Positions 1 to 34,546 of a stretch of DNA of 34,546 bases are shown piece after piece (within the stretch, counting starts at the first letter, position 1; the number at the start of each line of letters is the position of its first letter). This DNA is from a virus. The translations under genes were made by a program, and so were the position numbers. The notes beneath the pieces were generated by a model that had not been told where the DNA came from, searched no databases, and worked only from the letters and a program-made list of their open reading frames with translations. The DNA lies in IMG/VR virus record IMGVR_UViG_3300032333_000201, positions 1-34,546 of that record. One strand, given 5' to 3'.

Positions 1-1
1 A

Positions 2-402
2 AAGGTATACTACGAACCAAAACAACCGCGTATGATCAGCGATGACTACACGACTGGAACTATCACGGTGACACAGGGTAGCACAACGGTAACCCATTCA
101 GGAACAGGGTTCACTGAAAGCATGGTCGGTCGGTACTTCTATGTTACGGACGGAACTGACGGTAACGACTATCAGATTGTAGATTATACCGACTCAAGTA
201 ACCTCATACTGGAGAATTACTACGAGGGGACTAGTGGTGGAACTAAAGATTTTGTTATAGGCGTAGTGCCTGACATCCCCGACGAATATATCCCATCGAT
301 ACTAGATTATTGTTACGGTAGGTATTACATACGCAGGGGAGATACTAAACTAGGCACTGATTTTCTAGGAATGTATCTGAGTGCGGTCGACGAGTGTAAA
401 GA
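2..402. repeat. Divergent terminal repeat, left copy (partner 34146-34546)
   Basis: Bases 2-402 align without gaps to 34146-34546. From 320 to 402 the match is perfect (83 bp). From 2 to 319 there are about 45 mismatches (roughly 86% identity), nearly all at third codon positions; only two residues change. The pattern shows that the contig wraps around. It also shows that the two ends come from different variants, or that the adaptor gene is really duplicated. Confidence 0.9.
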
Positions 403-496
403 ATCTTATGCGTCACCTACGACCGACACCAACATACATAGTCCTCACGACATATTCTTTAACGGATTCGATAACCCACCAGGGGTATTAAGCTAG
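2..496 (+). CDS. Head-tail adaptor protein, C-terminal part (5' truncated by window edge)
   Basis: The reading frame is open to the first base and continues, in frame, the gene seen at 33747-34546, whose translation overlaps this one almost residue for residue. The full protein would be 297 aa. It has an N-terminal alpha/beta part (only in the right-edge copy), a beta-rich insertion (GTITVTQGSTTVTHSGTGF onward) with the hallmark of phage virion beta-sandwich modules, and a helical C-terminus (IPDEYIPSILDYCYGRYYI). That organisation and its place between fibre genes and a large tail protein fit a head-tail connector or adaptor. The function is inferred from context and general resemblance, not from a diagnostic motif. 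An internal ATG at 32 is not the real start. Confidence 0.6.
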   Translation, partial: KVYYEPKQPRMISDDYTTGTITVTQGSTTVTHSGTGFTESMVGRYFYVTDGTDGNDYQIVDYTDSSNLILENYYEGTSGGTKDFVIGVVPDIPDEYIPSILDYCYGRYYIRRGDTKLGTDFLGMYLSAVDECKESYASPTTDTNIHSPHDIFFNGFDNPPGVLS

Positions 497-497
497 T

Positions 498-2405
498 ATG
501 AAACAGGAAGTTATATCATGGCAGAGTTTTGTCGGCGGTATAGCTGTTGATGAAAAGGTTGGGATTGATTCCTCGCACGCATATGCCAGAGCTGTAGACT
601 TCCGTAAGAAACCGGGGCAAATGTCACCACTCCCAGCAACTCGTCGGATTGGCTCAAACAACGTCGTCGACCTTATACAAAACATCGTGCAAGTCGACGA
701 TGGTATGAGGTATGGATTAGGTAACACTGGGTATTTCTACTCCATAGACTCAAATGATGAGGTTAATGTATTATCCAAGTTAGATGACGGAGCGGTCGGT
801 ATGCTGTATCGGTCAGATCTACAGGAAATGTACTTGGCCTCCACTACTACAGTGTCTCTGTACGGTAAATTCCCCAGCCCTAGTATCACACTAAATAAAT
901 ATGGGGAGTCAGCTTCAACTGATGAAAATGCCGTCCTAAGTGGTGGGACTAATACCTATGCTTTAGGCACATCAATCATCGAAAATTCTGTTAATATGCA
1001 AGAGTTTCAAGCAGACATTGAACCATTATCAAAAATAAGGGTTCAGGTGGCCGCTAAGGGTACTGGCGACTGGACACTAACACTACACGATGATGCCAAC
1101 AACACCTTAGCGACTAGCACTGTAGCAACGGCAAATATAACATCGGCCACTTTCCTAGACTTTGAGTTTTCGAGCCAGATTAGACTGTATATCAAGCCAA
1201 GTGCTAGGACATATCATTTTCACCTTACATCAACAGTGGCCAACGGAACGGTATATTGCTCGACCACAAATGACATGAATACTTGTGACTATTCTATATA
1301 CGCCGATAGATTAATATCTACTGTTAATGGTTTTCATCCTATCGAACAATTCTTGCAATATGTCTGTATTGGCAATGGTCGTTATTTGTCTGTGTGGGAA
1401 CCATTATCAAGCGACCCCTCCAATTTAGAATGGGATAGGCATAAACTAGACTTTGGGCCAGGCTTTGAGGTGTGTTCGATGTCGCCAACTGATGAATATT
1501 TAGCTATAGCTTGTGAAAAACGTTCATCTGACGGTACGAAAGATTTTCAGCAAGGGCGTATATACTTTTGGGACGGATTAAGCGAAACTTTTAACTTCTA
1601 TATTGAGGTCAGCGAGGGATCGCCTGAATCGTTATATACTAGTCAGAACCTCATATATGCGATTATAAGTGGTGCGCTTTACGTCTGGGCTGGGGGTAAA
1701 AGCCTCATAAAGCTCAGAACACTACTGAACACCGACACGGAATACACTGATGCATCAGATATAACGAGGGCCTACCCTAACATGATGGCAACTAGGCGTA
1801 ATGTTCTAGTGTTTGGCTACCCATCGGTTACGGCGTCACAGCTCATGGAACATGGCGTATATAGCTATGGGGCCGTAGACAAGGACTTTCCAGCTAGCTA
1901 CGGATACAATTACGTGATGAGTACTAATACGAGGCGCTACGACGGCTCTAACGCGCTCAGAGTGGGTTGTGTGAGGAACTTTGGTGATTCACTATACCTA
2001 TCGTGGCGCGACGACAGCCAACAGGCCGGGTTTAAGTATGGCCTAGACATAGTAGACAATGACTCCGACCCTGCTGCCGAGGGGACATGGGAGTCTTGGA
2101 TATTCGACGCTCGTGCTATCTATAAGCAGAAAATAGCTGGGGACATGAAACTTACCTGTGCAGCACTACCGGCTAATGTTACCTTGTCGCTAAAGTATAA
2201 AATCGACAGAGGGAGTTGGGCGTACCCGACAGAGGGAGTTGCTACAGAGGGTGATACTTATGTGATCGCCGATGTCAATCAACGCTTCCGTGAGATACAG
2301 ATAGGTTATGACTGGGCATCAACGGCAACTACCCCATTTGTAGTCACAGGGCTATCTCTAAGTGTTGATATGCGGAACGGTGAGCAGCCGTTTACGGAGG
2401 GTTAG
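498..2405 (+). CDS. Large beta-propeller-like tail/head-completion protein
   Basis: A 635-aa soluble, beta-rich protein without signal peptide or membrane segment. The N-terminus (SWQSFVGGIAVDEKVGI, then FRKKPGQMSPLPATRR) resembles the opening of podovirus tail-tube or P22 gp10-like stopper proteins, which start with a short fixed arm before a propeller. Repeated WDG, YVWAGG and YFWDG blades around residues 340-430 fit a beta-propeller, and residues 155-270 look like an inserted jelly-roll. It follows the adaptor by one base and is followed directly by small tail genes, so it is probably part of the tail hub. The family assignment is inference. Confidence 0.5.
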   Translation: MKQEVISWQSFVGGIAVDEKVGIDSSHAYARAVDFRKKPGQMSPLPATRRIGSNNVVDLIQNIVQVDDGMRYGLGNTGYFYSIDSNDEVNVLSKLDDGAVGMLYRSDLQEMYLASTTTVSLYGKFPSPSITLNKYGESASTDENAVLSGGTNTYALGTSIIENSVNMQEFQADIEPLSKIRVQVAAKGTGDWTLTLHDDANNTLATSTVATANITSATFLDFEFSSQIRLYIKPSARTYHFHLTSTVANGTVYCSTTNDMNTCDYSIYADRLISTVNGFHPIEQFLQYVCIGNGRYLSVWEPLSSDPSNLEWDRHKLDFGPGFEVCSMSPTDEYLAIACEKRSSDGTKDFQQGRIYFWDGLSETFNFYIEVSEGSPESLYTSQNLIYAIISGALYVWAGGKSLIKLRTLLNTDTEYTDASDITRAYPNMMATRRNVLVFGYPSVTASQLMEHGVYSYGAVDKDFPASYGYNYVMSTNTRRYDGSNALRVGCVRNFGDSLYLSWRDDSQQAGFKYGLDIVDNDSDPAAEGTWESWIFDARAIYKQKIAGDMKLTCAALPANVTLSLKYKIDRGSWAYPTEGVATEGDTYVIADVNQRFREIQIGYDWASTATTPFVVTGLSLSVDMRNGEQPFTEG

Positions 2406-2645
2406 ATGGGTGATAGTAGATATAGTCAAAGACCGGCTAGAGAGTTTTCTTGGGCGTCTAAGCCTGAGGCCAAACTTACCAACGTTATACCATCTGTTGT
2501 CGACCCCGTGCAAACTAGGATAGCTCCCAGAACCGTTGGAACTGGCTCAAACAGAGGCGAGTTAATCATCAAAGGTTTGATAAAAGTAGTTGACACCAAT
2601 AACAATACGATGATAATGTTGGGGTATAAAAAGGAGTCGTTCTAG
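2406..2645 (+). CDS. Small virion-associated protein, unknown
   Basis: A 79-aa protein starting directly after the preceding TAG, with a GGAGGG ribosome binding site inside the end of the upstream gene. The N-terminal half is basic and polar; the C-terminal half (GELIIKGLIKVVDTNNNTMIMLGYKKESF) reads as a short beta-hairpin. Such small proteins with a hydrophobic beta C-terminus often sit beside podovirus tail genes. I do not recognise a family. Its position between the propeller protein and the repeat proteins implies a structural role. Confidence 0.6.
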   Translation: MGDSRYSQRPAREFSWASKPEAKLTNVIPSVVDPVQTRIAPRTVGTGSNRGELIIKGLIKVVDTNNNTMIMLGYKKESF

Positions 2646-3422
2646 ATGTCCTTACCTGTATCAACTTACACAAGCAATACCTCAGAAATTGTATCTAGTT
2701 TAGACTATGGCTTAAAAATGGCTAAATCTGGTTTTGATGTTCAGACAGCACGTGAGGATAATTTGCTGTATAACTCATCGTGGCCATCATTAGCTATAGT
2801 TAAGGTAACCTCATCATCCGACGGCTCACCGATAGCACACACCTTGCCATATCCAACCCTTGCTATCCAACTAGGGGACACCGTAAGCCCGACAAGCTAT
2901 ACCGGTATGGTTCCTCTGGATACCGATAGCACCTATGTCTATCCAGATTCTCCTGGCACTATAGTGATCTACAACTTAGATATATCTACAGACATAGACT
3001 ATCCTTATTCTGTAAAAACCCAGGTTAGATCAACCTATAATCCAGATTATGGTATAAAAATTGTCAAATCAGGTTCAGATATAGAGAGCAATGATCTAAG
3101 AGATTTTATTTTACATACTAGAGCTGGTTCGCCTATGGTGTTGGCTGTCAAAACAGAGGAAACGGTTAGTACGGTGAACCCAACCGTTTTACAGTACACT
3201 AATCCCATAGGCTACCCATGTTTTGTATTCGGATATGTCCAAAGAACAGGTGGGAGATACGATATATCCCCACCTGGCGGCCAAGCTTACCCAATCACGT
3301 TTTCGGACGGTACTACTAGTTATATTGATCTATCATCTACACCACCTTATACCGGTAAAGCCTCGCTAGTCATACTCAGAAACCCTATGTTTGCTAGTGA
3401 ATACGTGGAAGCTACCTACTAA
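2646..3422 (+). CDS. Tail-region protein with two YGLK-type repeats
   Basis: 258 aa, beta-rich. It contains two copies of a unit that begins DYGLKMAKSGFDVQT (about residue 20) and DYGIKIVKSGSDIES (about residue 137). Each is followed by a polar stretch, then a hydrophobic strand ending in VKV or VKT. A third copy opens the next gene, so the two genes probably arose by duplication. Similar short YGLK-like proteins occur beside tail genes of many phages and are taken as minor virion components. The start follows GGAG at 2634 and the upstream stop immediately. Molecular role unknown. Confidence 0.65.
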   Translation: MSLPVSTYTSNTSEIVSSLDYGLKMAKSGFDVQTAREDNLLYNSSWPSLAIVKVTSSSDGSPIAHTLPYPTLAIQLGDTVSPTSYTGMVPLDTDSTYVYPDSPGTIVIYNLDISTDIDYPYSVKTQVRSTYNPDYGIKIVKSGSDIESNDLRDFILHTRAGSPMVLAVKTEETVSTVNPTVLQYTNPIGYPCFVFGYVQRTGGRYDISPPGGQAYPITFSDGTTSYIDLSSTPPYTGKASLVILRNPMFASEYVEATY

Positions 3423-3889
3423 TGGCTGATTATGGGCTAAAAGTAGCTAAAGACGGCGTAGATCTACGCACCTCGACGGCTATAACTGACCTATCTTTAT
3501 CTATGCAATTCCCATTAGTAAAGGTAGATCAGACATCGTCTAAATCATTCCAATCTATAATGTTGACGTTTCTTATTAATCCACCTCTGTCCACTAGAAC
3601 TCAACTATATTCATTTGCGCATGAATATGATTATCTGCCCCAAGCATGGGGTTTATGGAATGTTACGACATTGCCGTCGTTTGCTAGTTATGATCAGGGC
3701 TATGGTACATACATAGCATCTTCGGGCATAGGTTTAAACCTAGTGTTGGACTACACGGTAGACGAAACAAACGTCACTCTATACGGCACGTTTGTCGATA
3801 GTGGTGGAGGTAATACGGTGATAGGTACGATTGCGGTACTGACTATGTACGTCTTTGCTGATGATTTACAAATACAGGATTATACATAG
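3422..3889 (+). CDS. Minor virion protein with single YGLK-type repeat
   Basis: 155 aa, translationally coupled to the upstream gene through TAATG. It begins ADYGLKVAKDGVDLRT, the same unit that occurs twice in the 2646-3422 product, and continues as beta-strands with many aromatic residues. No enzyme motif is visible. It closes this transcription segment: the next gene has its own promoter about 10 bp after this stop. A structural role at the tail is inferred from context. Confidence 0.65.
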   Translation: MADYGLKVAKDGVDLRTSTAITDLSLSMQFPLVKVDQTSSKSFQSIMLTFLINPPLSTRTQLYSFAHEYDYLPQAWGLWNVTTLPSFASYDQGYGTYIASSGIGLNLVLDYTVDETNVTLYGTFVDSGGGNTVIGTIAVLTMYVFADDLQIQDYT

Positions 3890-3896
3890 GTTTCTA

Positions 3897-3940
3897 TATG
3901 CTATAATAAAAACAAAGGCCAGAGCTAACCGGCTTTTTTT
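3897..3940 (+). promoter_or_regulatory. Late promoter with 5'-terminal stem-loop and U tract
   Basis: Extended -10 TATGC-TATAAT (TATAAT at 3902-3907) with no convincing -35. Six to seven bases later comes a 7-bp stem, AAAGGCC (3914-3920) with GGCTTTT (3931-3937, one G-U pair), loop AGAGCTAACC, then a run of seven T. The hairpin would be the first thing transcribed and looks like an intrinsic terminator. The ribosome binding site (GGAG) and start of the 3955 gene follow. The same layout recurs at 11672, 25498, 28864 and 32371. Confidence 0.75.
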
Positions 3941-3954
3941 ATTTTTTGGAGTAA

Positions 3955-4746
3955 ATGATGGACAGCAAAGGCGCACTAAAAGAACTAAAACAATACCAGT
4001 CTACCAGTAAATCTGCTGGTGATTACTACAAGGAATCTCAAAATGAGCTAGGTGTTGGCGGGGCTAGAGCCGAACAACAGCAAATGCGAGATCTTATTCG
4101 TGGTACACAACAGCAATTAGAGGGTGTTGGTCAATCCGTTGCCGGTCGTACACGAGGCAACTTAGTCACAGAGGCTCAACGCGCTCGACTACAATCCTTA
4201 GAAGAAAGACCACTAGCCGAGAGACTAGGGGAGCAACAGACTCAATACGGTGATGCTAGTACTAATTATAGGGACTTATTATCACAGGCTGGTACACAGG
4301 CTGGTATGGCTTACCAGAGTCAAAATGATAGGGAATCCGCTTTACAAAGGCAGTATGATACTCTGTTTGGACGTGAACAAGTGGACGCTGAACAATCTAG
4401 GTATGAGAAACAGTTTGCGGAGACTATGCGTCAGTTTAATGCTGATCTAGCACTGAAACAACAGGCCGCCGCAGAGTCTAGGCGTCAGTTTGAGAGACAG
4501 ATGGCCCAAGATAAAAATAAACAAGCCCAAGAGGCTAGCCTCTACAGCAAACTATCTGCCGATCAGGAAAGGCAACAGGCCTTAGCCGACGAAGCTCAGA
4601 GGAAATATATCGCGCAAACTAGGCTACAAGCTGCAACTAAAGCTTCTGACCTAGCAAATGCCCAGGCTGCCTATGATAAGGAAAGTACGCGTGATCTTAA
4701 CTGGTTGAATCCACTGCGCTGGTTTGGCGTCGGGAGGCCATCATAA
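3955..4746 (+). CDS. Coiled-coil Gln-rich internal virion (ejection-type) protein
   Basis: 263 aa, very rich in Q, A, R and E, and almost entirely predicted helix from residue 40 to 240 (for example AEQQQMRDLIRGTQQQLEG and ESRRQFERQMAQDKNKQ). No transmembrane segment; the C-terminus has a short W-containing tail. Long Q/A-rich helical proteins placed after the tail genes of podoviruses are typically packaged in the capsid and ejected into the cell with the DNA. It is coupled to the next, larger ejection-type gene by TAATG. ATG at 3955 or 3958 are both possible after GGAG. Confidence 0.55.
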   Translation: MMDSKGALKELKQYQSTSKSAGDYYKESQNELGVGGARAEQQQMRDLIRGTQQQLEGVGQSVAGRTRGNLVTEAQRARLQSLEERPLAERLGEQQTQYGDASTNYRDLLSQAGTQAGMAYQSQNDRESALQRQYDTLFGREQVDAEQSRYEKQFAETMRQFNADLALKQQAAAESRRQFERQMAQDKNKQAQEASLYSKLSADQERQQALADEAQRKYIAQTRLQAATKASDLANAQAAYDKESTRDLNWLNPLRWFGVGRPS

Positions 4747-6689
4747 TGGCATATACACTCACCGATCAGGATAAACAATTAGCTAATAGGATGGCCGAAC
4801 AACGATTAGCGGTCGACCGTCAAAATGTTGTAGCAAAACCGAAAGATAATGGGAATTGGTTTACTAATTCATTATCCACAGTTGGTGGTATTCTCGGTGG
4901 TATCGGTGGTTCATTCTTTGGCCCTGGTATTGGTACAGCCGCCGGTGGTGCTGCAGGTGCAGGAGCTGGTAAATGGCTAGAAAACCTTTTTGAGGGTAAT
5001 AAAGACCTCGGGGACGGCGTACTGGGTGAAGCTGCTTTCGGTACGTTAGGTGGTATTGGTAAGGGATTGTCTGCGATCAAGGGTGCTGGTGGGGCGCTGA
5101 AGGCTGGTAAGGGGCTAGGTACGGCAGCACAGGTGCTTCGTGCGGGAGTGCCTAAAGTAGCAACAGGAACTTCTACTGGTATTTTATCTGGTTTTGGTGG
5201 AAGAATGAAAGAAGGTTTACAAGATAGGGCAACAACCAACTTGCTAAAACTAACACCATCACAAACTCAAAAAATGCTAGATTCTGGAATAAACCCAACT
5301 GACCTAGCTAAAAGAGCTGCAGCTTTTGGTGGTAGCCCAGCTGATATTATTGGTAAAACTGGCAAGGGTGGCCCGCTGCAAGCTACAATACGTTCACTTG
5401 AGGAAGGAATAAAGACAACCGCAAGTCAAGGCGGTAAGAACATTAAGATTGATGCTACGGATATTATCAAAAATCTGAAGAACGAAGCAAAAGTTATCAA
5501 AAAAGAACTTGGTGGTGGTGCGCGATTAAACCAAATCAATAAAGTCATTGCTGATGCCGAGTCAAAATATAAGGGCGGTGTTACAATCAACAAAGCTCTA
5601 GAAACTTTAAGAACAGCAAACGCACAATTTGGCAAGTCAATCCTTGACGATACTGGTGATGCCGTAGTGAAGGCTGCACAGAAACTTGAGGCAAATACGC
5701 TACGTTCAGCTTTGAAAGAGCGCTTTCCATCTATTGCAAAGGGGCTAGATGACCAATCTGGGCTCATACAACTACGTGAAGTTATGCAACGCGCAAGAGC
5801 TATAGATAAAACTGGTGGATTCAAGACGGGCGCCATAGATCTTACTCGGCCTGGCACATTCGTAGACCCACTACTTAACGCTAAATCAACCTCGAGGGCA
5901 ATACTTGGTGGAGGTAGTGGTCTTAAGATGCCGACTGCATTTAGCGCCTTAAATAGCCCGATGGGTAAAATAGCAAGCACACAGCTAGGGGCTAGAGCGT
6001 TGACTGGAAACTTACCAGGTCAAGAACAGCCAACACCAGAAATGACAGGATTAGAGCAGCCACAAATTGACCCTATGACTGGTATGCCTGCTGTTGAAAG
6101 TTCTATGGGAGGTATGGATGGTTCTAGTGTTCTCGGTGGCGCTAGTCCAGCACAGTCTATTTACACTCGCGAGGCTGTGGCACAAGATATACAACGTGAC
6201 CTACAGGCCACTGGTGGAGCTAATATGGACAAATACATAACACTGTTTAACTTTCTCAATCCCGAGGGTAGCCAAGGTAAACCGAACGCAACAACTCAGA
6301 AGTCACTTTCGCAGAGTGCTAACGCCGACGCAACACTGCAACAGCTAGAGAGTATACTCGCTCAAGCTGGCGGTTCTGGTGGGCCGATCGGTGGTAATAT
6401 CAGTTCATTCTTTGGATCGCTTGGGTTGAACAACGAAGCCAAAACATACAATGATTTGGCAAGTGGTAGCGTGACCCAGATAGCCAAGGCGCTGGGCGAA
6501 ACAGGCGCGATGAGCGACGCAGACCGCGTCGCCTACGCGAACTTGATACCACGCATAACGGACACACCAGCAGTGGCTTCTGCCAAGTTTGCAGCGCTCA
6601 GGCAAAGAATGGAAACTGCCAAAGGCAACACTCTTCAATACGGTGCTGGTGACGGTGTAGCAGAAGCGCTCGCCGCAGCGGGTTACTAG
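4746..6689 (+). CDS. Large internal virion / DNA-ejection protein candidate
   Basis: 647 aa. Residues about 40-80 form a long glycine-alanine hydrophobic stretch (GGILGGIGGSFFGPGIGTAA and on), a membrane-inserting feature common in ejection proteins. A helical middle follows (residues 190-370), then a flexible region rich in G, P and M, and a helical C-terminus. There is no lytic-enzyme motif that I can see. The upstream gene encodes a coiled-coil protein of the same presumed class. Its TAG stop overlaps the TAG of the convergent minus-strand gene in a single CTAG. The function is inferred from composition and position. Confidence 0.5.
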   Translation: MAYTLTDQDKQLANRMAEQRLAVDRQNVVAKPKDNGNWFTNSLSTVGGILGGIGGSFFGPGIGTAAGGAAGAGAGKWLENLFEGNKDLGDGVLGEAAFGTLGGIGKGLSAIKGAGGALKAGKGLGTAAQVLRAGVPKVATGTSTGILSGFGGRMKEGLQDRATTNLLKLTPSQTQKMLDSGINPTDLAKRAAAFGGSPADIIGKTGKGGPLQATIRSLEEGIKTTASQGGKNIKIDATDIIKNLKNEAKVIKKELGGGARLNQINKVIADAESKYKGGVTINKALETLRTANAQFGKSILDDTGDAVVKAAQKLEANTLRSALKERFPSIAKGLDDQSGLIQLREVMQRARAIDKTGGFKTGAIDLTRPGTFVDPLLNAKSTSRAILGGGSGLKMPTAFSALNSPMGKIASTQLGARALTGNLPGQEQPTPEMTGLEQPQIDPMTGMPAVESSMGGMDGSSVLGGASPAQSIYTREAVAQDIQRDLQATGGANMDKYITLFNFLNPEGSQGKPNATTQKSLSQSANADATLQQLESILAQAGGSGGPIGGNISSFFGSLGLNNEAKTYNDLASGSVTQIAKALGETGAMSDADRVAYANLIPRITDTPAVASAKFAALRQRMETAKGNTLQYGAGDGVAEALAAAGY

Positions 6690-6934
6690 TCTTTAACGAC
6701 TAACTTAGCAACCTTAGCACCCTGCTCAAGTATCTCCTCAAAGTTTAGGGTTATTTCCTTATCGACTAGCTCGTACCTACTAGCAATGTTCTGAACGATG
6801 CGAGAGTATATAAAGTCCTGGGCAGCTTTTGCCTGTTGTACAAGTGCCATGAGTGAGGCAACCTCAACAATTTCCTCTTCGGTTAAATCGTAACGCTGTT
6901 CGCCTTTGTTTAGTAATTCGTCTTTTTTGCTCAT
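6686..6934 (-). CDS. Small helical protein, last gene of chaperonin operon
   Basis: 82 aa, charged and helical (MSKKDELLNKGEQRYDLTE, then a helix through residues 20-60). No family recognised. It overlaps the upstream gene by ATGA, so it is translationally coupled to the groES-groEL message, and its stop codon interlocks with the stop of the convergent ejection gene. No terminator fits between them. It may be a substrate-specific factor or an unrelated passenger. Confidence 0.65.
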   Translation of the reverse strand: MSKKDELLNKGEQRYDLTEEEIVEVASLMALVQQAKAAQDFIYSRIVQNIASRYELVDKEITLNFEEILEQGAKVAKLVVKD

Positions 6935-7167
6935 TCTATATTCCTTTCAATTCCATATTGTTTACCTGCTTCATCTTTTCCCCAAGCCTCAATATATTCC
7001 TGGTTCACCTGGCTACCCTTGTAGGGCTGCACAATATCCCTGGCGTACTCTTCGCGCATTCTATCTCGCACATACTGGCGATGCAGGGGGTGTTCCCTAT
7101 TTTCAGACTTTGGGATGACATTCTTAACTAACTTACCATTGACAATAGTGCCGATGGTACGGCGCAT
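6931..7167 (-). CDS. Small basic protein in chaperonin operon, unknown
   Basis: 78 aa. It begins MRRTIGTIVNGKLVKNVIP and has a charged middle (HPLHRQYVRDRMREEYARD), with a polar tail. It overlaps both neighbours (TAATG upstream, ATGA downstream). The sequence has the feel of short phage proteins found beside head or tail genes, but I cannot name a family. Expression is predicted from the single promoter at 9321-9350. Confidence 0.65.
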   Translation of the reverse strand: MRRTIGTIVNGKLVKNVIPKSENREHPLHRQYVRDRMREEYARDIVQPYKGSQVNQEYIEAWGKDEAGKQYGIERNIE

Positions 7168-7439
7168 TAGAGTGTTACGCCTGTATCAGATACGCCGAAC
7201 GCCTGTGTGTCTTCAAAAACCTCATCTTCTTTGCTCGGTACTACCCCACCGAAAGGACTGTATGCAGGATTGGCCGCTAGCTTTTCACGGAGTTTTTGCG
7301 AGTCACTAATGATGTTCACCATGGGGTCGGGCGATACTGGATAATCATTGTCATAGTCCTTGCCCTCACAGAGCGACATGAACTTTGCAATTTCCTCGGG
7401 CGTACCCGAGTATTCATCGCTATTTATAAATGCTCTCAT
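7167..7439 (-). CDS. Small acidic protein downstream of groEL, unknown
   Basis: 90 aa, acidic and proline-containing, largely extended or disordered, with no membrane segment. The ATG overlaps the groEL stop as ATGA, so production should be tied to chaperonin translation. It could be a partner or client of the phage chaperonin, but nothing in the sequence proves that. Confidence 0.65.
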   Translation of the reverse strand: MRAFINSDEYSGTPEEIAKFMSLCEGKDYDNDYPVSPDPMVNIISDSQKLREKLAANPAYSPFGGVVPSKEDEVFEDTQAFGVSDTGVTL

Positions 7440-9010
7440 CGTCGTACCATTTCTTTCATTTCTTTATCTGCTTCGTCGCTGAAAGTGATAATCACAGTGG
7501 TAGTTATAAGACGACTAGCGACAGAAGCGGCATTTCGCACAACCTCTTTAATGACTAGCGCGGGGTCAAGTATGCCCGCCTTGCGTAAGTCGATAGGTTG
7601 TTCTGTCGGGTTCTTTAGATCGTAACCGTATCCAACAGGCTTGGCCAGCATGTGCATGAGCTTATAGTCGGCTTTCTCGCCCGCGTTTGCCAGAAGCTCC
7701 CTAAATAGTTCCTTCAGTACGTCGTCAAAAGGAGTACCAGTGACACGAGCTAAGGCAGTACCGCCACCAGGGACAGTCCCGTCGCGTTTAGCAGCTTGCA
7801 ATGCACACACCGCGTCGTCGATGCGTAGGCGCAACTCTTCACGGTCAATATCGGTAGGAGCGCCGACCTTAACGATACCTATTTTACCTTTGAGCCGAGC
7901 GATGCGATCTTTAATAACGGTGATTGTAATACCCGCCAGCTCACCCTCAAGCTGTTTTTGTAATTCCTCGATACGGTGGTCAACGTCCACCTGTTCGCCC
8001 GCACCGTTCATAATAGTGGTAGATAATTCCTCAACCATAACGCGCTCGGCAGCACCTAGGTACTCTATGTCGAAGTTATTAAAGTTTTCACCCTGACCAT
8101 AGACACGCCCACCAGTCATAAGTGCAACATCGTCTAGTACGATTGACTTCATGCCAGAGGTAGCAGGGATGCCCGCAACTGTAGGAACGATAGAGTTTGT
8201 GCCACGCTCGGTGACAAGGTATTCTAGTGCGTCGTGGATAACCTCGCCCAGAATCAATATCTCTTTATGGCCCGCATTTTTTACACGGCTAATAATAGAA
8301 GCCATTTCTCGCGCCTCAGATATAACCTTGTCAGTTAAGAATACAGGTACTTTTTCAAAGTCAGATGATAGACTGCCACCGTCTTTCACTAGTCGTACAT
8401 CGGTGAAACCTTTACGCATATAAAAGCCATCTATGACCTCACCGTGTACGCCAAGTCCAGTATGTTCCTCGACAGTAATACCACCGTCACCAACTTCGCT
8501 CACCATTTCGGCAAGTAGTTCGGCAATAGCGTCGTCACCAGAGGAAACTTTGGCAACGTGCAGCAAGTCTTTTTCATTCAAAGGGGTCTTGATTGAATCG
8601 ATGTATTCGATGGCCTTTTCGGCCGTCTCGTCAATCATCTTCGCAACTTCCATTTGATTGTAGCCTGACCCTATAAGCTTGCGACCCGCCATATATAGAT
8701 GATACGTAAGGATAGCAACGGCAGTCGTGCCGTCACCAACGACGGCATTATTCTTCTCGCTAGCCTGTAGCACAGCTTTGGCGGCTATATTAGCAGCACG
8801 ATCTTTGATGGTCACTTTTTTCAGGTTGGTTACACCGTCGCGGGACAGTTTTGCAGCACCGATAGGCCAGTTGTGTTCATACATGACATTTCCAGCTTTT
8901 GGGCCATAAGCAGCGCGAGCCACTTCATACATAGTAGTAATACCGTCAGTTATTTTGCTTCGTGCGTCGTCACCGTAAATAATATCTTTTGCGAATAGAT
9001 CAGGCTTCAT
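7436..9010 (-). CDS. groEL: Phage-encoded group I chaperonin GroEL
   Basis: 524 aa, alignable with bacterial GroEL over its whole length (E. coli 548 aa). The three aspartates needed for ATP binding and hydrolysis are present: SRDGVT (D58, equivalent to D52), VGDGTTAVAIL (D93, equivalent to D87) and the IDDAVCALQAA motif before PGGGTALARV (equivalent to D398). The apical domain (EEHTGLGVHGEVIDGFYMRKG) is recognisable but diverged. The C-terminus ends MKEMVRR and lacks the flexible GGM tail that lines the cavity of most GroELs. It is coupled to groES, overlapping by 11 bp. It presumably folds large phage structural proteins such as the capsid protein. Confidence 0.95.
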   Translation of the reverse strand: MKPDLFAKDIIYGDDARSKITDGITTMYEVARAAYGPKAGNVMYEHNWPIGAAKLSRDGVTNLKKVTIKDRAANIAAKAVLQASEKNNAVVGDGTTAVAILTYHLYMAGRKLIGSGYNQMEVAKMIDETAEKAIEYIDSIKTPLNEKDLLHVAKVSSGDDAIAELLAEMVSEVGDGGITVEEHTGLGVHGEVIDGFYMRKGFTDVRLVKDGGSLSSDFEKVPVFLTDKVISEAREMASIISRVKNAGHKEILILGEVIHDALEYLVTERGTNSIVPTVAGIPATSGMKSIVLDDVALMTGGRVYGQGENFNNFDIEYLGAAERVMVEELSTTIMNGAGEQVDVDHRIEELQKQLEGELAGITITVIKDRIARLKGKIGIVKVGAPTDIDREELRLRIDDAVCALQAAKRDGTVPGGGTALARVTGTPFDDVLKELFRELLANAGEKADYKLMHMLAKPVGYGYDLKNPTEQPIDLRKAGILDPALVIKEVVRNAASVASRLITTTVIITFSDEADKEMKEMVRR

Positions 9011-9314
9011 CGTTTAATTCATATCCTCTTAATTTATCTAACTGTATAAAAACAATGTCGCCGTTTATGGCCGTATCGTAAAAAGTAGCATCGGCATCGG
9101 CATATTTTGCCCACCAGACTTTTTTATTTAGTAGGTCGTTAAATGTTTTTCCTTTGGCAAATTCCTTGGTGGAATCGTCTTCGTGTAGTCTGAATAGTAC
9201 GCCAGATTGTGGTGTATCAAAACGGTCGTCACCCTTAAATTGAGTTCCCTCTATTTGGGTCGTGTCAATAACCGCTAATCCATACCCTGGCATAGGGATT
9301 TTTGTTGATTGCAT
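9000..9314 (-). CDS. groES: Phage GroES-like co-chaperonin
   Basis: 104 aa. The first strand PMPGYGLAVIDTTQ matches the GroES start. A longer variable segment with SGVLF occupies the mobile-loop position, where GroES has a hydrophobic tripeptide that docks on GroEL. It ends with a GroES-like hairpin (NGDIVFIQLDKLRGYEL). It is slightly longer than GroES (97 aa) and close in size to T4 gp31. I chose the ATG at 9314, not the more distal one at 9356, because protein similarity begins here. A -10 (TGCTACAAT) also ends six bases before it, implying a leaderless message. Confidence 0.8.
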   Translation of the reverse strand: MQSTKIPMPGYGLAVIDTTQIEGTQFKGDDRFDTPQSGVLFRLHEDDSTKEFAKGKTFNDLLNKKVWWAKYADADATFYDTAINGDIVFIQLDKLRGYELNDEA

Positions 9315-9320
9315 GCGATC

Positions 9321-9350
9321 ATTGTAGCATACAGCCCAGAGTGGTACAAT
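9321..9350. promoter_or_regulatory. Symmetrical bidirectional promoter (groES minus / fibre operon plus)
   Basis: The 30-bp segment starts ATTGTA and ends TACAAT. Read leftward, TGC-TACAAT (9329-9321) is an extended -10, with TTGTAC at 9349-9344 exactly 17 bp upstream as a -35. Read rightward, TGG-TACAAT (9342-9350) is an extended -10, with TTGTAG at 9322-9327 also 17 bp upstream. Each promoter's -10 is thus the other's -35, so RNA polymerase can occupy only one orientation at a time. Confidence 0.7.
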
Positions 9351-9356
9351 GAACAC

Positions 9357-9387
9357 AAATGGGCTAGACCTCGCAGCTAGCTCATTT
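9357..9387 (+). promoter_or_regulatory. 5'-terminal stem-loop of fibre-operon mRNA
   Basis: Starting six bases after the rightward TACAAT, AAATGGGCTAG (9357-9367) pairs with CTAGCTCATTT (9377-9387). This gives 11 bp with one G-U and a nine-base loop. The hairpin would form the very 5' end of the message. An AT-rich linker without a clear ribosome binding site leads to the ATG at 9398. Unlike the other late leaders there is no U tract. Confidence 0.65.
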
Positions 9388-9397
9388 ACTATAAATT

Positions 9398-9859
9398 ATG
9401 ACAAATACTATCAACGGAACTAGGCAACTCGGAGACTGGGAACACCAGAAGTTTCGTGAGGATAGCACTGGTAGGCCTGCAATTGCTGTTGTTAATGCTG
9501 ATGGATCTAATGTAGGGGGTTCTGGTGGGCTTACGGACACTCAACTTCGTGCTGCACCCATAGAAGTAACTGGAACAGTCTCAACCACAGCCCCCGAGGG
9601 GGGTGCAACGGAAGAGTACCAAGAGACACAAACAGATATTCTTAATGGAATTCAAACAGCCGTACAATCCATAGCCTCCGCTAAGGGCATATCCGGTGAT
9701 ATACGTGTAACAATCCTGTCAGGAACGGTCACGACCGTCACGACCGTCACGACCTTATCAAACCAGACGAGCATGGGCGGTTGGACTGCTTCTAGTATCG
9801 TCCCCGCAACCTCGAACACTACCGCAGTTCTATCTAATATAAATAACGTGAGTCTATAG
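9398..9859 (+). CDS. Small fibre / virion-associated protein
   Basis: 153 aa, G/T/S-rich. The segment GGLTDTQLRAAPIEVTGTV is typical of short phage fibre or base proteins. A central helix (YQETQTDILNGIQTAVQSI) could trimerise, and the C-terminal half is beta. A 9-bp unit GTCACGACC is repeated three times in tandem (9728-9754) and encodes TVT-TVT-TVT. It is the first gene right of the bidirectional promoter and couples to the next through AGGAG. Exact role unknown. Confidence 0.6.
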   Translation: MTNTINGTRQLGDWEHQKFREDSTGRPAIAVVNADGSNVGGSGGLTDTQLRAAPIEVTGTVSTTAPEGGATEEYQETQTDILNGIQTAVQSIASAKGISGDIRVTILSGTVTTVTTVTTLSNQTSMGGWTASSIVPATSNTTAVLSNINNVSL

Positions 9860-9867
9860 GAGAATAT

Positions 9868-11526
9868 ATGGCAACTAACTCTAACACACCCCTACTGCAT
9901 CGAAAAGAGTTTCAAATGATGACACCTGCACCAGTCACAACGGCGGCTGGCATGTTCGTCATAGCCCCTGGTTCGGGCAACCAAGATAAGGCGCTCTATG
10001 TTACTTCGAACACTGTTATGCACTACTACTCTCACTCACAAGATGGTTTCTCGCAAATCCCATCAGGTGCTATCGCAGGAACATTCGGTGCTGGAGCTTG
10101 TGGAGCATACACACCGTGGTCAATCACTTACACAGCAAATGGTGGCTCAACTACAACGGTTACAGTTGCAGCTGCTACTCATAACATCAATGGTTTTGCA
10201 GAGGGCGAAACAATCGAGTTCATTTCAGCCGGTACGGCAACAGGGCAACGTCGCAAGATCACGAATGTACGGAACAACGCCGGTGCTGGCACTATTACTC
10301 TGACGATGGATAGCGCAGTTGCTACAGCAATCCTAAACACACACACTTTCCGACTCTCAACAGGTCGGTTCTACGTTATGGGCGCTGGTACAACTGCTGC
10401 TGGTTCATGGAAAACCTTTGATAACGGTACTTATGCTTGGCAATCCAACTTGTCCACCACCAACCTGCCCGCCTCATGGGGCACTGATGGTAAGGCTGTT
10501 TCAACCGCGAAACTAGCTGGTGTGTTAGCGAACGGCACGGCGACTAGTGGTTCAACAACGACTATCGTGGACAGTGGCGCAGCATGGACAGTAGACGCCT
10601 ATAAGAATAGGTGGGTGATGATTATAGACGGCACAGGTGAGGGACAGATGGTCAAGATTACCTCTAACACAGCCACAACCCTGAACTTTGCTGCTATCAC
10701 AACTGGCGCAGATAATACATCGGTATATCAGATAGTCGAGTGCAAGCCTGGTTTTGCTATAGGCAAGGCAACTTCCGGTTCAGCTACTACTATCGTCAAC
10801 TCTGCGAAAGCCTGGACTGCCGACCAGTGGATTAACTACCAGGTTCGCATTATCTCCGGTACTGGTGTTGGTCAGATTAGAACTATCACTGACAATGATG
10901 GCACGACTCTGACTATAGCCTCGGGTGCTACTATCGACTCAACCTCTGTGTATATCATCGAAGGGAATGAGGATAATATTTACCTAGCTGGCAACAACGC
11001 CGTTACTATGTATAAGTACTCAATCTCTGGTAATTCATGGACATCTATGTCGCCGACGAGTGCTAGGGGTGCAGCCCCAACTACGGGCATGTGTCTCGAC
11101 TGGGTGAGCGAGACAGGGAACTCTGTTTGGGCGACGGAGACTGACATACAAGACGGTAGGTATATCTACTCAACTCGTGGAGGCGGTGGTGCGCTCATCG
11201 ACCGCTTCGACATAGCAAGTGGTACGGCTGGTGCTGGTGCATGGGCAGCAGTTACCTACATTGGCACAGAAACCTTTGCAACTGGCGCAAGTGGGTTTCA
11301 GTCTGGTAGGTACTTGTACTTACGAAAAGACGCAACACACCGTTACTTTAGATTTGACATCGTTGGCAACCAAATCGAGCCGTTTATCACCAACACCTAC
11401 TCGGATAGCACAGCAGTACTCGGTCAAAAGATATGGGTCAAAAACCTCGATGCGACTGAGAATGTGAAGTGGGTGTACTCGTTGATGAATACAGGTACGG
11501 CACTACACAGAGTGATGATTATATAA
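9868..11526 (+). CDS. Beta-structured fibre/head-fibre protein with repeated GTGxGQ modules
   Basis: 552 aa. Two adjacent modules of about 70 residues start ATSGSTTTIVDSGAAWT (about residue 223) and ATSGSATTIVNSAKAWT (about 295). Each contains a GTGxGQ turn and ends TSVYQIVE or TSVYIIEG. A third, more distant copy lies near residues 85-165 (GTATGQRRKITNV). The C-terminal part looks kelch- or propeller-like (YSISGNSWTSMSPTSARG; RYIYSTRGGGGALIDRFD). No membrane or catalytic motif. The same module occurs in the adaptor and in the 30028 protein. Likely a surface fibre or adhesion component. Confidence 0.6.
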   Translation: MATNSNTPLLHRKEFQMMTPAPVTTAAGMFVIAPGSGNQDKALYVTSNTVMHYYSHSQDGFSQIPSGAIAGTFGAGACGAYTPWSITYTANGGSTTTVTVAAATHNINGFAEGETIEFISAGTATGQRRKITNVRNNAGAGTITLTMDSAVATAILNTHTFRLSTGRFYVMGAGTTAAGSWKTFDNGTYAWQSNLSTTNLPASWGTDGKAVSTAKLAGVLANGTATSGSTTTIVDSGAAWTVDAYKNRWVMIIDGTGEGQMVKITSNTATTLNFAAITTGADNTSVYQIVECKPGFAIGKATSGSATTIVNSAKAWTADQWINYQVRIISGTGVGQIRTITDNDGTTLTIASGATIDSTSVYIIEGNEDNIYLAGNNAVTMYKYSISGNSWTSMSPTSARGAAPTTGMCLDWVSETGNSVWATETDIQDGRYIYSTRGGGGALIDRFDIASGTAGAGAWAAVTYIGTETFATGASGFQSGRYLYLRKDATHRYFRFDIVGNQIEPFITNTYSDSTAVLGQKIWVKNLDATENVKWVYSLMNTGTALHRVMII

Positions 11527-11544
11527 GCTCATTTGATTGCACTT

Positions 11545-11554
11545 ATGCTACAAT
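11545..11554 (+). promoter_or_regulatory. Extended -10 promoter upstream of a tiny ORF
   Basis: TATGC-TACAAT (TACAAT at 11549-11554), the same extended -10 as the other phage promoters, without a good -35. It is followed by GAAAAGGAAAACA and a 22-codon ORF. A second promoter lies about 120 bp downstream at 11672. Confidence 0.5.
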
Positions 11555-11584
11555 GTAGGCATAATATATAGAAAAGGAAAACAA

Positions 11585-11653
11585 TTGCTCACGGGTATAT
11601 GGTTTAGGTCTTTATCTGGGCGTGGTCGTATGATGCAGTATAATAGTAGGTAG
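11585..11653 (+). CDS. Possible 22-aa peptide
   Basis: A TTG-started ORF encoding LTGIWFRSLSGRGRMMQYNSR after the initiator, preceded by AAAAGGAAAACA (a plausible ribosome binding site) and an extended -10. The product is basic with a short hydrophobic start. It could be a leader peptide or chance; there is no homology to judge by. It lies in the otherwise empty 11527-11737 gap. Confidence 0.25.
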   Translation: MLTGIWFRSLSGRGRMMQYNSR

Positions 11654-11671
11654 TTATATCATCGAGCATTA

Positions 11672-11726
11672 TATGCTATAATGCAATTAAATAGCCAGAG
11701 CTTCATGTCTGGCCTTTTATTTTTTA
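11672..11726 (+). promoter_or_regulatory. Late promoter with 5'-terminal stem-loop and U tract
   Basis: Extended -10 TATGC-TATAAT (TATAAT 11677-11682). After GCAATT comes AAATA, then a stem GCCAGA (11694-11699) with TCTGGC (11708-11713) around GCTTCATG. CTTTTATTTTTT follows, then AAAGGAGAAACA before the ATG at 11738. Same architecture and same GCCAGAGCU core as the leaders at 3897, 25498 and 32371. Confidence 0.75.
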
Positions 11727-11737
11727 AAGGAGAAACA

Positions 11738-12205
11738 ATGGCACTGAATCCACCCCTACAGCGTGACGCAAATTGGCGAACAGTAGACAATAACGAGGCA
11801 TATGTACTAGAGTCTACATGGACATTTGTAGCTGGCACCACTGGTGCGACAGGCGCACATACGGTTTTTACTGCAACTGGAAATTGTCTCGTCAATGTCT
11901 TTGCAGTATGCGACACCGACCTAACCTCTGGCGGAGCAGCCACTATCGAAATGGGCGTTGCTGGAAATACGGCGTCCCTTATAGCACAAACAACCGCTAC
12001 TGACCTTGACGATGGTGAGATATGGGTTGACGCTAGCCCTGCTGTTGGCATTGAAGCATTGCCTGGCATGAAAGTTCTTAATGACGGCGCGGACATTATC
12101 CTAACTGTTGGAACTACGACCGTAACAGGTGGTGCGGTTGATATATATTGTATCTACCGACCTCTTTCAGCTGGCGCAAGTATAACCGTAACGACCCCTG
12201 CGTAG
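11738..12205 (+). CDS. Conserved-type small virion structural protein
   Basis: 155 aa, beta-rich, cytosolic. The internal pattern TDLTSGGAATIEMGVAGNTA followed by LIAQTTATDLDDGEIW and IYCIYRPLS resembles a widespread small phage structural protein found near tail or fibre genes. I use the ATG at 11738, not the more distal one at 11681. AAAGGAG lies just before it, and the distal ATG falls within the promoter (it overlaps the -10 TATAAT) upstream of the transcribed hairpin. Precise position in the virion unknown. Confidence 0.65.
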   Translation: MALNPPLQRDANWRTVDNNEAYVLESTWTFVAGTTGATGAHTVFTATGNCLVNVFAVCDTDLTSGGAATIEMGVAGNTASLIAQTTATDLDDGEIWVDASPAVGIEALPGMKVLNDGADIILTVGTTTVTGGAVDIYCIYRPLSAGASITVTTPA

Positions 12206-12216
12206 GAACCTGGACA

Positions 12217-13173
12217 GTGGCAGATTTTCAAATACCAGATAAAACACTACTCACGGCGGTTGATCGCGCCGTTGATTCGTGGCTGATATATGATAATAGT
12301 GCAACAGCGCTAAAACGTACCACAGCAAATTATGCTTTAGACCTGACTTCTCACCCTGTTGGCGTTGACGACACCCAAACGCTTACCGCTAAGACATTGA
12401 CTAGCCCGACTATCAACGGCGCTACACTATCCGGTACACTAACGGGTACATATACAATAGGCGGTACCCCAACATTTCCTAGTTCGGTTGTCACGTTGAC
12501 TGGTTCACAGACACTAACCAATAAGGTGTTAACTAGTCCTACGATAAATAGCGCTACTATTACTAATCCAACATTGGCGGTCGATACGGTAAGTGAGCAT
12601 ACTAGCGCCAACGGTGTCACTATCGACAGTCTCAACATCAAAGATGGTAAGCTTAATACTAATGACTCGGTGGTGACGGCTAATATTACTAACAGTGCTG
12701 TCACTACAGCAAAAATAGCTGATGGATCAGTCACTAACGCGAAACTAGCTACTAGTGCTGGTGAGGTTGGTGGTGCATGGGTAGCATGGACGCCAGCATG
12801 GACAGACCTAACGGTCGGAGCTGGTGGTACTAACACGGGATATTACACTACCGTTGGTAAGACGGTAAAGTTTAGGGTCTTCTTCCAGTATGGAACGGGA
12901 AGCGCCGTTGGAACACTGCCGAAATTAACCCTACCAGTCGCCTCGGTCAATTATGTAGCTGGGTATCCACAAATTGGAAACGGTGTTGCGCACGACAATG
13001 GAGGTGTGATTTATCCACTGATGTGTGCATGGCTGTCAACTACAACCGCTGTACTTTTTGCAGAAAACTCGTCAGCAACGTATGTAGGACATACTTCCGT
13101 AGCCGCTGCTGTACCGTTCACCTTTGCGAGCGGAGATTACATCACGATAATCGGCGAGTATGAGAAAGCATAG
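12217..13173 (+). CDS. Tail-fibre-like protein with SPTI repeats (paralog of 32947 gene)
   Basis: 318 aa from GTG 12217. This start is preferred over ATG 12148 because it gives the N-terminus MADFQIPDKTLLTAVDRAVD. That matches MADVTITGLTTLTSIDRAAD of the 32947 product, and it avoids a long overlap with the upstream gene. A fibre shaft follows with QTLTxKTLTSPTIN, SQTLTNKVLTSPTIN and NPTLAVDTVSEHT repeats, then KIADGSVTNAKLA-type trimerisation repeats around residue 180. The last part is a C-terminal beta domain (WTPAWTDLTVGAGGTNTGYYT onward) like phage receptor-binding heads. A receptor-binding fibre is the likely role. Confidence 0.7.
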   Translation: MADFQIPDKTLLTAVDRAVDSWLIYDNSATALKRTTANYALDLTSHPVGVDDTQTLTAKTLTSPTINGATLSGTLTGTYTIGGTPTFPSSVVTLTGSQTLTNKVLTSPTINSATITNPTLAVDTVSEHTSANGVTIDSLNIKDGKLNTNDSVVTANITNSAVTTAKIADGSVTNAKLATSAGEVGGAWVAWTPAWTDLTVGAGGTNTGYYTTVGKTVKFRVFFQYGTGSAVGTLPKLTLPVASVNYVAGYPQIGNGVAHDNGGVIYPLMCAWLSTTTAVLFAENSSATYVGHTSVAAAVPFTFASGDYITIIGEYEKA

Positions 13174-13186
13174 GAATAATACCGAC

Positions 13187-13384
13187 ATGTCAGAAGACGA
13201 ACTCCAGCCACCAACGAACATCAAGGAAATGGGCATCCACATGTCCTCATCCGGTGTCGCCTTTGTGTATGTGCATGGGGCGGCCTCGACCTATGTATCA
13301 ATTACGGCTCTTAGTTCGACAGTTCCTCATACCTGGGCCAATACCGACTTTATTGTGTCGAATGGTAGTTATGAGGTGGCCTAA
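13187..13384 (+). CDS. Small protein after fibre gene, unknown
   Basis: 65 aa from ATG 13187, with AGGAA 11 bases upstream; a start at 13160 inside the fibre gene would add nine residues. The sequence (GVAFVYVHGAASTYVSITA) is beta-like and resembles the tip segments of fibre proteins. It may be an accessory fibre subunit. A ten-codon ORF (13386-13418) follows and is probably meaningless. Confidence 0.5.
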   Translation: MSEDELQPPTNIKEMGIHMSSSGVAFVYVHGAASTYVSITALSSTVPHTWANTDFIVSNGSYEVA

Positions 13385-13424
13385 AATGATCAACCCTAAC
13401 GGAAACCCTGAACTCTAAGCCGCT

Positions 13425-13760
13425 ATGTCTAGTCAGGTGGAACCAGAATCAGTCGGCTCATCGCAGGACGCTATAGCCTTTCGTATGCTGAACGTCGAAA
13501 AAGCAATTGATCGCTTCGAGATGAAACTGGACGGCCTGGCCGCTGGTTTTGCTACTCATGCTGACATCGAACGATCACGCCAACAGGCCAAACTCGACCA
13601 TGATGCTATATACAAGGACATCAGAGACATTGATGTACGTGTCAAAGACATCCAGAGCTGGAAAGACGGCATCGTTGGCAAAGTGGCCGGTGCTGCAATA
13701 ATCATGCTCGTTTTGATGGTACTAGCCATGTATGGGCTAGATAAGTTTCTAAAAATCTAA
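13425..13760 (+). CDS. XhlA-like holin-associated membrane protein
   Basis: 111 aa: an N-terminal amphipathic coiled-coil (residues 20-85, for example LNVEKAIDRFEMKLDGLA), then a single C-terminal transmembrane helix (AGAAIIMLVLMVLAMYGL) and a short basic tail. This layout is that of the XhlA/haemolysin-type proteins, which sit next to endolysin genes and help holins. It lies 11 bp before the endolysin. Whether it acts as the holin or as an accessory cannot be told from sequence. Confidence 0.6.
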   Translation: MSSQVEPESVGSSQDAIAFRMLNVEKAIDRFEMKLDGLAAGFATHADIERSRQQAKLDHDAIYKDIRDIDVRVKDIQSWKDGIVGKVAGAAIIMLVLMVLAMYGLDKFLKI

Positions 13761-13771
13761 GGAGGTGATAT

Positions 13772-14788
13772 ATGGCAAATCGTAGTAAAGCACAGGTAAA
13801 TACACTGGTACCGCATCACTCTGTCACACCGCTCTGGTCGGAGAAGTCCAAAGCCGAACTAGCGCAATGGTTTTCAGACAACGGCAAGGCCAGGGCATAT
13901 CAAAACGGCGCTATCGCTACCGATCTAACTAATCCCTACACAGGTAAACCATCCTACTCACAAGCCCATCTAGCAGGGCAAAGGGTAACAGCTGCCACTC
14001 CTGACGCTACCGACGCTGAGAGAGCCGCTGGATACCGCCTAGTGCCACTGATAAGTGACATCTGGGGCATGATCACCTGGCATGCTGGTAACTGGGCAAC
14101 CAACCAGAAGTCTATCGGCATCGAAAATCTAGGCGACTATCGCAACTACACACTGCGAGACGGCGACTGTAAAGTCATTGCTGACTTCTGGCGACCACAG
14201 GACGCTAGCCTGAACGGTGCAACCGCTATCTATGGACACAGTGAAGTGTCCGATACCGCTACGGCCTGTCCAGCTAGAATCATGGAAAAGCGTGACTATA
14301 TCGTTAGCCTGGTCAACGCTGCCGCACCCGCACCAGTTGTGACGCCACCAACACCTAAACTCGTCATAACAGACATCGCCAACAAGATCGTCATAACCAA
14401 CAAGGACGCTAGCCTGTGGGATTTGAACTTTGCCTCATGGGGAGCAGCTAAGAGCCTCAAAGTACTACCAAAGGGAACAGAGCTAGAGGTATCGGCAATC
14501 GCAAAGCATCCGCTAGGTTCAAGCTACTACCTATCTGAGTACTCATACGGCAAGGGAATCAACAACGGTGTCAATGTTGGCGACGTTGCGGATAAACCGG
14601 CTGTAGTAGTACCACCAGTTGTTACGCCTCCGCCTGTAGTTACCCCACCGATCACGCCACCTACGCCCGTACCAGTTCCAACCCCTACCGTCGACGATGA
14701 GCAGAACAAGCGTCTATCCGCTATCGAGTCAATCATCAAAGCTATAACTGATTTTCTAGATCGAATATTTAAGGATTGGAGGAAGTAG
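13772..14788 (+). CDS. Endolysin: N-acetylmuramoyl-L-alanine amidase (Amidase_2-type)
   Basis: 338 aa, no signal peptide. The N-terminal zinc amidase domain has PHHS (H15/H16), an ITWHAGNW...IGIEN core (H104, E118) and GHSEVSDTATACP (H156, T164, C166), matching the His, His and Cys metal ligands of the PGRP/amidase_2 fold. Residues 195-275 form an SH3-like module. A proline-rich linker (VVTPPPVVTPP and PTPVPVPTPT) leads to a C-terminal amphipathic helix (IIKAITDFLDRIFKDWRK). It cleaves the peptide from the glycan of peptidoglycan at lysis. Strong AAGGAGGTGA ribosome binding site. It is followed immediately by a holin-like gene. Confidence 0.9.
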   Translation: MANRSKAQVNTLVPHHSVTPLWSEKSKAELAQWFSDNGKARAYQNGAIATDLTNPYTGKPSYSQAHLAGQRVTAATPDATDAERAAGYRLVPLISDIWGMITWHAGNWATNQKSIGIENLGDYRNYTLRDGDCKVIADFWRPQDASLNGATAIYGHSEVSDTATACPARIMEKRDYIVSLVNAAAPAPVVTPPTPKLVITDIANKIVITNKDASLWDLNFASWGAAKSLKVLPKGTELEVSAIAKHPLGSSYYLSEYSYGKGINNGVNVGDVADKPAVVVPPVVTPPPVVTPPITPPTPVPVPTPTVDDEQNKRLSAIESIIKAITDFLDRIFKDWRK

Positions 14789-14997
14789 TGAACACATCGG
14801 CAATCATCGAAGGACTAAAAGAGACCGGGAGGGTCGCTGTTATCGCAGCGCTACCTCTAATCATCAGTGGTATAGAAGCTGGCAACCTGGACTGGCGACT
14901 AGTTGCTATCACTGGGGCTATCGCAGCCCTCAAGGGCCTGGACAAGTTCGTCCACAAGAATGACAACATCAACGCTAACGGCGTCTTACCTTTCTAG
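14788..14997 (+). CDS. Small holin candidate with two hydrophobic segments
   Basis: 69 aa from GTG 14788, which overlaps the endolysin stop (TAGTG) after GGAGGAAG; a TTG at 14776 is less likely. Hydrophobic segments at about residues 15-30 (VAVIAALPLIISGI) and 38-50 (RLVAITGAIAALKG) and a charged C-terminus give a holin-like hairpin topology. The position next to the endolysin supports a role in timing membrane permeabilisation. It could share this task with the 13425 product. Confidence 0.6.
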   Translation: MNTSAIIEGLKETGRVAVIAALPLIISGIEAGNLDWRLVAITGAIAALKGLDKFVHKNDNINANGVLPF

Positions 14998-14999
14998 CC

Positions 15000-15389
15000 A
15001 TGCCCGAAAGAGACCTTCACCACCTATTGCACGATCGTAAAGCATGGGAGGCGAGGGTCGACGGTCAGATACTTCGCCGTAAGCTTCTAGCCCCACGTAT
15101 GGCTAGAACGGCCCATAATTTACTACACCGAGACACATCGCCAGTTCCAGTGCCGCTATACCCGACGCTGAACTGGCTTTCGTTTAGGTTTGACCAAACA
15201 GGCGACGTATTCACTGACATAGATCTGTTCACAAGTCTACTAGACAGAGCTAACGAACGTAGGCCAAGTGAGATAGAACAGGGTGTTAATTCGTTATGTA
15301 TAAGCGCCCTCAGATCACAGATACCATTTCTAAGGGATGGTATGCCTAGTCACAAAACCGTAATTGATTTAGGAGAATCATATGGGTGA
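15000..15389 (+). CDS. Hypothetical protein
   Basis: 129 aa, basic N-terminus rich in H and R (PERDLHHLLHDRKAWEARV) and a helical C-terminus. No recognised domain. It starts two bases after the holin stop without a clear ribosome binding site, and overlaps the next gene by eight bases. Probably expressed as the tail of the late lysis operon. Confidence 0.6.
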   Translation: MPERDLHHLLHDRKAWEARVDGQILRRKLLAPRMARTAHNLLHRDTSPVPVPLYPTLNWLSFRFDQTGDVFTDIDLFTSLLDRANERRPSEIEQGVNSLCISALRSQIPFLRDGMPSHKTVIDLGESYG

Positions 15390-15801
15390 GAAAAATCCAG
15401 AAAAAAAGAAAAGAGACAGTCCAAGATTTTCATTTGAGGTCGAAGGTTTGCGCCACGAGCTAAGACCAGATAATGCCGAGGTCTATATACATGAGAATGA
15501 GCCTCATTTCGACCATCTGTTCTTTGACTCGCATGGCAGCAAATGGAGGATATTTAGAGAGTCACTTGCCAACTTTGACTCTATACACGCCTTCATGGAT
15601 AACAACGGCTATAGGGTGATTGAGGAGTTCACGGCATTACCGGCTGATCGAGAAGCCTATTACAATACCTACGGCTATCCAGAGGTTAAGGTACAGGAAC
15701 TAACGCCTAGGCAAGAAAAAAAGGTAGCCTTTGCTAAGTATCTCTTAGATATGGAGCTTGTAACAACAGAGGACTTTGGTGGAAAAGATAAACTGGTTTA
15801 A
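15382..15801 (+). CDS. Hypothetical acidic/aromatic protein
   Basis: 139 aa with a Lys-rich start (MGEKNPEKKKRDSPRFSF), a mixed alpha/beta middle and a helical C-terminus. TAGGAGAA precedes the ATG. It overlaps the next gene by 23 bases. No family recognised; no membrane segment. Confidence 0.65.
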   Translation: MGEKNPEKKKRDSPRFSFEVEGLRHELRPDNAEVYIHENEPHFDHLFFDSHGSKWRIFRESLANFDSIHAFMDNNGYRVIEEFTALPADREAYYNTYGYPEVKVQELTPRQEKKVAFAKYLLDMELVTTEDFGGKDKLV

Positions 15802-15994
15802 CCGAAAACAGGCTTTGGAGGATATGTCTAGGCTAGCCGTTCAGATGGTGGAGCGGTTTAACTATGATTTTAAAGAACAGCAATCATCAGAGTACAATCA
15901 ACTACAGTCTCAGTATCTACAGGCTATGGCCGATTTTAAACAGATGGATGGGTTAGACCCGCCCCATTTGGTTGATTATCATAATCTAGGTTAA
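15779..15994 (+). CDS. Hypothetical helical protein
   Basis: 71 aa from GTG 15779, preferred over TTG 15776 because CAGAGGAC sits at a good distance. Almost wholly helical with Q- and M-rich segments. It is the last gene of the rightward late block; about 700 bp of non-coding DNA follow. Confidence 0.55.
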   Translation: MEKINWFNRKQALEDMSRLAVQMVERFNYDFKEQQSSEYNQLQSQYLQAMADFKQMDGLDPPHLVDYHNLG

Positions 15995-16224
15995 TAGAGC
16001 TTTAAGCCATAGGGCCGCCCTTGTTGACTGGTATGGCCAACATCGTGCAGGGTATTCTCTATCAGCTTCAAGCGTAAAGTTGTCCACGCTGTATCAGCTC
16101 AGTTTCGAGTGCACACCAGCCACCTGGTTGTTGGGCGGTAGAACAGAGCCAGGTTTTGCGTCTGCACTCGATACGTCTTAGTTGTCAATGTGTGGTCATA
16201 CAACACACACGATAGAAAATGTAT
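15995..16224. other. Non-coding structured region between late and early genes
   Basis: No ORF is credible here. Several inverted repeats are present. GCCATA (16006-16011) pairs with TATGGC (16032-16037) around GGGCCGCCC. CGAGTGCA (16106-16113) pairs with TGCACTCG (16163-16170), enclosing ACCAG-CCAC-CTGGT (16115-16128) and further weak pairings. The 65-base closed element is of tRNA-like size but lacks the T-loop GTTCGA-type sequence. It could be a non-coding RNA, or a packaging or origin site. No promoter is obvious for it, so readthrough from the late operon is possible. Confidence 0.45.
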
Positions 16225-16252
16225 TTGCATAAAGGTTAATGTTTGCTATAAT
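16225..16252 (+). promoter_or_regulatory. Promoter for short RNA 1
   Basis: TTGCAT (16225-16230), 16-bp spacer, TATAAT (16247-16252) with extended TGC. Start expected near 16259. An apparent ORF beginning at 16239 contains this promoter and is not credited. Confidence 0.65.
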
Positions 16253-16258
16253 AGTAAC

Positions 16259-16305
16259 ATTCTATGAACACGGACACCCGCTAGCAATAGCGGGTAATCT
16301 TTTAC
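16259..16305 (+). ncRNA. Short RNA 1 candidate (about 45 nt)
   Basis: From the predicted start the RNA runs about 17 bases. It then forms a perfect 8-bp hairpin, ACCCGCTA (16276-16283) with TAGCGGGT (16288-16295), capped by GCAA, a GNRA tetraloop. AATCTTTT follows. The unstructured 5' part, TTCTATGAACACGGACA, is repeated exactly 69 bp downstream. No gene with a ribosome binding site follows, so an independent small RNA is plausible. Confidence 0.45.
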
Positions 16306-16345
16306 CCCTATACCCCTCATCCATGTTGTTCTATGAACACGGACA
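16260..16345. repeat. 17-bp direct repeat pair
   Basis: TTCTATGAACACGGACA occurs at 16260-16276 and 16329-16345. The first copy forms the 5' end of short RNA 1. The second lies between short RNA 1 and the promoter of short RNA 2 and has no promoter of its own. The pair could be a protein-binding site or a remnant of unit duplication. Confidence 0.7.
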
Positions 16346-16414
16346 AGTTGATACTAAATATAAACGAAAACCACTTAAAAATCAACTCTCAAATATAATT
16401 ACCACTACATTTTT

Positions 16415-16425
16415 TATGCTATAAT
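16415..16425 (+). promoter_or_regulatory. Extended -10 promoter for short RNA 2
   Basis: TATGC-TATAAT with TATAAT at 16420-16425, identical to the late consensus and without a convincing -35. Start expected near 16432. Confidence 0.65.
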
Positions 16426-16431
16426 ATCGCC

Positions 16432-16513
16432 ATAGGTTACCCCTCGTACATTGCTTAACAGCAGACGCATCTGTTTATCTAGCGCCTCCACCCTCGTGGC
16501 GCTAGATTTTTTA
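16432..16513 (+). ncRNA. Short RNA 2 candidate (about 80 nt) ending in a strong terminator
   Basis: Between the promoter at 16415 and the terminator at 16477 there is no start codon with a ribosome binding site. The RNA has an internal hairpin, CAGA-CGCA-TCTG around 16461-16472, and ends in a perfect 10-bp terminator. With its own promoter and terminator this is the clearest small RNA gene in the window. Its target is unknown. Confidence 0.6.
16477..16512 (+). terminator. Intrinsic terminator of short RNA 2
   Basis: ATCTAGCGCC (16477-16486) pairs perfectly with GGCGCTAGAT (16498-16507) around an 11-base loop, followed by TTTTT. It also isolates the early operon from late transcription. Confidence 0.85.
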
Positions 16514-16522
16514 TATCAAAAA

Positions 16523-16591
16523 AACCACTCGCCCCAAGTAGAAAAGGATTTTGTTAGTCTGGCGAACCAGAAAAGACAAAAGCGAGTGGTT
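16523..16591. other. Closed structured element upstream of early promoter
   Basis: AACCACTCGC (16523-16532) is perfectly complementary to GCGAGTGGTT (16582-16591). Inside are a hairpin TCTGG-CGAA-CCAGA (16558-16571) extended by TTTTGT with ACAAAA, and a copy of the early-leader core AAGTAGAAAAGGATT. No clear promoter or T tract, so it may be a folded part of a longer RNA or a DNA binding site. Confidence 0.5.
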
Positions 16592-16656
16592 ACAACTCTA
16601 TTTTAACATTTCTAACAGAATTAGTAAAAATAGGGCTTCCATTGTTGTTATGTTTT

Positions 16657-16695
16657 TGCTATAATAGGTACATAAATCAAGTAGAAAGGATTTAA
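16657..16695 (+). promoter_or_regulatory. Early promoter with AAGTAGAAAGGATT leader hairpin
   Basis: Extended -10 TGC-TATAAT (TATAAT 16660-16665). Six bases on, the leader begins with TAAATC (16673-16678) and GATTTA (16689-16694) as a six-pair stem around AAGTAGAAAG. The loop and 3' arm contain the ribosome binding site GAAAGGA for the ATG at 16697. A 24-bp identical copy lies at 19615-19638 and a covarying copy at 18673-18694. Confidence 0.75.
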
Positions 16696-16696
16696 A

Positions 16697-17260
16697 ATGA
16701 GCAATAAGCTATTATCGGAGATTGTCAAAACGAATGAACTTGCAAAGTTTGCTCGTGCTGATGAGTTCTTAGAGTTTGTAAACCAAGAACCACCAGAGAT
16801 ATTCATTGAAGAACATCCTATGGTTAAAGGTGTTAAGTATATTCCTATTGGAAATACTGAATTAACACTTGATAAGATCTTTCAATATTGGAAAGTAGAA
16901 ATCTTAAAAACAGAAGTAATGTTTAACTCAATAGCTGTTACAGTACGAGTTCACTATAAACACCCTATTAGCGGTGAATGGATGAGCCAAGACGGTGTTG
17001 GTGCTGTCGGAGTACAGACAGATAAAGGCTTTACGGCTGCTGATCTGGCTCATATTAAACAAGATGCTGTTATGAAAGCACTACCGGCTGCAAAGTCGTT
17101 TGCTATTAAAGACGCCGTCGATCATATAGGTAAGATATTTGGACGCGATTTAAACCGAAAGAATACGTTTGATTTTAGTCCGTCGTATGCAACTACAGCC
17201 GTTAGAGACAAACTACAGGCGCAAAAAGATAGATTGCGTAAGAATCTGGAGAAAAAGTAA
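16697..17260 (+). CDS. Single-strand annealing recombinase (Rad52-like) candidate
   Basis: 187 aa. The central beta-sheet (EILKTEVMFNSIAVTVRVHY, then GEWMSQDGVGAVGVQTDKG) and the following helix pattern DAVMKALPAAKSFAIKDAVDHIGKIFG are what Rad52/Sak-type phage annealing proteins show: beta strands, then a helix with conserved A, K and G that carries the annealing site. The Lys/Arg-rich C-terminus could bind DNA. It is coupled through TAATG to an exonuclease, the usual recombinase-exonuclease pair. First gene of the early recombination operon. Confidence 0.65.
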   Translation: MSNKLLSEIVKTNELAKFARADEFLEFVNQEPPEIFIEEHPMVKGVKYIPIGNTELTLDKIFQYWKVEILKTEVMFNSIAVTVRVHYKHPISGEWMSQDGVGAVGVQTDKGFTAADLAHIKQDAVMKALPAAKSFAIKDAVDHIGKIFGRDLNRKNTFDFSPSYATTAVRDKLQAQKDRLRKNLEKK

Positions 17261-17940
17261 TGCAGATTATAGCAGTATCACAAAGTGAAGACCGAGAGGC
17301 ATGGTTAGAGGGGCGACGAGGGGTTATTACAGGCACTAAAGCTAATAAGGTAGCGCCACCTAAAAGGGGCAGCGGTATACCTCAAGGAATCTACGAACTA
17401 CTCGCAGAGACGGTCGCTGTATCAAAAGACGGCGAACCAGAGCGAGATAGGGGTTTAAGGCTTGAGAATGAGGGGCTTGAACTCACGGCCAAAAAGTATA
17501 AACTAAATTTGAATTTAGACCCTGGCATGTGGCTCTCAGATGATGGTAAACTTGGTGTTTCACCTGATGCATCCGAAGACTCTAAAAAACCAACCTATGC
17601 CGCAGAAAACAAAAGTTTAGATACTAAGAACCACTTACAAGCTATACTAAATGACTGGATAGCCAAAAAGACACCAGGGTATAACCCACTGAATAGCTTA
17701 AAAATTGCTACCTCAGATTTTACTGCTCAAGTGATTCAATACTTTATGATAAATCTTGACTTAGAAACATTGTATTTTGGATTATATGATGATCGAGTTG
17801 CACTTGATAACTGTGTTCATTATGTAATTGAGATTAAACGCGAACATGTTGCAGAGTTTATTGACAGCCAAGAACTGTACGAACGAGATGCACTAGCTAA
17901 AGTAAACCAAATGATTGAGATATTAAAGGAGATAAAATAA
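17260..17940 (+). CDS. YqaJ/lambda-exonuclease-like recombination nuclease
   Basis: 226 aa, PD-(D/E)XK family. Motifs in order: REAWLEGRRGVITGT (residues 12-26, substrate-binding R and G), RGLRLENEGLE (E69), GVSPDA (D103) and AAENKSL (E116-x-K118), with QVIQYFMINLD later as in YqaJ proteins. The arrangement D-x12-ExK is intact, so the enzyme should be active as a 5'-3' exonuclease that feeds single strands to the annealing protein encoded just upstream. Overlaps both neighbours by one base. Confidence 0.8.
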   Translation: MQIIAVSQSEDREAWLEGRRGVITGTKANKVAPPKRGSGIPQGIYELLAETVAVSKDGEPERDRGLRLENEGLELTAKKYKLNLNLDPGMWLSDDGKLGVSPDASEDSKKPTYAAENKSLDTKNHLQAILNDWIAKKTPGYNPLNSLKIATSDFTAQVIQYFMINLDLETLYFGLYDDRVALDNCVHYVIEIKREHVAEFIDSQELYERDALAKVNQMIEILKEIK

Positions 17941-18251
17941 TGGACGACAACAGGCCCAAGTTATATGCAAGACTGAGAGCACGGATAGGGAGTTACGAGC
18001 AAGACGGTAAAAGCAAAAATCGTTACGCAGACATAGGGGTTCTATTTGCCTCACCTCATTTCTCAAATATGTATATGCAAATAGATACATTACCTATATC
18101 AAAAGATTGGGATGGTAGAATCTACGTTAATCAGATAGAGTCAAAAGAAGATGATAAACCTTTGAAACAACACGAAGTTATCAGCACAGTATTAACAAAG
18201 TCTGATATTGACTCAGATAAACCTATCGACTTAGCTGATATACCTTTTTAA
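17940..18251 (+). CDS. SSB-like single-stranded DNA-binding protein candidate
   Basis: 103 aa. The beta-strand pattern of the first 65 residues (KLYARLRARIGSYEQDGK, then YADIGVLFASP and DWDGRIYVNQI) could form an OB-type fold. The acidic C-terminus ends DLADIPF, matching the DxDIPF tip by which bacterial SSB recruits partners. The gene lies between the annealing/exonuclease pair and an HNH nuclease. The assignment rests mainly on the C-terminal tip and context. Confidence 0.6.
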   Translation: MDDNRPKLYARLRARIGSYEQDGKSKNRYADIGVLFASPHFSNMYMQIDTLPISKDWDGRIYVNQIESKEDDKPLKQHEVISTVLTKSDIDSDKPIDLADIPF

Positions 18252-18254
18252 TAT

Positions 18255-18617
18255 ATGCCAAAACCCTGTACTATATGTCAAAGCATATACCACCAGCAAA
18301 CATTCTGCCCCCAAAAGCCAAAGAAGCAACCAGAGCGGACGCCTATCAAAAAAGGCGGAAAACACGAACAAGCCTGGCGATTGTTCAGAACAAGATACCT
18401 AGAATTACATCCATCTAATCACGAGGGGTATTATGAATGTTATATTTGTAATAGATGGGTAGAGACTCAGGACATAACTCTAGACCATAAAATTAGTCGT
18501 AGTGACGCCCCCGAACTTAGGTACGATCAGGAGAATATAGGATTCTGCTGCGGGTTGTGCAATTCAAAAAAAGGGAGTTTATCCCTAGAACAATATCGGA
18601 AAAGATACAATATTTAA
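18255..18617 (+). CDS. HNH endonuclease with N-terminal zinc knuckle
   Basis: 120 aa. Residues 5-18 (CTICQSIYHQQTFC) exactly match the CX2CX4HX4C zinc knuckle known from nucleic-acid-binding proteins. The C-terminal HNH part has CYIC (C62, C65), LDHKIS (D77-H78), N94 and CGLCNSKKGS (C99, C102), so the zinc-stabilised beta-beta-alpha metal fold looks complete. Freestanding HNH proteins next to recombination genes may act in packaging, recombination or homing. Start chosen at 18255, three bases after the upstream stop region, with a weak ribosome binding site. Confidence 0.75.
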   Translation: MPKPCTICQSIYHQQTFCPQKPKKQPERTPIKKGGKHEQAWRLFRTRYLELHPSNHEGYYECYICNRWVETQDITLDHKISRSDAPELRYDQENIGFCCGLCNSKKGSLSLEQYRKRYNI

Positions 18618-18635
18618 AAATAACCATAAAGACTA

Positions 18636-18664
18636 TTGACAAATCACAAGCGGTTTGTTATACT
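18636..18664 (+). promoter_or_regulatory. Strong sigma70-type promoter
   Basis: TTGACA (18636-18641), 17-bp spacer, TATACT (18659-18664): the only perfect -35 noted in the window. The -10 lies in a small palindrome (ATACT-GAA-AGTAT), which might be an operator. Start expected near 18671. Confidence 0.85.
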
Positions 18665-18672
18665 GAAAGTAT

Positions 18673-18694
18673 CAAATCAAGTAGAAAAGATTTG
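18673..18694 (+). promoter_or_regulatory. Early-class 5' leader hairpin (covarying copy)
   Basis: CAAATC-AAGTAGAAAA-GATTTG. Compared with the copies at 16672 and 19615, the outermost pair changes from T-A to C-G, which keeps the stem. It lies at the predicted 5' end of the transcript, as in the other two. Here it is more than 200 bases from the start codon, so its role is not just to carry a ribosome binding site. Confidence 0.65.
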
Positions 18695-18776
18695 ACCAGA
18701 GAACGCGACGGTATGCAGAGTACCACGCCACAACGCTAAAAGGCACTCGCAAAACTCTATCAAAAACATTAACAAT

Positions 18777-18883
18777 TCGGCAGTTCATACCTGAGCAACC
18801 AGCCTAGCAGAGTGTGGAATCCACTCCACGACACGATAAGCTAGTGTCAAATAGCGCCGAGGTGCTTGGGTATGAATTGCCGA
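18777..18883 (+). ncRNA. Cloverleaf-like structured RNA leader
   Basis: A 15-bp closing stem (18777-18791 with 18869-18883, one G-U) encloses three hairpins. These are GAGTG/CACTC at 18810-18826, GACAC/GTGTC at 18830-18848 and AGCGC-CGAG-GTGCT at 18853-18866. It ends 16 bases before the 18900 start and its last bases precede the AAAAGGAG ribosome binding site. It does not match a riboswitch or tRNA that I know. It may be a cis-regulator of the lysozyme-like gene or a processed RNA. The stretch 18695-18776 holds no gene. Confidence 0.55.
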
Positions 18884-18899
18884 GAAAAGGAGCAAAACA

Positions 18900-19570
18900 A
18901 TGCCAAAGAATACTAAAGTAACAGAGAATAGCAAACTAAGCGAGGATATACGACCACGCAAACAACCTATAATGGTACAGTTTAAAACACTGCTACCGTG
19001 GGCGATCATCTACACAATGTTCGTAATAGGTATTAGCTTTTGGGCCGGATGGTACTATCACGGTGGTTATGCAGTGGACATTGAATCTAAAGCAAGTGCA
19101 AAAGCCGACGCTATCGTTACCGGTTTAAAAGCAGTCAAGTAGCTGTAGAAGGGCATTCATATGCTCCAGAAGCTACGCAAGATATCAAACAGGTAAAAGA
19201 TACCTTTCAAGCTACAAAGCCTCTAACCGCCTGCGAAAAGGTTAGATTAGAGGTATCTAAATACCCTGGATGGGATGTAAACATTATATTCGCTATAGCA
19301 AGAGCCGAGAATGGGACTTGTGAGCCAAAGCGACATAATCTAACAGCTAGTGAGACTCATAGAGACTCTAAGGGCAATGTTATATGTGTCGGCTCATACG
19401 GCGCACTACAGGTTGGTTGTTTACACTACGGTAAGAACGATGATGTAAACGATCTAGCTACTAACATAAGAGTGGCATATAGAGTCTATACAGAACGTAA
19501 AAAATGGTCCGGTGATGGTTATACAGCCTGGACAATGTATCTCAATACAAAGTACAAAGATAATCTATAA
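18900..19570 (+). CDS. Membrane-anchored lysozyme-like protein via -1 frameshift
   Basis: The zero frame (18900-19142) gives 80 aa with a basic N-terminus and one membrane segment (residues 31-53, PWAIIYTMFVIGISFWAGWYY). The -1 frame continues, with no usable start codon of its own, to 19570. Joining them at the slippery site 19124-19130 gives 223 aa. The second part is a lysozyme/transglycosylase-like domain: NIIFAIARAENGTCEP (candidate catalytic E137), SYGALQVG, and the final GYTAWTMYLNTKYKDNL. A signal-anchor endolysin or anchored muramidase is plausible. A one-base sequencing error or true frameshift mutation is the alternative. Confidence 0.7.
19124..19176 (+). promoter_or_regulatory. 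Programmed -1 frameshift signal
   Basis: Heptamer T-TTA-AAA (19124-19130) is in the correct zero-frame phase. After an 8-base spacer, GTAGCT (19139-19144) pairs with AGCTAC (19171-19176) and encloses a second stem, GGGCAT (19151-19156) with ATGCTC (19161-19166, one G-U). The zero-frame stop TAG is at 19140-19142, inside the stem. Slippery sequence, spacing and structure fit the classical bacterial signal. Confidence 0.7.
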
Positions 19571-19578
19571 AAAAACTA

Positions 19579-19638
19579 TTGTTAAAACATTAGAAGTTTG
19601 CTATTATAGATTTAATAAATCAAGTAGAAAGGATTTAA
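19579..19638 (+). promoter_or_regulatory. Early promoter with AAGTAGAAAGGATT leader hairpin
   Basis: TTGTTA (19579-19584), 17-bp spacer, extended -10 TGC-TATTAT (TATTAT at 19602-19607). The leader at 19615-19638 is identical over 24 bp to that at 16672-16695, again starting about seven bases after the -10. It carries GAAAGGA as ribosome binding site for the 19642 gene. Confidence 0.75.
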
Positions 19639-19641
19639 CAG

Positions 19642-19833
19642 ATGCAAAACAGTATACAATTATACGCCGATGGAATGAGCGTTGACCCCGATGATAGTAA
19701 GTCAATTAACGTAACATTAACTAACATTGATCTATCCCAAGTAGTTACACAGTTTTTTATCGACGATGTACTAGATTGTTTAGAATTTAGCGACATAGCC
19801 GACTACGTTAACAAAAAGTTGGCAGACGAATAA
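19642..19833 (+). CDS. Small acidic protein, unknown
   Basis: 63 aa, strongly acidic, mixed strand and helix. First gene of the second early operon, directly after the early-class leader. Small acidic early proteins can be DNA mimics or inhibitors, but nothing here shows that. Ends one base before the next ATG. Confidence 0.6.
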   Translation: MQNSIQLYADGMSVDPDDSKSINVTLTNIDLSQVVTQFFIDDVLDCLEFSDIADYVNKKLADE

Positions 19834-19834
19834 T

Positions 19835-20158
19835 ATGGACGACATAGACCTATCTAAGAAACAGGCTAACGTACTAAAGATAATCCAAGAGTTTCCAAGT
19901 GCCGCTGACAACGACGCTACCCTACTAGAACAATACTGGATAGAGTTTGACGGTTGGGACGAGTCAAAGAGTCTACACTGGAATCTGTCTAAATGTACAA
20001 GACCGGAGACTATAACCAGACGACGTAGAGAGTTATATAACCTAGGACTCATCGAATACTCAGATAAATCATTAAAACGACGATCTAAAGCATTCAGGAA
20101 TGAAGTAGAACGACATAAATCATTTGTAAGTAATATTTTTAACAGGAAAGGTAAATAA
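19835..20158 (+). CDS. Putative winged-helix DNA-binding protein
   Basis: 107 aa. A helix near the start (SKKQANVLKIIQEFP), a W-rich middle, then TRPETITRRRRELYNLGLIEY, which looks like the recognition helix and wing of a winged helix-turn-helix, followed by a basic C-terminus. Proteins of this form occur in phage early regions. A role as transcription regulator or replication accessory is inferred; the short basic tail (KRRSKAFRNEVERHK) would favour DNA contact. Confidence 0.5.
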   Translation: MDDIDLSKKQANVLKIIQEFPSAADNDATLLEQYWIEFDGWDESKSLHWNLSKCTRPETITRRRRELYNLGLIEYSDKSLKRRSKAFRNEVERHKSFVSNIFNRKGK

Positions 20159-20162
20159 TACT

Positions 20163-20378
20163 ATGACAGGAACACGAACTGGCGGCCTAAAAGCTGCCGC
20201 AAAGAATCTAACCAGTAATCCAGATTTCTATAAGATTATAGGTGCTAAAGGTGGTAAAAATGGGACAACTGGCGGTTTTGCCGCTAACCCCGAACTAGCT
20301 GCTATAGCTGGGGCCAAGGGTGGCACAATATCTCGTAGAGGTAAAAGCAAAAGGTTGAATAATGAGCAGCCTAGATAG
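20163..20378 (+). CDS. KGG-motif small basic protein
   Basis: 71 aa, glycine-rich, with two copies of a GAKGG motif (IIGAKGGKNGTTGGFAANPE and AIAGAKGGTISRRGKSKR). This is the pattern of the YciG/Gsi-type KGG proteins, which are small, flexible and linked to stress responses in bacteria and also seen in phages. The basic tail suggests nucleic-acid binding. It overlaps the next small ORF by 17 bases. Confidence 0.6.
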   Translation: MTGTRTGGLKAAAKNLTSNPDFYKIIGAKGGKNGTTGGFAANPELAAIAGAKGGTISRRGKSKRLNNEQPR

Positions 20379-20490
20379 TCTGACAAACCATAGCCTCCTA
20401 GACAACATGCTACTAGACTACCAGATATTTAAACTAAATAATTTTTGGTACAACCAAGAGTACATATGGGAAAGATGGGTGAGGCTATGA
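20362..20490 (+). CDS. Small 42-aa protein
   Basis: ORF MSSLDSLTNHSLLDNMLLDY onward, rich in L, N and W (NFWYNQEYIWERWVRL at the end). Its stop overlaps the next start as ATGA, the same coupling as in the rest of the operon, and AAAAGG lies upstream. That coupling is the main reason to accept it. No family recognised. Confidence 0.55.
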   Translation: MSSLDSLTNHSLLDNMLLDYQIFKLNNFWYNQEYIWERWVRL

Positions 20491-20843
20491 ACAATAACGG
20501 AACAGACCTATTTGAAGGCACGCTCGACGCCCTGGACGGCATAACCGAGGGGACGGGGCTGAGGGTTAAGCCGTCTAAAGCTGAACCTATATACAATTTT
20601 AGACAAATTTTAGACGACAAATTAGACGAAGTACTATTTGGACTAGTCACGAAGACTAACCCGAACCGCTACATGACGAAATCACGAGCCGACGCCAGAC
20701 GAGCTATCAAGCAACTCATAGCCTCAGAACTCGGTGCAATCATAGACGCCAACATCGACCCAGATCACGCGATTGATACTGACCGAGTGTATGAGGCGCT
20801 GGTGGAGTGGATAGGTGAGTTGCAGGGAGGTGGAGATGAGTAA
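20487..20843 (+). CDS. Early protein, unknown
   Basis: 118 aa from ATG 20487, chosen because of the ATGA overlap with the upstream ORF; starts at 20445 (TTG) or 20466 (ATG) would overlap it more. Helical C-terminal half (SRADARRAIKQLIASELGAI). No family recognised. Overlaps the next gene by eight bases. Confidence 0.6.
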   Translation: MNNNGTDLFEGTLDALDGITEGTGLRVKPSKAEPIYNFRQILDDKLDEVLFGLVTKTNPNRYMTKSRADARRAIKQLIASELGAIIDANIDPDHAIDTDRVYEALVEWIGELQGGGDE

Positions 20844-21141
20844 CCCTACGAATGAACAGGAGCTAGACATCAATCGGATAGAGGGAATCATTGCTGACCA
20901 CAATAGGGCTATGAGAGCAGATATAGCATCTGAAATTGCTGGTGGTATACGCAGCAAGGCTATAACTGATGTTATTACCGTTAAGGCTATTATCGCTCAC
21001 ACCAACGCTGAAATAGCTAAGGTGCTTGATAGGCTAGAACAAGAGCAATTCTGGGCGGCTGATGACCAATATGACGCTGGACAGGTCGTGTCACTTGAGG
21101 CTATCCAAGCCGAGCGAGCAAAATTAAAGGAGGTGAAATAG
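20836..21141 (+). CDS. Early helical protein with MSxPTNE start, unknown
   Basis: 101 aa from ATG 20836, after GGGAGGTGGAG; a TTG at 20815 lies before that site and is unlikely. Begins MSNPTNEQEL and is mostly helical, ending LKEVK. Both its first codons and its last codons are echoed in the next gene, so the two seem to be copies of one expression cassette. Function unknown. Confidence 0.65.
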   Translation: MSNPTNEQELDINRIEGIIADHNRAMRADIASEIAGGIRSKAITDVITVKAIIAHTNAEIAKVLDRLEQEQFWAADDQYDAGQVVSLEAIQAERAKLKEVK

Positions 21142-21142
21142 T

Positions 21143-21295
21143 ATGAGCACGCCCACAAACGAAAATAACTTTCTTATAGAGGTTACACCCGAAGTAATGA
21201 ACGAGCTAAACCGCATCTATATGTTTTCAGACGATGAACCTGTTGTAATGCTACATTATTCACCTTACTGGCAGCTGTTAAAGGAGGTGAAATAG
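21143..21295 (+). CDS. Small 50-aa protein with MSTPTNE start
   Basis: Starts MSTPTNENNF and ends LLKEVK, like its upstream neighbour. The ribosome binding site AAAGGAGGTGA is encoded in the final codons of the upstream gene, and its own final codons hold the same site for the next gene. Supported by this strong translation signal despite its length. Function unknown. Confidence 0.65.
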   Translation: MSTPTNENNFLIEVTPEVMNELNRIYMFSDDEPVVMLHYSPYWQLLKEVK

Positions 21296-21296
21296 T

Positions 21297-21506
21297 ATGA
21301 GTAAAATCTGTGAATATGAGTATGACTTTAACCACGAGTTTTTTGGTTGCGATACCTGCTTGCATAATATGAAGTTAGAGCAAAAACGTCACCTAATTGA
21401 AGATGCACAGGAGAAACTTGGTGATAAATGGGAAGATTTCAAGGAGTATGTTGATGGCATAGACAACTGGGGTATGAGCGACGTTGAAAGGTATATGAAC
21501 AGATGA
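21297..21506 (+). CDS. Small Cys-containing early protein
   Basis: 69 aa. Cysteines and histidines at CEYEYDFNHEFFGCDTCLH near the N-terminus could bind a metal; the rest is acidic and helical. Perfect AAAGGAGGTGA site upstream. Stop overlaps the next start as ATGA. No family recognised. Confidence 0.65.
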   Translation: MSKICEYEYDFNHEFFGCDTCLHNMKLEQKRHLIEDAQEKLGDKWEDFKEYVDGIDNWGMSDVERYMNR

Positions 21507-21748
21507 CCCAGCCTAACCAGAGTGAGCTAAGAGAACACCTGTCGGACATCCTAACTGGCTGGTTAGGCGGTCCTGAATATAATGGCTTCGCTACATCGCC
21601 CGATTGGGGTGATTTGAACACAGAGATCATTGACTACATCACCGCCAACTACACCCTCACAAGTGAAGTGGCCGAGCGAGAGCAAGAAGCCTATAAGCGT
21701 GGCTACATCGACGGCGGTATCGCTGAACTAACTAAAGATGTAACTTAA
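21503..21748 (+). CDS. Early acidic protein, unknown
   Basis: 81 aa starting MTQPNQSELREHL. The first 26 bases of the gene recur exactly at 22897, where they lead into a truncated ORF. The C-terminal helix (EVAEREQEAYKRGYIDGGI) is of a type frequent in phage early proteins. Last gene before the structured RNA at 21754. Confidence 0.65.
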   Translation: MTQPNQSELREHLSDILTGWLGGPEYNGFATSPDWGDLNTEIIDYITANYTLTSEVAEREQEAYKRGYIDGGIAELTKDVT

Positions 21749-21753
21749 CAATC

Positions 21754-21871
21754 CATAGAGCGTAGTAGTGCTGGACATCAGTGGGTCTATAGCCCTGATA
21801 AAAGTAAGCTAACGTACGTGAGACTTCAAGCCAGTGGAAAGCTGGCGGTGTCTAGCACCATACGCTCTATG
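21754..21871 (+). ncRNA. Cloverleaf-like structured RNA
   Basis: An 11-bp perfect stem (CATAGAGCGTA 21754-21764 with TACGCTCTATG 21861-21871) continues after a small internal loop. The next stem has ten pairs (GTGCTGGACA 21768-21777 with TGTCTAGCAC 21849-21858, one G-U). It encloses hairpins at 21778-21798 (UCAG-u-GGG with CCC-UGA), 21802-21826 (AAGU with ACUU) and 21830-21846 (GCCAG with CTGGC). No ORF and no known RNA family recognised. It sits between two early genes and could be co-transcribed and processed. Confidence 0.6.
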
Positions 21872-21931
21872 TAACCAATCCACCAAAATAACAGATCAAG
21901 AATGTAACCTGTACGAAAACATTATGTAACC
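21869..21931. repeat. Three ATGTAACC repeats upstream of 21946 gene
   Basis: ATGTAACC at 21869-21876, 21902-21909 and 21924-21931, spaced 33 and 22 bp, close to whole helical turns. A near copy (ATGTAACT) is at 21738. It could be an operator, or RNA-level binding sites in the leader of the next gene. Confidence 0.4.
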
Positions 21932-21945
21932 AAAGAGGAGGAGCT

Positions 21946-22362
21946 ATGAGCAAAGATACATCATCACCCGACACAGAACATGAGCTATTCGACCTTTGCA
22001 AGAAGGTGTATGAGCTGACTGGGTGGGACAATATCACACTAGATTACTACTTACGACTACACAAACCGACCAAACAGATAGTAAAAGTGAGCCGTTTTAG
22101 TTATGACGCAGACTCATACCGATACAGAAACAGCCCCGAGACAGCACGATTTAGAGAAGAAAATGAGGTCGTAATTCTCTATACCTCAGACTACCTACTA
22201 GAGAAGCTACCACGGTACGAGATAGTTGACAATGGTGTAATGGCGACAGCGAGCTTCTACGACTCTGATAAAGATGCCTGGTACTACGGAGACGATAGGA
22301 CTGCCCTCAAAGCCCTCCTCAAGCTCGTTATAGCCCTAGAGAAAGCAGGAGTTGAACTATGA
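21946..22362 (+). CDS. Early protein of unknown function
   Basis: 138 aa, mixed alpha/beta, rich in Y and D, with ribosome binding site GAGGAGGAG. C-terminal helix RTALKALLKLVIALEKAGVE. Resembles small phage proteins that regulate or modify host processes only in size and location; no family recognised. Overlaps the next gene by ATGA. Confidence 0.65.
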   Translation: MSKDTSSPDTEHELFDLCKKVYELTGWDNITLDYYLRLHKPTKQIVKVSRFSYDADSYRYRNSPETARFREENEVVILYTSDYLLEKLPRYEIVDNGVMATASFYDSDKDAWYYGDDRTALKALLKLVIALEKAGVEL

Positions 22363-22676
22363 CATCACCCACCGAGAACACAGAAGAGCTGAAAAAAGCC
22401 ATTACAAAACTTCTCAGAGATTGTGGCGTATGCAAATGCGGAAGGCATACTGACTCAACAAACTTTGCTTACCACATCTGTATTGAACAGGGCTTGAGGT
22501 TCAAGATACTAGAAGAAATCGAAGCCTATACCGACCAAGCAGTCCAGGCCTTCGGAAAGAAGGTGCTGAAAGAACAGGATACAGCCGACAGTATTGAAAG
22601 AGAAAACAATACGGGATATGCAGTCATGGTCGTTCCTGTATCAGTTATAACCTCGCTAATGAAGGATAAGGCATGA
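22359..22676 (+). CDS. Early Cys/His-containing protein
   Basis: 105 aa starting MTSPTENTEE. CGVCKCGRHTDSTNFAYHIC could form a small zinc site; a long helix follows. Coupled to both neighbours by ATGA overlaps. Function unknown. Confidence 0.65.
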   Translation: MTSPTENTEELKKAITKLLRDCGVCKCGRHTDSTNFAYHICIEQGLRFKILEEIEAYTDQAVQAFGKKVLKEQDTADSIERENNTGYAVMVVPVSVITSLMKDKA

Positions 22677-22900
22677 AACCCACCGCCCGCATCGTCAATA
22701 CTAAAGACAAAGGACTATGGTTATTTGTGAACAAACCGGATAACACCGACGACCTGAGTGAACATTTCAAAAAGGCCCTCGATGTCGATGACTCGATTGG
22801 TTCCGTAGCCTACGCAATCCTACCGGAGGAGGTTGAGGCGATCAGGGACGCTTGCCAGGAGTGGTTGGAGGGGAAACGTAAGGGAGGTAAAACCAAATGA
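22673..22900 (+). CDS. Early small protein, unknown
   Basis: 75 aa with a short beta start (PTARIVNTKDKGLWLFVNK), an acidic middle and a basic helical end (EWLEGKRKGGKTK). ATGA overlap with the upstream gene. Its last codons supply GGGAGG for the ORF remnant at 22897. Confidence 0.65.
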   Translation: MKPTARIVNTKDKGLWLFVNKPDNTDDLSEHFKKALDVDDSIGSVAYAILPEEVEAIRDACQEWLEGKRKGGKTK

Positions 22901-22935
22901 CCCAGCCTAACCAGAGTGAGCTCGACAATGTTTGA
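22897..22935 (+). pseudogene. Truncated copy of the 21503 gene start
   Basis: The first 26 bases equal the start of the 21503 gene, including MTQPNQSEL, but the frame stops after 12 codons. An overlapping ATG at 22928 opens a 17-codon ORF (MFDSYLSDLVSEVEPEE) to 22981. It reads as a deletion remnant of a duplicated cassette. The rest of 22982-23029 holds no gene. Confidence 0.6.
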
Positions 22936-23029
22936 CAGCTACCTAAGTGATCTGGTGAGTGAGGTTGAGCCAGAGGAATAGAAAGTCGTAGTTTCCCGCT
23001 TTAGTAACTATGCAGAGCCATAATCACTG

Positions 23030-23038
23030 TGGTATATT
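23030..23038 (+). promoter_or_regulatory. Extended -10 of terminase operon, leaderless spacing
   Basis: TGG-TATATT (TATATT 23033-23038), followed by six bases and the ATG at 23045. No ribosome binding site precedes either candidate ATG, so the message probably begins at or next to the start codon. Confidence 0.55.
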
Positions 23039-23044
23039 ATGAGC

Positions 23045-23545
23045 ATGAATAAAGTAGGTATAACACCTCAAGACTCTAAGGAAACAGCTATCGGTAGACC
23101 TACAAAATACACACAAGAGCTAGCTGACGCGATATGTGAACAGCTTGCATTGGGTATATCTATGCGTACCGTCTCAAGGGATGAATCATTACCAGCGATG
23201 TCAACTATGTTCAAGTGGCTCAGAGAGAACAAAGAGTTTTCGGAGCAATACGAGAAAGCTAAACAAGAGTCAACTGATGCTATGGCAGAAGATATTCTTG
23301 ATATAGCTGATAACGGCACTAATGATTGGATTGAGCGCGAGAACAAAAATGGTGGCACTTATGAAGTCGTCAATAATGACGTTATACAGAGGTCACGCCT
23401 TCGTGTTGATACCCGCAAATGGCTCATGGCGAAGATGAAGCCAAAGAAGTACGGTGATCATATAGACGTTACGAGCGGTGGAGAAAGGGTAAACCCATAC
23501 GCAGGGCTTACAATCGATGAACTCAAGAAATTAGCAGGTGAATAA
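23045..23545 (+). CDS. terS: Terminase small subunit
   Basis: 166 aa. GRPTKYTQELADAICEQLAL followed by TVSRDESLPAMSTMFKWL is the helix-turn-helix opening of this terminase small-subunit family. The middle is helical (ESTDAMAEDILDIAD), and QRSRLRVDTRKWLMAKMKPKKYGD is the conserved C-terminal signature. It recognises the packaging site and regulates the large subunit, which is encoded 110 bp downstream. An alternative ATG at 23039 adds two residues; the -10 spacing favours 23045. Confidence 0.85.
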   Translation: MNKVGITPQDSKETAIGRPTKYTQELADAICEQLALGISMRTVSRDESLPAMSTMFKWLRENKEFSEQYEKAKQESTDAMAEDILDIADNGTNDWIERENKNGGTYEVVNNDVIQRSRLRVDTRKWLMAKMKPKKYGDHIDVTSGGERVNPYAGLTIDELKKLAGE

Positions 23546-23552
23546 CCACATC

Positions 23553-23639
23553 ATGATATATCACAACAAAGAATGTGCTCAATGTGATGCCATTATGACG
23601 GCTTTATACAAATGTTTCATGAAATTGGGGATTAAGTAA
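23553..23639 (+). CDS. Possible 28-aa CxxC peptide
   Basis: MIYHNKECAQCDAIMTALYK onward, between the two terminase genes, with a possible CxxC metal site. No strong ribosome binding site. Kept only as a low-confidence possibility because it fills the gap. Confidence 0.25.
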   Translation: MIYHNKECAQCDAIMTALYKCFMKLGIK

Positions 23640-23656
23640 CGTCATGGATGATATAA

Positions 23657-25231
23657 ATGACTAATATACCTACTCAGGTAGCTGAATTGGCTAGACAAGA
23701 GCTTGACCGTCGCAGGGCTAGACAAGACCCTGTATTTTTCATTAAGAACTATCTAAAGACCTATGACCCACGCCCCGAGGCAGCGCCTCACCACCTAGAC
23801 TTTAACCTCTACCCATTCCAGGAACAATACGTTCTAGAGCTAGTTGATGCCATAAGGATAGGTTACGACCTATTTGACGAGAAGTCCCGCGACATGGGTG
23901 CATCATGGCTAGCCCTTGCGGTGCGTTTTTGGTTTTGGTGTACTGCCGATAGCTACCAGAGTTTGCTTGGTTCACGCAAAGAAGAATACGTTGACGACGG
24001 TACACTAAAGTCATTATTCCCAAAGATTGATTATTTCATCGAGCATATCAAAGACCCACTTCTCTTACCTAAAGGGTTTGACAAAAAGAAGCATCGCACC
24101 TATATGAAGCTAGTAAGCCCTGAGACTGGCAATACAATCACAGGTGAGTCTAGCAACAAAAACTTTTCACGCGCTGGGCGCTTTGATGATGTATTGTTTG
24201 ATGAGCTTGGGTTTTGGCCTGACGCACGTAGCTCATGGACTGCTGCAGGTGACGCGACGAGGTGTCGCCACGCCGTAACTACCCCACCAGATGAACCATC
24301 GTATGCTAAGAACCTGCGCTATTCTGGCAAGGTTAAGGTGCGTACATGGCACTGGCGCTTGCACCCCAACAAAGACAATGCGTGGTATGAATACGAAAAA
24401 ACCCGCCGTACCGAGGAAGAGGTGTTGCACGAGCTAGACATATCGTGGGAATACTCTGGTGTCGGTCGACCCTACCCAGAGGTTAATAATGTTCCTGTTG
24501 GTCAGTACGAATACAATCCGCGCATGCCTATCTATATATCTATTGACCTCGGGCTTGACGCTGTTGCCCTTGGGTACTACCAACCCATACCCAACTCAAA
24601 TAAAATACTCCTGCTAGATGCCTACGAAAGCTATGGACAAATAATAGATTGGTACGCCCCATTCTTCGGCAAGGATATAAACTCAGACTTTGTATACTCA
24701 CAGGACGATCTCGACTTTATAGATAAGGTTAAGTTATGGGGTAGTTTCGTATTCTATGGCGACCCATCGGGCAAATCTAAACACGTTGAGAGCAACATTA
24801 GTCCTTATGAGATACTACGGCATAAGTTTGGTATAAACGTACAAACGAACGACCAAGAGAATACCTGGACGGCTCGGCGCGATGCGGCAAAGCGTACCCT
24901 TATGAATCTGCAGATCAACGACACCCCACGCACTAAGTGGTTTATTGAGTGTATCGCCTCGGCTCGCTACCCAAAGAGAGAGGAAGATACCTCGCAATCC
25001 GTCACGCCCATCAACAAGCCTGTACACGACTGGACTTCACACCACCGCACCGAGCTAGAGTACTTTAGCGTTAATTATAATTCACAGGGTTCGGGCAACC
25101 CTAGCGACTACTACAGCTCTAGCCCAGAGTCACAATCTGCGCCAAGTGCAGCAATAGCTATCAATGGGATAGGCTTTAGTGATAGCCTAGATGCAATATT
25201 GAACCGAAATAGTGGGAGTGAAGAATGGTAA
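23657..25231 (+). CDS. terL: Terminase large subunit
   Basis: 524 aa. The ATPase has Walker A DEKSRDMGASW (residues 74-84) and Walker B VLFDE (179-183), with TTPPDEPS as a likely coupling segment. The nuclease domain has SIDLG (D296), YGDPS (D368) and DWTSHHRTELEYF (D457, H461), the three-acid pattern of the RNase H-like nuclease. It translocates DNA into the prohead and cuts it. Overlaps the next gene by seven bases. The C-terminal S/G-rich tail is poorly conserved in such proteins. Confidence 0.95.
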   Translation: MTNIPTQVAELARQELDRRRARQDPVFFIKNYLKTYDPRPEAAPHHLDFNLYPFQEQYVLELVDAIRIGYDLFDEKSRDMGASWLALAVRFWFWCTADSYQSLLGSRKEEYVDDGTLKSLFPKIDYFIEHIKDPLLLPKGFDKKKHRTYMKLVSPETGNTITGESSNKNFSRAGRFDDVLFDELGFWPDARSSWTAAGDATRCRHAVTTPPDEPSYAKNLRYSGKVKVRTWHWRLHPNKDNAWYEYEKTRRTEEEVLHELDISWEYSGVGRPYPEVNNVPVGQYEYNPRMPIYISIDLGLDAVALGYYQPIPNSNKILLLDAYESYGQIIDWYAPFFGKDINSDFVYSQDDLDFIDKVKLWGSFVFYGDPSGKSKHVESNISPYEILRHKFGINVQTNDQENTWTARRDAAKRTLMNLQINDTPRTKWFIECIASARYPKREEDTSQSVTPINKPVHDWTSHHRTELEYFSVNYNSQGSGNPSDYYSSSPESQSAPSAAIAINGIGFSDSLDAILNRNSGSEEW

Positions 25232-25500
25232 ACCAAGAGCCGATAATACTAGACAATGCCCGGTTCACGACATTGATTGTCGACCCTACGATTGTTAAGG
25301 AAGAGGTCAAGGTACACTGTATCTATTGTGGCCACTGGCTCATGAGCATGAACCGCAAGTTTGCCGTTGCGGCTGACGGTTACCAGCCATTCGGAACGGA
25401 AGTACCTTTGAACGTGTTTAGGGTGACAAGGGTGTGTGGTGTTTGCCGTCCGAAGCACTATTACATAATTTATTTCGATGGGGTTGGGGTTGGATTATGA
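25225..25500 (+). CDS. Small zinc-ribbon-like protein
   Basis: 91 aa with HCIYCGHW and RVCGVCRPKHY, two CxxC pairs about 50 residues apart, likely a zinc ribbon. It lies between terL and the portal gene in the packaging block. Its stop overlaps the promoter of the portal gene. Function unknown. Confidence 0.7.
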   Translation: MVNQEPIILDNARFTTLIVDPTIVKEEVKVHCIYCGHWLMSMNRKFAVAADGYQPFGTEVPLNVFRVTRVCGVCRPKHYYIIYFDGVGVGL

Positions 25501-25540
25501 TATACTTAACCCAAAGGCCAGAGCTTACTTCTGGCTATTT
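25498..25540 (+). promoter_or_regulatory. Late promoter with 5'-terminal stem-loop
   Basis: Extended -10 TGA-TATACT (25501-25506). After TAACCC the RNA starts near AAAGGCCAGAGC. The stem is GCCAGA (25517-25522) with TCTGGC (25530-25535), then TATTTTAT. The portal start follows at 25561. Same GCCAGAGCU core as the other late leaders. The TGA of the -10 is also the stop of the upstream gene. Confidence 0.7.
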
Positions 25541-25560
25541 TATATAGGAAAAATCTGTAT

Positions 25561-27594
25561 ATGCAAGACGACTCAATGGCTAGGTATAGGGAAGACACAA
25601 AAGTAGATGCACTCGACAATCAAGAGGGTATTGCTGAATCGTATAGCGCATTTGCGCTAGACCTTAGTGACGAAGCTATAACCAGGGTACTCAATGAACG
25701 AATTAACGATAGTCGAACATTCTGGGACGATTCATCGTCTTTTAACCTAAAAAGCCGCAGGGAGCGCAACAACCGCTTTGTGACCGGCGATCAGTGGTAT
25801 GATTCTAGTGTTGTATCAAATGGCTCACCATACACACAGAACGAGATATTTACCGCTGAACAGGTAGTGTCGGCCTATGTTACTGCCCGCCTAGCGGAAG
25901 TTGAAGTATATCCATCGCAGGATACACCAGAATCACGACGCCTGGCCTCTAATGTATCGGGGCTATTACGATACCATTCAGAAAACCATAACCTACAGGG
26001 TATATTGTGCAATGTGGTGCTTTCGATGCTCAACAACTATGTAGGTATTATTGAACTGGAATGGGACGAAAATTGTGGTACGAATGGCGATATTAAGCCT
26101 AGCTTTATTACGCCCCGCAACGCCATCGTGGATAAGCGAGCTGAACAATCAAAAAACCCCGCATTCTTCTCCCGCAATCGACAGAATACCGCCGAAGAGC
26201 TTATCGCAATGTTCCCGAAAGCCGCTGCCAAGATTAAGGACAAGGTACAGGACAAGCTGCAGTCACCTATCACCTGGCGCAAAGTTTACGTCACTGTGTA
26301 TATTGAGGGCAAACCAACCGAAGCGGTTGTCGCTTACTTTGACGATGTAGTGCTAGCTAAAAATAAGACGCCCGACTGGATATATGATGAAGATGTCGAG
26401 GGCGCTACCAACTACTTGCCACAGCCAAGCAAACCCATCGTGCCGTTCAACTATATCAACGATGGCTCACACTGGATTGACCGCTATGGCCCTATTGACC
26501 AGGTGATACCGCTACAAAAGATGATTAACCGCATCGGTAGGCAAATCCAAAAAGGTATTGCCCATGCCTCGCCAGTCCTGGTGTTTAATCAAAAAGCCCT
26601 ACCAAAGCCCGCAGCCGATCAGATAAAGGGCGAGCCGTGGGAAAAGATACTCGTTGACGCCCAGGACGTTCGTAGCGCATACGGCGTGATACAGGCCGAC
26701 CAGATACCCGCGTTTGTAATTAACGAGATACAGCGTCTTGCATCGTCACTACACGAGATCTTTGGAACACCGCCACAGCTCAGGGGTGAGTCGAATAACA
26801 ACCAGACGGCCACACAAGACCTTATGGCGCGTAACCAGGCACAGGGTCGACAGGACTTACTTGTTAGGGCTGTTGACCGTGGTCTGGATGACTATTTCAA
26901 TAAGCTATTGCACATGGTTAAGGTCTACTATACCGAAGATCATTACGTGTCGGTATTGGGCGAAGATGGACGCTATGACTTCTTCGCCATCAATCGTGAC
27001 GATATTGAAGATGGTGTTAAGGTTCGCGTCAAAGCTGGCTCTACCCTCCCTATGGATAAATCACGACTACAGCAAGTTGCTATGGAGTTGGCCGGTATGG
27101 GTAAAATATCCCTACTATCCCTCTATGAGTTCCTTGACGTACCGAACCCAGGCAAGCATGTTGAACGTGTACTTAAAGAGCAAATCGATCCTGTTACGAC
27201 TATCGAGGATATTAAAAACGATGAGCAAGACGGTAATGCAGTCGAGGACTATGAACTTATCAAGCAAGGTCAAGAAGTCCAGCCAAGGGACGATGTCGAT
27301 ACTCGTCACATTAAAACACACAAAAAGCAACTACTTTCAAATGACTTCACCACGCTACCAGTCGAGGTACAGAGCGCATTCAAGAACCACCTACAGGCTG
27401 AACTCGACAAACTAATGGCCATTAACAACCTTACACAAGACGATTTATATCCACAACCAGAGCAAACCGGTATTGATGCTGGCATCTCCATACCAGACGC
27501 TATGGCCCAACCAGAGGGCGCACCTAGTGCTGGCGCAGCACCATTACCACCACCAGAAGCCCCAGCTAGTCTACCGTTACCACCTGTAATGTGA
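25561..27594 (+). CDS. Portal protein
   Basis: 677 aa. Typical P22-like portal order: N-terminal helical arm, RRERNNRFVTGDQW (about residue 80), a beta clip and wing, and then the long helices before GTPPQLRGESNNNQTATQDL (about residue 410). That motif marks the tunnel-loop region of podovirus portals. The C-terminal extension is disordered and P/A-rich. It forms the dodecameric channel for DNA entry and the joining point of the tail. It follows terL and precedes scaffold and capsid genes. ATG 25576 is an alternative start. Confidence 0.85.
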   Translation: MQDDSMARYREDTKVDALDNQEGIAESYSAFALDLSDEAITRVLNERINDSRTFWDDSSSFNLKSRRERNNRFVTGDQWYDSSVVSNGSPYTQNEIFTAEQVVSAYVTARLAEVEVYPSQDTPESRRLASNVSGLLRYHSENHNLQGILCNVVLSMLNNYVGIIELEWDENCGTNGDIKPSFITPRNAIVDKRAEQSKNPAFFSRNRQNTAEELIAMFPKAAAKIKDKVQDKLQSPITWRKVYVTVYIEGKPTEAVVAYFDDVVLAKNKTPDWIYDEDVEGATNYLPQPSKPIVPFNYINDGSHWIDRYGPIDQVIPLQKMINRIGRQIQKGIAHASPVLVFNQKALPKPAADQIKGEPWEKILVDAQDVRSAYGVIQADQIPAFVINEIQRLASSLHEIFGTPPQLRGESNNNQTATQDLMARNQAQGRQDLLVRAVDRGLDDYFNKLLHMVKVYYTEDHYVSVLGEDGRYDFFAINRDDIEDGVKVRVKAGSTLPMDKSRLQQVAMELAGMGKISLLSLYEFLDVPNPGKHVERVLKEQIDPVTTIEDIKNDEQDGNAVEDYELIKQGQEVQPRDDVDTRHIKTHKKQLLSNDFTTLPVEVQSAFKNHLQAELDKLMAINNLTQDDLYPQPEQTGIDAGISIPDAMAQPEGAPSAGAAPLPPPEAPASLPLPPVM

Positions 27595-27600
27595 TACAAT
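27592..27600 (+). promoter_or_regulatory. Extended -10 promoter before scaffold gene
   Basis: TGA-TACAAT (TACAAT 27595-27600) overlaps the portal stop codon. A plain leader with AGGGAGC leads to the ATG at 27628. No hairpin follows, so this is the exception among the late promoters. Confidence 0.6.
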
Positions 27601-27627
27601 CAAGTTAATTTAATAGGGAGCTTGTGA

Positions 27628-28638
27628 ATGCCAGGATTAGATCAAGAAGTGGACGCTATTATCGCTGAAGAGGGTTTAACAAATGATAACTCTGCTACCG
27701 AAGAACCAGTAGCGATAGATAATACAACTAACACCCCGATCGTCGAAGACGATAATAAACCAGTCGAACCACCAGTTGTTGACGACAAAGACGATGTTGT
27801 CGATAAACCCGACATACCCCCTACCGAACCTGTAGTCGAGTCGTCTATCACTGATACGCCGGACACTAGCGCCACCGAAACAGTGCAAGAGGCTAAGACA
27901 TTCCTAGACAACCTGAATCTGTCTATTGATGATGTTGTGCAACAAGATGGGAGTATCAAACCATTTGAGGATGTTATCCCAGCTGGTCAGTACCTAGTTT
28001 CACAGCTCACCCCAGTAAAAGTTGTTGACGACACCGGTAAAACACATGAGTTCTTACTACTTGACGACGTTGAAAAGGCGTTCCCTGATGGCTTTAAAGC
28101 TAAGAACAACATCGAACAGCTCAAGTTTGAAAAGGGCATTATGGCCAACGAGCAAGCCTTTGATAATGCAGTTAAGACGTACAACGGCGCTAAAGAGACA
28201 TACACCAAAGAGACAAGTGCTATTGCACAGGCTCAGTCAGATAACGCACGACTTCGTTCTGAGTATACCGCTATGGCTGATGCTGGACTCGTGCCAAAGA
28301 TTGATGGCGACCCTAACGATCCTAAGTTCTTAGAGAGTGCCGCCGTTAAAGAACTGAATGCCATTCTTAACTATATGGAAACGAAGAACAAGGAATTGTC
28401 TAGCAAGGGCCTAGGTACAGTTACAAGCCTCTATGTCGCCAAGCAACTTATGCAGATTGAGGGTGAGAAAGTGCAAAAAGATGATAAAAAACAGTCTATC
28501 ATCAACGAGCGCAAAGAGGTGGCTAGCTTAACAAATGCCCCATCATCGACCGATATTAATAAGCCAAAGCCAAATAATAATAACATTCCGCTCAGTCGTT
28601 TGGCTGATATGATAATCCAAGAAGAGGGCCTACGATGA
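27628..28638 (+). CDS. Scaffolding-like protein
   Basis: 336 aa. The first 90 residues are acidic, D/P/T-rich and disordered (EDDNKPVEPPVVDDKDDVVD). The rest is mostly helical, ending with a short helix (LSRLADMIIQEEGLR). Position between portal and major capsid gene, low complexity and charge agree with a scaffold that directs prohead assembly and then leaves. Sequence alone is not diagnostic. Confidence 0.65.
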   Translation: MPGLDQEVDAIIAEEGLTNDNSATEEPVAIDNTTNTPIVEDDNKPVEPPVVDDKDDVVDKPDIPPTEPVVESSITDTPDTSATETVQEAKTFLDNLNLSIDDVVQQDGSIKPFEDVIPAGQYLVSQLTPVKVVDDTGKTHEFLLLDDVEKAFPDGFKAKNNIEQLKFEKGIMANEQAFDNAVKTYNGAKETYTKETSAIAQAQSDNARLRSEYTAMADAGLVPKIDGDPNDPKFLESAAVKELNAILNYMETKNKELSSKGLGTVTSLYVAKQLMQIEGEKVQKDDKKQSIINERKEVASLTNAPSSTDINKPKPNNNNIPLSRLADMIIQEEGLR

Positions 28639-28841
28639 ATCCACAAGTAACATTAGTTTTAGCTATCCTAGTCAACAAAAAAATACTATCCGAACATGAA
28701 GCCAAGTTATTATCTAGGCGATTGTCTCATACATCAGTGACGGCTGATGTTAAGGAAATGCTTAAAAAAGTTGACGATGCTCTACAAGAATTAACCCCAG
28801 AGATTAAGACTATAGACGCAAATGATCTCATAAATAAATAG
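28635..28841 (+). CDS. Small helical protein between scaffold and capsid genes
   Basis: 68 aa, ATGA overlap with the scaffold gene. A hydrophobic N-terminal helix (NPQVTLVLAILVNKKIL) and a charged helical rest. It could be a head-assembly accessory; no family recognised. Confidence 0.65.
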   Translation: MNPQVTLVLAILVNKKILSEHEAKLLSRRLSHTSVTADVKEMLKKVDDALQELTPEIKTIDANDLINK

Positions 28842-28863
28842 TTTGTTGTATACAAGTCGTCGG

Positions 28864-28910
28864 TATGCTATTATTAGCTAGAGAAGACCCGAGTCGCGTG
28901 GTCTTTTTTT
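28864..28910 (+). promoter_or_regulatory. Capsid-gene promoter with 5'-terminal stem-loop and U tract
   Basis: TATGC-TATTAT (TATTAT 28869-28874). Within nine bases the stem AAGACC (28884-28889) with GGTCTT (28900-28905) is followed by TTTTT and then AAAGGAGCAAAAGGA before the ATG at 28936. The loop sequence differs from the GCCAGAGCU copies, but position and U tract are the same, so structure rather than sequence is kept. Confidence 0.75.
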
Positions 28911-28935
28911 ATTTATAATAAAAGGAGCAAAAGGA

Positions 28936-30015
28936 ATGGTATTCAACAACAGAATCACCGACATAACGTACAACAAAATTCTCCCGAAAGTTGTTGATAC
29001 GAAGAATGATGGAAACGTTGCAACTGCACGTGTCCTCGGAGTCCAACTAGGTCGTACATGGTCTGGCCACGTACTCAACCAAACAATACAAATCGATAAC
29101 GACTCAACTGGCGGCGCTTTCGACGGCCTCGATCAGTTCTCGACTGCACAAACCAACAATACTAAGCAACTTAGCTGGTACGTTAAAGGTTACTACCAGT
29201 CGGTTGTCGCTTCTGGCATGGAGCAGGATGTTAATGCTGGCGAAGCTCAGTCTATCCGCTACTTAACGAGCATTATGGACAGGGCTAAGACTTCTATGCT
29301 TAACGGCGTAGGTGACTTGTTCTACAGTGTCGGTTCAGGTAAGAACTTTGACGGCTTCGGCCTTATCGCCGACGACTCAACTTCTACTAGTACATACGGT
29401 GGACTTGCTCGCGCTACTTACGGCGCAAACATCAACGCATACGTTGACGCAGCAGCTACACTAACATTTGAGGAAATCGCAACAGCCATCGATAGCTCAA
29501 GCGCCTCGGGTATCGAAATGGAACGACCAAACATCGGTTACATGACTCCAGCAGTATGGAGCATCTTTGAAAGTCTCCATTACGCAGCTGTCCAAGCTAA
29601 GTACGATTCAGTCGGACTAAGTGGCTACAGCACTATCAACGGTAACACACCTATCGGCCGTAGCGTACCCGCTACAGCACTACAGGGTGCTAGCGGTTTT
29701 GATAGCCTAAGCTTCCGCAAAATCCCATTTGTTGCTGACGACAAAGCTACCTCACAGACACTATTCCTTATCAACGAACACTACATGGAATTCCCAGTAC
29801 TTCGTTCAACAAGCAAGAGTGTTAAGAGCGTATCACCAAACCCAGAAGAGCAAGAGGGCTACTACAGCGAAGCGAAGCTCCCATCGAGCATTCAGTTCCG
29901 CGACATGATGGAATCTATCAACCAGTACGGTTCGGCAGGCTTCCTGATGATCATGGGTAACCTGATTCACCGTAATCCAAAACGTAACGCACGATTAACC
30001 GGAATCGTAGGATAA
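28936..30015 (+). CDS. Major capsid protein (HK97-like)
   Basis: 359 aa. RTWSGHVLNQTIQID near the N-terminus, a long spine-helix region around residues 175-225 (FEEIATAIDSSSASGIEMERPNIGYMTPAVW), and a C-terminal strand set (KIPFVADDKATSQTLFLINE) fit the HK97 fold of phage major capsid proteins. No scaffold fusion. Strong ribosome binding site AAAGGAGC. Expected to be the most abundant phage protein, agreeing with its private promoter. Confidence 0.85.
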   Translation: MVFNNRITDITYNKILPKVVDTKNDGNVATARVLGVQLGRTWSGHVLNQTIQIDNDSTGGAFDGLDQFSTAQTNNTKQLSWYVKGYYQSVVASGMEQDVNAGEAQSIRYLTSIMDRAKTSMLNGVGDLFYSVGSGKNFDGFGLIADDSTSTSTYGGLARATYGANINAYVDAAATLTFEEIATAIDSSSASGIEMERPNIGYMTPAVWSIFESLHYAAVQAKYDSVGLSGYSTINGNTPIGRSVPATALQGASGFDSLSFRKIPFVADDKATSQTLFLINEHYMEFPVLRSTSKSVKSVSPNPEEQEGYYSEAKLPSSIQFRDMMESINQYGSAGFLMIMGNLIHRNPKRNARLTGIVG

Positions 30016-30027
30016 GGAGAAGTTACA

Positions 30028-30744
30028 ATGTCACAAAACCTAATAGCAATCAACACACGAGAGACGAGTACAACCAAGCAGCACAACGTTGGTACTCGCT
30101 ATGTGGAGGGTAGAGACGATGATCAGAAGATTTATCGTTACACACTTGCTGGTGCATCTGCGCTTGACCCAGGTAAGTTGGTAGTCAACTCAGATGTTGA
30201 CTCAGATGTAGTCAACAAGACAGTTGCTCGCACATATGCAGCAGGCACTACTACGGTTATTATCGACTCAGCTGGTGCAGTTACAGCCGATGAATACGCA
30301 GGTGGTACGTTGACCATCAGCGACGCAACTGGCGAAGGTGTATCGTGCCGAGTATCTGGTAACACAGTACTAACCGGCGCAGGCGAACTCACTGTTTACC
30401 TGAAAGAACCAGTCCCAGTAGCGCTGACTATCGACGTCAGTGAAGCAACCCTACTCCGAAACCCTTGGTATGGTACTGTTATCTCAGCAACCGACCAGGC
30501 CGATCTCCCTGTAGGTGTTCCAAACGTCACTATTGCAGCAGGATCTTACGGCTGGGTACAAACTCGCGGTGAGTGTGCTGTACTTGCTGACGAAGCAGTA
30601 GCTAAGGGACTAGAACTTACTATCGGTACAGGCGTAGCTGGTGCGGTCGAAGCTGTCGACGCAGCTGGTGAGGCCAAAATTGGTACTGCGTACGAAGCAC
30701 TAGTTGACACTGAGTACCGAGCAGCTTACCTATCTATTGACTAA
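30028..30744 (+). CDS. Capsid decoration/head protein with GTGEG-type module
   Basis: 238 aa, A/T/V-rich. Residues about 70-125 (GTTTVIIDSAGAVTADEYAG and then ISDATGEGVSCRVSGNT) form a module like those in the 9868 fibre protein and in the adaptor. The C-terminal part (VAVLADEAVAKGLELTIGTG-like) resembles DUF2190-type phage capsid decoration proteins. It follows the capsid gene by 12 bp with AAGGAGAA. Probably coats the outer head. Confidence 0.65.
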   Translation: MSQNLIAINTRETSTTKQHNVGTRYVEGRDDDQKIYRYTLAGASALDPGKLVVNSDVDSDVVNKTVARTYAAGTTTVIIDSAGAVTADEYAGGTLTISDATGEGVSCRVSGNTVLTGAGELTVYLKEPVPVALTIDVSEATLLRNPWYGTVISATDQADLPVGVPNVTIAAGSYGWVQTRGECAVLADEAVAKGLELTIGTGVAGAVEAVDAAGEAKIGTAYEALVDTEYRAAYLSID

Positions 30745-30797
30745 TAACTCGCCTTTTACGGAGCGAAATAACTCCAGAAGGATAACAAGGAGAAAAC

Positions 30798-31310
30798 ATG
30801 GCACATAAGAAAGATTTACTGGAAAGCTTTGTCCCAGTTGTCCGTTACAACGGCCTAAAGACTGAAAAAGCAGCAACATTTGGCAGCACAGTCGCTGTTA
30901 CTGGTGTAGCGACATTTACCGCTTCCCCAGTATTCACAGCAGCACCGTCTGGCCCACAAGTGCGCACGGCAGTATCGCAAAGCGCACTAGTTGGTGCTAC
31001 CGTAGTACTGACTAGCGCTAACTCGGGTAGTGTATTGATCAACCGTTCGACAAGTGGCAGCCCATCATGGACGCTACCAACGAACGTCGCTGGTTTATAC
31101 TTTACCTTTGTCGTTGCAAACGTCACGGCTGGATTCACCGTTACTGGTGGTACTATCAAGGCTAAGACGAGCGCCACAGGTACGGCTATCAGCGGCACGA
31201 CTTTGACGAATACTCAGGGTACAGCGGTTGTCGGTGATACGATCACCCTTGTAGCAGATGGTACTAACTGGGTCGCAGTAGCTCAGTCTGGTATATTCGC
31301 AGCTAGCTAG
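30798..31310 (+). CDS. Head decoration or head-fibre protein
   Basis: 170 aa. The N-terminus (MAHKKDLLESFVPVVRYNGL) is followed by alternating A/V/T strands, as in short head-fibre or decoration proteins. No cysteines and no catalytic residues. Ribosome binding site AAGGAG. Last gene before the terminator at 31328. Confidence 0.6.
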   Translation: MAHKKDLLESFVPVVRYNGLKTEKAATFGSTVAVTGVATFTASPVFTAAPSGPQVRTAVSQSALVGATVVLTSANSGSVLINRSTSGSPSWTLPTNVAGLYFTFVVANVTAGFTVTGGTIKAKTSATGTAISGTTLTNTQGTAVVGDTITLVADGTNWVAVAQSGIFAAS

Positions 31311-31327
31311 TATATACTAGCAAGTGT

Positions 31328-31364
31328 AATATAGCCCTCACCTGGCGGGGGCTATATTATTTTT
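31328..31364 (+). terminator. Intrinsic terminator after capsid operon
   Basis: AATATAGCCC (31328-31337) pairs perfectly with GGGCTATATT (31349-31358), followed by ATTTTT. A palindrome CTAGTATATACTAG at 31307-31320 containing TATACT lies just upstream, so a promoter firing into this hairpin is also possible. The next gene has its own -10 right after. Confidence 0.85.
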
Positions 31365-31371
31365 GTATCTA

Positions 31372-31382
31372 TATGCTATACT
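31372..31382 (+). promoter_or_regulatory. Extended -10 with leaderless spacing
   Basis: TATGC-TATACT (TATACT 31377-31382), six bases, then ATG at 31389. There is no room for a ribosome binding site between the expected RNA start and the ATG. Confidence 0.65.
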
Positions 31383-31388
31383 AACACC

Positions 31389-31610
31389 ATGAATCTGCGC
31401 CAGAGAATTATCGCCAGACGCGATGAGTTGCAACCCTTATTCGATACAGCTTGCCTGAAAGAGGTTGAGGCGGCAAATGAAAAACTTAGGCTTCAGGGCG
31501 AGAATCGCCTTATTGAGCAATTATTAACAGAGGTGGGCGAACAGCCCGAGGAGAACAAATGGACGAGTACCAAGCCCCAGAAAAAGACCGAAGCATTCGA
31601 GAGCAGCTAA
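31389..31610 (+). CDS. Small helical protein, leaderless
   Basis: 73 aa, coiled-coil-like (LQPLFDTACLKEVEAANEKL). Begins six bases after the -10, so probably translated from a leaderless message. The end overlaps the next gene by 52 bases. Function unknown. Confidence 0.65.
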   Translation: MNLRQRIIARRDELQPLFDTACLKEVEAANEKLRLQGENRLIEQLLTEVGEQPEENKWTSTKPQKKTEAFESS

Positions 31611-32179
31611 ATAAACTCTTTAGTCGCTATCACTGGATAGGTGTCAAAAACCCACTCAACGAAGACTTCTCGTGGCCTGTGGCGCTAGAGGAAAATGAGA
31701 TACTGTCCATGAGTGGAGCAGACCCTATGGACGAGGGTCGTATGGCTCAAACTGGTGGCAGTACATTTCTACCTGGCGATAGTACATTAAAGCAACAGTC
31801 TAAAAGAATCGTTGTTACTATCAAGTCAGGCCAAACTCGTATGATCATCGGGGAAGCGGCATATGTTGTTGTACCTCGTATCTTTAACGCACTAGTGCGA
31901 AGTAAGTACGGCGCATCTAAGTCGGGATTAGCACGACTCCGCAATCCATCGACCCAAAAAGAGCTATTAAAAGAAATCGTAGTCGGCCCAGTCATCAATA
32001 ATGTCGGTGATGCTATCCAAACCTTTGTAAACAAAGAAATGGAAAAGATTGAGGGCTTTAGCGATGTACAGGTAAACAGTGATGAACCAAAACTAAAGGG
32101 GTTTAGCGATCCAGCAGTACTAGCTAAAGCTCAGGCGACTCGCAATGCAAGAAAAGCAGCTGAAGCTCAATCAGCTTAG
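31559..32179 (+). CDS. Head-region protein, unknown
   Basis: 206 aa. The N-terminal half contains WPVALEENEILSMSGADPM and a hydrophobic central segment (MIIGEAAYVVVPRIFNALV); the C-terminal half is helical and A/K-rich. It begins after GAGGAGAAC inside the upstream gene. The position between capsid and fibre genes suggests a head component. No family recognised. Confidence 0.6.
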   Translation: MDEYQAPEKDRSIREQLNKLFSRYHWIGVKNPLNEDFSWPVALEENEILSMSGADPMDEGRMAQTGGSTFLPGDSTLKQQSKRIVVTIKSGQTRMIIGEAAYVVVPRIFNALVRSKYGASKSGLARLRNPSTQKELLKEIVVGPVINNVGDAIQTFVNKEMEKIEGFSDVQVNSDEPKLKGFSDPAVLAKAQATRNARKAAEAQSA

Positions 32180-32372
32180 TGAACAGATACGAGAGCGGTC
32201 GGGCTATCTCAGACAGATAGAAGACCAGATTGAGGCGGTATCTGAGGCGGGGAACAATAGGTTGTTTAATCTTAACGGCGAGATCGACCAAGCTGAAAAA
32301 GAACTCGCCAACGTATTGCGTCGGTCATATGAGATTGACCAACAAAACCGAGCAAAATTAGTCGAAACGTAG
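32145..32372 (+). CDS. Small coiled-coil protein
   Basis: 75 aa, nearly all coiled-coil (LNQLSEQIRERSGYLRQIED and on). Overlaps the upstream gene by 35 bases; its stop lies inside the next promoter. Could be an assembly or trimerisation factor. Confidence 0.6.
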   Translation: MQEKQLKLNQLSEQIRERSGYLRQIEDQIEAVSEAGNNRLFNLNGEIDQAEKELANVLRRSYEIDQQNRAKLVET

Positions 32373-32413
32373 TATAATACAGGAAAAGGCCAGAGCTGAT
32401 TCGGTCTTTTTTT
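32371..32413 (+). promoter_or_regulatory. Late promoter with 5'-terminal stem-loop and U tract
   Basis: TAG-TATAAT (TATAAT 32373-32378; no TGn here). Six bases on, AAAGGCC (32385-32391) pairs with GGTCTTT (32403-32409) around AGAGCTGATTC, then T continues to 32413. Compared with the 3897 copy, the right arm has changed from GGCTTTT to GGTCTTT with the G-U pair moved, yet seven pairs remain. Confidence 0.7.
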
Positions 32414-32426
32414 GTAGGTAAAAAAT

Positions 32427-32945
32427 ATGTCAATAGTCGCACCGAATACCCCAAGCACAGCATGGATACGAGATAGTGGTGAGGTCATTACAACCACGAC
32501 AGATGTGCTGGTCGATGAGTCCGGTAACTTTTTTGTTGACGAATCGGGCAATAACTTGCTCGATAGCGTTTCGACAGACGGTTACTCACCTGAGACGAGC
32601 TGGAACGACGAATCTATGGGCGCTGTTATGTGGGCCGAGGCCCACGAACCTATCGCCGATTTACACAGTCGCACCACAGTTCAAGGCGACACACGCACAA
32701 CGGCACAGGGCGACACTAGAACGCTGTATGCCTCATCGGTCAATCGTTCACTCCCGCACACATGGAATGACGAAAACATCGAGAATACAATGTGGGCGAA
32801 TGCGTTTGAGGCTACGATGACTATCTACACAAGAACAACAGCTCAAGGAGCTACTCGCACCACCGCTCAAGGCGATACGCTAACCACACAAAGTTCCGAC
32901 GCGAATAGACAACCTTTAACGACATGGAGTGAGGACGAATACTAG
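32427..32945 (+). CDS. Repeat-containing virion protein
   Basis: 172 aa built from two similar halves. Each has a W-containing unit (SPETSWNDESMGAVMWAEA; LPHTWNDENIENTMWANA) followed by RTTxQGxTRTTAQGDT. The T/R/Q/G repeats look like a stalk or beta-solenoid strip. Located directly before a fibre gene. Exact function unknown. Confidence 0.55.
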   Translation: MSIVAPNTPSTAWIRDSGEVITTTTDVLVDESGNFFVDESGNNLLDSVSTDGYSPETSWNDESMGAVMWAEAHEPIADLHSRTTVQGDTRTTAQGDTRTLYASSVNRSLPHTWNDENIENTMWANAFEATMTIYTRTTAQGATRTTAQGDTLTTQSSDANRQPLTTWSEDEY

Positions 32946-32946
32946 C

Positions 32947-33738
32947 ATGGCAGACGTTACAATAACAGGACTAACCACACTCACCTCTATTGATAGGGCA
33001 GCAGACTATTTTGAGGTTGCTGACGCGTCCGATTCTGGTAATTCGTTTAAGACAACCGTTAATAACATGCTTAATGTTACCTCGCAACCTGTTGGGATTA
33101 ACGACTCACAAACATTGACAAACAAAACTATTACTACCCCGACACTTACTGTCAACGATGATTCATTTACTTTACAAGATAACTCGGACACCACTAAAAA
33201 GCTGCAGTTTCAACTTTCTGGCATAACTACCGCAACCACAAGAACACTAACCATACCAAACGTTTCCGATACGCTCGTAACGCTCACCGCTAGCCAGACG
33301 CTGACCAATAAAACGCTAACGAGTCCAACGATAACGAGCGCTACCATATCAAACCCGACATTGACTGTTGATACGGTTAGCGAGCATACTGCAGCGAACG
33401 GCGTAACAGTTGATGGTGTGTTGCTTAAAGATGCTGGCGTTACTGCCACAGGGAACCTAGCTGTCACCGGAACATCTACGCTAACTGGTGCGGTGTCAAC
33501 AGCCGGTACGGTAAGTGTTAGAACCGGTACAGCTACCCCTGCGGGAGGTGCGACTACTTCTGGCGTAAAATTTGGTACGACCACCAACTTTGGTATATTC
33601 TGGGGTTCTGGTGTCCCCACGCTTTCGGCCGCACAAGGTTCTATATATCTTAGGTCAGACGGCTCCTCTACTTCTACGAGACTTTACGTTAATACTACTG
33701 GGTCAACAACCTGGACTAACTTTACGAGTGCAGCATAA
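32947..33738 (+). CDS. Tail-fibre-like protein (paralog of 12217 gene)
   Basis: 263 aa from ATG 32947, preferred over 32929 because it lies after the upstream stop and gives MADVTITGLTTLTSIDRAAD. It shares N-terminus and shaft repeats (SQTLTNKTLTSPTI; SNPTLTVDTVSEHTAANGV) with the 12217 product, but its C-terminal head differs (GGATTSGVKFGTTTNFGIFW onward). It may be a second fibre, or a recombination partner of the other. Confidence 0.65.
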   Translation: MADVTITGLTTLTSIDRAADYFEVADASDSGNSFKTTVNNMLNVTSQPVGINDSQTLTNKTITTPTLTVNDDSFTLQDNSDTTKKLQFQLSGITTATTRTLTIPNVSDTLVTLTASQTLTNKTLTSPTITSATISNPTLTVDTVSEHTAANGVTVDGVLLKDAGVTATGNLAVTGTSTLTGAVSTAGTVSVRTGTATPAGGATTSGVKFGTTTNFGIFWGSGVPTLSAAQGSIYLRSDGSSTSTRLYVNTTGSTTWTNFTSAA

Positions 33739-33746
33739 GGATAGAT

Positions 33747-34546
33747 ATGATTCAAACATTTACACAACTCTACCAAGAAATCCAAAGCGGCACACAAAGC
33801 ACCAGTGCTAGTGAGCTTGTATTTATCAAACGTGACGCAAACGTCGCAACACAACGCTTTAAAAGTGTTATGCGTCGTCCGTGGTCACGCGTATCAAAGA
33901 AAGCTAATACAGTAGCTAGCCAACAGGATTATCAACTACCACGTAGCGTTTTGCGTCCCACCGGTGTAGATTATTTGTCTGGTAGCACTTATTATCCACT
34001 AAAGGAAATCGCGTCGGAACAAACTTGGAATGCGTTAAATGCTACCATCGGTGCTAGTATCGGTCAGCCTATGTTCTTTTTTCCTAAAGGCAAAGACGTT
34101 ATCTCTATTTTTCCAATCCCATCAACAGCAACCACAGAGGGACTCAAGGTATACTACGAGCCGAAACAACCGCGTATGATCAGTGATGACTATACGACTG
34201 GGACTATTACGGCAACACAAGGTAGCACGACGATCACCCATTCAGGTACAGGATTTACTGAGAGTATGGTTGGTCGGTATTTCTATGTTACTGACGGCAC
34301 TGATGGTAATGACTACCAGATTGTAGACTACACCGACTCAAGTAACCTTATACTGGAAAACTACTACGAGGGAACCAGTGGCGGTACTAAAGACTTTGTT
34401 ATAGGCGTAGTCCCTGACATTCCCGACGAGTATATCCCGTCAATATTGGACTATTGCTATGGCAGGTATTACATACGCAGGGGAGATACTAAACTAGGCA
34501 CTGATTTTCTAGGAATGTATCTGAGTGCGGTCGACGAGTGTAAAGA
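33747..34546 (+). CDS. Head-tail adaptor protein, N-terminal part (3' truncated by window edge)
   Basis: Starts MIQTFTQLYQEIQSGTQSTS after AAGGATAG. The helical and beta N-terminal part (PWSRVSKKANTVASQQDYQL; FFPKGKDVISIFPIPST) is typical of podovirus and siphovirus connector proteins. From KVYYEPKQPR onward it matches the left-edge gene with only two changes. The frame is open at the last base and would be completed by 403-496, giving 297 aa. Confidence 0.7.
   Translation, partial: MIQTFTQLYQEIQSGTQSTSASELVFIKRDANVATQRFKSVMRRPWSRVSKKANTVASQQDYQLPRSVLRPTGVDYLSGSTYYPLKEIASEQTWNALNATIGASIGQPMFFFPKGKDVISIFPIPSTATTEGLKVYYEPKQPRMISDDYTTGTITATQGSTTITHSGTGFTESMVGRYFYVTDGTDGNDYQIVDYTDSSNLILENYYEGTSGGTKDFVIGVVPDIPDEYIPSILDYCYGRYYIRRGDTKLGTDFLGMYLSAVDECK
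34146..34546. repeat. Divergent terminal repeat, right copy (partner 2-402)
   Basis: Aligns at a constant offset of 34,144 to the left end. It is identical in 34464-34546 and about 86% identical before that. The change is abrupt, at 34463/34464. Confidence 0.9.

Follow-up and report, generated by a model that had tools for sequence, protein, structure and literature searches.

The window analysed in this study is the whole of IMG/VR virus record IMGVR_UViG_3300032333_000201, a stretch of 34,546 bases. On its minus strand, positions 6686-9314 carry five overlapping genes in the order groES-like, groEL, orfA, orfB and orfC, preceded by a promoter element. The features are given below in this order, together with the grounds for each assignment (G001 stands for the related record IMGVR_UViG_3300001866_000025).

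9321..9329, minus strand: extended -10 element TGCTACAAT, 6 nt before the groES ATG
9000..9314, minus strand: groES-like co-chaperonin, 104 aa from ATG 9314 (leave-out profile, Cpn10 matches within its family, AlphaFold model)
7436..9010, minus strand: groEL, group I chaperonin, 524 aa (PF00118, PHROG 5725, ATPase aspartates)
7167..7439, minus strand: orfA, 90 aa, without membrane helix (slot shared with the membrane-anchored orfA of relatives; 45% identity to the G001 copy)
6931..7167, minus strand: orfB, 78 aa, degenerate zinc ribbon plus QPY..N..F motif (leave-out profile, adjacency to groEL across the clade)
6686..6934, minus strand: orfC, 82 aa, long helix and beta hairpin (71% identity in G001, weak link to other relatives)

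The overlaps between neighbouring genes are 11 nt (groES/groEL), 4 nt (groEL/orfA), 1 nt (orfA/orfB) and 4 nt (orfB/orfC), and the cassette takes up 7.6% of the 34,546 bases. A preliminary description of this DNA had reported a complete GroEL-GroES pair with three overlapping small companion genes, making up about 8% of the genome and reversed relative to the other genes. This was borne out: the five genes were all found, the unit is retained in relatives, and the plus strand carries the other long genes of the window, among them those for small terminase, large terminase, portal, major head protein and endolysin. That description did not mention the connection with head genes, the conservation of the promoter or the fact that GroEL diverges in step with the capsid protein.

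Some observations were also made outside the cassette. The two ends of the window (2-402 and 34146-34546) form a gapless direct repeat of 401 nt with 88.8% identity, and a reading frame continues over the junction; either the genome is circular or terminally redundant, or the repeat is a divergent overlap of the assembly. Three adjacent early genes at 16697-18251, one of them exonuclease-like, match the TM7 phage DolZOral124_53_65 (MG269973.1) at 35-48% and have no match in G001, although G001 is otherwise much closer to the window, a pattern that suggests exchange of a replication/recombination module. The gene at 12148-13173 (61% over 158 aa) and that at 32929-33738 (59%) match a single G001 protein, suggesting the duplication of a tail-fibre-like domain.

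The chaperonin pair and its promoter

Judged from its sequence, the 524-aa protein is certainly GroEL, belonging to the Cpn60 family over its full length: it matches Pfam PF00118 (Cpn60_TCP1) with an E-value of 2e-36 and PHROG 5725 (groEL) with 1e-92 over residues 6-515. For residue-level comparison we aligned it to E. coli GroEL, the numbering of which was checked at D52 and D87. The identity is about 29%. In agreement with the preliminary description, the three ATPase aspartates (equivalents of D52, D87 and D398) are kept, both in the window and in all 54 sequences of the cassette clade defined below, and the GGM tail is missing. The hinge position G375 is occupied by K, N, R or S throughout this clade, as against G in 36 of 43 other sequences. 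Within the apical groove of the window protein, the positions of L237 and L259 are still hydrophobic and those of Y199, Y203, L234 and V264 are altered; the canonical inter-ring residues are not conserved, the 424-445 segment being short and its alignment uncertain. Because of these apical and inter-ring changes, function as a folding cage is not certain. A single-ring architecture was considered in view of the missing canonical contacts and was set aside, this evidence being too weak for such an assignment.

The 104-aa product of the upstream gene gives no Pfam match by itself, while 6 of 14 members of its family match Cpn10, the best at 1.4e-10. The family profile matches solved co-chaperonins in the PDB at 6e-6, and the groES-like reading frame of the window is found, with an E-value of 6e-8, by a profile from which the window and its sister had been left out. 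In structure comparison of the AlphaFold model (pLDDT 79), the 16 best rows were all co-chaperonins, T4 gp31 being at the top (Z 9.1, 2.7 A over 88 residues); Foldseek alone gave just E 6e-3. Profiles and model together point to a genuine but diverged co-chaperonin of the Cpn10/GroES fold. Its mobile loop, described as divergent at the outset, is indeed diverged in the window, with similar place and length, and the GIV or SAVV sequence is present in some relatives.

A standard two-hexamer promoter scan at the groES start detected no promoter. An extended -10 element (TGnTATAAT-like) was, however, found upstream of groES at 21 of 38 loci, as against 1.7 expected in shuffled sequences, and that of the window (TGCTACAAT) ends 6 nt before ATG 9314. 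From this spacing a leaderless mRNA is predicted, and ATG 9314 is thus favoured as the start over an in-frame GTG located upstream at 9356.

The small genes and the retention of the cassette in relatives

Comparison of orfA, orfB and orfC with Pfam and PHROGs gave no convincing family match, and assignment of any of them to a known family was therefore rejected. The hallmark small gene of the cassette is orfB; the window copy was found by a leave-out profile with an E-value of 1.9e-16. In several distant relatives its N-terminus forms a zinc ribbon (CxxC...G-x-Y...CxxC) followed by a QPY...N..F...YP motif, and the ribbon is degenerate in the window copy. Searches by tblastn with three orfB queries against 50,697 phage records did not find the gene, and with two divergent orfB queries the sole match in phage records was MW202566.1. 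The orfA proteins of relatives carry an N-terminal membrane helix in 37 of 44 entries (some duplicated) and a tail with a conserved hydrophobic-PK(S/T)P sequence. The orfA copies of the window and G001 are without this helix, and no homology between the window orfA and that of other relatives was detected by leave-out profile and profile comparison, position alone being in common. As to orfC, the leave-out profile gave an E-value of 0.66 for the window gene, as the best reading frame of the window, and hhalign gave 0.00095 at 22% probability, so homology across the clade, as judged from sequence, is weakly supported. The predicted structure of orfC (pLDDT 79, pTM 0.52) gave no match better than E 0.48 in fold searches. 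Small orfC-like genes are located between groES and groEL in L110, L124 and G047. In addition, a gene of 49-58 aa lies between orfB and orfC in G007, G008, G010, G012 and G025 (loci L075, L079, L078, L076 and L073), four of the five copies looking alike.

A search for the five-gene order in other phages, as had been proposed, was successful. All five genes are present in G001 with a GroEL identity of 72-73%, and the TM7 phage DolZOral124_53_65 carries the same order, opposite to nearly all of its other genes, with a GroEL identity of 31-34%. The order is thus repeated in relatives across 31-73% GroEL identity, and this conservation rules out chance or artefact as the origin of the cassette. 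By a search with the major capsid protein, 45 relatives were obtained. Among 47 records tested, groEL was present in 17 and orfB in exactly the same 17; the remaining records are fragmentary, at about 25 kb or less, and the cassette was found in all the longer genomes of this capsid-defined family. Since many relatives are fragmentary, some family members may lack the cassette.

The groEL search, from which 80 loci were kept, gave orfB downstream on the same strand in 37; two more carry the family groES on contigs ending 371-491 nt past the groEL match, and 41 gave no confident match to the family groES or orfB. A separate orfB search yielded 22 loci, of which 20 have the complete cassette or as much of it as the contig covers; the other two are one with a generic groEL and one without groEL on a 4.5-kb fragment (L193). 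In a tree of 98 GroEL sequences, all 54 cassette sequences (some from one contig) form one clade with a support of 0.987 and without outsiders. This clade represents about 50 viral contigs; on all that extend far enough, groEL is preceded by groES and followed by orfB. No member carrying groEL and groES lacks orfB where enough sequence follows, so that the first of the two refuting outcomes named in the preliminary description, the pair without the small genes, did not occur here for orfB. The second was the occurrence of the small genes in unrelated places. Across the clade orfB lies beside groEL; on the L193 fragment an orfA-like gene and orfB lie by the terminase gene without groEL. A scan of bacterial genomes for the cassette groEL clade returned just two unrelated cellular GroELs. 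A host is recorded for one relative, DolZOral124_53_65, as a Saccharibacteria (TM7) genome, and from this single record Saccharibacteria may be the host of the family.

Relation to the head genes and possible function

The position of the cassette differs between branches. At L135 and L112 the order is small terminase, large terminase, groES, groEL, orfB, portal and major head protein, all in one direction, the small terminase of L135 being PHROG-confirmed. At L110, groES-groEL-orfB is followed directly by portal and then by the capsid gene. In MW202566.1 the order is groES, groEL, a small gene, an unannotated gene with a membrane helix, orfB (E 4e-4), large terminase, portal and capsid. On the L193 fragment, orfB and the orfA-like gene, the latter matched at E 1.6e-4 in a seven-protein search, precede a large terminase gene. 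In the branch of the window, the cassette runs antisense and lies apart from the terminase and portal genes; as read from coordinates, cassette and capsid gene have opposite orientations in 16 of 17 records. From the gene orders of the sister branches, the head module is likely to be the ancestral site, and the reversed position in the window branch looks derived. L135 and L112 also encode a cysteine-rich, zinc-ribbon-like protein between large terminase and groES (2639-3166 and 8859-9350, respectively).

The distances between GroEL sequences follow those between capsid proteins in 22 phages (Mantel r 0.82; 0 of 2000 permutations), indicating that the cassette is an inherited core module, although co-divergence of this kind would follow from plain vertical inheritance too. 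Together with the single deep clade, it rules out recent capture of a host operon.

We consider it probable that the operon encodes a phage-dedicated group I chaperonin for head morphogenesis together with small partners belonging to the head module. The client of the phage GroEL ring and GroES-type lid would be a head protein, with the major capsid protein as the likeliest candidate. T4 offers a precedent: gp31 replaces GroES and so adapts GroEL for folding of the capsid protein gp23 (PMC3012670). In the window lineage the operon lies on the opposite strand behind a host-type promoter of its own and could thus be made before the late genes. The orfA protein, a single-pass membrane protein in most relatives, and the orfB protein, a zinc ribbon in some, may help in assembling the head or portal or in packaging, perhaps by placing this process at the membrane, and orfC may be an accessory either of the chaperonin or of the same head process. 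The dedicated folding machine proposed in the preliminary description stands in so far as the complete pair kept as a unit fits it, the folding function itself being predicted from sequence. Against a role in the head module count the antisense and distant position of the window cassette, the helix-less orfA of the window and the altered apical and inter-ring residues. The more specific proposal, in which the cage is partnered by a membrane-anchored orfA and a zinc-ribbon-derived orfB and couples capsid-protein folding to portal-initiated, membrane-sited head assembly, is put forward only tentatively, and we would sooner expect it to fail than to hold.

The small proteins might instead be lids of the chaperonin or adaptors, the latter as supposed in the preliminary description, which also named clients. 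They would attach to the apical domain of GroEL and either direct substrates or fix the cage to the membrane. In agreement with such a role, overlapping small genes follow groEL throughout the clade, most orfA proteins have the membrane helix and PK(S/T)P tail, and orfC-like genes are sometimes present between groES and groEL. It is made unlikely by L193, where an orfA-like gene and orfB precede terminase on a fragment without groEL, so that these two genes do not strictly depend on the chaperonin as neighbour, and by the window orfA, which is without detectable kinship to other orfA proteins. Since orfA and orfB are found together beside portal or terminase, they are likelier to be partners in head assembly or packaging than obligate chaperonin subunits.

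Somewhat less likely still is a general folding booster, by which the chaperonin would serve the proteostasis of an infected, gene-poor host and not head assembly; the Saccharibacteria host recorded for the sole relative with such a record fits this idea, as does the conserved host-type extended -10 element, which suggests expression independent of late genes, but the cassette adjoins terminase, portal and capsid genes in sister lineages and its GroEL co-diverges with the capsid protein. An operon for host takeover or defence evasion, or a moron, in which GroEL is not a folding cage, is suggested by the reversed orientation of the cassette in the window branch, by its promoter there and by the altered apical groove, and is highly improbable, because all the longer family genomes carry the cassette and co-inherit it with the capsid gene, unlike typical morons, and because the ATPase aspartates are fully kept and the lid gene is retained.

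Comparison with known chaperonin systems

The preliminary description had held that phages encoding both chaperonin subunits are few and mostly of large genome, and this premise is outdated. The groEL gene was found in 241 records of one phage collection and in at least 557 IMG/VR stretches, many of the genomes being of about 35-45 kb; some other phages are annotated with both groEL and groES, and surveys of marine and soil samples found phage GroELs to be common (PMC5332604, PMC8390657). No description of the five-gene cassette was found in the open-licence literature. What is new is that the five genes are conserved as a unit, that this unit is inherited together with the capsid and is linked to the head module, and that it contains three gene families not described before. 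The cassette provides a natural system of small genome size for asking what phage chaperonins fold and whether chaperonins have dedicated partners, and it bears on Saccharibacteria phages, about whose infection biology hardly anything is known.

With bacterial groESL the window shares groES directly before groEL and the ATPase site, and differs from it in the low GroEL identity to E. coli, the missing GGM tail, the replacement of G375 and the three added phage genes. DolZOral124_53_65 has the five-gene order in common with the window; its lid and small genes bear annotation as hypothetical proteins only, and its orfA carries a membrane helix, in contrast to that of the window. MW202566.1 (Caudoviricetes sp., Manatee Spring) likewise carries groES, groEL and small genes including orfB, but its cassette is co-directional with the head genes, its orfB match is weak and its capsid protein is only 28% identical.

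The co-chaperonins T4 gp31 and RB49 CocO are, like the window lid, diverged phage-coded proteins of the GroES fold. T4 and RB49 encode the lid only and borrow the host GroEL, whereas the phage of the window encodes its own GroEL and three small genes, so that, unlike in a gp31-type system, the host GroEL may not be needed. The chaperonins of phages EL, OBP and AR9, which work without a co-chaperonin (PMC7185714, PMC9598537), are also phage-coded, diverged group I GroEL homologues. They belong to giant phages; the cassette clade, with genomes of about 35-45 kb, has a lid gene next to groEL throughout, an arrangement that argues against membership in the EL/OBP/AR9 type. The phage chaperonins characterised so far operate without a lid, and phages that encode the lid only use the cage of the host; the cassette family has both parts, which evolve in step with its capsid.

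Follow-up and report, generated by a model that had tools for sequence, protein, structure and literature searches.

The virus sequence analysed here, the 34,546-base IMG/VR metagenome virus record IMGVR_UViG_3300032333_000201 (hereafter the window), contains a gene from which a single mRNA probably yields 2 products by -1 ribosomal frameshifting, a membrane anchor and a fusion of this anchor to a lysozyme-like domain. We put the probability of this reading at about 85%. Frameshifting was considered the best explanation. The comparison with related phages showed the split between the frames, the in-phase A_AAA and selection on both frames. Most ribosomes would terminate at 19140 and produce an 80-amino acid single-pass membrane protein with its N-terminus inside, while a fraction would slip back by one base, with the tRNA-Lys on AAA and the tRNA-Leu on TTA re-pairing at 19124-19130 and a stem at 19139-19176 aiding the slipping in the window phage. 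The slipped ribosomes would add a tail of 146 amino acids ending in a lysozyme/SLT-like domain, resulting in a protein of 223 amino acids with its catalytic domain outside the membrane, tethered beside the peptidoglycan. We infer slipping in vivo, the slip rate, the membrane topology and the enzyme activity from the sequences.

Organization of the gene in the window

The features of the locus, all on the plus strand, were as follows.

18636-18664, promoter of the gene itself, TTGACA-17-TATACT with TG ahead of the -10 element (consensus scan, 11/12)
18777-18883, long 5' leader hairpin ending just 5' of the Shine-Dalgarno sequence (fold z -6.0 to -7.0)
18887-18892, Shine-Dalgarno sequence AAGGAG of the zero-frame gene
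18900-19142, zero-frame gene for the 80-amino acid membrane anchor, ATG at 18900 (sequence, hydropathy)
18990-19046, predicted transmembrane segment, residues 31-49, LLPWAIIYTMFVIGISFWA (hydropathy maximum)
19091-19570, open -1 frame with stop codon TAA at 19568-19570
19124-19130, slippery heptamer T_TTA_AAA, in phase, with A_AAA as the conserved core
19130-19570, part of the -1 frame translated after the slip, 146 amino acids
19139-19176, two-part stem, outer 19139-19144/19171-19176 and inner 19151-19156/19161-19166 (folding)
19140-19142, zero-frame stop codon TAG
19223-19567, lysozyme/SLT-like domain (tblastn to MG269973, 62.6%; structure model; Foldseek)
19307-19309, invariant Glu codon, putative catalytic acid (14/14 domains)

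The slip product is predicted to join MPKN...VTGLK to SSQVAVEG...YKDNL in the 223-amino acid fusion. An earlier interpretation made from the letters alone (the sequence-only reading) had described a zero frame, an open -1 frame and the junction of GLK with SSQVAVEG, and all of these were re-derived from the sequence. The same holds for its in-phase T-TTA-AAA, for the 8-nucleotide spacer (19131-19138) followed by the two-part stem, and for its startless -1 frame, as no ATG, GTG or TTG was found ahead of the lysozyme-like domain in the -1 frame of the window.

Promoter-like sequences similar to that of the window were seen by eye just 5' of the gene in 3 relatives (L002, L003 and L007 in the numbering explained below). 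No Rfam family, exact IMG/VR match or phage blastn match was obtained for the leader hairpin at 18777-18883. Strong structure (z about -6) was also noted in the L005 and L009 leaders, which are similar to each other.

Conservation of the split in related phages

A tblastn search of the annotated phage collection with the window domain yielded a sole match, to the TM7 phage DolZOral124_53_65 (MG269973, here L002), at 62.6% identity, and further relatives were retrieved by profile scans of IMG/VR. The comparison included 13 genes with upstream DNA, namely those of the window, DolZOral124_53_65 and 11 IMG/VR relatives (L003 to L007, L009 to L011, L019, L021, and L023). Left out of the split count were L008 and L022, which are cut at a contig end, and L012, which is distant and has another arrangement.

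In all 13 genes, the domain was encoded in the -1 frame relative to the anchor; none was fused and none had the domain in the +1 frame. Thus, neither an extra base fusing the frames nor a relative with a continuous frame, either of which the sequence-only reading had listed as speaking against it, was encountered. A start codon before the domain was lacking in 5 of the 13 genes (window, L005, L009, L019, and L021). Third-position changes prevailed in both frames in nearly all pairs, and dN was 0.15 to 0.6, with dS above 1.4 or saturated, for both frames in most pairs. These values indicate that purifying selection acts on both frames. In the anchor pair of the window and L003 (dN 0.9, dS 1.2), the divergence was too high to judge selection.

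The zero-frame protein of the window was only about 22% to 30% identical to those of its group, and a search with the zero frame identified only phages carrying the same cassette. The gene was present in a single copy in each of the 10 records searched, and no cellular or prophage homologues were found in genome contigs by the patterns used. A match to a Prochlorococcus podophage (27%) fell inside a large protein that is encoded in a single frame within the structural region and was regarded as no more than a distant relative of the fold. In L012 (1864-2250), a signal-like hydrophobic segment is in frame with the domain; it directly follows a small membrane gene ending in TAG and has no ATG, GTG or TTG start. 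In MG269973 (19696-20342), the "lysozyme-like domain protein" CQ476_31 covers the anchor frame only, and the -1 domain downstream is unannotated.

The proposed slip site and the downstream stem

In-phase heptamers of the form X_XXY_YYZ occurred 10 times in 6811 codons of the window, and the chance of finding one within the 17-codon overlap of the frames was approximately 0.025. The window taken alone is therefore suggestive, and it was the comparative evidence that decided the case for frameshifting.

An in-phase NNA_AAA was located at the possible frame junction in all 13 genes with upstream sequence. The junction was at TTA_AAA in the window, L002, L003, and L007, 3 codons ahead of the stop codon in the window and 8 codons ahead in the other 3, and the -1 peptides of L002, L003, and L007 were alike directly after TTA_AAA. 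In the other 9 phages (L004, L005, L006, L009, L010, L011, L019, L021, and L023), AAA was the final codon ahead of the stop codon and was preceded by A, the site taking the form A_AAA_AAA_stop or A_AAA_stop. Among the 206 ORFs of the same loci, 16 had such an A_AAA ending, some of them being the family's own genes. The slip site could be pinned in L006, L009, and L010, since the frames overlap by only 12 to 21 nucleotides. A conserved TTTAAAA, which the sequence-only reading had proposed to look for in relatives, was not borne out: outside the window, the heptamer was retained in L007 alone, and the site was reduced to the four-base A_AAA in L003, L006, L010, L019, and L023. The comparison indicates that the conserved unit is the A_AAA step of tRNA-Lys and not the heptamer.

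The 45 nucleotides 3' of the site in the window were predicted to fold at -14.6 kcal/mol (z -3.1; z -2.0 for a 70-nucleotide stretch), and equally good folds were obtained for 3 of 300 GC-matched coding windows. The stem was strong in the window, L005, L010, L019, and several others. A stem near the site was significant at the 5% level in the window, L004, L005, L010, and L019, and not significant in L002, L003, L007, L009, and L011; in L002, L003, and L007 no stem was present at the normal spacing of 5 to 9 nucleotides. The combined p-value for the downstream stems was 6e-4 with related sequences counted as independent, and such p-values are too small because the relatives are not independent. 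A nested stem with 3 compensatory pairs was common to L006, L010, and L023. The Shine-Dalgarno-like upstream stimulator, an optional feature, was above background in L002 only.

The lysozyme-like domain and its anchor

The structure model of the domain had pLDDT values of about 64 to 93, with good confidence beyond the first 28 residues. The top PDB matches in Foldseek were c-type lysozymes, at modest scores (probability up to 0.99, E about 0.01 to 0.03, TM about 0.5). The Pfam family SLT_3 (PF18896) was matched by 5 of 14 members, with a best value of 2.7e-8, and the window domain by itself had no Pfam match. The predicted model and the SLT_3 matches in relatives agree with the lysozyme-like domain proposed by the sequence-only reading, and they support a fold of the SLT_3/c-type-lysozyme kind, in which one Glu is invariant. 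In hen lysozyme, a second acid sits near the motif that corresponds to SYGALQV here; a Ser occupies that position, which makes a transglycosylase-like mechanism plausible.

The single-pass membrane peptide of the same reading is likewise supported by hydropathy and charge, the window segment being flanked by charges of +3 on the N-side and -1 on the C-side. Each anchor had one hydrophobic segment, and the N-side charge was positive in all 13; it was higher than the C-side charge in 10, equal to it in L005 and L009, and lower in L002. The window anchor is thus predicted to be oriented with its N-terminus inside and its C-terminus outside. The domain contains many cysteines, in keeping with a location outside the membrane. 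Most probably, the fusion is a murein hydrolase that is exported and tethered to the membrane. The window helix is rich in Trp, Phe and Ile, so a permanent anchor is as likely as a release of the SAR type. Against PHROG, the zero frame gave a weak match to Rz-like spanins (0.002), for which the membrane helix composition may account.

Genome context and probable host

The gene follows exonuclease and HNH genes in the window. Among the second group of relatives (group 2), the ORFs downstream of the gene are helicase-like, a name based on sequence motif only. In L003 and L007, it is located directly after an ORF resembling the capsid gene of the window at 28936. The placement in an early region, as originally suggested, is thus upheld for the window and group 2 but not for L003 and L007.

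An amidase endolysin is encoded separately in the window (13772-14788), and Amidase_2 matches were obtained in 5 of 10 records (window, L003, L007, L009, and L023). In L004, L010, and L021, the gene shares its 3' end with a small overlapping membrane ORF. Membrane ORFs of 51 to 54 amino acids, the start of which overlaps the stop codon of the lysozyme-like frame, were observed in L014 (6366-6530), L020 (6312-6467) and L021 (625-789). The small overlapping ORF is possibly a holin-like partner.

The host group is probably Saccharibacteria (TM7), because the MG269973 record names a TM7 host. A minus-strand region of the window (7436-9010 and 9000-9356) contained a phage GroEL (PHROG 5725, 1e-92) and a probable GroES-like partner; GroEL is also present in the L003 and L007 records and in MG269973. 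The ends of the window (2-402 and 34146-34546) share an overlap of 401 bases, in which 45 mismatches fall mainly on third codon positions, and appear to derive from 2 variant strains whose genome is circular or permuted.

Alternative explanations for the split and for the function

In a metagenome record with 2 ends from diverged variants, one might suspect an indel from sequencing or assembly, or else a true frameshift mutation that disrupted the gene. However, the -1 split recurs in all 13 genes, across different records that include a complete phage genome, and purifying selection was seen in both frames; an assembly indel is excluded by the 13 splits, and the explanation as a whole is extremely improbable. 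Only slightly less so is transcriptional slippage on an A run, by which a mixed mRNA pool would fuse the frames. Runs of 7 A are available for it in L004, L005, L009, L011, and L021, but the window, L003, L006, L007, L010, L019, and L023 have only 4, and it was rejected for these four-A members. Termination-coupled reinitiation in the -1 frame, which would release a separate soluble lysozyme domain, deserves more weight and is still quite unlikely. Ribosomes could restart at the ATAATG at the stop codon in L004 and at the ATGA in L011, a GTG is located a few codons further on in L006, L010, and L023 and is also present in L003 and L007, and an ATA overlaps the stop codon in most of group 2. 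Against this stand the 5 genes without ATG, GTG or TTG before the domain, the slippery site 3 codons ahead of the stop codon in the window, and the hydrophobic segment joined in frame to the domain in L012, which is consistent with export.

With frameshifting as the preferred mechanism, its use is a weaker inference. The slip rate would likely keep the amount of tethered murein hydrolase low and in fixed proportion to the anchor peptide, which may pair with or restrain the hydrolase, and the fusion may serve as an auxiliary lysis or wall-remodelling enzyme alongside the separate amidase endolysin. We tentatively suggest, at a little under even odds, that frameshifting, which in 9 of the 13 genes would occur at the stop codon after A_AAA, determines how much of the membrane peptide carries the hydrolase, and in this way controls the timing or dosage of wall attack by Saccharibacteria phages. 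Two functional readings are compatible with frameshifting. The fusion could be a lysis enzyme of the SAR-endolysin type with the anchor alone as a pinholin-like or inhibitory partner, which is conceivable though somewhat doubtful: the single N-terminal helix with Gly and Ala in group 2, the small membrane ORF at the 3' end of the gene and the 5 of 10 records without an Amidase_2 match (some of them incomplete) agree with it, but the remaining 5 contain a separate amidase and the gene resides in an early-type module in several records. It is rather unlikely that the fusion is instead an early tethered murein hydrolase that remodels the wall, or that blocks or alters the entry of another phage, and has no role in lysis. 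Such a role would suit a gene with its own promoter and with exonuclease and HNH neighbours in the window or helicase-like ORFs in group 2, but not the position after the capsid gene in L003 and L007.

Relation to known systems

The gene resembles known cases of -1 frameshifting (dnaX, IS elements and tail assembly chaperones) in its A_AAA-type site, short overlap, frequent 3' stem and 2 products with a common N-terminus. It differs from the polymerase, transposase and tail chaperone cases in that the frames encode a membrane anchor and a murein-hydrolase-like domain, and in that the slip would occur directly at the stop codon in 9 phages. The lysin genes of CTP1L, LysIME-EF1 and Ms6 LysA also encode 2 proteins each, by internal in-frame starts that give products with a common C-terminus (PMC4777826, PMC7098653, PMC3111421), whereas here it is the N-terminal anchor that is shared and the frame that changes. 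As in SAR endolysins and membrane-tethered muramidases, there is a single N-terminal helix and a domain predicted to lie outside the membrane; unlike in SAR endolysins, frameshifting would be needed to connect the helix to the enzyme. A further counterpart is CQ476_31 of DolZOral124_53_65, which is the same gene with the same split and a different slip site (TTA_AAA_AAC).

The sequence-only reading knew of no such signal on a phage murein hydrolase. Searches of the openly accessible literature yielded no SAR endolysin or membrane-anchored endolysin described as frameshifted, nor any frameshift joining a membrane anchor to a murein hydrolase. The statement nevertheless needs softening, as lysins as such are already named among genes known to frameshift in the PRFect paper, whose citations include Shearman 1994, on a lactococcal phage lysin (PMC10885494). 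For the lactococcal lysin, too, 2 overlapping genes are reported. Frameshifting and dual-product endolysins are thus known, and it is the combination of anchor and murein hydrolase that appears to be new.

Annotation pipelines miss the enzyme, as illustrated by the lone deposited relative, in which the anchor half bears the lysozyme name and the domain is left blank. For study of a minimal slip signal, in which a stop codon comes after A_AAA, the family also offers naturally occurring variants. If the frameshifting reading is correct, phages of ultra-small, largely uncultured bacteria would use translation to set the amount of a wall-cutting enzyme joined to a membrane anchor.
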